The position numbers and the translations under genes were made by a program. The notes under the pieces were generated by a model, which searched no databases, was not told where the DNA came from, and saw only the letters and a program-made list of their open reading frames with translations. This document shows, piece after piece, positions 1-39,933 of a stretch of DNA of 39,933 nt. Source of the stretch: Oscillospiraceae bacterium (lineage in GTDB: Bacteria > Bacillota > Clostridia > Oscillospirales > Acutalibacteraceae); contig SVPO01000005.1 in the NCBI GenBank assembly GCA_015065795.1, positions 1-39,933 of the forward strand, written 5' to 3'. Within the stretch, counting starts at the first letter, position 1. Each line of letters begins with the position of its first letter.

Positions 1-460
1 GGATAATGACAGGGGGATTGCCAACCAGCGCCTGAGCGATGCCCACGCGCTGACGATAACCCTTGGAGAGATTCTTGATGAGTCTGCCTCGCACATCGGT
101 AAGGCGCACCAGCTGGCAGATCTCGTCGATATGCTTCTGACCCAGCATGGATTTCTTGAGCCGGGAGATAAATCCCAGATATTCATCCACGGTCATGTCG
201 GGGTACAGCGGCGGCTGCTCGGGGAGATATCCGATGCGCTTTTTTGCCTCCATGGGCTGCTCGTAGATATCGTAGCCGGCGATGGATGCCTTGCCCCCGG
301 TGATCGAGATATATCCGGTGATCATGTTCATCGTAGTGGTTTTTCCGGCACCGTTTGGTCCGAGAAAGCCCAGAATCTCACCCTCGCTCGCAGTGAAGGA
401 TATATCATCCACCGCCGTAAGGGGGCCGTATTTCTTTGTCAGATGGGATACTTCGATCAT
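1..460 (-). CDS. ABC transporter ATP-binding protein (3' part cut by window edge)
   Basis: Reverse-strand translation MIEVSHLTKKYGPLTAVDDISFTASEGEILGFLGPNGAGKTTTMNMITGYI...LSKGYRQRVGIAQALVGNPPVI: Walker A and signature-like motif. Not in the ORF track because the frame is open at the window edge. Confidence 0.93.
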   Translation of the reverse strand, partial: MIEVSHLTKKYGPLTAVDDISFTASEGEILGFLGPNGAGKTTTMNMITGYISITGGKASIAGYDIYEQPMEAKKRIGYLPEQPPLYPDMTVDEYLGFISRLKKSMLGQKHIDEICQLVRLTDVRGRLIKNLSKGYRQRVGIAQALVGNPPVII

Positions 461-514
461 ATATGTCACCTCGTTGAACTGGAGAGAGAAAGCACAGCAC
501 TATGCCGTGTCATG

Positions 515-1306
515 TTATTCGTAGCGGGCCAGCAGCGCAAGGGCATTGCCGCCCATGACTGCCTCGAGGGCGTCGCCGGTGATGCCAAGCTCGTTGAAGC
601 GCTCAAGCTCCTCGGCGTGATCCCACATGGGGAAGTCGGTGCCGAAAAGCAGCCGCTCGGTGCCCCACTTTTTTACAAGGCCGCGGACGTATTCACTGTC
701 GTTCTTCATGCCCAGAGTGGAGCTTGTGTCCGCCCAGCAGCGATGGGGCAGCAGATAATCCAGCGCCTCGTCCCACGCGGTGTAGCCGCCGAAATGCGCG
801 GCGATGCAGTCCAGCTCGGGGAAGCTGTCCAGCACCTTTGCAAGGCGCGCGGGATGGGACCAGTCGTAGCGGTAATCACCCATGTGGAACAGGATGGGCA
901 GCTTGCCCTGAGCGCACTCGTAGATGGGCATGGCGCACTCGTCGTCGATATTGAACCGCTGGAAATCCGGGTGCATTTTTATGCCCCTGAGACCCAGAGC
1001 GATTATGTTGTCGATCTCCGCCTGAATATCCTCCACTCCCGGGTGCATGGCGCCAAAGCCGATGAATTCGGGATGCTCGGCGCACTGCTCGGCAATGAAG
1101 CTGTTGATGGAGCGCACCTGCGCCGGTGTGGTGGCGACGGAATGGACGAAGTATTTATCCACCCCTATCGCCCTGCCGCTTTCCAGAAGATTTTCCGGAG
1201 AGCCGACATAGCGCATTCCGACGTTATAGAAAGCGCCTACGCTGTCCGTAGCCTTGACGGCGATTTTGGAGGGGAAGATATGTGCGTGTGCGTCAACGAT
1301 GGTCAT
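515..1306 (-). CDS. Amidohydrolase family protein (TIM-barrel metal-dependent hydrolase)
   Basis: MTIVDAHAHIFPSK start with HxH; LPILFHMGDY, CIAAHFGG, LLFGTDFPMW motifs. Internal Met preferred over the 1360 start. Confidence 0.88.
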   Translation of the reverse strand: MTIVDAHAHIFPSKIAVKATDSVGAFYNVGMRYVGSPENLLESGRAIGVDKYFVHSVATTPAQVRSINSFIAEQCAEHPEFIGFGAMHPGVEDIQAEIDNIIALGLRGIKMHPDFQRFNIDDECAMPIYECAQGKLPILFHMGDYRYDWSHPARLAKVLDSFPELDCIAAHFGGYTAWDEALDYLLPHRCWADTSSTLGMKNDSEYVRGLVKKWGTERLLFGTDFPMWDHAEELERFNELGITGDALEAVMGGNALALLARYE

Positions 1307-1356
1307 GTATATCACCTTGCCAATATGTTTTATGCGTTTTGAGCGTTCCTTGAAAC

Positions 1357-1384
1357 GCAATTATATATTATATCATATAATTGC
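1357..1384. promoter_or_regulatory. Perfect 10-bp inverted repeat (gcaattatat-N8-atataattgc) overlapping a candidate -10 for the amidohydrolase/ABC genes
   Basis: Read directly; TATAAT on the minus strand lies within the repeat. Confidence 0.5.
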
Positions 1385-1434
1385 GCCGATGTGTGAACAA
1401 AGAGTGAGTTATCGCAATTTTGCAGAGGAAAGTT

Positions 1435-2244
1435 TTACTGCCCGTTGATGAAGGCGTTCACCCTGCTGTTGAAATCCTTTGCCTCGTCGTAGGCGCCGTG
1501 TCCGTAGGACGGGTAGACATACAGTCTGCTGCCGGGGATGGCGCAGGACATCATCACCGACGCTGCGTTGGTGACGATCTTGTCCTCGCCGCCGGAGATG
1601 ATGAGCGTGGGGCATTTTATCTCGCCCAGACGGTCATAGCAGTTGTGGGTAAGGCAGGCGCGCGCCATGCTCAGGAAGCGTTGGGGATTCTTCGGCTTGC
1701 TGAGCTTTCTGAGGACGCGGTAGTATTTGCGGTATTTCTTCAGGTAAGCCTCGCTGTATGAGCGCTCAGCGGTATCCACTGCGACGGTGCCGAAATCGCC
1801 CTGTTCGGCGCAGTCTATCCAGCGTGTCACCACGTCGCGGATGGTATCGTTGGGACGGGCGTAGGTCACGGTCAGCACCAGACGCTCCACCTTTTCCGGA
1901 TGATTGAGGGCAAGATACTGGGCGATGGTTCCGCCCTGGGAAACGCCCATGACATCTGCCTTTTCGATGCCCAGCTCATCCATGGCGCGGCTGAGGTCAT
2001 CCGCCATCTCACGGGATGTATACTCCGCAGGCAGATCGTTCTTGCGGCTGAAAACATATACGCGGTGAGTTTTTGTGAACTCCTTGTACATACGGGAAAA
2101 AGGGATGGCAAGGCCCTTTACTGTGGTCAGTCCGTCACCCAGACCGGGTATCATTATGAATGTCTTTTTGCCTTTTCCGAAGGCGATATAATCCATGGTG
2201 GTACCGTCCATCTGCAGGCGGCCGTTCTTTGCTTTTCCGAACAT
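1435..2244 (-). CDS. Alpha/beta hydrolase
   Basis: GVSQGGTIAQYLALNHPEKVERLVL nucleophile elbow (GxSxG), PTLIISGGEDKIV, C-terminal YGHGAY. RBS ggagg upstream. Confidence 0.88.
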   Translation of the reverse strand: MFGKAKNGRLQMDGTTMDYIAFGKGKKTFIMIPGLGDGLTTVKGLAIPFSRMYKEFTKTHRVYVFSRKNDLPAEYTSREMADDLSRAMDELGIEKADVMGVSQGGTIAQYLALNHPEKVERLVLTVTYARPNDTIRDVVTRWIDCAEQGDFGTVAVDTAERSYSEAYLKKYRKYYRVLRKLSKPKNPQRFLSMARACLTHNCYDRLGEIKCPTLIISGGEDKIVTNAASVMMSCAIPGSRLYVYPSYGHGAYDEAKDFNSRVNAFINGQ

Positions 2245-2292
2245 TTTCGTTTCCTCCGTTATCCGTTATTATCTGATCGTGAGAACATTAAA

Positions 2293-2336
2293 GCGGTCTG
2301 CTTACCGATCGCAGCGGCGACCGGCAGGCAGACCGC
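2293..2336 (-). other. Stable two-helix hairpin in the 5' UTR of the alpha/beta hydrolase gene
   Basis: Minus strand: GCGGTCTGC-CTG-CCGGTCGC-CGCT-GCGATCGG-TAA-GCAGACCGC (9 bp + 3x3 internal loop + 8 bp + 4-nt loop). Confidence 0.55.
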
Positions 2337-2367
2337 CGTCTGATCATATCTGAGCAGCAACGTGTAA

Positions 2368-2396
2368 ATGATAACAGATTTTCAGCGGTTTGTCAC
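2368..2396 (-). promoter_or_regulatory. Sigma-A type promoter for the alpha/beta hydrolase
   Basis: Minus strand GTGACA-N17-TATCAT. Confidence 0.55.
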
Positions 2397-2550
2397 CATT
2401 TGCGCGCGAAAAATGTGATGAATCGGGATCTGCTGCTCGTCAGCCGGTATTGTACCAGATTTTTCTCAGCTGATTTGCTTAATTCGCGGAAAGAATAGTT
2501 CCGTCGGCATATTCTCTCCGACAACACACAGAACAAGCGAGGAAAACACA

Positions 2551-2907
2551 ATGAAAAGATTTATCGCTTTGCTGGCAGCGGCGATGACTACTGTCATGCT
2601 GCTGACCGGCTGCGGATGCATGGGATGCGGCGGCGACGATTACGCTGACGACGGTGTCATCGACGGTTCCGGCAGCAGCAACAGCACCGACGGCGTGACC
2701 GGCGGCGACAAGAACAGCACCGCCGACGACACTATGGATGCTGCGGATGATCTGATGGACGGGGCACGGAACGCCATCGACGATATGTTCGGCGGCAATG
2801 ATTCCCACAACGGCGCAACCAACGGCTCATCCCAAAATGGCAACGGCGGTACCAACGGTACCAGCCATAACAGCAACGGGCGCACCGGCGGCAGCCGCAA
2901 CGACTGA
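2551..2907 (+). CDS. Small putative lipoprotein with Gly/Asn/Ser-rich tail
   Basis: MKRFIALLAAAMTTVMLLTGC lipobox followed by low-complexity sequence. Confidence 0.7.
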   Translation: MKRFIALLAAAMTTVMLLTGCGCMGCGGDDYADDGVIDGSGSSNSTDGVTGGDKNSTADDTMDAADDLMDGARNAIDDMFGGNDSHNGATNGSSQNGNGGTNGTSHNSNGRTGGSRND

Positions 2908-2911
2908 CGCA

Positions 2912-2951
2912 AAAATGCCGCGGCATACGAAAAAGCTCCGTGTGCCGCGGC
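2912..2951 (-). terminator. Rho-independent terminator (probably bidirectional) between convergent genes
   Basis: gccgcggcatacg / cgtgtgccgcggc stem, followed on the minus strand by TTTTT. Confidence 0.65.
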
Positions 2952-2980
2952 TATGCGCTTTGCTGTATTCTTTCTTTTGA

Positions 2981-3829
2981 TCACAATTCCGAATTGCCGT
3001 CGGAGGGCATATCCTCCAGACCGAACTCGCCCAGCATACGGATATTGCGCTCCACCACGCCTCTGCCGCGGAAAAGATACGCGCGGTCACGGGCGGTGGT
3101 CAGGTCGCTGACACTGACCGAGGGGTTTGCTCTGGCGCGGAAAGGCTCGATGTAGGTATCCTCCGCATCCACGTTAAGGGGACAGACATCCTGACAGGTG
3201 TCACAGCCCCACACAAGTCCGCCCTGTCTGAGCAGCGCGGCTTCGGCTTCGGACAGCTCACCTTTACGCTGGGAAATATCCGAAAGGCATATCTTGCGGT
3301 CAAAGCCGCCTTCTGCCCTCAGCGCACCACTGGGACAGGAACTGATGCATCTGCCGCAGTGACGGCACTCTCTGATCTCTCCGTCGCTTGTAGGAGGGAT
3401 AACCAGATCGGTGACGATGCTGCCGATGAAGCAGTAGCTGCCGTAGCGCTCGTTGATGAGCAGACCGTTGTCTCCCCGGACACCCAGACCGCAGCGCGCG
3501 GCGGCGTAGACCTCCGGAATGGGGGAATTATCCACAAACCAGACAAATTCAAAATCATCGCCGAATGCCTTCTGCAGTGCACCCACCGCTGTGGTGAGCA
3601 TATGTCCGGCTATCTCGTGGTAGTCGGGCACGGCTGCGTAACGGGAAAGATTTCCTCGCTCCACAGGCACTTTGTAGGGGAACAGAACGGAAATGATGCT
3701 CTGAGGATTTTCCGGCAGACGTCCCTTGGCAAGGCAGTTGAGCAGCTTGTCGGAGACATCGGAAAACGGGCGCACTCCGAAATCGTATAGTCCGCTGGCA
3801 TTGAGTATTATTCTGAGCATTCCGGTCAT
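2981..3829 (-). CDS. queG: Epoxyqueuosine reductase QueG-like 4Fe-4S protein (short form)
   Basis: CRHCGRCISSCPSGAL and CDTCQDVCPLN double [4Fe-4S] motifs, VDNSPIPEVYAA, GVRGDNGLLIN. Confidence 0.8.
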   Translation of the reverse strand: MTGMLRIILNASGLYDFGVRPFSDVSDKLLNCLAKGRLPENPQSIISVLFPYKVPVERGNLSRYAAVPDYHEIAGHMLTTAVGALQKAFGDDFEFVWFVDNSPIPEVYAAARCGLGVRGDNGLLINERYGSYCFIGSIVTDLVIPPTSDGEIRECRHCGRCISSCPSGALRAEGGFDRKICLSDISQRKGELSEAEAALLRQGGLVWGCDTCQDVCPLNVDAEDTYIEPFRARANPSVSVSDLTTARDRAYLFRGRGVVERNIRMLGEFGLEDMPSDGNSEL

Positions 3830-3901
3830 CCGGCTACACCACCTTATTCTGTGAGGTTTTCCGCAGTCCTCATATCCATGCTGCGCCTAACACGTATGTG
3901 C

Positions 3902-3929
3902 ATTATAACACATTATTTCGGTATTTCAA
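3902..3929 (-). promoter_or_regulatory. Promoter for the queG-like gene
   Basis: Minus strand TTGAAA-N16-TATAAT. Confidence 0.5.
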
Positions 3930-4041
3930 GATAAATATGTGAATTTTCTCTAATTTTACATATTCTTCCGCTGTGCAGACCGCCGCAGTCAGCTTCAGGG
4001 CATATTTTTTCTATCAGAACAGCAAAAATTTCGCTTAGCTA

Positions 4042-4070
4042 TGGACTTTTTTCTAAATATAGGGTATAAT
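4042..4070 (+). promoter_or_regulatory. Promoter for the 4170-5039 lipoprotein
   Basis: TGGACT-N17-TATAAT. Confidence 0.55.
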
Positions 4071-4169
4071 TACGCTGAGTATTCAGTATATTGATCGCGG
4101 GAATTGCGGACTTCCGTGATCAGGTTCTATGGCTTGAGCCCTTTACGGGCAGGTTTGAGGAGGATTCCC

Positions 4170-5039
4170 ATGTTATCAAAGTATTTGCCAAAGCAAGCAG
4201 GGCAGGCAGTGCCTGTGCTGCTGTCGCTGCTGGCAGTGTTTGTTATCGCGCTGGCGGGCATTGCGGCATGCTCGGAAAGCAGCTCGGAACAGACCGTAAT
4301 GCCACCTGTGGCAAGCGAGACGGTGGTGGTCACGCCATCCTCTCCCGTTCCTAACGACGACCCGAATATCCGCGGATTCGTGACACGAATCACCACCTCC
4401 GCGGAAAGCACAGAGATCCTCGTTGAGTATTTCTGTCCCGAGGGAGCTTCCCCTGAGTATCCCTATGACAAGGTTCTTGTCAAGCTGGACGGCAACACCG
4501 CGGTGGATTCCGACAACGGAACCATCGTAAACATCGGCTCTCTCACGGTGGGCTCCACTGTGGAGGTCTGGTTCTCCGAGCCGTCTGCCGAAAGCTATCC
4601 CGTGCTCGCCTACGGACAGGCAGTCAGACTCATCACATCAGGTGATCCGATGAACGGCATGACCGGTCTGCCCCGGCTGGCTGTCATCGGCTCCAGCAAA
4701 TCCCTCGCCGGACCTCTGGATGTGGACTGGCCGTCACGCGGTTATGATTTTTCACGCACCATGAGCGAAATGCTGGACAGCACACGCGGTGCGCACATCA
4801 CCGCCGAGCCCGGCAAGGCTCTCACCCTCAATTTCAGCAGTAACCCCAAGGCGTTCACCGCGTACCGGGCAGAATCGCAGAATTACTACAGCCCCAAGTA
4901 CGAGATCGAGGTCGGCGAAAACAACGAGATCATTGTTCCTGAAAATGCCTCAGGGGAGCTTTTCATCTATGTGAACGCTTCCTGGGAGCGCGGAACGATG
5001 GTGTACGGCTTTGCCGTCTCCATAGTTGAACCCAACTGA
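4170..5039 (+). CDS. Putative lipoprotein/secreted protein with DUF3221-like N-terminal domain
   Basis: aggagg RBS before ATG 4170; MLSKYLPK...LALAGIAAC-type signal; IRGFVTRI...VWFSEPSAESYPVLAYGQAVRL resembles DUF3221/YobA-type domains. Confidence 0.65.
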   Translation: MLSKYLPKQAGQAVPVLLSLLAVFVIALAGIAACSESSSEQTVMPPVASETVVVTPSSPVPNDDPNIRGFVTRITTSAESTEILVEYFCPEGASPEYPYDKVLVKLDGNTAVDSDNGTIVNIGSLTVGSTVEVWFSEPSAESYPVLAYGQAVRLITSGDPMNGMTGLPRLAVIGSSKSLAGPLDVDWPSRGYDFSRTMSEMLDSTRGAHITAEPGKALTLNFSSNPKAFTAYRAESQNYYSPKYEIEVGENNEIIVPENASGELFIYVNASWERGTMVYGFAVSIVEPN

Positions 5040-5064
5040 CATCCATAAACGGCACATTACGGAA

Positions 5065-5113
5065 CGGAGCTGTTTCTTCAGCAGAAAAAAGCTGTGAAAC
5101 AGTTCCGTTTTTT
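5065..5113 (+). terminator. Rho-independent terminator
   Basis: cggagctgtttc ... gaaacagttccg followed by TTTTTT. Confidence 0.8.
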
Positions 5114-5175
5114 CGCAGCGGAACCCTTTCACGGCTTATCCGCATAATTATCCCTATGAAAGGATCGGCAGGAGT

Positions 5176-7782
5176 ATGCTCAACTGGCACGCACTTACCG
5201 GACGGGAAACCGCCGAATACCTTGTAACCGACCCTGAAACCGGTCTTTCCGAGGAGCAGGCAGTTCAGCGTCTGGGAAAACACGGCGCGAACGAACCTAC
5301 CGGAAATGGTCATGAATCATTTGTACGCGCTCTGCTCAGGCAGCTGATGGAGCCCATGTCAATGGTGGTTTTTTCTTCCGCTGTCATAGCTGCAGTGGTT
5401 GCCATCAACGACCGCAATGGCGGCAACTGGCTGGAACCCATTATGATAGTCGTGCTCGCTCTGGCGATATGCTCGGTGCGCGCATGGAGAGACCACTCCG
5501 CCGCTGTCACCAACCACAGCCAGAGTCAGCTCAACCCGTTGACCGTGCGCGTGATGCGTGACGGCGTTGTGGACAGCATAGCCGCCCGACGGCTGGTCCC
5601 CGGTGATATCATTCTGCTCAGCGAGGGCGATATCGTCCCGGCGGACGCCCGTCTGCTCACCGCCACATCTCTTGTGTGTGACGAATCCCGTTCGGAAAGC
5701 GGCATTTCACGCGCCGAAAAAAGCGCGGACACTCTGACCGATGCCACCGCGCCCGTTGACAAGCGCATCAACATGATCTATTCCGGCTGTCCTGTTGTCT
5801 CCGGCAGCTGCAAAGCCATTGTAACGGCAACCGGCGCTGCTGCCACGGAGGGTCGTTCTGCCGCTCTGCTGGAAAACGACCCCGCCCCTCAGGCTGTCCC
5901 GGTTCTTTCCGCAGACGCAATGAAGACATGGAGGCTTGGCGTGTATGCCGCGGTGGGAGTCTCCGTGCTTGCCATGGGGCTTTTCCGCCGTACCCATGAC
6001 CTGAAAGCCATCGAGCTGATCATCACCGGAATCACTCTGGCGTATGTGGCACTGCCCTCCGGCGTGTTCAGCGTGCTGGGCAGCATTTTCTCCCAGGGTT
6101 CGCTCACCATGGCACGTCAGGGTGTTATCCTGCGTAATCTGCCTGTTATCCCCTCCATCGGCGGCGCATCGGTGGTATGCACCGGCAAAACCAGTCTGCT
6201 CACCACCGGCAGCATGACCGTGGAGCGGATATGGACACCGGGCGGCCGGCTTGTGTCCCCGGAAGGAGACGGACTTGGTTCGGAAAACGAGTACCGTCTG
6301 CTTGAATACGCGGCAATATGCAGTGACGAGACCAGCGACGCCATGGGAAGTGCCATTGTCGCTGCTCTGGAGCAGTTATCCCGTGAGAACGACGAACTTA
6401 ATTCCCGTTATCCCAGAATCGCCCGTCTGCCATACGGCTTCGGACGGCGGCTGATGACTACCATACACCGCACCGCTGAGGGCTTTCTGGCGGTCACGAA
6501 GGGTGCACCGGACATTCTGATTCCTCTGTGCTCCTTCTGCGACACCGAAACCATCACTGCCATATGCGAGCAGATGAGCCGCGACGCGCTGCGTCCGGTG
6601 GCTGTGGCATATCGTCTGCACGCCGCGCTTCCCGAGGAGCTGAGCGAAGAAGCTCTTGAGCACGACCTCGTGTTTGCCGGTATTCTGGGCGTCGGTGACG
6701 AAGAACGCGACGACAGTGCCGATGCCGTGAAGGAACTGACCGAGGCAGGCATACGGGTGGTAATGACCTGCGGTGAATATCCCGCGACCGCTGAGGCATA
6801 CGCGAAAAAGCTCGGTATTCTCCGTCCGGGAGATGACACTCTCACCGGCACGCAGCTGACGCAGATGAGCGAACCGGAGCTGAACGCCCATGTGCGTCAG
6901 TGCGCCGTTTGCGCGCGTCTTTCCGCCGAGGACGAACGCCGCGTGGTCGAGGCGTGGCAGTCGGCCGGAGAGGTGGTGCTCGCCACCGCCGCCCGTGTGG
7001 AGGATCTGCCGGTGGCGCGTCAGGCTGACGCTTCCTGCTCCCTGGGTATAACCGGCCATCACGCCGTGCAGCACGCTTCCGACGCTATGCTGAGTGACGA
7101 CAGCTTTTCGCTGATATCCGACATTGTGCGTCTGTGCCGCTCCGCCTGCGACAACGCCAGAGCGGCAGTGCGTACTCTGCTCGCCTTCAGTATGGGCGAG
7201 CTGGGCGCTGTGCTGATAAGCGTGCTGTTCATGGGCACCACGCCGCTGCTGGCGGTACATATGCTGTCAGCGCTCCTTTTCGGCGGCGCTCCCCTTGCTG
7301 CACTGCTGGCACATGAGCCGCCCGACATCGGCATCATGTATCGCGCGCCCAGAAGGCGCAAGGCGTGCATCCCCATGAGGGAAACCGGAGTTTTTGCAGC
7401 AATCTGCGGCATCATCATTGCCTCGGTGACTGTCACCGCCTACGCTGTCGGAAAGCCCAGCAACGTCGATGCAGGAAGAACCATGGCGTGGGGCGTGCTG
7501 TGTTTTTCGCAGATATTCTGCGCGGTCAGTCTGCGCTCCGACCAACCCCTTTACTACATCGGTCTGCGCACCAACACCCGCCACACCGCGCTGGCATTCA
7601 TCAGCATGGTATGCGTGATACTTATCATGCTTTTCGGGCAGGAGCTGTTCCTGCTGGTCGATCTCACGGGTATACAGTGGCTGATAATGTTCGCCCTTTC
7701 CCTTGGCTCGATGCTGCTTTTTGAACTGACAAAATTCCTGCGTCCTCTCATCCGTCAGCTTGCCGGTCTGCCGGAAGCGTGA
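5176..7782 (+). CDS. P-type (P2-like) cation ATPase homologue, probable pseudoenzyme: DKTGT replaced by GKTSL
   Basis: Full-length P-type architecture: LVPGDIILLSEGDIVPADARLL, KGAPD, MTCGEYPATA, LGITGHHAVQHASDAMLSDDSF and C-terminal TM helices. Catalytic motifs are degenerate (see findings). Confidence 0.92.
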   Translation: MLNWHALTGRETAEYLVTDPETGLSEEQAVQRLGKHGANEPTGNGHESFVRALLRQLMEPMSMVVFSSAVIAAVVAINDRNGGNWLEPIMIVVLALAICSVRAWRDHSAAVTNHSQSQLNPLTVRVMRDGVVDSIAARRLVPGDIILLSEGDIVPADARLLTATSLVCDESRSESGISRAEKSADTLTDATAPVDKRINMIYSGCPVVSGSCKAIVTATGAAATEGRSAALLENDPAPQAVPVLSADAMKTWRLGVYAAVGVSVLAMGLFRRTHDLKAIELIITGITLAYVALPSGVFSVLGSIFSQGSLTMARQGVILRNLPVIPSIGGASVVCTGKTSLLTTGSMTVERIWTPGGRLVSPEGDGLGSENEYRLLEYAAICSDETSDAMGSAIVAALEQLSRENDELNSRYPRIARLPYGFGRRLMTTIHRTAEGFLAVTKGAPDILIPLCSFCDTETITAICEQMSRDALRPVAVAYRLHAALPEELSEEALEHDLVFAGILGVGDEERDDSADAVKELTEAGIRVVMTCGEYPATAEAYAKKLGILRPGDDTLTGTQLTQMSEPELNAHVRQCAVCARLSAEDERRVVEAWQSAGEVVLATAARVEDLPVARQADASCSLGITGHHAVQHASDAMLSDDSFSLISDIVRLCRSACDNARAAVRTLLAFSMGELGAVLISVLFMGTTPLLAVHMLSALLFGGAPLAALLAHEPPDIGIMYRAPRRRKACIPMRETGVFAAICGIIIASVTVTAYAVGKPSNVDAGRTMAWGVLCFSQIFCAVSLRSDQPLYYIGLRTNTRHTALAFISMVCVILIMLFGQELFLLVDLTGIQWLIMFALSLGSMLLFELTKFLRPLIRQLAGLPEA

Positions 7783-7817
7783 TGACCCGGACGCTATGAA
7801 CAACGAGGACTTTCACC

Positions 7818-8390
7818 ATGACACACGAATTATTTCTTGCATCCGCTTCACCCCGCCGCCGCGAGCTTATCGCAGCCATCGGAATCCCTTTTGTCTGCGC
7901 TTCTCCCGAGGCTGACGAAACCGTTCCCGAAGGCACCCCTCCCCGTGACGCCGCTCTGCTGATTGCTCGACGAAAAGCGGAAGCCGCGCGCAGCATGAGC
8001 GAGTCCGAGGGACGGATCATCGTTTCCGCCGACACCATCGTGGTGGTGGACGGACAGATTTTCGGCAAGCCCTCCGACCGGCAGCACGCCGCCTCCATGC
8101 TGCGCACGCTTTCCGGCAGGGAGCATCAGGTCATGACCGGCGTGTGCGTCATTCTGCCCGACGGAACCACCGACAGCTTCTGTGAGTGTACCGGCGTCAG
8201 ATTCTATCCGCTGAGCGACGAGGAGATCGAGCGATACATCGACTCCGGCGAACCCATGGACAAGGCAGGTGCTTACGGCATTCAGGGCATCGGCAAGCTG
8301 CTGGTGGAGGGCGTCAGCGGCGATTACTTCAACGTGGTGGGACTGCCCGTGGCTCATCTCAAGCGCTTTATAGACGGGATGATGAACTGA
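7818..8390 (+). CDS. maf: Maf family nucleotide pyrophosphatase
   Basis: LASASPRRRELI, SADTIVVVDG, GKPSD, GAYGIQGIGKLLVEGVSGDYFNVVGLP. Confidence 0.94.
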   Translation: MTHELFLASASPRRRELIAAIGIPFVCASPEADETVPEGTPPRDAALLIARRKAEAARSMSESEGRIIVSADTIVVVDGQIFGKPSDRQHAASMLRTLSGREHQVMTGVCVILPDGTTDSFCECTGVRFYPLSDEEIERYIDSGEPMDKAGAYGIQGIGKLLVEGVSGDYFNVVGLPVAHLKRFIDGMMN

Positions 8391-8434
8391 CATTTTCATT
8401 CCGTCGTCAGATCCCGCGACAACATATCCTTTGC

Positions 8435-8478
8435 AGCCGCTCGCGTGCAGTTTGTCTCTGCGCGTGAGCGGCTTTTTC
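8435..8478 (+). terminator. Rho-independent terminator
   Basis: agccgctcgcgtgcag ... ctgcgcgtgagcggct + TTTTT. Confidence 0.75.
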
Positions 8479-8549
8479 TATGTCAGCGGTCACGGAAATC
8501 AATTCAATCAAATATACTGTTATTGGCGCTGCATTATTGCGCTTATCGG

Positions 8550-8578
8550 TTGAAAAACGCCCGGAACACGGGTATAAT
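8550..8578 (+). promoter_or_regulatory. Promoter for murD
   Basis: TTGAAA-N17-TATAAT. Confidence 0.6.
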
Positions 8579-8659
8579 TATTCTGGAGTAATGTGAGTAA
8601 CGGCAGGCGTGTATCCGTGCGCCGCCGCTGTATGTTTCCCACGAAAGGAGAGCGCTGAC

Positions 8660-10108
8660 ATGATACGACCCGGTATGAATATTGACGCCTTCTTTGACAG
8701 CATCAAAGGCAAGTCCGTTGCCTTCTGCGGCATCGGCATCACCAACACGCCCCTTGCGGAAATGTTTCTGCACAGAGGCTTTGAGGTGACCGTATGCGAC
8801 CGCCGCGACCCTTCCGACCCGGGAGCAGCCATTGAGAAGCTGCGCTCCCTGGGTGCCGCGGTGCGGCTGGGCAGTGATTATCTGGAGGGGCTGGAGGCAG
8901 ACATTCTGTTCCGCACCCCAGGAATGAACTGGAACGACCCTGCACTCGCGGCGCTGCGCGGCAAGGGTACGATTGTGACCAGCGAGATGGAGCTGTTTTT
9001 CCGCCTGTGTCCTGCCCACACCATCGCGGTGACCGGCTCCTGCGGAAAGACCACCGTCTCTACAATCATCGCCCGTATGCTGGAAGCCGCAGGCAAAAAG
9101 GTCTGGCTGGGCGGCAGCATCGGCAGGGCAATGCTGCCCGATGTGGACAAAATGAGCCCGGAGGACTGGGTGGTTTGCGAGCTTTCCAGCTTCCAGCTCA
9201 TTTCCATGCGCGAATCCCCCGAGATCGCCCTCATCACCAACATCTCTCCCAACCATCTTGACACCCACGGCAGCATGCAGGAGTACATCGACGCAAAGTC
9301 CAATATTTTCCTGCACCAGTCTGCCTTTGACCGTCTGGTCATCAACGCCGACTGCGCGATAAGCTCCAGGCTCGCAGGCAGTAGCCGCGGCGAGTGCATG
9401 ACCTTCTCCCGTACCGTCCGTCCCGAATACGGCGCATACGCTGACGGGAACGGCGATATTTTCTTCATCGGACGCAGCGGTGAGCGCAGGATCATGAACA
9501 CCCGTGACATCCGCGTGCCCGGTATGCATAACGTGGAGAATTTCCTCTCCGCCATCTGCGTCACCGACGGGCTTGTCTCCGACGAGGATATCGTATCCGT
9601 TGCCCATCTTTTCTGCGGCGTCGAGCACTGCGCGGAGTTTGTGCGCTGTGTTGACGGCGTGTGCTATTACAACGACTCCATCGCCACCACTCCCGACCGC
9701 ACCATCCGCGGCATGCTCTCCCTGTTTGACCGGCGCATAATCCTCATCGCCGGCGGACACGACAAGAAGCTGCCCTTTGAGCAGCTGGGCGAGGCTGTCA
9801 GCCGCAGCGTATCAAAGCTTATTCTCATCGGCGACACTGCCGATGCCATCGAGGCAGCCGTAAAGGCTTCTCCCGACTATGACGCCGACGCCACGGTCAT
9901 TCTGCGCGCGGCGGACATGGCTCAGGCGGTGGCACTGGCTGCGGAAAACGCCGGAGACGGAGACGTTGTGGCGCTTTCCCCTGCCTGTTCTTCTTTTGAT
10001 ATGTTCCGCAATTTCGATGAGCGCGGCAAGTGCTTCAAGAAGCAGGTGGAGCGCATCCGTTCACGTGCCGAATCCCATCAGGATGACGACGATGACTATA
10101 ACCTCTGA
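8660..10108 (+). CDS. murD: UDP-N-acetylmuramoyl-L-alanine--D-glutamate ligase (MurD), motif-divergent
   Basis: AVTGSCGKTTVS P-loop, ELSSFQL, NISPNHLDTHGSMQEYIDAKSNIF, YYNDSIATTPDRT, LSPACSSFDMF. RBS aaaggag before ATG 8660. Confidence 0.88.
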   Translation: MIRPGMNIDAFFDSIKGKSVAFCGIGITNTPLAEMFLHRGFEVTVCDRRDPSDPGAAIEKLRSLGAAVRLGSDYLEGLEADILFRTPGMNWNDPALAALRGKGTIVTSEMELFFRLCPAHTIAVTGSCGKTTVSTIIARMLEAAGKKVWLGGSIGRAMLPDVDKMSPEDWVVCELSSFQLISMRESPEIALITNISPNHLDTHGSMQEYIDAKSNIFLHQSAFDRLVINADCAISSRLAGSSRGECMTFSRTVRPEYGAYADGNGDIFFIGRSGERRIMNTRDIRVPGMHNVENFLSAICVTDGLVSDEDIVSVAHLFCGVEHCAEFVRCVDGVCYYNDSIATTPDRTIRGMLSLFDRRIILIAGGHDKKLPFEQLGEAVSRSVSKLILIGDTADAIEAAVKASPDYDADATVILRAADMAQAVALAAENAGDGDVVALSPACSSFDMFRNFDERGKCFKKQVERIRSRAESHQDDDDDYNL

Positions 10109-10140
10109 CCTGCACTGACCCGAAAAGGAAGTTGACGCAA

Positions 10141-10875
10141 ATGCAATACAATCCCGGAGAGCAGCCTCAGGGCAGCGAATCCACCGCATACGCCGAAGAT
10201 AACTCACGCCGCACTGCTGCGATCATCGCCATAGCCGGCACTCTGTCGATCGTGCTTCTGCTATGTGCTCTGTGTATCAGTTTTTGCCGCAGCGATGAAC
10301 CTGTCAGCGGCACGGACGCGGTGTCCGACGCAGTTCTGTCGGAGGCTGACGCGGTCTCCGATTCCGACTATGTGTCCTTCGCTGATATCGTGGGTTCTTC
10401 TGCCGATGTCGTTTCGGATTCCGACGTGATCTACTATCCCGAGGTGCACATCGACGGCATCGTGCTCCCCGAGGAATATGGTGACGGGCTGTTTGACGAG
10501 CAGGCGGCAATGTGGCTCATCAACGAATACCGTCGGCAGAACGGTGTGCACGAGCTGCTCACCGACCCCTATCAGCTCACGCTGGTAACACGTCTGCGGC
10601 TGGAGGAGTGCCTGGAGCATTTCTCCCACGACCGCCCCGACGGCTCGCGCTTTTTCACCGCGTACAGTCAGGTAGGGCTGTTCTACTATCACTGCGCGGA
10701 GAATCTTGCCTACGGACAGTATTCCGCCGAGCAGGTGGTGCAGGACTGGATAAATTCTCCCTCCCATCGCGACAATCTGCTTTCGCCCATGGTTTCCTAT
10801 ATGTGCGTGCGCATGACATTGGGCGAGGACGGTATTCCCCGATGGGTGTTCGAGGCCTATTCCTCTCCGAGATAA
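10141..10875 (+). CDS. Membrane-anchored CAP/SCP-domain protein
   Basis: N-terminal TM (IIAIAGTLSIVLLLCALCISF), then LINEYRRQNGVHELL...ECLEHFSHDRPDGSRF...AENLAYGQYSAEQVVQDWINSPSHRDNLL. Confidence 0.88.
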   Translation: MQYNPGEQPQGSESTAYAEDNSRRTAAIIAIAGTLSIVLLLCALCISFCRSDEPVSGTDAVSDAVLSEADAVSDSDYVSFADIVGSSADVVSDSDVIYYPEVHIDGIVLPEEYGDGLFDEQAAMWLINEYRRQNGVHELLTDPYQLTLVTRLRLEECLEHFSHDRPDGSRFFTAYSQVGLFYYHCAENLAYGQYSAEQVVQDWINSPSHRDNLLSPMVSYMCVRMTLGEDGIPRWVFEAYSSPR

Positions 10876-10902
10876 ATCTGACAGAAAAAGAGAATCTGTA
10901 AT

Positions 10903-11832
10903 ATGCTTGAAAACCTGATGACGGTGAGCACTCAGGTGCTCATCCTGTTTGCCATGATAGCCATCGGCTTTGTACTGAGCAAGACAAAGCTGGTAAACGA
11001 ACAGAGCGTGGGCGGAATGACCAACACGCTGCTGTGGGCGGTCACTCCCTGTCTGATAATCGAGACCTTCAGCCGCAGCTTCGACCCGGAACTGGCTATG
11101 GCACTGGGAGTTTTTTCCCTGTCCGCGTTCCTCGGCATGGTGCTGGCTGCGATCATGGGGCTGCTGATTTTCCGGAAACCCTTCGGAAAGGACTCCCCGA
11201 TAATGACCTTTGCCTCCACATTTTCCAACTGCGGATTCATGGGCGTACCGCTGGCTGAGGCGCTGTTCGGCGCCGAGGGCGTGATGTTCGCTTCCACCTA
11301 TGTGGTGGTGTTCAACGCCTCCCAGTGGACCTACGGCTGCATGATACTCTCGGGACGCAAGGGCATTTCCCTGCGCCGTCTGCTGCTCAACCCGGGAATT
11401 CTTGGTCTGGCGGCAGGTCTGCCCCTGTTTATATTCTCCATTCAGCTGCCCGATACCGTTTCCAAGATAATCAGTTCGGTAGCCGACATCAACACGCCCC
11501 TTGCCATGATCGTTATCGGCTGTCATCTTGCAGAAACCAATCTGCTCAAGGCGCTGACCGACAAGCGCGTGTATGCCGTAGTTGGTCTTCGTCTGCTGCT
11601 TGTCCCGGCGGTATGCGTGCTGCTGGTGTGGCTGCTTCCCATTCCGCTGAGCGCCCTTGCCTGCACGGTGCTGTGCATTGAGCTTTCGGCTCCTTCGGCT
11701 GCCACTTCGGTGCTCATCGGCACCCTTTGCGGACATGACGGCGAGCTGCCCAGCCGATGCGTGGCTGTGACCACACTGTTTTCGATAATCACACTGCCGG
11801 TGGTCGCCGCGGTGTGTCAGTATGTAATGTAG
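10903..11832 (+). CDS. AEC (auxin efflux carrier) family transporter
   Basis: About 10 hydrophobic segments; FASTFSNCGFMGVPLAEALFG, PLAMIVIGCHLAE typical of AEC permeases. Confidence 0.88.
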   Translation: MLENLMTVSTQVLILFAMIAIGFVLSKTKLVNEQSVGGMTNTLLWAVTPCLIIETFSRSFDPELAMALGVFSLSAFLGMVLAAIMGLLIFRKPFGKDSPIMTFASTFSNCGFMGVPLAEALFGAEGVMFASTYVVVFNASQWTYGCMILSGRKGISLRRLLLNPGILGLAAGLPLFIFSIQLPDTVSKIISSVADINTPLAMIVIGCHLAETNLLKALTDKRVYAVVGLRLLLVPAVCVLLVWLLPIPLSALACTVLCIELSAPSAATSVLIGTLCGHDGELPSRCVAVTTLFSIITLPVVAAVCQYVM

Positions 11833-12180
11833 AACGCGGACACGGTCCGCACGATGCTCCAGCCGAAAAATCCGCCGCGCACCTGTAACTGTCCGCCTGT
11901 CCGGCGAATATGATGCAAGTGAGGCCGGCGAGCGGGGTCTGACGCCGCCTCGGCGCAACGCGGAAGGTTCCGTTCGCTCCCCGCGCGACTGCGGCGGCGC
12001 TTTCCGATTCAGATACCGCCCGGCTGCTGCGCGTCCGGAGCGGACAGTCCGTGCATCGGAGCATCGGTATAAGGGCGGCACAGCGCTCCCGACGACTGCA
12101 TACACCGTCGCGGACTGTTCGCCGCGCTGCTCCGGGCGGCGGTTCTGTGCCGCCGCATCTCAGACTTTCAGAGGTAATCA
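11833..12180. other. GC-rich 348-bp intergenic region with multiple inverted repeats; candidate structured leader/ncRNA
   Basis: gcggac-acg-gtccgc (11836-11850), actgtccgc/gcggacagt long-range pair (11888-11896/12040-12048), gcggcgg-ttctgtg-ccgccgc just upstream of the ATG at 12181. Confidence 0.35.
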
Positions 12181-13734
12181 ATGAACAACAAGCTCAACGC
12201 GGACGAGTTTTCCGCACAGATAAACGCCCTGCTGGATGAGGGCGATCACGCACAGGCTCTCAGTCTGTGTGCCAGCCTCGAGCTGCCCGAGGACGACGCC
12301 GACATGAAGGTGACCATCCTGATGATGCGCGCCTTCAGTCACATGGCAGCAGGCGACACCGATCAGGCTGTTTCCAATCAGCTTGCAGCCTTTTCCGCAG
12401 CCGACGAGCTGCCTGCCGTGGAACAGCTGGGCATCGCCGAGGGCGCTCTCAAGGTGCAGATGCCCTTTGACTTCTGCGCCGAGCTATTTACCCGTTCGGC
12501 AGAGCGGTTTGAGCGTGAGGGCGAGGACTGCGCCATGGCTGCAGGCGCCTTCAACAAGGCAGGCATATGTCTTTTCCGCCACGGTGCTTCCACCGCCGCC
12601 GAAAAGCACTGCTTCTACCGCGCGCTGAAGTGCATGGACTCGGTGGAGGACGATGCTCTGAGCAAGGAGCACCGCGATGTGCTCAAGGCGCTGATACAGA
12701 GCAATCTTGCCGAGTGTCTCTCCCGTGAGGGCGAGCCCGGGCAGGCAATGGAGCTGTACGAGGAAGCAGCGGATGTGTTCGGCAAGTATCTTGGCAACGA
12801 GGATAATATGTGCCTGACCCACTACGCCATTTGCCAGCGCTGCCTTTCCGATATCTATCGCCACAGCGACGAGAACATCCGCGCCCACACCTGCCTTTCC
12901 CGTTCCATCACCGAGCTGGAGCGCCGCAGGAAAAAGCTTTCCGACCAGCTGAAGCTGCATCTGGCGGTGTGCTACAACGCCCGCGGAACGCTGCGCTTTC
13001 AGATGGGCGACTATGAGGGTGAGGTGGACGACTGCACACGTTCACTGCAGCTGCGCGAGGATCTTGACGACGACCCCAACGCCAAGGCCACGGTCATTTC
13101 CAACCGCGCCGAGGCTTACTCCATGCTCAAGCAGTATGATGCCGCACGGGACGATTTCCTGCGTGCGATAGATATTCTGGACGCCATTCCCGAAAGCATC
13201 TCCGCCGCGGTGTCCGCCGCGACGAGAAGCTATTCGCTGGGACTGCTTTACTTCGAGCAGAACATGCATGAACAGTCCTGCGGTCCGCTGCGCTCTGCCG
13301 CCGACCGTCTGGCGATCATCCGCTCACGGGCGACCGATGATATGGAGTACACCTACGATCAGCTGACCGATATCGAAGCTCTGGCACGCATGAGACTGAG
13401 CGCGTCGCTGTATCAGTGCCGGGAGCGCGATTATTTTGACACCATGACCGAAGCCCGTGAAGCCATCCGGCTGACCGAGCTTCTGCCGCTGACCGCTGAG
13501 CGCGCCGCACGGCTTGCCGCCCTGCATCTCTCCCTCAGCGAGCTGCTGGAGATACTGGACGAGCATGAAGCCGCTCGCGACGAGTATGAGATCGCCGAGG
13601 ACTTCCGCGACGAAGGCATCGCCCTTGCTCTGTCAGAGCTGGGTCCCGACGATGGCGAAGAAAGCATATATGAGGACTTCGATGACGAGAGCGGCATATG
13701 GGAAGATTTTAGCGACAACACTCCGCAGGGCTGA
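12181..13734 (+). CDS. TPR-repeat protein
   Basis: Alpha-helical 517-aa ORF with TPR-like segments (AVCYNARGTLRFQMGDYEGEVDDCTRSLQL, VISNRAEAYSMLKQYDAARDDFLRAI) and an acidic C-terminus. Confidence 0.8.
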   Translation: MNNKLNADEFSAQINALLDEGDHAQALSLCASLELPEDDADMKVTILMMRAFSHMAAGDTDQAVSNQLAAFSAADELPAVEQLGIAEGALKVQMPFDFCAELFTRSAERFEREGEDCAMAAGAFNKAGICLFRHGASTAAEKHCFYRALKCMDSVEDDALSKEHRDVLKALIQSNLAECLSREGEPGQAMELYEEAADVFGKYLGNEDNMCLTHYAICQRCLSDIYRHSDENIRAHTCLSRSITELERRRKKLSDQLKLHLAVCYNARGTLRFQMGDYEGEVDDCTRSLQLREDLDDDPNAKATVISNRAEAYSMLKQYDAARDDFLRAIDILDAIPESISAAVSAATRSYSLGLLYFEQNMHEQSCGPLRSAADRLAIIRSRATDDMEYTYDQLTDIEALARMRLSASLYQCRERDYFDTMTEAREAIRLTELLPLTAERAARLAALHLSLSELLEILDEHEAARDEYEIAEDFRDEGIALALSELGPDDGEESIYEDFDDESGIWEDFSDNTPQG

Positions 13735-13923
13735 TAATCCATAACCGTCAAATACATTTTCGATGATGCCGTTTCCACTGCCTGTCAGCGTGGGGACGGC
13801 ATTTTCGCTCATTGTGGAACGGGCCGCGGAATTGATCTGCAGCACTCCTGCCAGCAGGCAGAAAAGCGTGAGTGTGGTCAGCAGGGAGATCATGTACCTG
13901 CGCGTGTTCACGGTCAGTCTCAT
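13633..13923 (-). CDS. Small putative membrane protein downstream of spoIIP, convergently overlapping the TPR gene
   Basis: gaaagga RBS before ATG 13923; MRLTVNTRRYMISLLTTLTLFCLLAGVLQ signal/TM segment; ends 102 bp inside the TPR ORF. Confidence 0.5.
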   Translation of the reverse strand: MRLTVNTRRYMISLLTTLTLFCLLAGVLQINSAARSTMSENAVPTLTGSGNGIIENVFDGYGLSALRSVVAKIFPYAALVIEVLIYAFFAIVGTQL

Positions 13924-13948
13924 TTGGATTATCCTTTCTTTTTTCCGA

Positions 13949-15229
13949 TTATCTATCCCGTTCGACATCGTACTCCAGAAGCACCTGCGCCAGCGTGTCG
14001 CCCATCAGCTCGGCGGAATACAGCGCCTCGTCAATGGTGTTTACATCCGTCCCGAACTCCAGCAGCAGGGAATTCGGCGTCATGTGCATATTGTAGCGAT
14101 AAGGCGCGAAGTTCAGCGGACGCATCAGCCCGGGGTGCAGCTCGTGAGCTTTCTGCTGTATGTCCAGCGCCATGGTCAGGTTGCTTTCCCATTCGGGGAA
14201 ATAGAGCTTGCCGTTCGCGTCGCAGCCGGAGATGATCATCACCTGCGCGGCTTTTTTGCCGTTGATGACCGCTGTGGGTTTGAGCTTTGTGCCGCTGTCG
14301 TATGTGATGGCATCACGGTGAACGTCCAGCACCATCTCAATGGAGGGATACTGACTGAGGTATTTTTCGATGGTGTCAAGGGCACGGTCATAGGAGCCGT
14401 TGTACTGCGGATGGTCGTGCACTTCGGTGGCGTGGAGGGTGCGTATTCCCTTCTCCTCCAGCTTTTTTGCCAGCACCTCACCCACCGCCACCATATTCCT
14501 TTCGGTGTCGGTAGAGCGCGGACTGTAGTCCGGGTCATACACACCGTCTGACCTGCAGGCATAGCTCTCGGTGGTGTGGGTGTGCACTATGAGCACCTGA
14601 TAGTTGGCGTTGAGCTTGATCCTGCAGTCGGCATTTTTCTTCAGCAGCGCCTCAAAATCCGGTTTGTAGCCTGTGGAATTTTTGATGTAGATATCCCCCG
14701 CTTTTGTGCCGCTGCCGCTCAGCTGCTTTTCCTCCACGGGGAGCATCCCCTCGGTGGACGCAGGGGCGGCAGTTGTGGTTGACGCGGCAGTCGTTGTCTC
14801 CGCGGCAGTTGTTGCCGTAGTTGTGGATTCGGTGGGCGCTGTGGTCAGCTCGGTCACGGAAACTGCATCACTGTCGGACAGCTGCACGGAGACCGCGGCG
14901 GTGCTCAGCCGCTTCATTACCGGCAGCATTCCGTCGGCAGTGAGCCACAGCGGCATGGCTATCATCAGGGCTGTGAGCAGCAAACCAGCCGTTACCCTTG
15001 CCGGAACAGAGAAGCTTTTTTCGCGCCTGCGGCGAGGAATATACTCCGCTGCCTCAGTTATTTCAATGGGCCTGGCTTCTGCTTTGGGCGGGAGTGGAAC
15101 GCGTCTGTCCGCTGACGGGATCGCCATCAGGCAATAGGTCCGCCCCACCGATGACGCAGTGCGGTCTGTTATGCTTTCCCGTTCCGCCGAAGCTTCAGCT
15201 TCCTCTGAGCCTATCCTGTATCTTGCCAT
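13949..15229 (-). CDS. spoIIP: Stage II sporulation protein P
   Basis: VLIVHTHTTESYA, STDTERNMVAVGEVLAKKLEEKGI, VLDVHRDAI, LTMALDIQQKAHELHPGLMRPL, LLLEFGTDVNTIDEA; aggagg RBS before ATG 15229. Confidence 0.93.
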   Translation of the reverse strand: MARYRIGSEEAEASAERESITDRTASSVGRTYCLMAIPSADRRVPLPPKAEARPIEITEAAEYIPRRRREKSFSVPARVTAGLLLTALMIAMPLWLTADGMLPVMKRLSTAAVSVQLSDSDAVSVTELTTAPTESTTTATTAAETTTAASTTTAAPASTEGMLPVEEKQLSGSGTKAGDIYIKNSTGYKPDFEALLKKNADCRIKLNANYQVLIVHTHTTESYACRSDGVYDPDYSPRSTDTERNMVAVGEVLAKKLEEKGIRTLHATEVHDHPQYNGSYDRALDTIEKYLSQYPSIEMVLDVHRDAITYDSGTKLKPTAVINGKKAAQVMIISGCDANGKLYFPEWESNLTMALDIQQKAHELHPGLMRPLNFAPYRYNMHMTPNSLLLEFGTDVNTIDEALYSAELMGDTLAQVLLEYDVERDR

Positions 15230-15292
15230 TCCGTTGCCTCCTGCGTTTTTGCTCAATCCTTATGCAGGAGGACGCGCGGATATGAGCAGCGG

Positions 15293-16147
15293 CTACAGCG
15301 CCAGCAGTTCTTCCGGATCTATCGACGGATGGAGGGCGTGATTGACCGCCAGCGCCACCAGACGCGCCGCGCGGTCGATGAGCAGATCGATCTCGCTCGG
15401 GGTCACGATCATTTTTCTTCCCTCCGGGTCAACGCTGTGCGCGCTTCCGCCGGTGAGGTCGTGGGCAAGGGTGGATGCGTCCACCACAGTGGGCACTCCC
15501 AGGGCAATGACCGGCACTCCCAGCTCCTTTTCCGATATGGACGGGCGGCAGTTGCCCACGCCCGAACCGGGGTGTATACCCGTGTCACTGATCTGGACGG
15601 TGCACCCAAGATGCCGCACACTGCGCGACGCCAGGGCGTCGATGGCTATCACTGCCGACGGCTTTATCGAACGGCACACCGCTGCGATCAGCTCGGCAGC
15701 TTCCACTCCGGTCTGCCCCAGCACTCCGGGAGCGATGACTGCACAGGAACGCAGTCCGCTCTCCCCCGTGCTGCGCTCCAGCTCGCGCATGATGTGCCTC
15801 GTCGCCGGTATCATGGATGCCGCCTTGGGGCCGAGGGCATCAGGAGTGACGGACAGGTTTCCAAGCCCTGCCACCAGCACCGTTCCCTCCTTCGGTAGCA
15901 GGCGGATGAGCTGTTCCGATATCGTCTCGTAGCTCTGAGACGGCAGGAAAGCGTGGTCGGTCAGCGGCGGCAGCTCCGCGGTGACGTATGTTCCGGGCGA
16001 TCTGCCGAGCTTTTGCACCGCCTCCCGTGTCTCCACCGTCAGCGTCGTGATACGAACACCGTTTTCGGTGCGTTCATCGCAGGTCACGCCGCCGCAGTCG
16101 GGATGCATCTGCCGCATTTCCAGCGCCAGATCTGTTCTGAGCTCCAT
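15293..16147 (-). CDS. gpr: GPR endopeptidase (germination protease)
   Basis: RTDLALEM...GLGNLSVTPDALGP, VIAIDALASRSVRHLGCTVQISDTGIHPGSGVGN, ALGVPTVVDA. Confidence 0.95.
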   Translation of the reverse strand: MELRTDLALEMRQMHPDCGGVTCDERTENGVRITTLTVETREAVQKLGRSPGTYVTAELPPLTDHAFLPSQSYETISEQLIRLLPKEGTVLVAGLGNLSVTPDALGPKAASMIPATRHIMRELERSTGESGLRSCAVIAPGVLGQTGVEAAELIAAVCRSIKPSAVIAIDALASRSVRHLGCTVQISDTGIHPGSGVGNCRPSISEKELGVPVIALGVPTVVDASTLAHDLTGGSAHSVDPEGRKMIVTPSEIDLLIDRAARLVALAVNHALHPSIDPEELLAL

Positions 16148-16244
16148 ACATCTCCCTCCTTTTTCTACGCTGTATTATTTTACCGGAGTTAAGATTTATT
16201 CATAAATTGTGACGCAACATCAAGTAAAAAACACCGACTGGGTA

Positions 16245-16273
16245 TTGACCTTTTGGAATAATTATGTCATAAT
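16245..16273 (+). promoter_or_regulatory. Promoter for the first zinc-ribbon gene
   Basis: TTGACC-N17-CATAAT. Confidence 0.5.
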
Positions 16274-16352
16274 TGCAATGACTATAATGTGTATACATAT
16301 CGTCGCGCATTATGTATAATTCTGCGCAAACATACAATCAGGGAGATGCCTT

Positions 16353-17156
16353 ATGAGAGTTTGTCTCAATTGCGGAAAAAATATCCGTGATGGTGCCGAT
16401 TTCTGCACCTCCTGCGGCGCGCCCGCGCCTGCACCGGAATATAACGCCGAAGCCACCAGAACCGAGGACGCATCGTACACGCAGCCCGGCGGCGCAGCTT
16501 CCGGACAGACCGCTTCTGCCGGTCTGTCAACGGATGTGCCTCTCATCACCCTTGCTCCGGAGCGCAACCCGTTCTCCAAGCAGAGACTGATCCGCACCGG
16601 AAAGATGGTGCTGGCAACGACCGTTGTGATCATCCTTGCCGTTGCCGCCGTTTTTATCGCGGCAATCATGGAGACCAACCCCGGCAAGGAGAACCCGTTC
16701 ACCGAAACCACGCTGAGCACCGAAGCATACAGCCAGTGCCGCGCTCTTGTCAACGACGTCCGAAACGATAACTTTGAGCTTATTATCAATGACGTTATTC
16801 AGATGGAGGGCGATTTCGAGGATTACAACTTCCTCTCCCGCTACGAAGAACTGTTCAAGGGTATTGTTCCAGACGACTCCAGCGACAAAACAGCGGTCCT
16901 TTACCGTGACTGCTGCTTCTTCGTTGCATATTCTGAATTCCTTGCAAAGAAATTCGAAAACTATGCAAGCAGCGGACTGCTGTCATCCCTTTATCTGGAT
17001 GATGCTGAAATGTACAGATCCCATGCCGACACGCTGTGGAACAAACTGGAGAATGCTCAGACCGAGGAGCATCTGCAGCTCATCATCGACTATTGCGCCG
17101 AACATAATATAATCTACCGCAAGGCTGACCTTGCATCCGCATCCGACGCAGCGTAA
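16353..17156 (+). CDS. Zinc-ribbon, single-TM protein
   Basis: N-terminal CLNCGKNIRDGADFCTSCG zinc ribbon, TM (MVLATTVVIILAVAAVFIAAIM), helical C-terminal domain. Confidence 0.8.
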   Translation: MRVCLNCGKNIRDGADFCTSCGAPAPAPEYNAEATRTEDASYTQPGGAASGQTASAGLSTDVPLITLAPERNPFSKQRLIRTGKMVLATTVVIILAVAAVFIAAIMETNPGKENPFTETTLSTEAYSQCRALVNDVRNDNFELIINDVIQMEGDFEDYNFLSRYEELFKGIVPDDSSDKTAVLYRDCCFFVAYSEFLAKKFENYASSGLLSSLYLDDAEMYRSHADTLWNKLENAQTEEHLQLIIDYCAEHNIIYRKADLASASDAA

Positions 17157-17253
17157 ACATCCCTGTTGTTACACACCTTATTTCCGCAATTGTGCGGATC
17201 AATAACTCAGAAAAATCAATCAGAAAAGATAATCGAAAGGAAAGGTAAACACT

Positions 17254-17715
17254 ATGAATTGCAAGTTCTGTGGTAATTTCGTTCCCGAAGGAAAAGACAG
17301 CTGCCCCGTCTGCGGACGCCGTCCCGACGAAGAACCTATCGGCAAGCTGCTGAGCGAAAACCAGCCCAACACCGCCATGCAGACCACCGAACCCGCTGCC
17401 GCTGCTGCCGAACCTGCCGAGAAGCAGCAGAAGCATCCCAAGGGACTTTTCCTGCCCATGCTCCTGATCGGTATCAGTGTCGCCGGTTGGCTCTATGGTC
17501 TGATCGCCGACAGCAAGATCATCGGTTCGCTGTGGGCTGACCTCATGGGAGTTATGGGTCTGTCCAAGAATTCCGGTTATGTTATCGGAGAAGACATTTC
17601 ATCGCTCCTCCCCGGCGCTCTGCTCATTGCAGGTCTCGCTATCCTGCTGACCATCATCGGCATCATCGGTGTCGCCATGCTGATCAAGCGCCTCATCAAC
17701 CGCGTCAAGTATTGA
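17254..17715 (+). CDS. Zinc-ribbon membrane protein (two TM)
   Basis: CKFCGNFVPEGKDSCPVCGRRP followed by two hydrophobic segments. Confidence 0.8.
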   Translation: MNCKFCGNFVPEGKDSCPVCGRRPDEEPIGKLLSENQPNTAMQTTEPAAAAAEPAEKQQKHPKGLFLPMLLIGISVAGWLYGLIADSKIIGSLWADLMGVMGLSKNSGYVIGEDISSLLPGALLIAGLAILLTIIGIIGVAMLIKRLINRVKY

Positions 17716-17797
17716 TTTTCCGTGGGACTTCCCACTTGAGTTTTTAGCTACCGGCTGACCGCCGGATAATTCTTCTCCCGGAAAGGAGTTGTCCGAT

Positions 17798-18403
17798 ATG
17801 GTATGCGGAAAATGCTCCGCTATTAACGACGACGGCGATCGCTTCTGTTTCAGGTGCGGCGCTCAGCTTCCGGTTACCGACCAGCCGGAAGGCAGCGGCA
17901 ATCCCGGAGCTGAATCATACGCTCATCAGAATCATCAGTCGGCGGCGGGCGAAACCTTCAAGCCGACCACCGAGGATCGTCTTGCCATCAGTGCAACCAC
18001 TACACTGGCTGCCAAAAAAGCCCGAATCGCCGACGTAAAGGCTATGCGTCCGCTCACACAGACCGCATACAACATCGTCGAATCGGATCGCGGTCCGGTT
18101 TACTCCACCCTTATCTCTCTGCTGCACGTTATCGTTTCGCTGTTTATCGTAGCCGATATCATCACGATCTTCGACACCGTGAACCTTATCGTTAAATCCT
18201 ACGCCGCCAGCGATATTGAGGGCAGCATCACCAACGTTTCGTACGTTAACCAGAGAGGTGAAAACCAGCTGCGCCTGATCTGGGCTCTGGTTTTCTTTGT
18301 GGTACTGATTCTGGCATTCATTATCATCGGTCGTCTCAGCATCCGCATCCGCAAGGTCAACCGCAAGAAAAAGCGCGAGAATCTCAATTCCAGAATCGAC
18401 TGA
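17798..18403 (+). CDS. Zinc-ribbon membrane protein (two TM)
   Basis: CGKCSAINDDGDRFCFRCG; RBS aaaggag before ATG 17798; two C-terminal hydrophobic segments. Confidence 0.8.
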   Translation: MVCGKCSAINDDGDRFCFRCGAQLPVTDQPEGSGNPGAESYAHQNHQSAAGETFKPTTEDRLAISATTTLAAKKARIADVKAMRPLTQTAYNIVESDRGPVYSTLISLLHVIVSLFIVADIITIFDTVNLIVKSYAASDIEGSITNVSYVNQRGENQLRLIWALVFFVVLILAFIIIGRLSIRIRKVNRKKKRENLNSRID

Positions 18404-18433
18404 TAAAGCCGGTTCCTATGCAACAATAACTGA

Positions 18434-18478
18434 AACCGCCGCACGTTCTGCATCACACAGATCGCGCGGCGGTTTTTG
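18434..18478 (+). terminator. Rho-independent terminator
   Basis: aaccgccgc ... gcggcggtt + TTTTT. Confidence 0.7.
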
Positions 18479-18488
18479 CGTTGATTGC

Positions 18489-19046
18489 TTAGTCTTTTGA
18501 TGTTTTTCTGAGCACAGGGCGACCGAGGAACCCCTTAAGCTCCACCTCGGCGGCGTATCTGAGGGAGTAGGCCGCTTCTCCCCTGTTAAGGGATTCGGTG
18601 ATTTCTTTGATCTCACGGCGGACGTCATCCTCTGTGGCGTACCAGCCCAGAAGCACGGTGTGTTCACCCCAGAAACCCACGCGATCGATGCCGTTCAGGA
18701 TGAACCGCGGCTCGTCCTTGCCCGGAGCAAGGATAGACGAGCACTTGACCGAAGTGCAGTTGACCACGTTCTGCCCGTCATAGGTTGTGATGGCGATTTT
18801 TCCCGATGATACTCGCACAGGACTGTTATCCTGCTTATCCTCGCCGTCGGAAGCGTCGCAGAGCAGGTAGTCCAGCGATACATTCAGCTCTCTGGAAATG
18901 GCGATCAGCTTTTCGGTCTCCGGATAGCCGCTGTCCGACTCCCACTTGGATATTGCCTGACGGGAGACGCCCAGCAATTCCGCCAGTCCTTCCTGCGTGA
19001 TGCCTCTCTGCTTTCTGATCTCCCTGAGATTATTGCCAAAGCTCAT
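18489..19046 (-). CDS. XRE-family transcriptional regulator with a C-terminal sensor-like domain
   Basis: NLREIRKQRGITQEGLAELLGVSRQAISKWESDSGYPETEKLIAISRELNVSLDYLL helix-turn-helix. Confidence 0.9.
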   Translation of the reverse strand: MSFGNNLREIRKQRGITQEGLAELLGVSRQAISKWESDSGYPETEKLIAISRELNVSLDYLLCDASDGEDKQDNSPVRVSSGKIAITTYDGQNVVNCTSVKCSSILAPGKDEPRFILNGIDRVGFWGEHTVLLGWYATEDDVRREIKEITESLNRGEAAYSLRYAAEVELKGFLGRPVLRKTSKD

Positions 19047-19065
19047 GCGTAATTATTCCTTTCAC

Positions 19066-19111
19066 GTTGGTGGCTCAATTATAGCTCAACGGGCACATAA
19101 TTACCACCAAC
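19066..19111. promoter_or_regulatory. Bipartite inverted repeat overlapping the XRE gene promoter (candidate autoregulatory operator)
   Basis: GTTGGTGG-ctc-AATTAT ... ATAATT-a-CCACCAAC; minus-strand TATAAT at 19078-19083 lies in one arm. Confidence 0.55.
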
Positions 19112-19174
19112 TCGGATTTGCGATTGCGCAACGCAGGGTTGCGTTGGCTTTGCTATGCGCTTTTCTGACATTTG

Positions 19175-20662
19175 TCAGTCAATAAAGACGTAAGGTATTC
19201 CAAAGGCTCCATCAAAGGAATAGACGGTGACAGCATCGCCTTCGGATAGTCCTATGTACTGTTCGAAGCTGACCCTGATTGACATATCTCCGCCCTTGAA
19301 CAGCAGAAGCTCTACATAGTAGCTCTGCGCGCCTTTGCTGGTACGGGATGTTCGTTTGTCGATGACGACCGCCTGCTGTTCGGTCGGCACGGATTTGTCG
19401 AAGTCATAATTGGTCTGCGACACTGCTCCGACGGAATAAAAGAGCAGGAACAACACCAGCATGACAACTGAGACCTTACGTCTGCGCCATTCCTTTGTAC
19501 TCACCAGCATGAGTACCACCAGCACGGCAAATACTATTCCGATGAGCAGACTCAGTCTGCCATAGGCGGTGAAGTTGAAATCCAGCAGCGAGCGCAGCGC
19601 AGGAAGCAGCGAGGAGAACATCATAAGCGAAAGCAGCGAAACCTTGCCTTTGTTCTCCTTGTCCTCCAGAATGGTAAGCTCTTTGGGGAAGCAGATATAC
19701 GCAATCAGCAGCACGGGCAGCGCCGCTATCGACAGAATCGAGAACAGCTTGTAGGGCACATCAATGAAGAACCACGGCAGGTTCACAAGTCCGAGATACA
19801 CACCGAAGCACACCTTGAGCACGCGGAACACTTTTATCCTGCGCGATTCAGGCTGCGGCTCGACTTCCTCAGGTTCTTCGGCTGCGGCTGCAGTTTTTGA
19901 TTTCAGGGGCACAAGCGCGGTCTTTCCGGGAGCGAGGTCCTTCCAGAAGGTATCAAACGCCGCCGTTTCGTCGGTCATGATCTGGCTGAAGCGGTACTTT
20001 TTGCCCTTGGTTTTGATTACCGCCTGACCTTTGAAGGGGCCGTTCAACTCTCTTACTCTCACCGAAATGATGCTGTCCACGGGAATCACGATGTCCTCCG
20101 CGCCGGGCTGGCGGTATTCCTCACCGCTCTGCAGCAGCGCTTCGTCGGTACCCTTGAAATCCGAGCAGATGTGGTAGGCTATCAGCTCCTTGTTTCTGCA
20201 GACAAGCTGATAGCGCTTGCTGTTCCACACATTGACCACGAGGGTCAGCGGACGCATTTTCTCCTCAAGGCGCTGCTCCTCCTCGGTCAGCTCGACCTCG
20301 GGTTCGGAGTCCTCAGTTTTCGCCTCGACGGCTTTGGCTTTTTTGCTCCTGTATATCGCCGACCAGATGAACAGCGCTCCGAACATGGCTGCGGTAACCA
20401 CGCCGTTCCACGGCTTTGGCAGAAGACGCGGAAACATGAGCAGTGCAAAGAATGCATATATGAAAAGATAGCCTTTCCAGCCCACCAGCATACTGAACAG
20501 CGCGCCCACGCCCGTTCCAATGATGCCCACAATGTAGATCGCGCGCTGCCACATCTGTGTGTGCGAACCGGTCAGGATGCCGTCGAACGCGATGGCGAGT
20601 GCGATTGCTGCGGCTATAACAGCAACGCCGACAGCTATACGGATCTTTGTTGATTTCTTCAT
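19175..20662 (-). CDS. Multi-pass membrane protein with a central soluble domain, function unknown
   Basis: N-terminal TM segments, central YQLVCRNKELIAYHI...PVDSIISVRVRELNGPFKGQAVIKTKGKKYRFSQ region (PH-like by appearance), C-terminal TM segments. Confidence 0.75.
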   Translation of the reverse strand: MKKSTKIRIAVGVAVIAAAIALAIAFDGILTGSHTQMWQRAIYIVGIIGTGVGALFSMLVGWKGYLFIYAFFALLMFPRLLPKPWNGVVTAAMFGALFIWSAIYRSKKAKAVEAKTEDSEPEVELTEEEQRLEEKMRPLTLVVNVWNSKRYQLVCRNKELIAYHICSDFKGTDEALLQSGEEYRQPGAEDIVIPVDSIISVRVRELNGPFKGQAVIKTKGKKYRFSQIMTDETAAFDTFWKDLAPGKTALVPLKSKTAAAAEEPEEVEPQPESRRIKVFRVLKVCFGVYLGLVNLPWFFIDVPYKLFSILSIAALPVLLIAYICFPKELTILEDKENKGKVSLLSLMMFSSLLPALRSLLDFNFTAYGRLSLLIGIVFAVLVVLMLVSTKEWRRRKVSVVMLVLFLLFYSVGAVSQTNYDFDKSVPTEQQAVVIDKRTSRTSKGAQSYYVELLLFKGGDMSIRVSFEQYIGLSEGDAVTVYSFDGAFGIPYVFID

Positions 20663-20752
20663 TTCTCAAATTCTCCTCTGATTTCTCAAAAAAGCGCCTC
20701 GCCCGGCTGCATCCACGGGATGTCGTCAGGCGGGGCGCTGTATTTCTTTGGC

Positions 20753-21130
20753 TTACAGGACGAAGGTGCCGATGATACGGGCGATGCGGCTGATATCGCA
20801 GCCGCCGGAGAACTCGAAGACCAGCTTGTCATCAAGACCGCTGAAGTACAGCTCCAGCTCGGAGTCGAGATCCATAACGCCGGAGGTCTCAACGGAGAAC
20901 AGGTTGATCTTTCTGTAGGGCAGGGAGGTGAAATCCTGCTTGGTACCGGTCATGCCCTGAACGTTGACGGCGATGATGCGAAGGTCGGTGAATACGACGT
21001 AGTCGCGCATTGCCTTGTATGTACCGATGATATTCTCCTCGGGCAGCAGCAGAGCGATAAGTCCGTCGCCCACAGCGCTGTTGTCAACTCTCTTGAGCTT
21101 GAAAAGGGAACCGTTCTTGAAATCGATCAT
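20753..21130 (-). CDS. Bacterial PH-domain (YozO/bPH_1-like) protein
   Basis: MIDFKNGSLFKLKRVDNSAVGDGLIALLLPEENIIGTYKAMRDYVVFTDLRIIAVNVQGMTGTKQDFTSLPYRKINLFSVETSG; aaggagg RBS. Confidence 0.88.
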   Translation of the reverse strand: MIDFKNGSLFKLKRVDNSAVGDGLIALLLPEENIIGTYKAMRDYVVFTDLRIIAVNVQGMTGTKQDFTSLPYRKINLFSVETSGVMDLDSELELYFSGLDDKLVFEFSGGCDISRIARIIGTFVL

Positions 21131-21231
21131 GATATAATCCTCCTTGAAACCTGATGGACAGATGCCGCAATCGGCGGCGCACTGCGTTATGTCAATCATA
21201 CCACAGTACACCGCCGATTGCAAGTATTTGC

Positions 21232-21426
21232 TTATTCGGGCCAGAACAGCTCGTCCAGCGTTTTGCCAAGAACCCTGCATATGGCTACGCAAAGGTTGAT
21301 TGTAGGATTATAGTCGCCCTTTTCGATGGCGCTGATGGTCTGTCGGGAGACGTTGACACGGTCGGCAAGATCCTGCTGAGAAAGATCCATAGCTGCACGG
21401 GCGGATTTCAGACGCAGGTTTTTCAT
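21232..21426 (-). CDS. Small XRE/Cro-CI type transcriptional regulator
   Basis: LRLKSARAAMDLSQQDLADRVNVSRQTISAIEKGDYNPTINLCVAICRVLGKTLDELFW. Confidence 0.93.
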   Translation of the reverse strand: MKNLRLKSARAAMDLSQQDLADRVNVSRQTISAIEKGDYNPTINLCVAICRVLGKTLDELFWPE

Positions 21427-21953
21427 TCGTCATCCGCCTCCTCAATAGCCGACTGCTTTTTCTGAGCGGAGCCGCGAATGACAAGACCGATGCACACCGC
21501 TGCACCGACGACACCGATGGCAAGATTAAGCACGGCAACGCTCAGCCTGCCTTCCTCAAGCAGCCTGCCGTTCAGAACAGCCCAGACACCCATGGCGAGG
21601 TTGATTCCGCCGAGGATCCCGAACAGAACCTTTCGGCTCGATGCGTTCTCGGTAAAGCCCACAAAAGCATCCTTGGCAACACCAATGACGGCAAACACCG
21701 CCACGCCGATGATGATGCACAGTCCGATGCCGATGGAGGCATCCAGAACGGGATTTTCCACAAGCTTGCTGTAGAAGATGTAGCACACCAGAGAGAGCAT
21801 GAGGGTGTAGAATCCGGCCCCGAGAGCCTTGCCTCTGGCTATGAGCTGACGCTCGTCGAACTGCGCGGACTTGCCGCGGCACTTTACGGTGACAGCACCG
21901 GTGACAACTGCGATGACAACCATGATCGCCAGCATGATAATGAATTCCAGCAT
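21423..21953 (-). CDS. Multi-pass membrane protein co-transcribed with the small XRE regulator
   Basis: Five or so hydrophobic segments; FDERQLIARGKALGAGFYTLML; 4-nt ATGA overlap with 21232-21426. Confidence 0.8.
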   Translation of the reverse strand: MLEFIIMLAIMVVIAVVTGAVTVKCRGKSAQFDERQLIARGKALGAGFYTLMLSLVCYIFYSKLVENPVLDASIGIGLCIIIGVAVFAVIGVAKDAFVGFTENASSRKVLFGILGGINLAMGVWAVLNGRLLEEGRLSVAVLNLAIGVVGAAVCIGLVIRGSAQKKQSAIEEADDE

Positions 21954-22066
21954 TGTGATTTCCTCCTGTAATTGCGCGGCAGCACGCCGCTTGCTTATTC
22001 TGATTTCTTCGACTGACAGTCAGACGGATGAAAACTCCCGCGGTGAGATTTCATTGTGTGACGAAC

Positions 22067-22123
22067 AAAAGCGCTTTCGTCTGTCGATGGCATGAGTATA
22101 CCATTGCGAAAGCGCTTTGTCAA
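22067..22123 (-). promoter_or_regulatory. Near-consensus promoter TTGACA-N17-TATACT with two AAAGCGCTTT palindromic operators
   Basis: -35 at 22118-22123, -10 at 22095-22100 (minus strand). Palindrome centres at about 22113.5 (spacer) and 22072.5 (downstream of the -10), 41 bp apart. Confidence 0.75.
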
Positions 22124-22195
22124 GTATATTTTACAAAATTCTTTTATAAGATGATTTACGCGTGTCTCAGACGCGTAATTCTATTGCCAGCCGCA

Positions 22196-25100
22196 TCACT
22201 CGGCAGCAGATTCTGCCGCTGCCGATACCGTTTCTTCCTCAGGCGGCAGAGCAGCGATGGCGACGGCAAAGTTCTCCAGCGCGTCGCTGACGGTGTCCAT
22301 CAGCTTCTTCCCCTTCTCCGGCTTGACGGTGAGGTAGGGCTTTGCGCCTGCAGAGAGCATGACCCTGCCGGGCATTGAGCCGATCATGGCGGAGATCTTG
22401 CGCATATCCATGAAGGAAAGGAAAAACAGGATGTTGCCTGCGCCGTGCTTGACGTCACTTATGCCCATGGCTGCGGCACGGTTGCGCACCAGCGCCACGC
22501 GGATAAGTCCCATTACTGCCGCAGGGGGCTCGCCGAAGCGGTCGATAAGCTCATCCACAACGTCGGAAACTTCGTCGTCACTGCGGATATCGGCGATAAG
22601 CCGGTAGACATCCAGACGCAGATGGGTGGCATCAATGTAGCTTTCGGGGATGTGGGCTTCGATGGGCAGATCAACTGTACACTCGGCGGCAGGCTGGGTG
22701 GGCGCTTCGCCCTTTTCCTCTGCCACGGCTTCGTTGAGCAGCTTCATGTACATATCGTAGCCAACGAGGTCGAGGTGTCCTGACTGCTCGCCGCCCAGAA
22801 TATTGCCCGCGCCGCGCAGCTCGAGGTCGCGCAGGGCGATCTTCATGCCGCTGCCGAACTCGGTGAACTCACGGATAGCCGAAAGGCGCTTGGAAGCGAT
22901 CTCGGAAAGCTCACGCCGCCCGTTGAAGGTGAGGTATGCGTAGGCGCGGCGGCTGCTTCTGCCCACACGTCCGCGTATCTGGTGCAGCTGAGAAAGACCG
23001 AAGCGGTCGGCGTTCTCCACGATGAGAGTATTGGCGTTGGCGACATCCACGCCGGCTTCGATGATGGTGGTGCACAGCAGCACGTCGATCTCGTGATCCA
23101 TCATGCGCTTCCATTCTTTCGATATCTGCTGCTCGGTCATCTGTCCGTGGGCGATGGCGATGCGCGCATCGGGCACCATCTCGCCCAGCGCGGCGGCGAC
23201 CTTTTCGATATCGGAGACCTTGTTGTGAAGGTAATACACCTGACCTCCGCGGCGCAGCTCGCGGCGGATGGCGTCGGCGATGACCGCGCGGTCGTATTCC
23301 ATGACGTAGGTCTGCACGGGAGAGCGGTCCTGCGGCGCTTCCTCCAGCACGGAGATATCGCGCAGACCGGACAGCGCCATGTTGAGGGTGCGGGGAATGG
23401 GCGTTGCGGAGAGGGTGAGCACGTCCACCGATCGGAAGGCTTCCTTGAAGCGCTCCTTGTGGGCAACGCCGAAGCGCTGTTCCTCGTCTATTATGGCAAG
23501 ACCCAGATCGCGGAACTGGACGTCCTTCTGAATGATCCTGTGGGTGCCGATGAGCAGGTCGACTTCGCCGCGCTTGAGGGCAGCAAGGGTGGCTTCCTGC
23601 TGCTTGGGCGAGCGGAAGCGCGACATGAGGTCGATGCGGAAGGGGAAGCCGTCAAAGCGGCGGAGCGCGGTCTCGTAATGCTGCCAGGCAAGGATGGTGG
23701 TGGGAGCCAGAATGGCGCACTGCCTGCCCTCCACCATGCACTTGAACGCGGCACGCAGAGCCACCTCGGTCTTTCCGAAGCCCACGTCTCCGCACAGCAG
23801 GCGTTCCATGGGCACGGGACGTTCCATGTCCTTCTTTATCTCGTCGATGCAGCGCAGCTGGTCGTCGGTCTCCTCGTATTCAAAGCGCGCTTCGAAGTCG
23901 TGCTGGAACTCGGTGTCCTCGTCAAAGGGATAGCCGTCGGCGCGCATACGCTCGGAATAAAGCTTGATGAGCTCCTTGGCAATGTCCTTGACCGCCTTGC
24001 GCACGCGGCTTTTCTGCCGCGCCCAGTCGGTGCCGCCGAGGCTGGACAGGCGAACGCCGCTTTCTTCCTTTGCGCCGATATATTTGCTGACCATGTCCAG
24101 CTGGGTGACCGGCACATACAGCACGTCACTCTTGGCGTAGGTTATCTTGATGTAGTCACGGTTGACACCCTCGGTGTTGAGCTTGACGATGCCGCCGAAG
24201 ATGCCGATGCCGTGGGTGATGTGGACGACGTAGTCGCCGGTGGAAAGCTCGCTGAGGGACTGGATATCCGCGCCCTTTTTGTAGCGCGCCTTGACCTTTT
24301 TGCCGGGTTTTCTGCCGGAATAGGACGCTCCTCTGCCCCATGTGATTACGGCGACCTTTGCCGCAGGGTATTCAAAGCCTGCCGGCAGCGCACCCTCGGC
24401 GACGTAAATCTTTCCGCCGCTTATCTCCTCGGGGTCATCATTGCGGACGGCATCAAAGCCTGCGTCGCGCAGGTCGTCGCACAGGGTATCTGCGGCACGG
24501 GAATAGCCGGCAAACACCATCACCGACGAGCCTGCGTCTCGCAGGGCAGTCAGGTCTTCCACAAGGAGTGAGGTGGTGCCGTCCCACGGGGGCAGCTGAC
24601 GGGCGTCCATGCTCAGCACCTGACGGATGGGCGTGTCGTAGCTGCCGTGGGGGAAGGAATCCATATATATCGCGCTGCAGAATCGGTCGGTAAGCTCGCT
24701 TTCGGTTATGGCGAATCGGGAGAGCGGCTTGCACAGCACGCCGTCCTCGATGAGCGCCTTGATCTCCTCGGACATTCTCAGCGCCGAGGAATGGGCGCGC
24801 TCACGCACCGCTGTATGCTCGCTGACGATCACCAGCGCGTCCTCGGGGAGATAATCAAAGAGTGTGGCTTCCCTGTCGCAGATAAGAGGCAGGTATTTGT
24901 CGCAGCTTGCCGGCTTGAGCCCGGAGCGCAGGCTTTCAGCTTCGTTATACAGCCGCTCGCGCGCGTCGGCATTTGCCGCGCCCTTCAGGGAGCCTGCGAT
25001 CTTTGTCACCGCGTCGCAGAGGGCTTCGGTATCCTCCACCGTCAGCTCGGCGGCAGGGTAGATGCTCACCGGCTCCTCCACGGGCTCGGTGCGGCGTTGG

Positions 25101-25726
25101 GTGTCTGCGTCGAAATAACTCAGGGTGTCGATCTCGTCGCCCCACATCTCGCAGCGCACGGGATTCTTCGACGCGGTGGGATAAAAATCCACGATGCCGC
25201 CGCGCACGGCGAACTGTCCCGGACCCTCGACGCTTTCGGCACGCTCATAGCCCCCTGCGATGAGGGAGGCGACGATGACGTTGGTGTCGGCGGTACCGCC
25301 CTCCTCGAGGGTGACGGTTCTGCCTCTGAGCTGTTCCGGCGGCAGTGTAAGCTGCATTGCCGCGTCTGCCACGGTGACGACCGCGTCACACTCTCCTGAC
25401 AGCAGGGCGCACAGAGCGTCGATGCGCTCATGCTCGAACTCACGGGAGCGACCCTCCAGCGGATGGAAGCTCAGGTCACGCACGGGATAGTATCTTGTGT
25501 CCAAGCCCATGGCGCGCAGTGAATCCAGCAGATGGGAGGCTTCCGATTCGTCGCCTGCCACGATGATCGCCTTGCGCTCTGTCTGTCGGCACAGAGCGGC
25601 GGTGATGTGCGCCTTGTGCATGAAGCTGCAGCCGGTCAGCTCAAGCGGCAGGACGCCTTTGCCGACACATTCCAGCAAACTGTCATAGAACTGCTGCCCC
25701 TGCAGCATGGGTATCAAAAATCGCAT
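22196..25726 (-). CDS. mfd: Transcription-repair coupling factor Mfd
   Basis: GDYVVHITHGIGIFGGI, LLCGDVGFGKTEVALRAAFK, LLIGTHRIIQKDVQFRDLGLAIIDEEQRFGV, TLSATPIPRTLNMALSGLRDIS, TIIEAGVDVANANTLIVENADRFGLSQLHQIRGRVGRS. RBS aggagg before ATG 25726. Confidence 0.97.
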   Translation of the reverse strand: MRFLIPMLQGQQFYDSLLECVGKGVLPLELTGCSFMHKAHITAALCRQTERKAIIVAGDESEASHLLDSLRAMGLDTRYYPVRDLSFHPLEGRSREFEHERIDALCALLSGECDAVVTVADAAMQLTLPPEQLRGRTVTLEEGGTADTNVIVASLIAGGYERAESVEGPGQFAVRGGIVDFYPTASKNPVRCEMWGDEIDTLSYFDADTQRRTEPVEEPVSIYPAAELTVEDTEALCDAVTKIAGSLKGAANADARERLYNEAESLRSGLKPASCDKYLPLICDREATLFDYLPEDALVIVSEHTAVRERAHSSALRMSEEIKALIEDGVLCKPLSRFAITESELTDRFCSAIYMDSFPHGSYDTPIRQVLSMDARQLPPWDGTTSLLVEDLTALRDAGSSVMVFAGYSRAADTLCDDLRDAGFDAVRNDDPEEISGGKIYVAEGALPAGFEYPAAKVAVITWGRGASYSGRKPGKKVKARYKKGADIQSLSELSTGDYVVHITHGIGIFGGIVKLNTEGVNRDYIKITYAKSDVLYVPVTQLDMVSKYIGAKEESGVRLSSLGGTDWARQKSRVRKAVKDIAKELIKLYSERMRADGYPFDEDTEFQHDFEARFEYEETDDQLRCIDEIKKDMERPVPMERLLCGDVGFGKTEVALRAAFKCMVEGRQCAILAPTTILAWQHYETALRRFDGFPFRIDLMSRFRSPKQQEATLAALKRGEVDLLIGTHRIIQKDVQFRDLGLAIIDEEQRFGVAHKERFKEAFRSVDVLTLSATPIPRTLNMALSGLRDISVLEEAPQDRSPVQTYVMEYDRAVIADAIRRELRRGGQVYYLHNKVSDIEKVAAALGEMVPDARIAIAHGQMTEQQISKEWKRMMDHEIDVLLCTTIIEAGVDVANANTLIVENADRFGLSQLHQIRGRVGRSSRRAYAYLTFNGRRELSEIASKRLSAIREFTEFGSGMKIALRDLELRGAGNILGGEQSGHLDLVGYDMYMKLLNEAVAEEKGEAPTQPAAECTVDLPIEAHIPESYIDATHLRLDVYRLIADIRSDDEVSDVVDELIDRFGEPPAAVMGLIRVALVRNRAAAMGISDVKHGAGNILFFLSFMDMRKISAMIGSMPGRVMLSAGAKPYLTVKPEKGKKLMDTVSDALENFAVAIAALPPEEETVSAAAESAAE

Positions 25727-25802
25727 ATTGTCCTCCTGAGATAATTCCGAACACGACTTTAAGCCCCGGTTTTCACCGGAGCAGGGGTATTGATATATTT
25801 CG

Positions 25803-26192
25803 TCAGCTGTCGGTATCCTGAATGTGATACCGCCTGCGGTAATCGGCAAGCCTGACGGCGTCCTCCTTTTCCAGCTCACGGGAACCGCCGAGGGACTCGA
25901 GGTGATGGCGGAACTCATGGAAGATGGTGGAGCGGATGTGGGCTTTCATCTCCTCGTCGGAGCAATTGCCGTAGGATGCATCCATGGAGCCGTAGTATAT
26001 ATTGATGTGCCTGCCCATCATATATGACCGGCAGTATTCGCCCATGATATACAGCGGCGATTCCGGCACGCTTGCCGGGTGCAGCTTTGCCCGGGGCTGC
26101 AGGATTATGCCGCCGTTGAGCTGACGGAAGAATTCCTGCGGGATCTCGTCGGCAACCTCATCGGCAAGCATATTGAAATGTTCAAGCGTCAT
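25803..26192 (-). CDS. Zincin-like metallopeptidase family protein
   Basis: TIFHEFRHHLESLGG (HExxH-type), 129 aa; typical of the short metallopeptidase family (DUF1025-like). Confidence 0.82.
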   Translation of the reverse strand: MTLEHFNMLADEVADEIPQEFFRQLNGGIILQPRAKLHPASVPESPLYIMGEYCRSYMMGRHINIYYGSMDASYGNCSDEEMKAHIRSTIFHEFRHHLESLGGSRELEKEDAVRLADYRRRYHIQDTDS

Positions 26193-26230
26193 ACACAGAA
26201 CCCTTGTGCCGCACGCAATGAAAAATGACG

Positions 26231-26258
26231 TTGCGCGGCGGCATTCGTATGGTATAAT
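26231..26258 (+). promoter_or_regulatory. Candidate promoter for the GNAT gene
   Basis: TTGCGC-N16-TATAAT. Confidence 0.4.
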
Positions 26259-26368
26259 TATATGGCGGACGGGGAGCGTAATTGCTCCGCCGCAACCATT
26301 TTATCCCACATTTTCCCGTTAGTCAACAAGCAACATGAGGGATTATTCCCGACACGGAGGTTATTTTC

Positions 26369-26971
26369 ATGGCATCACAGGAGCTTAGCCTGCGCATGGC
26401 GACCATGGGCGACGCCGGCGCGATACTGGACATCTACAGCCACTACATCAACAACACTACCATCACCTTTGAGCAGGATGTACCCTCCGCGGAGGGTTTC
26501 CACGCGCGGATGCTGGGCATCATGGCGGAATATCCCTTCCTTGTATGCGAGGACGGCGGACGCATTATCGGCTACGCCTACGCTCACCGCCATCAGTCCA
26601 GGGCCGCGTACGGCTACAGCGCCGAGCTGTCGGTGTATCTCAGGCCGCAGTATGTGGGGCTGGGCATCGGAAGCGTGCTCTGCCGCGCGCTGATCAGGCT
26701 GCTCCGGATGCAGAATGTGCAGACGGTGTACTCCGCCGTCAGTCTGCCCAACGACCCCAGCTGCGCCATGCACGATGCTCTGGGCTTTACTCAGGCAGGA
26801 GTCTGGCACAACACCGGGCGCAAGCTGGGCAGGTGGATAGATATCGTGTGGTATGAGCTGGTCATCGGCGATTATCCCGAGCATCCCGAGGCGATCATTC
26901 CCTTTGATAAGCTTGATAAGCCTGTGGTTATCGCGCTTCTGCGGCAGTTTTCACGGGAGCTGAAAGGCTGA
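26369..26971 (+). CDS. GNAT family N-acetyltransferase (phosphinothricin acetyltransferase-like)
   Basis: LRMATMGDAGAILDIYSHYINNTTITFEQDVPS, ELSVYLRPQYVGLGIGSVLCRALI, LGFTQAGVWHNTGRKLGRWIDIVWYEL. Confidence 0.9.
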   Translation: MASQELSLRMATMGDAGAILDIYSHYINNTTITFEQDVPSAEGFHARMLGIMAEYPFLVCEDGGRIIGYAYAHRHQSRAAYGYSAELSVYLRPQYVGLGIGSVLCRALIRLLRMQNVQTVYSAVSLPNDPSCAMHDALGFTQAGVWHNTGRKLGRWIDIVWYELVIGDYPEHPEAIIPFDKLDKPVVIALLRQFSRELKG

Positions 26972-26986
26972 TTGGCATTGCCTGTG

Positions 26987-27015
26987 TTGCGTTTTTGCCG
27001 CGCCGATGCTATAAT
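26987..27015 (+). promoter_or_regulatory. Candidate promoter for the histidine phosphatase gene
   Basis: TTGCGT-N17-TATAAT. Confidence 0.45.
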
Positions 27016-27045
27016 CTTCTGGATAAATTCAAGCTGGAGGCTGCA

Positions 27046-27792
27046 ATGAAGCTGTATATCATTCGTCACGGAGACCCCGATTATTCCATAGATTCCCTCA
27101 CCCCCAAGGGCTGGCGAGAAGCCGAGCTGCTGGCGAACCGCATGGAGCACATCGACGCTGCTGCTTATTACTGCTCGCCCCTCGGCAGAGCGCAGGACAC
27201 CTCAAAGGAGACCATGCGCCGCATCAGCCTGCGCCGCGGACACACCGTGGAGCCGGAGACTATGCCGTGGATGCGTGAGTTTGACGCAAAGATCCCCGAT
27301 CCCGTCACCGGCAATATCCGCTCGGTGGCGTGGGATGTTATGCCTGCCTACTGGGGGCAGCGCGGCGAGCTGTTCGATGTCGAACGCTGGATGACCTCCG
27401 ACTATTTTGAGGGAACGGATATCAGGGAAAAGGTCGAAGCCGTAAACAGCGGCATTGACGGCATACTTGCCCGTCACGGGTATATCCGCGACGGCAGATT
27501 CTATCGCGCTCAGCAGCCCAACGACGACACCGTCGTGCTGTTCTGCCACTTTGGCGTGGAGTCGGTGATGCTGGGGCATCTGCTGAACATCTCCCCCTTT
27601 GCCCTGTGGCACGGATTCATCGCCCTGCCCACGGGCGTGACCGTGGTGACCACCGAGGAGCGCGAGCAGGGCATCGCCTCCTTCCGCTGCAGACGCTTCG
27701 GCGACCTTTCCCATCTGGATGCTGCCGGCGAGCCTGAGGCGTTCTCCGGACGCTTCTGCGAGACATACGACAACTGGGAGCAGCGCCACTGA
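27046..27792 (+). CDS. Histidine phosphatase (phosphoglycerate mutase-like) protein
   Basis: LYIIRHGDPDYSIDSLTPKGWREAELLANRM (RHG), YCSPLGRAQDT, LFCHFGVESVML. Confidence 0.9.
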   Translation: MKLYIIRHGDPDYSIDSLTPKGWREAELLANRMEHIDAAAYYCSPLGRAQDTSKETMRRISLRRGHTVEPETMPWMREFDAKIPDPVTGNIRSVAWDVMPAYWGQRGELFDVERWMTSDYFEGTDIREKVEAVNSGIDGILARHGYIRDGRFYRAQQPNDDTVVLFCHFGVESVMLGHLLNISPFALWHGFIALPTGVTVVTTEEREQGIASFRCRRFGDLSHLDAAGEPEAFSGRFCETYDNWEQRH

Positions 27793-27857
27793 CCTGACAC
27801 ACGCGCCGACAGATCATCGTCGGGATACAAATAACCATTTCTCCATGGAGGAAACCA

Positions 27858-29609
27858 ATGGCACTTGACGGAGCAACGCTCCACCTGCTGCGCGGTGAGC
27901 TTTCACGCCAGCTGGTGGGCGCAAGAGTAGACAAGGTACAGCAGCCCAGCCGCGAGGAGCTGGTGCTGGTCATGCGCAGCCGCGTGGGAACCTTCCGGCT
28001 GCTGATATCCGTGCGCGCGGCCTGTCCGCGAATCAACATCACACCCCAGAACATCGAAAATCCTGCCCAGCCCCCCATGTTCTGTATGCTCATGCGCAAG
28101 AAGCTGGGCGGCGCTCGGCTGGAAGCCATCCGTCAGCAGGGTATGGACCGCGTGCTGATGCTGGATTTTGAGGCGGTCAGTGAGCTGGGCGACCGCGTGC
28201 GTCTGACCATGATCGTGGAGATCATGGGGCGGTGCTCCAACGCCATTCTGGTGGACGGCGACGGCAAGATCGTTGACGCTCTCAAGCGCGTTGACGGAGC
28301 CATGAGCACCATGCGCATGATACTGCCCGGGCTGCGCTACACCGAGCCGCCGGTACAGGATAAGCTGAACATCCTCGAATGTGACACCGCGCAGCTGTGC
28401 AGCCGCATCTGCAACAGCATCGGCACGCCGCTGAGCAAGGCGTGTCTGGGTGCCATTCAGGGCATCTCCCCCATCGTCGCCCGTGAGCTTGCCCATCGGG
28501 TGTGCCCCGGTCGAGACATCCTCGTGGAGGATATGACCGACACCCTGCGCCAGAGCCTTGAATATCACATCGAGGCACTGCGCCGCACCCTCACCGAGGG
28601 CGGTCAGCCCACGCTGGTAACGGAAAACGGACGGGCGATCGATATGACCTTCCTGTCCGCCACACAGTACGGCGAAAAGGCGCAGATGACGCAGTATGAA
28701 AGCTACTCGGCGCTGCTGGATGCTTTCTGCGGCAGCCGCGACCACGCCGAGCGCATGAAGGTAAAGGAGCAGGATCTGCTCAAGCTGCTTGCCAACGCCG
28801 CCGACCGCACCGCGCGCAAGCTTGCCGCCCAGCGCAAGGAGCTGGAGGAAGCGGCGCAGCGCGATCAGCTGCGGCTGTACGGCGATCTCATCAACGCAAA
28901 CATATATCGGCTCAGCAAGGGCGACAGCTTCTGCGAGCTGGAAAACTACTTTGACCCCGAGCTTGCCACGATACGTATCATGCTCGACCCCACGCTGTCG
29001 CCATCCCAGAACGCGCAGGCGTATTACAAGGAATACCGCCGCGCGCAGACTGCCGAGGCACATCTGATCCCTCTCATCGAGCAGGGTGAGCAGGAGCTGC
29101 TGTATATCGATTCGGTCTTTGACGCGCTCAGCCGCGCGCGTACCACTGCCGAGGTGGCTGAGATCCGCGCCGAGCTGACCGACGGCGGCTACATCAAGCA
29201 TAAAACCACCGGCAAGAGCAAGCCCTCCGCTCTTTCTCAGCCCATGCGGTTTGTTTCCGACGACGGCTTTGAGATCTCCGCCGGACGCAACAACCGCCAG
29301 AACGACCGTCTCACCCTCAAGGATGCCGCCAACAGCGACACATGGTTCCACGCGGCAAAGATGCCCGGTTCTCATGTGGTGGTGCACGCCCACGGGCAGC
29401 CGGTGCCCGATTCCACCCTTGAGCAGGCTGCGATCATCGCGGCGACCTACAGCCGCGGCGCCGAACAGGGTCTGGTGCCCGTAGATTACACCCGTGTGAA
29501 GAACGTCACCCGTATGCCCGGCGGCAAACCTGGTCTGGTCAACTACGTTGAGTATCAGACGGTGTTTGTCCATCCCGATCCGCAGCTTTGCGAGCGGCTG
29601 AAGAAATAA
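27858..29609 (+). CDS. rqcH: NFACT-family ribosome quality control factor RqcH / FbpA-like
   Basis: MALDGATLHLLRGELSRQLVGARVDKVQQPSREELVL, MDRVLMLDFEA, GFEISAGRNNRQNDRLTLKDAANSDTWFHAAKMPGSHVVVHA. Confidence 0.94.
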   Translation: MALDGATLHLLRGELSRQLVGARVDKVQQPSREELVLVMRSRVGTFRLLISVRAACPRINITPQNIENPAQPPMFCMLMRKKLGGARLEAIRQQGMDRVLMLDFEAVSELGDRVRLTMIVEIMGRCSNAILVDGDGKIVDALKRVDGAMSTMRMILPGLRYTEPPVQDKLNILECDTAQLCSRICNSIGTPLSKACLGAIQGISPIVARELAHRVCPGRDILVEDMTDTLRQSLEYHIEALRRTLTEGGQPTLVTENGRAIDMTFLSATQYGEKAQMTQYESYSALLDAFCGSRDHAERMKVKEQDLLKLLANAADRTARKLAAQRKELEEAAQRDQLRLYGDLINANIYRLSKGDSFCELENYFDPELATIRIMLDPTLSPSQNAQAYYKEYRRAQTAEAHLIPLIEQGEQELLYIDSVFDALSRARTTAEVAEIRAELTDGGYIKHKTTGKSKPSALSQPMRFVSDDGFEISAGRNNRQNDRLTLKDAANSDTWFHAAKMPGSHVVVHAHGQPVPDSTLEQAAIIAATYSRGAEQGLVPVDYTRVKNVTRMPGGKPGLVNYVEYQTVFVHPDPQLCERLKK

Positions 29610-29624
29610 TCAGAGGTGAAAAAC

Positions 29625-30419
29625 ATGGCAAACAAGGAAAACAGCGCCCTTGCACAGGCGCTGACGAGATATCTCGACTGCCCCTGCACCTACTACGCGC
29701 CAATGCGTGACGACGATCCGCTGATGGAGGCCTTCCGCGAAGCACAGCAGCGAGGCAAAGAGCAGGGATTTACTCCCGTAATCGTTGCGGCAGACGACGA
29801 CGTGCTGATGGAAGCTCTTGTATGCGCGACGGACAGTGCAGTTGAGGGAGAGGATTATGCCTTCGACATCGAAGCTGTGCGTGCTTTCCGCCGCGGCGTG
29901 CTGTCCGACGGAATCGCTGACAGTGACGAAGTGTTCGGGCGTATGTTCGCCGTGCGTGAAGCCGAGTGCGAGGCAGACGGTGAGGATTACGGCTTTGACG
30001 GATGCATCGCCGACAGCGCGGAGCTGCCCGAGATCGAGGATCGCTTCTTTGGCTACTGGGACTACGCCTCGAAGAAAACCATGCCGGTGATCATCGCAGA
30101 GATCCCCACCGACAAGCCATGGGAGATCTTTGCGTGGCTGCCCTTTGGCGGCTGGAACGAATGTCCCGATGCTGCCGATATGATGGCGGTAAGCAAAAGC
30201 TGGTACGACCGCTACGGCGCGGTGCCGTCGGTGATCACCCACGATGTGCTGGATTACGAGCTTTCTCGTTCGGTACCCGTGACCGACGCCATGCGGCTTG
30301 CCCGTGAGCAGTTCGGTTTCTGCCCAGATGTTATCTACAGCGCCGAGGAGGATTTCACCGCAGGTACCCTTGCGGCATCGCTGATGAAAGCCCGCTTCTG
30401 GACATTCTGGTGGGATTGA
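29625..30419 (+). CDS. DUF4253 domain protein
   Basis: C-terminal WEIFAWLPFGGWNECPDAADMMAVSKSWYDRYGAVPSVITHDVLDYELSRSVP...AREQFGFCPDVI, resembling DUF4253. Confidence 0.72.
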   Translation: MANKENSALAQALTRYLDCPCTYYAPMRDDDPLMEAFREAQQRGKEQGFTPVIVAADDDVLMEALVCATDSAVEGEDYAFDIEAVRAFRRGVLSDGIADSDEVFGRMFAVREAECEADGEDYGFDGCIADSAELPEIEDRFFGYWDYASKKTMPVIIAEIPTDKPWEIFAWLPFGGWNECPDAADMMAVSKSWYDRYGAVPSVITHDVLDYELSRSVPVTDAMRLAREQFGFCPDVIYSAEEDFTAGTLAASLMKARFWTFWWD

Positions 30420-30434
30420 TTGATACAACAGAAC

Positions 30435-30475
30435 AACCCGTCCGTGATCATGCGACCGCGGACGGGTTTCTTTGT
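30435..30475. terminator. Bidirectional Rho-independent terminator
   Basis: aacccgtccg ... cggacgggtt followed by T-rich sequence. Confidence 0.75.
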
Positions 30476-30484
30476 TATCGGTGA

Positions 30485-32509
30485 TTATTCAAATTTTCGG
30501 GAAAGCACGCCGCCTGCAACACCCACTCTGCCGCCGCCGAGGAGGAGCTCCTTCACCTTGCGCTGCAGGGTGGTGTTCACGGGCAGGTCTGCAGGATCTA
30601 CATTCTTCTGCTGTTCCTCGGTGAGCCTGAACACCCATTCAAGCACGTCATCAGGCTCGGGATCGACCTCGAGAATGTCAAAGGCGTTCTGAAAGCGGAT
30701 GATATTCGAGCTCTCCGGCAGCATATCTCTCAGCACCGGAGCCAGCAGCCAGCTGGAGCACACCATCGGTGCTTCCGCCCACTGAGGATACCATTCATCA
30801 ATAAACTCCCTCGCCTGCCCAACGGACGCATTGAGCCTGTCGGCGGTCATATCGGCATCTGAGGGAATGTGCAGGTCGATAATATACCTTCCCTCGTGCT
30901 GACGCATTTCGTATTCCAGCTCGCCTATGCGCAGCAGCTGGGCATTTGCCTGACGGGTGGTCCAGAAGTCGCGGTCAAAGCCGTATTCTCCCGTGGACGC
31001 ATGATATTCACCCACAAATCTGGTGAAGGCTTTCATGGTGTTCAGCCAGATATCTTCGGGGATGTTCTCCCACGGGCAGCCCTCATCGCGGTTGTCGATG
31101 GCAGCCAGCAGATGCGCAGCCAGCTTGTCGGCACCGTTGGTGACATCGCTGGAGTATTCGCCGCTGTAGTCGGGAAGATCTTTCCACGCGTGGTCCATGA
31201 CCTGCATGGCAAACTCCCGGGGCATATCTATCTGAACAAGGAGCTTTTCCATCTCCTCCTGCTGCAGCAGACGGATTTCTTCTTCCTCCGCACGTCTGGA
31301 CTGCCGGGAATATCGAAGATAGTAATCGTGCTTACGGTCGGCATCGGCGTCCTCGGGCGACAGCTTCCAGTCCTTTTCCGGAGCAAACTCAAGCCCCAGC
31401 TCGGATATCTCCTGGCGTAGTGCTTTCAGCTCTGCGGTGAAGTCTTCCCATGCGGCGCATTTGTCCGCCATCTTCAGCGCCATTGCCGGCAGTCTGGGGA
31501 ACAGCAGATACGCGGCGCGGTCGATGTTGGTGATGCGCTCGGTCCACAGCATACACTCCCAGCCTATGAGCCTGTCCTCGCAGCCGACGGCATAGGAAGG
31601 GGTGCGCGCCATGTTCCGGATATGCTCCACGTCGATGGACGAATATGGATAGTCGAAATAGAAATCATCCAGATCGGAGCGGATGACTCTGCCCCCTGCC
31701 TGCATGAACTCGGCAGTCTCTTTGTCGTTGCCCAGCCAGTGGTGTACGATGAAGTGCTGTGGCAGGATACCTCCTGCGAGGCAGTCGTTGTAGACGATGG
31801 TGCTTCTGCCATGCTGAGCGAGGAATTCGCCGATGGTGAGCACCAGCCAGCGCTGCAGCTCCTCCTCATTTGCCAGCCCCTCATCGCGCATACGCTTCTG
31901 GCAGTCGGGGCAGCGGCGCCAGTGCAGCTTGAGTGCTTCGTCGCCGCCGATATGCACTGCAGGATACGGGAACAGCCCGATGATCTCCGTAAGGATGTCC
32001 TTGAAGAAACCAATGGCATCGTCTCTGCCTGCGCAGATGAGATTGGGGAATATGCCGCCGTCGCAGCGCAGAGCGTAGCTGTAGGGCTGATCGATGATCT
32101 CCTCGTTTCCGTCACGGAGGATGGTTCTCCGGCAGCCGTATTCGGGATAGGCGGTGAGCATGGCGCTGGCGTGTCCCGGCAGCTCGATCTCGGGAATGAC
32201 GTCGATGCCGCACTCAGCGGCAAAGGCGACGATCTCTTTCACCTGCTCCTGCGTGTAGAAGCCGCAGTTGTTTTCCGTCTGCGACACATTGCCGAAATAC
32301 GAATTGCCGCGCACCGAACCGACCTCGGTCAGATGGGGATATTTCTTTATCTCCACGCGCCACGCCTGATCGTCGGCAAGGTGCCAGTGCATAATGTTAA
32401 GGCCGCATAACTGTGCGGCTTTCAGCAGGCGTTTGATATTCTCCACGGGCATGAAGTGGCGGCTGACATCCAGCATGAAGCCGCGGTGGGGATGCGGTGA
32501 GCTGCTCAT
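30485..32509 (-). CDS. Glycoside hydrolase family 20 (beta-N-acetylhexosaminidase-like)
   Basis: GFMLDVSRHFMPVENIKRLL, LNIMHWHLADDQAWRVEIKKYP, DVIPEIELPGHASAML, HIGGDEALK catalytic DE pair. Confidence 0.93.
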   Translation of the reverse strand: MSSSPHPHRGFMLDVSRHFMPVENIKRLLKAAQLCGLNIMHWHLADDQAWRVEIKKYPHLTEVGSVRGNSYFGNVSQTENNCGFYTQEQVKEIVAFAAECGIDVIPEIELPGHASAMLTAYPEYGCRRTILRDGNEEIIDQPYSYALRCDGGIFPNLICAGRDDAIGFFKDILTEIIGLFPYPAVHIGGDEALKLHWRRCPDCQKRMRDEGLANEEELQRWLVLTIGEFLAQHGRSTIVYNDCLAGGILPQHFIVHHWLGNDKETAEFMQAGGRVIRSDLDDFYFDYPYSSIDVEHIRNMARTPSYAVGCEDRLIGWECMLWTERITNIDRAAYLLFPRLPAMALKMADKCAAWEDFTAELKALRQEISELGLEFAPEKDWKLSPEDADADRKHDYYLRYSRQSRRAEEEEIRLLQQEEMEKLLVQIDMPREFAMQVMDHAWKDLPDYSGEYSSDVTNGADKLAAHLLAAIDNRDEGCPWENIPEDIWLNTMKAFTRFVGEYHASTGEYGFDRDFWTTRQANAQLLRIGELEYEMRQHEGRYIIDLHIPSDADMTADRLNASVGQAREFIDEWYPQWAEAPMVCSSWLLAPVLRDMLPESSNIIRFQNAFDILEVDPEPDDVLEWVFRLTEEQQKNVDPADLPVNTTLQRKVKELLLGGGRVGVAGGVLSRKFE

Positions 32510-32531
32510 TTGTACTCCTCCTGACGCAAGC

Positions 32532-32563
32532 GGTATATTATCATTATACCAGCCGCAGGCACA
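32532..32563 (-). promoter_or_regulatory. Promoter of the GH20 gene with an overlapping palindrome ggtata-N7-tatacc
   Basis: Minus strand TTGATT-N16-TATAAT; inverted repeat 32532-32550 covers the -10. Confidence 0.5.
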
Positions 32564-32670
32564 AAATCAACCGCAAGCATTCGGCAAGCAGGTGATTGAA
32601 CAGACAATATGGTCGACGCACTATACGAACAAACAGGCGACAAGCAGAGCATGGATGTTCGGTGACAGCA

Positions 32671-32704
32671 AAAAGACCTGCACCCGGGATGGATGCAGGT
32701 CTTT
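32671..32704 (-). terminator. Terminator of the rplM-rpsI operon
   Basis: Minus strand aaagacctgca ... tgcaggtcttttt. Confidence 0.8.
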
Positions 32705-32723
32705 GCAAACGAAGATAAAGTAA

Positions 32724-33125
32724 TTATCTCTTGGAGAACTGAGGAGCACGACGAGCGGCCTTGAGACCGTACTTCTTTCTCTCCTTCATTCTGGGGTCAC
32801 GGGTCAGGAAGCCGGCCTTCTTGAGAGCGGAACGATACTTCTCAGAATCGAACTGCAGGAGGGCACGGGAGATGCCGTGACGGATAGCACCAGCCTGGCC
32901 GGTGACGCCGCCGCCGGTAACACGGCAGACGATGTCAAACTGCTCACCGGTCTTGGTGAGCTCCAGGGGCTGACGGACGATCAGCTTGAGGGTCTCAAGT
33001 CCGAAATAATCGTCCATGGTGCGGTTATTGATGGTTACACGACCGGTACCGGGATAAAGACGGACGCGGGCGACAGAGGACTTTCTGCGGCCGGTGCCGT
33101 AGTAATATGTGCCTTTCTCGTACAT
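32724..33125 (-). CDS. rpsI: 30S ribosomal protein S9
   Basis: [34 protein letters not shown] ... [14 protein letters not shown]. Confidence 0.99.
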
Positions 33126-33143
33126 TGTAAAAGTCCCTCCTTA

Positions 33144-33569
33144 TCAGTTCCAGGCTACGGGCTTCTGGGCCTCGTGCTTGTGGTTCTCACCGGCGTAGAC
33201 ACGCAGGCGGGTCAGAGCCTTGCGGCCCTGGCTGGTGTGGGGAAGCATTCCCTGAACAGCCATCATCATGGCGCGCTCGGGACGGGACTTCATCAGAGAA
33301 CCGGCCTTGACAGCCTTGAGGTGACCGATGTAACCGGAATGACGATAGTAGATCTTCTTCTCCAGCTTGCGGCCGGTCAGAACGGCCTTGCTGCAGTTGA
33401 TGATGATGACATGATCGCCGCAGTCAACGTGGGGAACGAAGATGGGCTTGTGCTTACCGCGGAGCAGAACGGCAGCCTGAGCGGCAACGCGGCCGAGGGG
33501 CTTACCGGCAGCATCGAGAACATACCAGCTGCGCTCGATAGCTTCGGATTTGGGCATATAAGTGCTCAT
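33144..33569 (-). CDS. rplM: 50S ribosomal protein L13
   Basis: RSWYVLDAAGKPLGRVAAQAAVLLRGKHKPIFVPHVDCGDHVIIINCSKAVLTGRKLEKKIYYRHSGYIGHLK. Confidence 0.99.
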   Translation of the reverse strand: MSTYMPKSEAIERSWYVLDAAGKPLGRVAAQAAVLLRGKHKPIFVPHVDCGDHVIIINCSKAVLTGRKLEKKIYYRHSGYIGHLKAVKAGSLMKSRPERAMMMAVQGMLPHTSQGRKALTRLRVYAGENHKHEAQKPVAWN

Positions 33570-33614
33570 TGCTTTTTTCCTCCATAAGTATTGATCTTTT
33601 CAGTCGCAAGGCAC

Positions 33615-33643
33615 ATGATATCAAACCTCGCAGGCAAAGTCAA
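33615..33643 (-). promoter_or_regulatory. Promoter of rplM-rpsI
   Basis: Minus strand TTGACT-N17-TATCAT. Confidence 0.7.
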
Positions 33644-33680
33644 GCATAAAATCGCCATTTCCGCAGAAAAATCGGTGATA

Positions 33681-33725
33681 TCTCTCTCACGCTCTCTCAT
33701 GCTCCCTCATGCTCTCTCATGCTCC
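33681..33725. repeat. 10-bp tandem repeat (GCTCTCTCAT-like, about 4.5 copies)
   Basis: tctctctcac gctctctcat gctccctcat gctctctcat gctcc. Confidence 0.9.
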
Positions 33726-33750
33726 AAACGCAAATCACAGCTTGTGCGGT

Positions 33751-34617
33751 TCACAGTTCCCACCGCGGAATGAATTCTCCGGTGGAGGATCCGCGTTCCT
33801 GCATGAAACCTTCCAGATCCAGCTCTTCCATGCGCGCACACACCTTATCATATTCCCGTGCGGTTATCTTCCGGTCCAGCTCGGGATAGCGCGGATCGCT
33901 CACCACAGGCGTATACTGGCTCATGAGGCTGACCGGCACTCCCGGCAGTTCTTCCGCAACGCGCTCGAGGGCTGCTATGGAATTCTTCACATTGAGGGGC
34001 AGCACCAGATGACGGACGATCATGCCTTTTCTGAGCATACCGTCGCAGTCGCAGATATTCTCCGGCTGGCTGGCGCGCATGAGCCTGAGCGCCTTCATTG
34101 CCGTTTCGGGATAATCGGGGGCGGCACTGTATTTTTCCGCAGGCGCACTGAGGGCGTATTTGTAATCGGGCAGCCAGATGTCCACCCACGGCGCAAGCAT
34201 TTCCACCGCTTCTTCCGTCTCATAGCCGCCGCTGTTCCACACTATGGGCACGGAAGGTCTGCGGACTTTCAGCGCGGCGATGATCTGAGGGATAAAATGG
34301 GTGCCGGTAACGAAATTGATATTGTGCACGCCCTGTTCTTCAAGGTCGGACATTATCCGCACAAGCTCCTGAGGCGATATCTCCCTGCCCACCGTTCCGC
34401 TGCGTGAGATATCGTGATTCTGGCAGAACACGCATCCGAGAGAACAGCCGCAGAAGAAGATGGTGCCCGAGCCCTTCGAGCCGCTTATGGGCGGTTCCTC
34501 CCACATATGCGGCGCTGCACGGGCGATGCGCATGGTGTCGGAGGCGCAGCAGAATCCGACTGAACCGCCGCTGCGTTCCGCGCCGCAGCCACGGGGGCAC
34601 AGATTGCAGCCGCTCAC
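33751..34617 (-). CDS. Radical SAM protein (PflA-like activating-enzyme type)
   Basis: CNLCPRGC N-terminal motif, CGCSLGCVFCQNHDIS (CxxxCxxC), VWNSGGYE, DIWLPDYKY; GTG start with ggagg RBS. Confidence 0.9.
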   Translation of the reverse strand: MSGCNLCPRGCGAERSGGSVGFCCASDTMRIARAAPHMWEEPPISGSKGSGTIFFCGCSLGCVFCQNHDISRSGTVGREISPQELVRIMSDLEEQGVHNINFVTGTHFIPQIIAALKVRRPSVPIVWNSGGYETEEAVEMLAPWVDIWLPDYKYALSAPAEKYSAAPDYPETAMKALRLMRASQPENICDCDGMLRKGMIVRHLVLPLNVKNSIAALERVAEELPGVPVSLMSQYTPVVSDPRYPELDRKITAREYDKVCARMEELDLEGFMQERGSSTGEFIPRWEL

Positions 34618-35132
34618 TGTACGCCGCCTCCGTTCAGGGCATCCTGCACGGCAAGGAGAAGGATCTTGTCCGTTGGCTGGGTACCGATGCTGTCGTCACC
34701 CGTCTCCAGTGACTGGGCGGCAATGATCGCGTCGAACACCGTCAGGACGCGTTCTGTGTCGATGCCTGCATAGCTGTCCAGCGTGATGCTGATGATGTAT
34801 CCGCCGGCAACGTCAACACTCACTGACGCCCCCATATCCGAGGCGGAATAGCTGCCGGTGTACAGACCGTCCGCTTTGTTGGAGGGCATGATGTCGCCGG
34901 TCTGCAGCTCCATCACCAGTCCGTCGTTGACGCGATCCACGAAGCTGCTGATGAGCATCACCGCCGCGATCAGTGACACCACTGCCACCGCCAGGACGTA
35001 CACCCATCTGCCCACAGGCTTTCTTCTGATCTTTTCAGCGGCTTCCTCGCCGCTCTCTGTCGGCATTTCCACCGCGCCGGAACGCACGTCGTCGCTGTTG
35101 AAGCCAAAGATGCTGCTGTTTTTTTCGCTCAT
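34614..35132 (-). CDS. Single-TM protein with FMN-binding-like extracytoplasmic domain
   Basis: TM WVYVLAVAVVSLIAAVMLISSF; DGLYTGSYSASDMGASVSVDVAGGYIISITLDSY...ETERVL-type FMN_bind pattern; GTGA overlap with the radical SAM gene. Confidence 0.72.
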   Translation of the reverse strand: MSEKNSSIFGFNSDDVRSGAVEMPTESGEEAAEKIRRKPVGRWVYVLAVAVVSLIAAVMLISSFVDRVNDGLVMELQTGDIMPSNKADGLYTGSYSASDMGASVSVDVAGGYIISITLDSYAGIDTERVLTVFDAIIAAQSLETGDDSIGTQPTDKILLLAVQDALNGGGVQ

Positions 35133-35162
35133 AACAAAACCTCTTTTTTCGTGACGCGCAGG

Positions 35163-35191
35163 TTGTCCGCCGCGCGAAAATATGTTATAAT
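35163..35191 (+). promoter_or_regulatory. Promoter for the PHP-domain gene
   Basis: TTGTCC-N17-TATAAT. Confidence 0.5.
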
Positions 35192-35259
35192 ATAATGTGA
35201 ATACGTATTTGTACGCACAAACGGTCGGATGACCGCAGAGTAACGGAGGTGACCCACTG

Positions 35260-36075
35260 ATGGATATGAGCCGTATCGTAGACTGCCACAACCACAGCTG
35301 CCGCTCCTTTGACGGCGTGCCGTCGGTGATGTGGCTGGCACGGACCGCCGCCGAGCGCGGACTGGGCGGCATCGCCATAACCGATCACTGCGAGATAAAC
35401 GTTCAGGGAAAGGAAAAGCTCTGGAGCTTCCGCCGCCTGCGCAAGTCGGCGCAGGAAGCCCTTCGCGCCCGTGAAAAGGGATTCAATGTGCTGTGCGGCG
35501 TGGAGCTGGGTCAGCCCACCTATCATCCCGAGACGGCAAAGCGAGTGCCGGACATCGCCGATTATGACATCGTGCTTGGGTCGATACATTATCTCCGTGA
35601 CGGCAGGGATTTTTATTATCTGAAATATACCGACGGTTCGTGCGACCCTGCAAAGATATATGACCAGTATCTTGATGAGGTGCTGAGGATGGCGGAGGAG
35701 AGCGATTTCGACGTTCTTGCCCATCTTACCTATCCCCTGAGATACATATACGGACGGGATCGCGTGCAGCTGGACATGACCCGTTACGAGGAGAAATACA
35801 CCCGGATACTCACCACGCTTGTTCAGCGCGGCAAGGCGCTGGAGATCAACACCTCCGGCACCCGGCGCGAAAACGGATTTCTGATGCCCGACACACGTCT
35901 GGTGAGGAAGTTCCGCGAGCTGGGCGGCAAGCATATCACTCTGGGCAGCGACACCCACAAGCCCGACCAGATAGCCGCAGGGCTGACGGAGGGAGCACGT
36001 CAGGCTCTCGCCGCCGGATTCACCGAGGCGGTGTATTTCCGCAACCGCCAGCCGGTGTCATACCGTCTGAACTGA
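35260..36075 (+). CDS. PHP-domain histidinol-phosphatase-like protein
   Basis: IVDCHNHSCRSFDG, GGIAITDHCEIN, LCGVELGQP, DIVLGSIHYL, DVLAHLTYP, HITLGSDTHKPDQIA. Confidence 0.92.
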   Translation: MDMSRIVDCHNHSCRSFDGVPSVMWLARTAAERGLGGIAITDHCEINVQGKEKLWSFRRLRKSAQEALRAREKGFNVLCGVELGQPTYHPETAKRVPDIADYDIVLGSIHYLRDGRDFYYLKYTDGSCDPAKIYDQYLDEVLRMAEESDFDVLAHLTYPLRYIYGRDRVQLDMTRYEEKYTRILTTLVQRGKALEINTSGTRRENGFLMPDTRLVRKFRELGGKHITLGSDTHKPDQIAAGLTEGARQALAAGFTEAVYFRNRQPVSYRLN

Positions 36076-36183
36076 AGCTATATCAATTGTATATCGGAAT
36101 TATAGCACGTCCCAGTAAAAAAGCCAACTGTATTCAGCTTTTTCGATTCCTGCCCTCACGGGCACATTCTCAAGGAGACATCT

Positions 36184-38793
36184 ATGGCATTCAACAAACG
36201 CAACGACCCTCGTTTCGACGAGTTTTTCGGCAAGGGCAATCGCAGCACTCCCGAGCCGGAGAGCTACGACATCAGCGATGATGTTTTTGCCTCCGACAAC
36301 CGTGCGCCGGCAAAGCCCGGACGCAGATCGCGCTTCCGCTCCAACGCCGATGTTCAGTACGGTGAGCGTTCCTCATCAGGCACTCCGCAGCAGGCACGCA
36401 GTTCCGGTTCGGAGGAAAAGCCGAAATCACGGAAAGCTGCCGCGCTGCAGGATCGCGAGCCGAACTCAGGCAGCCGCAGCGATGCGGTGCGGCGCAGATT
36501 CTCCCCCGGATACGACGGCAGCAGAATCCATCAGCCTGAGGGACGCTTCCGCAAAAAGTCGGGGCAGGAAACTGCCGCTCAGCAGGATCCTGCCGGCAGA
36601 CAGCGCAGCCGTTCCGTCCGACAGGACGCGTATGATCTTCAGTCCGTGAGCACTCCCGTGGAGACCTCCGCATCCTTTGAGTACGATTATGACGAGAATT
36701 ACGACGAGGGATTCGTCTACGAGCGCAACATCGGACGCAAGGTGAAGAAAGCACTCCTGTACACCTTCGCTGCACTGATAATCCTGGTTCTTGTCGCTCT
36801 GGGCGCTTTCCTGCTGCGTCCGCAGGGCGGCGGTGAGTATTTCCGTCTCAACGGCTCTCTGCCTATGGTCAGCGGAATACAGCAGACCGATGCAGGCGAG
36901 AACAGCGCGTGGCTAGACTGGGAGCCCGTTGATGAAGTAGCCGGATATGAGATCCTGCGCTTTGACGACGTCACCGCTCAGTATGTCCACGTCAAGAACG
37001 CTTATCTGAGCTGGGCATATCTTTCCGGACTGGAAACCGGAAGCTCCGGAAAGTATATCATCCGTCCCTACTGCAAAAACGGCAGCGGCGTTTACACCGA
37101 GCTTGCGGCGGAGGAATTCACCGTCAAGACTCAGCCCGGTGACGCGGACACCCTGCGCCATCAGACCGCTACCCACGGTTCCGTCACCCTCGAGTGGGAC
37201 GCCATCCCAGGCGCCGACGGCTATGAGATGGAACGCGACATGGGCGGATGGTCGGGCTACGAATACTGCGGAGAATCACCGAAGGCTCAGCACACCATCC
37301 TCGGGCTGGACGCTTCCTCCACCTACACTTTCCGTATGCGCCCCTACGCAGACATCGGCACCAAGCGGTGCTACGGCGGCTGGTCGGAGAAGATCGTTAC
37401 CGCCACAAGCCCCATGCCCGTGCGCGAGCTGACGCAGGGAGACACCACCGACAGCGGATATCTGCTGAGCTGGACTGTCGCTTCGGAAGTGACCGGCTTT
37501 GAACTGTATCGCGCTGACCCCGACACCGGTGAAGCCACCGAGCTGCTCGGGCAGTGCGGCAATACCCATTATGAGATCTCCGGTCTTGAGTCGGTCAACT
37601 TTTCCAGCTATCGCGTCCGCGGATTCCTGCGCCACGACAGCGGAATCAGCTACGGCGAGTTCTCCGATATGATCACTGCCGTCACGCTGCCCACAAGGGT
37701 GAAAGGCATCGACCAGTATACCGCTGAGGACGGCACCTATACAATATCGTGGCAGCCCTCCGAGCGCAGCGAAGGCTACGAGATCTATGCCTACAGCTGC
37801 AGCCGCGGTGAATATGACCTGCTCGCCACCACATCGGAAAGCAGCTATTCCATCACCGACCTTGAGCAGTATGCCGAGCGGTACAAGGTCCGCGCGTACG
37901 TTTCCCTTGGTGACCTTGAGTTCTTCGGCGGCTATTCCGACGAGCTTGCCTGCCATCCGTATTATTACCTCAGCCGTAAGGTGACGGTGGACAAGGCGGT
38001 CACCACCATGCACACCGACGCAGGACCCGAGCACGAGCTTATTCAGGAGCTCAAGCGCGGCACAACCGTCCGTGTGTTCGGAGAGAAATCCGGCTCGGAC
38101 GGCTCTCGCTGGTTCCGCGTGGAGCTGAAGGACGGTTCCACCGGATGGATCTCCCGTGAGGACGTAGTCATCACTAACAGCTGCAAGACCCTTGCCACAA
38201 GAGAATACACCAAGGACGAGCCTATCGTCATTTACCTCTCCCCCTCCCGTCAGGGCGGTAACCCGTACATCATCGGCAACACCACCGAAAAGGAGCAGAT
38301 GGAGGCGGTCGCCGCGGTCACCCATCGTATCCTCAAGGAGGAATACAACTGCGTTGTGTACACCGCAAATCCCGATCTGGATCTGCGCGAACGGGCATTT
38401 GAGGCAAAGGAGCTCAAGGCTGACATTTACTTCGCCATACACTCCAACGCCACCGGCTCAGACGCGGTCCGCTACGGCGCAAGCAGCTATTACTGCGGTG
38501 CTTCCGGACGGAGCAAGAAGCTGGGACAGGCGGTTGTGGATGAGCTCAACGCCATCGCTCCTAAGAAGTGCAATCTCGACAAGCAGATGTACTCCGCGCT
38601 GCAGTCCTTCGGCGGAGTCGGATACGCCGAGGTGCGCGATCCTTACAATCTGGGCATGGTCTCTATTCTGGTTGAGACCGATTTCCACGACAACGAGCTG
38701 ACCGCCCAGTGGATCATGGACAACCACGAGGCTATCGGTCGGGCACTTGCCAACGCGCTGGTGAGCACCTTTGAGATTGAAAAGAAGCAATAA
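36184..38793 (+). CDS. Membrane-anchored cell wall protein: disordered cytoplasmic N-terminus, TM, about four FN3-like repeats, SH3, N-acetylmuramoyl-L-alanine amidase (Amidase_3-like)
   Basis: R/S-rich N-terminus; TM ALLYTFAALIILVLVALGAFLL; repeated WxxxxxxxGYEIxR FN3 units; SH3 RWFRVELKDGSTGWISREDV; amidase TEKEQM..ADIYFAIHSNA..LVETDFHDN. Confidence 0.88.
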   Translation: MAFNKRNDPRFDEFFGKGNRSTPEPESYDISDDVFASDNRAPAKPGRRSRFRSNADVQYGERSSSGTPQQARSSGSEEKPKSRKAAALQDREPNSGSRSDAVRRRFSPGYDGSRIHQPEGRFRKKSGQETAAQQDPAGRQRSRSVRQDAYDLQSVSTPVETSASFEYDYDENYDEGFVYERNIGRKVKKALLYTFAALIILVLVALGAFLLRPQGGGEYFRLNGSLPMVSGIQQTDAGENSAWLDWEPVDEVAGYEILRFDDVTAQYVHVKNAYLSWAYLSGLETGSSGKYIIRPYCKNGSGVYTELAAEEFTVKTQPGDADTLRHQTATHGSVTLEWDAIPGADGYEMERDMGGWSGYEYCGESPKAQHTILGLDASSTYTFRMRPYADIGTKRCYGGWSEKIVTATSPMPVRELTQGDTTDSGYLLSWTVASEVTGFELYRADPDTGEATELLGQCGNTHYEISGLESVNFSSYRVRGFLRHDSGISYGEFSDMITAVTLPTRVKGIDQYTAEDGTYTISWQPSERSEGYEIYAYSCSRGEYDLLATTSESSYSITDLEQYAERYKVRAYVSLGDLEFFGGYSDELACHPYYYLSRKVTVDKAVTTMHTDAGPEHELIQELKRGTTVRVFGEKSGSDGSRWFRVELKDGSTGWISREDVVITNSCKTLATREYTKDEPIVIYLSPSRQGGNPYIIGNTTEKEQMEAVAAVTHRILKEEYNCVVYTANPDLDLRERAFEAKELKADIYFAIHSNATGSDAVRYGASSYYCGASGRSKKLGQAVVDELNAIAPKKCNLDKQMYSALQSFGGVGYAEVRDPYNLGMVSILVETDFHDNELTAQWIMDNHEAIGRALANALVSTFEIEKKQ

Positions 38794-38811
38794 CCCCAAG
38801 GAGAAATACTT

Positions 38812-39570
38812 ATGACCACAACCGGAATGATCTACGATTATCTCAACAGTCTTGCCCCCTTTGAGACACAGATGGGCTTTGACAACTCCGGACTGCTTAT
38901 CGGTTCGGTACAGCGGCAGGTGGATCGGGTAATGGTGGCGCTGGACGCAAGTCTGCCCGCGGCTGTTCAGGCCGCCGAGCGGCATTGCCAGCTGCTCATC
39001 ACCCACCATCCCGTCATCTTCCGTCCTGCCAAGTCCATATCCGGCGACGGTGCTGTGTATCGGCTGATCAGCGGCGGCGTTGATGTTATCTCCGCACACA
39101 CGAATCTCGACATAGCCGAGGGCGGCGTCAACTCATGTCTCGCCGACGCGCTGGGATTTGCAGGCTTTGAGCGTCCCGAGTGGCTGGAGCTGGGTGTATG
39201 CGGAACGCTGGACAGGGCAACGAGCGCAGCCGAACTGGGTGAATATGTCGCAAAGAAGCTTGCCTGTGACGGCGTTCGCGTTGTGGACGGCGGAAAGCCC
39301 GTGCGCAGCGTGGCGCTCATCGGCGGCTCTGGCGGCAGCGAATGGAGCACTCTTGCAGATCATGTGGACGCACTGATAACAGGTGAGGCTCGCCACAACG
39401 AGATCATCGAGGCACGGGACGCAGGGTTCACGCTGATAATCGCCGGTCACTACGAGACCGAGTCGGTGGTTGTGGCTCCGCTGTGCAGGATGCTGAGCGA
39501 GCGTTTCCCCGAGGTGGAATTCATCTGCGCCGACGAGCCCAACCCCGTTACGGTGACAGGTCAGAGATAA
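38812..39570 (+). CDS. Nif3-like dinuclear metal centre protein
   Basis: GFDNSGLLIGS, LLITHHPVIFRPAKSI, VISAHTNLDIAEGGVN, ALITGEARHNEIIEARDAGFTLIIAGHYETE. Confidence 0.94.
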   Translation: MTTTGMIYDYLNSLAPFETQMGFDNSGLLIGSVQRQVDRVMVALDASLPAAVQAAERHCQLLITHHPVIFRPAKSISGDGAVYRLISGGVDVISAHTNLDIAEGGVNSCLADALGFAGFERPEWLELGVCGTLDRATSAAELGEYVAKKLACDGVRVVDGGKPVRSVALIGGSGGSEWSTLADHVDALITGEARHNEIIEARDAGFTLIIAGHYETESVVVAPLCRMLSERFPEVEFICADEPNPVTVTGQR

Positions 39571-39590
39571 TAAACTCATGGAAAAACAAT

Positions 39591-39640
39591 AAGACCGCGG
39601 AACACCGGCGCACGCCGACCGTTCCGCGGTCTTTGATTTT
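39591..39640. terminator. Bidirectional Rho-independent terminator
   Basis: aagaccgcggaac ... gttccgcggtctt followed by tgattttt. Confidence 0.8.
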
Positions 39641-39652
39641 GTATGAGCTGTA

Positions 39653-39933
39653 TCAGCCTCTGCCTGGGCCGCCAAAGCCGCCCGGACCGCCGCCGTGACC
39701 ACCCGGGCCACCAGGACCGCCCGGACCGCCGCCAAAGCCGCCGAAGCCGCCACCGCCGCCGAAGCCGCCACCGCCGCCGAAGCCGCCACCGCCGCCATAG
39801 TTGGTGTTGATCTGAGAAACGGTGACATCGGATACCTCAACCGCATCGGAGAGGCTTCCGTCGGTATAGATGCCGTTCTGCGGCTGACCGCTGCAGCTGC
39901 CGCCTATCCACAGCTTGTACGTTTTGCCAACCT
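39653..39933 (-). CDS. C-terminus of a putative secreted protein with a Gly-rich tail (partial at window edge)
   Basis: Minus-strand VGKTYKLWIGGSCSGQPQNGIYTDGSLSDAVEVSDVTVSQINTNYGGGGGFGGGGGFGGGGGFGGFGGGPGGPGGPGGHGGGPGGFGGPGRG*. Not in the ORF track. Confidence 0.65.
   Translation of the reverse strand, partial: VGKTYKLWIGGSCSGQPQNGIYTDGSLSDAVEVSDVTVSQINTNYGGGGGFGGGGGFGGGGGFGGFGGGPGGPGGPGGHGGGPGGFGGPGRG
39746..39797. repeat. 18-bp coding tandem repeat (about 3 copies) encoding FGGGGG
   Basis: gccgccaccgccgccgaa x about 2.9. Confidence 0.85.

Follow-up and report, generated by a model that had tools for sequence, protein, structure and literature searches.

A full-length P2A-type ATPase homologue with lost catalytic residues in a gut-type bacterium

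Catalysis by P-type ATPases requires the phosphate-acceptor Asp, the Mg2+-ligand Asp of GDGxND and the Glu of TGES. In other families, pseudokinases and iRhoms have kept a fold with its catalytic residues lost and an active paralogue in the same genome. Here we describe a protein that resembles them in these respects, P0001, encoded in a 39,933-nucleotide stretch of DNA (the window) from a gut-type bacterium (genome G000), together with a second such protein, P0002, from one (G002) of three congeners (G001, G002 and G003). Among described systems, the LMCA1/PMR1-type (P2A) Ca2+-ATPases, such as Listeria lmo0841 (6zhf, 9evc), are homologous to P0001 over its whole length and share its domain order and predicted fold, but P0001 lacks their acceptor Asp, TGES, TGD, GDGxND, PEGL Glu and M6 ligands.

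Among the papers searched, none combined ‘P-type ATPase’ with ‘pseudoenzyme’, and the one well-studied degenerate P-type member that we found, human TMEM94/ERMA, is disputed: according to one group it lacks ATPase activity and adopts one fixed conformation (PMC12134183), while another finds its retained Asp essential for transport (PMC13322241). TMEM94 is the most comparable protein that we found in the literature, without specific kinship being implied. It has the P-type fold, no TGES, and GSSANL in place of GDGVND; replacements of both motifs are found in P0001, while P0002 has TGDS and GSSVAD. In contrast to both bacterial proteins, which have Gly there, TMEM94 keeps the Asp (DKQGI), and unlike P0001 it is a eukaryotic protein whose N domain is large and modified. 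The P4-ATPase domain fused to apicomplexan guanylyl cyclase alpha likewise links a P-type ATPase module to signalling, but it retains its catalytic Asp, which it seems to require (PMC7858053).

Fold and catalytic motifs of the window protein

The earlier note had singled out an uninterrupted 868-aa frame in the window as an intact P-type ATPase pseudoenzyme. The frame, which begins with ATG and encodes a protein that includes VVCTGKTSLLTTGSM, is indeed uninterrupted, and a search for frameshifted homology found none. P0001 carries the Pfam domains Cation_ATPase_N, E1-E2_ATPase, Cation_ATPase, HAD hydrolase and Cation_ATPase_C, with the A, P, N and membrane domains of the superfamily in P2A order, and its best solved relative in a PDB search is LMCA1 (6zhf, E=8e-97). 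It matches the NCBIfam equivalog TIGR01522 (E=1e-97) at 327.8 bits, far below the cut-off of 798.3 bits, and on an independent profile it scores 239 bits versus 599–645 for full-length active congeneric copies. Judged by its sequence, the gene is a full-length P2A-type (LMCA1/PMR1/SERCA-like) ATPase homologue. An AlphaFold2 model (mean pLDDT 80) is predicted in an E1-like state with ordered A, P, N and membrane parts and with low confidence at the former TGES loop (172–177); P-type ATPases make up 50 of its top 50 PDB fold matches. The gene and its motifs, the latter placed by alignment, are as follows.

5176..7782, plus strand: pseudo-P2A ATPase gene, 868 aa, intact (frame, Pfam, NCBIfam, PDB, alignment)
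5695..5706, plus strand: TGES position, residues 174–177, here ESGI; dephosphorylation motif lost
6055..6069, plus strand: M4 PEGLP position, residues 294–298, here PSGVF; cation-ligand Glu295 lost (E295S)
6184..6198, plus strand: DKTGT position, residues 337–341, here GKTSL; phosphate-acceptor Asp is Gly (D337G)
6499..6513, plus strand: N-domain KGAPD, residues 442–446, kept
6697..6708, plus strand: DPPR position, residues 508–511, here DEER
6769..6777, plus strand: TGD position, residues 532–534, here CGE
6988..7005, plus strand: GDGVND position, residues 605–610, here AARVED; Mg2+-ligand Asp606 lost
7273..7287, plus strand: M6 cation site N700..T703-D704, here L..G-G (N700L/T703G/D704G)

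The GGC codon at 6184–6186 gives Gly337, as first read, in a column that is Asp in 55 active homologues. Alignment to the same homologues shows FDSxRK replaced by YGFGRR and K587 by Glu. The earlier description was in this respect too mild: fold and KGAPD are retained, yet almost all the remaining catalytic motifs have changed. Changes in the nucleotide pocket are conservative, with F420Y in both P0001 and P0002, and K425R alongside retained KGAP and R473 in P0001. For a hand-chosen set of catalytic positions, P0001 has lost 22 of 31 near-invariant residues versus 55 of 151 elsewhere (Fisher p=6e-4), and P0002 14 of 31 versus 44 of 151 (p=0.09). The acceptor Asp, the Mg2+-ligand Asp606 and the M6 Asp704 are lost in both.

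With the acceptor Asp, TGES, GDGxND, TGD, PEGLP, DPPR and M6 ligands all altered, established P-type chemistry excludes Post-Albers pumping by P0001, which the earlier note had argued from the acceptor Asp. Nor is P0001 likely to transport or sense Ca2+ at the canonical site, given that its cation ligands have been dismantled. Homology to enzymes whose essential catalytic residues P0001 has lost points to a pseudoenzyme, a status we regard as well supported.

Congeners and the history of the loss

The window gene lies between three syntenic neighbours, recognized by comparison with the congeners.

2981..3829, minus strand: QueG-like gene, left syntenic marker
4104..5039, plus strand: lipoprotein-like gene of unassigned family, left syntenic neighbour
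7818..8390, plus strand: maf, right syntenic neighbour, 35 bases downstream, possibly co-transcribed (synteny; hairpin and promoter scan)

A strong terminator-like hairpin (16 pairs) after maf and a site resembling a promoter (11 of 12) ahead of a MurD-like gene, both at window 8435–8578, suggest that the pseudoenzyme gene and maf may form one unit. Farther along the window, a 674-aa frame (30485–32509, minus strand) combines a GH20 glycosidase domain with an N-acyltransferase (NAT_N/GNAT_C) domain, and an Amidase_3 protein that also carries fn3 and SH3 domains (36184–38793, plus strand) is matched by congeners over its last third or so only, its N-terminal part looking species-specific.

In G001 and G003 the same neighbours, queG and the lipoprotein-like gene on one side and maf on the other, flank an active-motif gene that is ~35% identical to P0001 over its whole length; the window gene is the positional orthologue of these genes. 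P0002 is an intact second pseudo-P2A ATPase of 891 aa in G002 (L041, contig C147, 2675–5350, minus strand), and its sequence is also present in GenBank record SVPT01000083.1 (Oscillospiraceae MAG SIG598). It carries GKGGT (D337G), GSSVAD for GDGVND (D606S), PEWTR and, in M6, D704G, but is less degenerate than P0001, with TGD kept and TGDS in place of TGES. The two proteins are about 37% identical (63–65% differing). Conservation of GKTSL, a check that the earlier note had proposed, thus holds for the Asp-to-Gly change shared with GKGGT, while the rest of the motif differs. P0002 sits outside the queG–maf setting, on another contig with no maf beside it, and in G002 no ATPase adjoins either the queG–lipoprotein pair or maf, which are found on separate contigs, so gene order has been rearranged there.

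An active P2 paralogue, also among the proposed checks, is present in G000 as a P2A pump whose two parts, on contigs C150 and C42, are joined by an exact 50-aa overlap, and G002 likewise carries an active P2A pump. Each congener has two P2A-type genes, the second being of one paralogue type in the pseudoenzyme species (G000 and G002) and of another in the active-orthologue species (G001 and G003). All four genomes are incomplete MAGs (80–87%), and absences from them are therefore weak. Two well conserved genes contain internal stops that are probably assembly errors: a P2A pump gene in G003 (L034, C92:31-2661) and mfd in G001 (L112, C6:13216-16677).

A tree of queG, the lipoprotein-like gene and maf groups the genomes as (G000,G002),(G001,G003) with support of 100/100, and an Mfd tree agrees on G000 with G002 (88/90), whose Mfd proteins are about 62% identical (about 38% differing). 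By joining both pseudoenzyme species, the flank-gene tree agrees with a single loss and prolonged retention thereafter. In the ATPase tree P0001 and P0002 group together with support of 90–95, a join that long-branch attraction could aid; their branches measure 5.6 and 2.8 versus a median of 0.31. The two share 19 residues never seen in active copies, versus 5.2 +/- 2.1 in permutations, and these include D337G and D704G, although some are conservative and could be convergent. Taken together, the simplest reading of these sequences is a single loss before the split of G000 and G002 and long retention since, with two separate losses in the two lineages as a possible alternative.

Such copies appear rare. 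A profile search of 398 family genomes, with no more than two candidates scored in each, revealed no further pseudo-copy at the best loci examined; all other copies examined have active motifs. A profile of the two pseudo-copies recovered only the G002 copy again and active ATPases, with nothing viral, and P0001 as sole query found no close relatives in genome and viral contigs. The pattern C-x-[A/G/V]-KTGT, which covers Ala, Gly or Val in place of the Asp within unaltered flanks and cannot match GKTSL or GKGGT, matched in 30 of 396 genomes of the order; each of the 30 loci inspected was a chance match, and none lay in a P-type ATPase.

Constraint on frame and fold

When an active congeneric gene was drifted neutrally to 36% identity in 60 runs, it acquired 22 stops on average (never fewer than 14), versus none in the 868 codons of P0001. 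With stops forbidden, drift still gave a poorer hydropathy correlation (r 0.57 +/- 0.08 versus 0.83 for P0001) and a lower mean BLOSUM score of changes (-0.77 +/- 0.06 versus -0.31). P0001 keeps 105 of 182 near-invariant positions and is 21% identical to an active congener at variable ones, and the codon-position composition of its gene resembles that of its neighbours. Frame and fold are thus under constraint, and it is the catalytic positions that have preferentially been lost. Divergence of the pseudo-copies is saturated; their long branches and 37% identity argue that the constraint is weaker than on active pumps.

A redundant pump decaying under relaxed selection once a second pump had taken over, its frame left open by chance or, for instance, by translation into maf, would account for the very fast evolution of the pseudo-copies, the active paralogue in G000 and the start of maf 35 bases after the P0001 gene. 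We nevertheless consider decay rather improbable, since both species keep a full intact frame across a distance of about 62% Mfd identity, about 22 stops would be expected under neutral drift, even stop-free drift would erode hydropathy and conservative replacement, and the P0002 gene is intact with no maf beside it. The flank trees, missing stops and departure from drift make maintenance of P0001 by selection the most likely reading. Nor is it the lone decaying allele with frameshifts that the earlier note named as one refutation of its claim: P0001 has no frameshifts and G002 holds a second intact pseudo-copy. The description as an intact pseudoenzyme is upheld by this congeneric copy, the lost catalytic residues, the constrained frame and fold, and the active paralogue in the same genome.

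Possible roles of a dismantled pump

Given its dismantled machinery and the second gene of this kind in a related species, P0001 has probably been retained for a task other than pumping. We judge it likely that P0001 is a pseudoenzyme derived from an active LMCA1-like pump, under selection since before the two species split and working by binding. Its ancestor would have been an active LMCA1-like pump at this locus. Once a paralogue had superseded it, the protein would have been retained for binding, although it can no longer be phosphorylated or dephosphorylated, nor bind Ca2+ at the canonical site. Its conservatively altered N-domain pocket, with KGAP and R473 kept and an aromatic residue replacing the FDS Phe, may still bind nucleotide without turnover. 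A cytosolic or membrane surface could contact another protein, possibly the active P2A pump that this genome encodes or a protein of the envelope, and such contact would make P0001 a regulator, sensor or scaffold, which we infer as the best reading of its role. Non-catalytic function, nucleotide binding and partner are all deduced rather than observed, and each mechanistic detail is put forward tentatively.

Transport by other chemistry, with another residue accepting phosphate or with energy supplied without an aspartyl phosphate, as argued over for TMEM94, would suit the retained fold, KGAP and R473, and one group reports Mg2+ transport by ERMA/TMEM94 despite its degenerate motifs (PMC13322241). 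ERMA, however, retains and requires its own Asp (PMC13322241), whereas the acceptor Asp, Asp606 and Asp704 are lost in both bacterial copies, as are TGES, TGD and K587 in P0001, and we regard such an active transporter as very unlikely. Equally improbable is a passive channel or carrier whose membrane half would pass an ion or small solute uncoupled from ATP: the membrane helices are retained, but small or hydrophobic residues replace the M4 and M6 cation ligands. An assembly or sequencing artefact or chimera is conceivable in a draft MAG of 159 contigs and 80% completeness whose congeners show isolated internal stops, but the chance is negligible, as a single open frame with about 550 amino-acid differences cannot arise from errors, the synteny shared with congeners is unbroken, and a second, separately assembled MAG holds the same kind of gene.

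Returning to retention of P0001 as a binding protein, we posit, as a conjecture we would not favour with much confidence, a bacterial lineage of P-type ATPase pseudoenzymes in which an ancestor of the two species lost the Asp once and the pump fold came to serve as a regulator or sensor that cannot be phosphorylated, possibly acting on the active Ca2+ pump that remains. One genus with active orthologues at the same chromosomal place and with dismantled copies represents a natural experiment in what a pump fold does without its chemistry.
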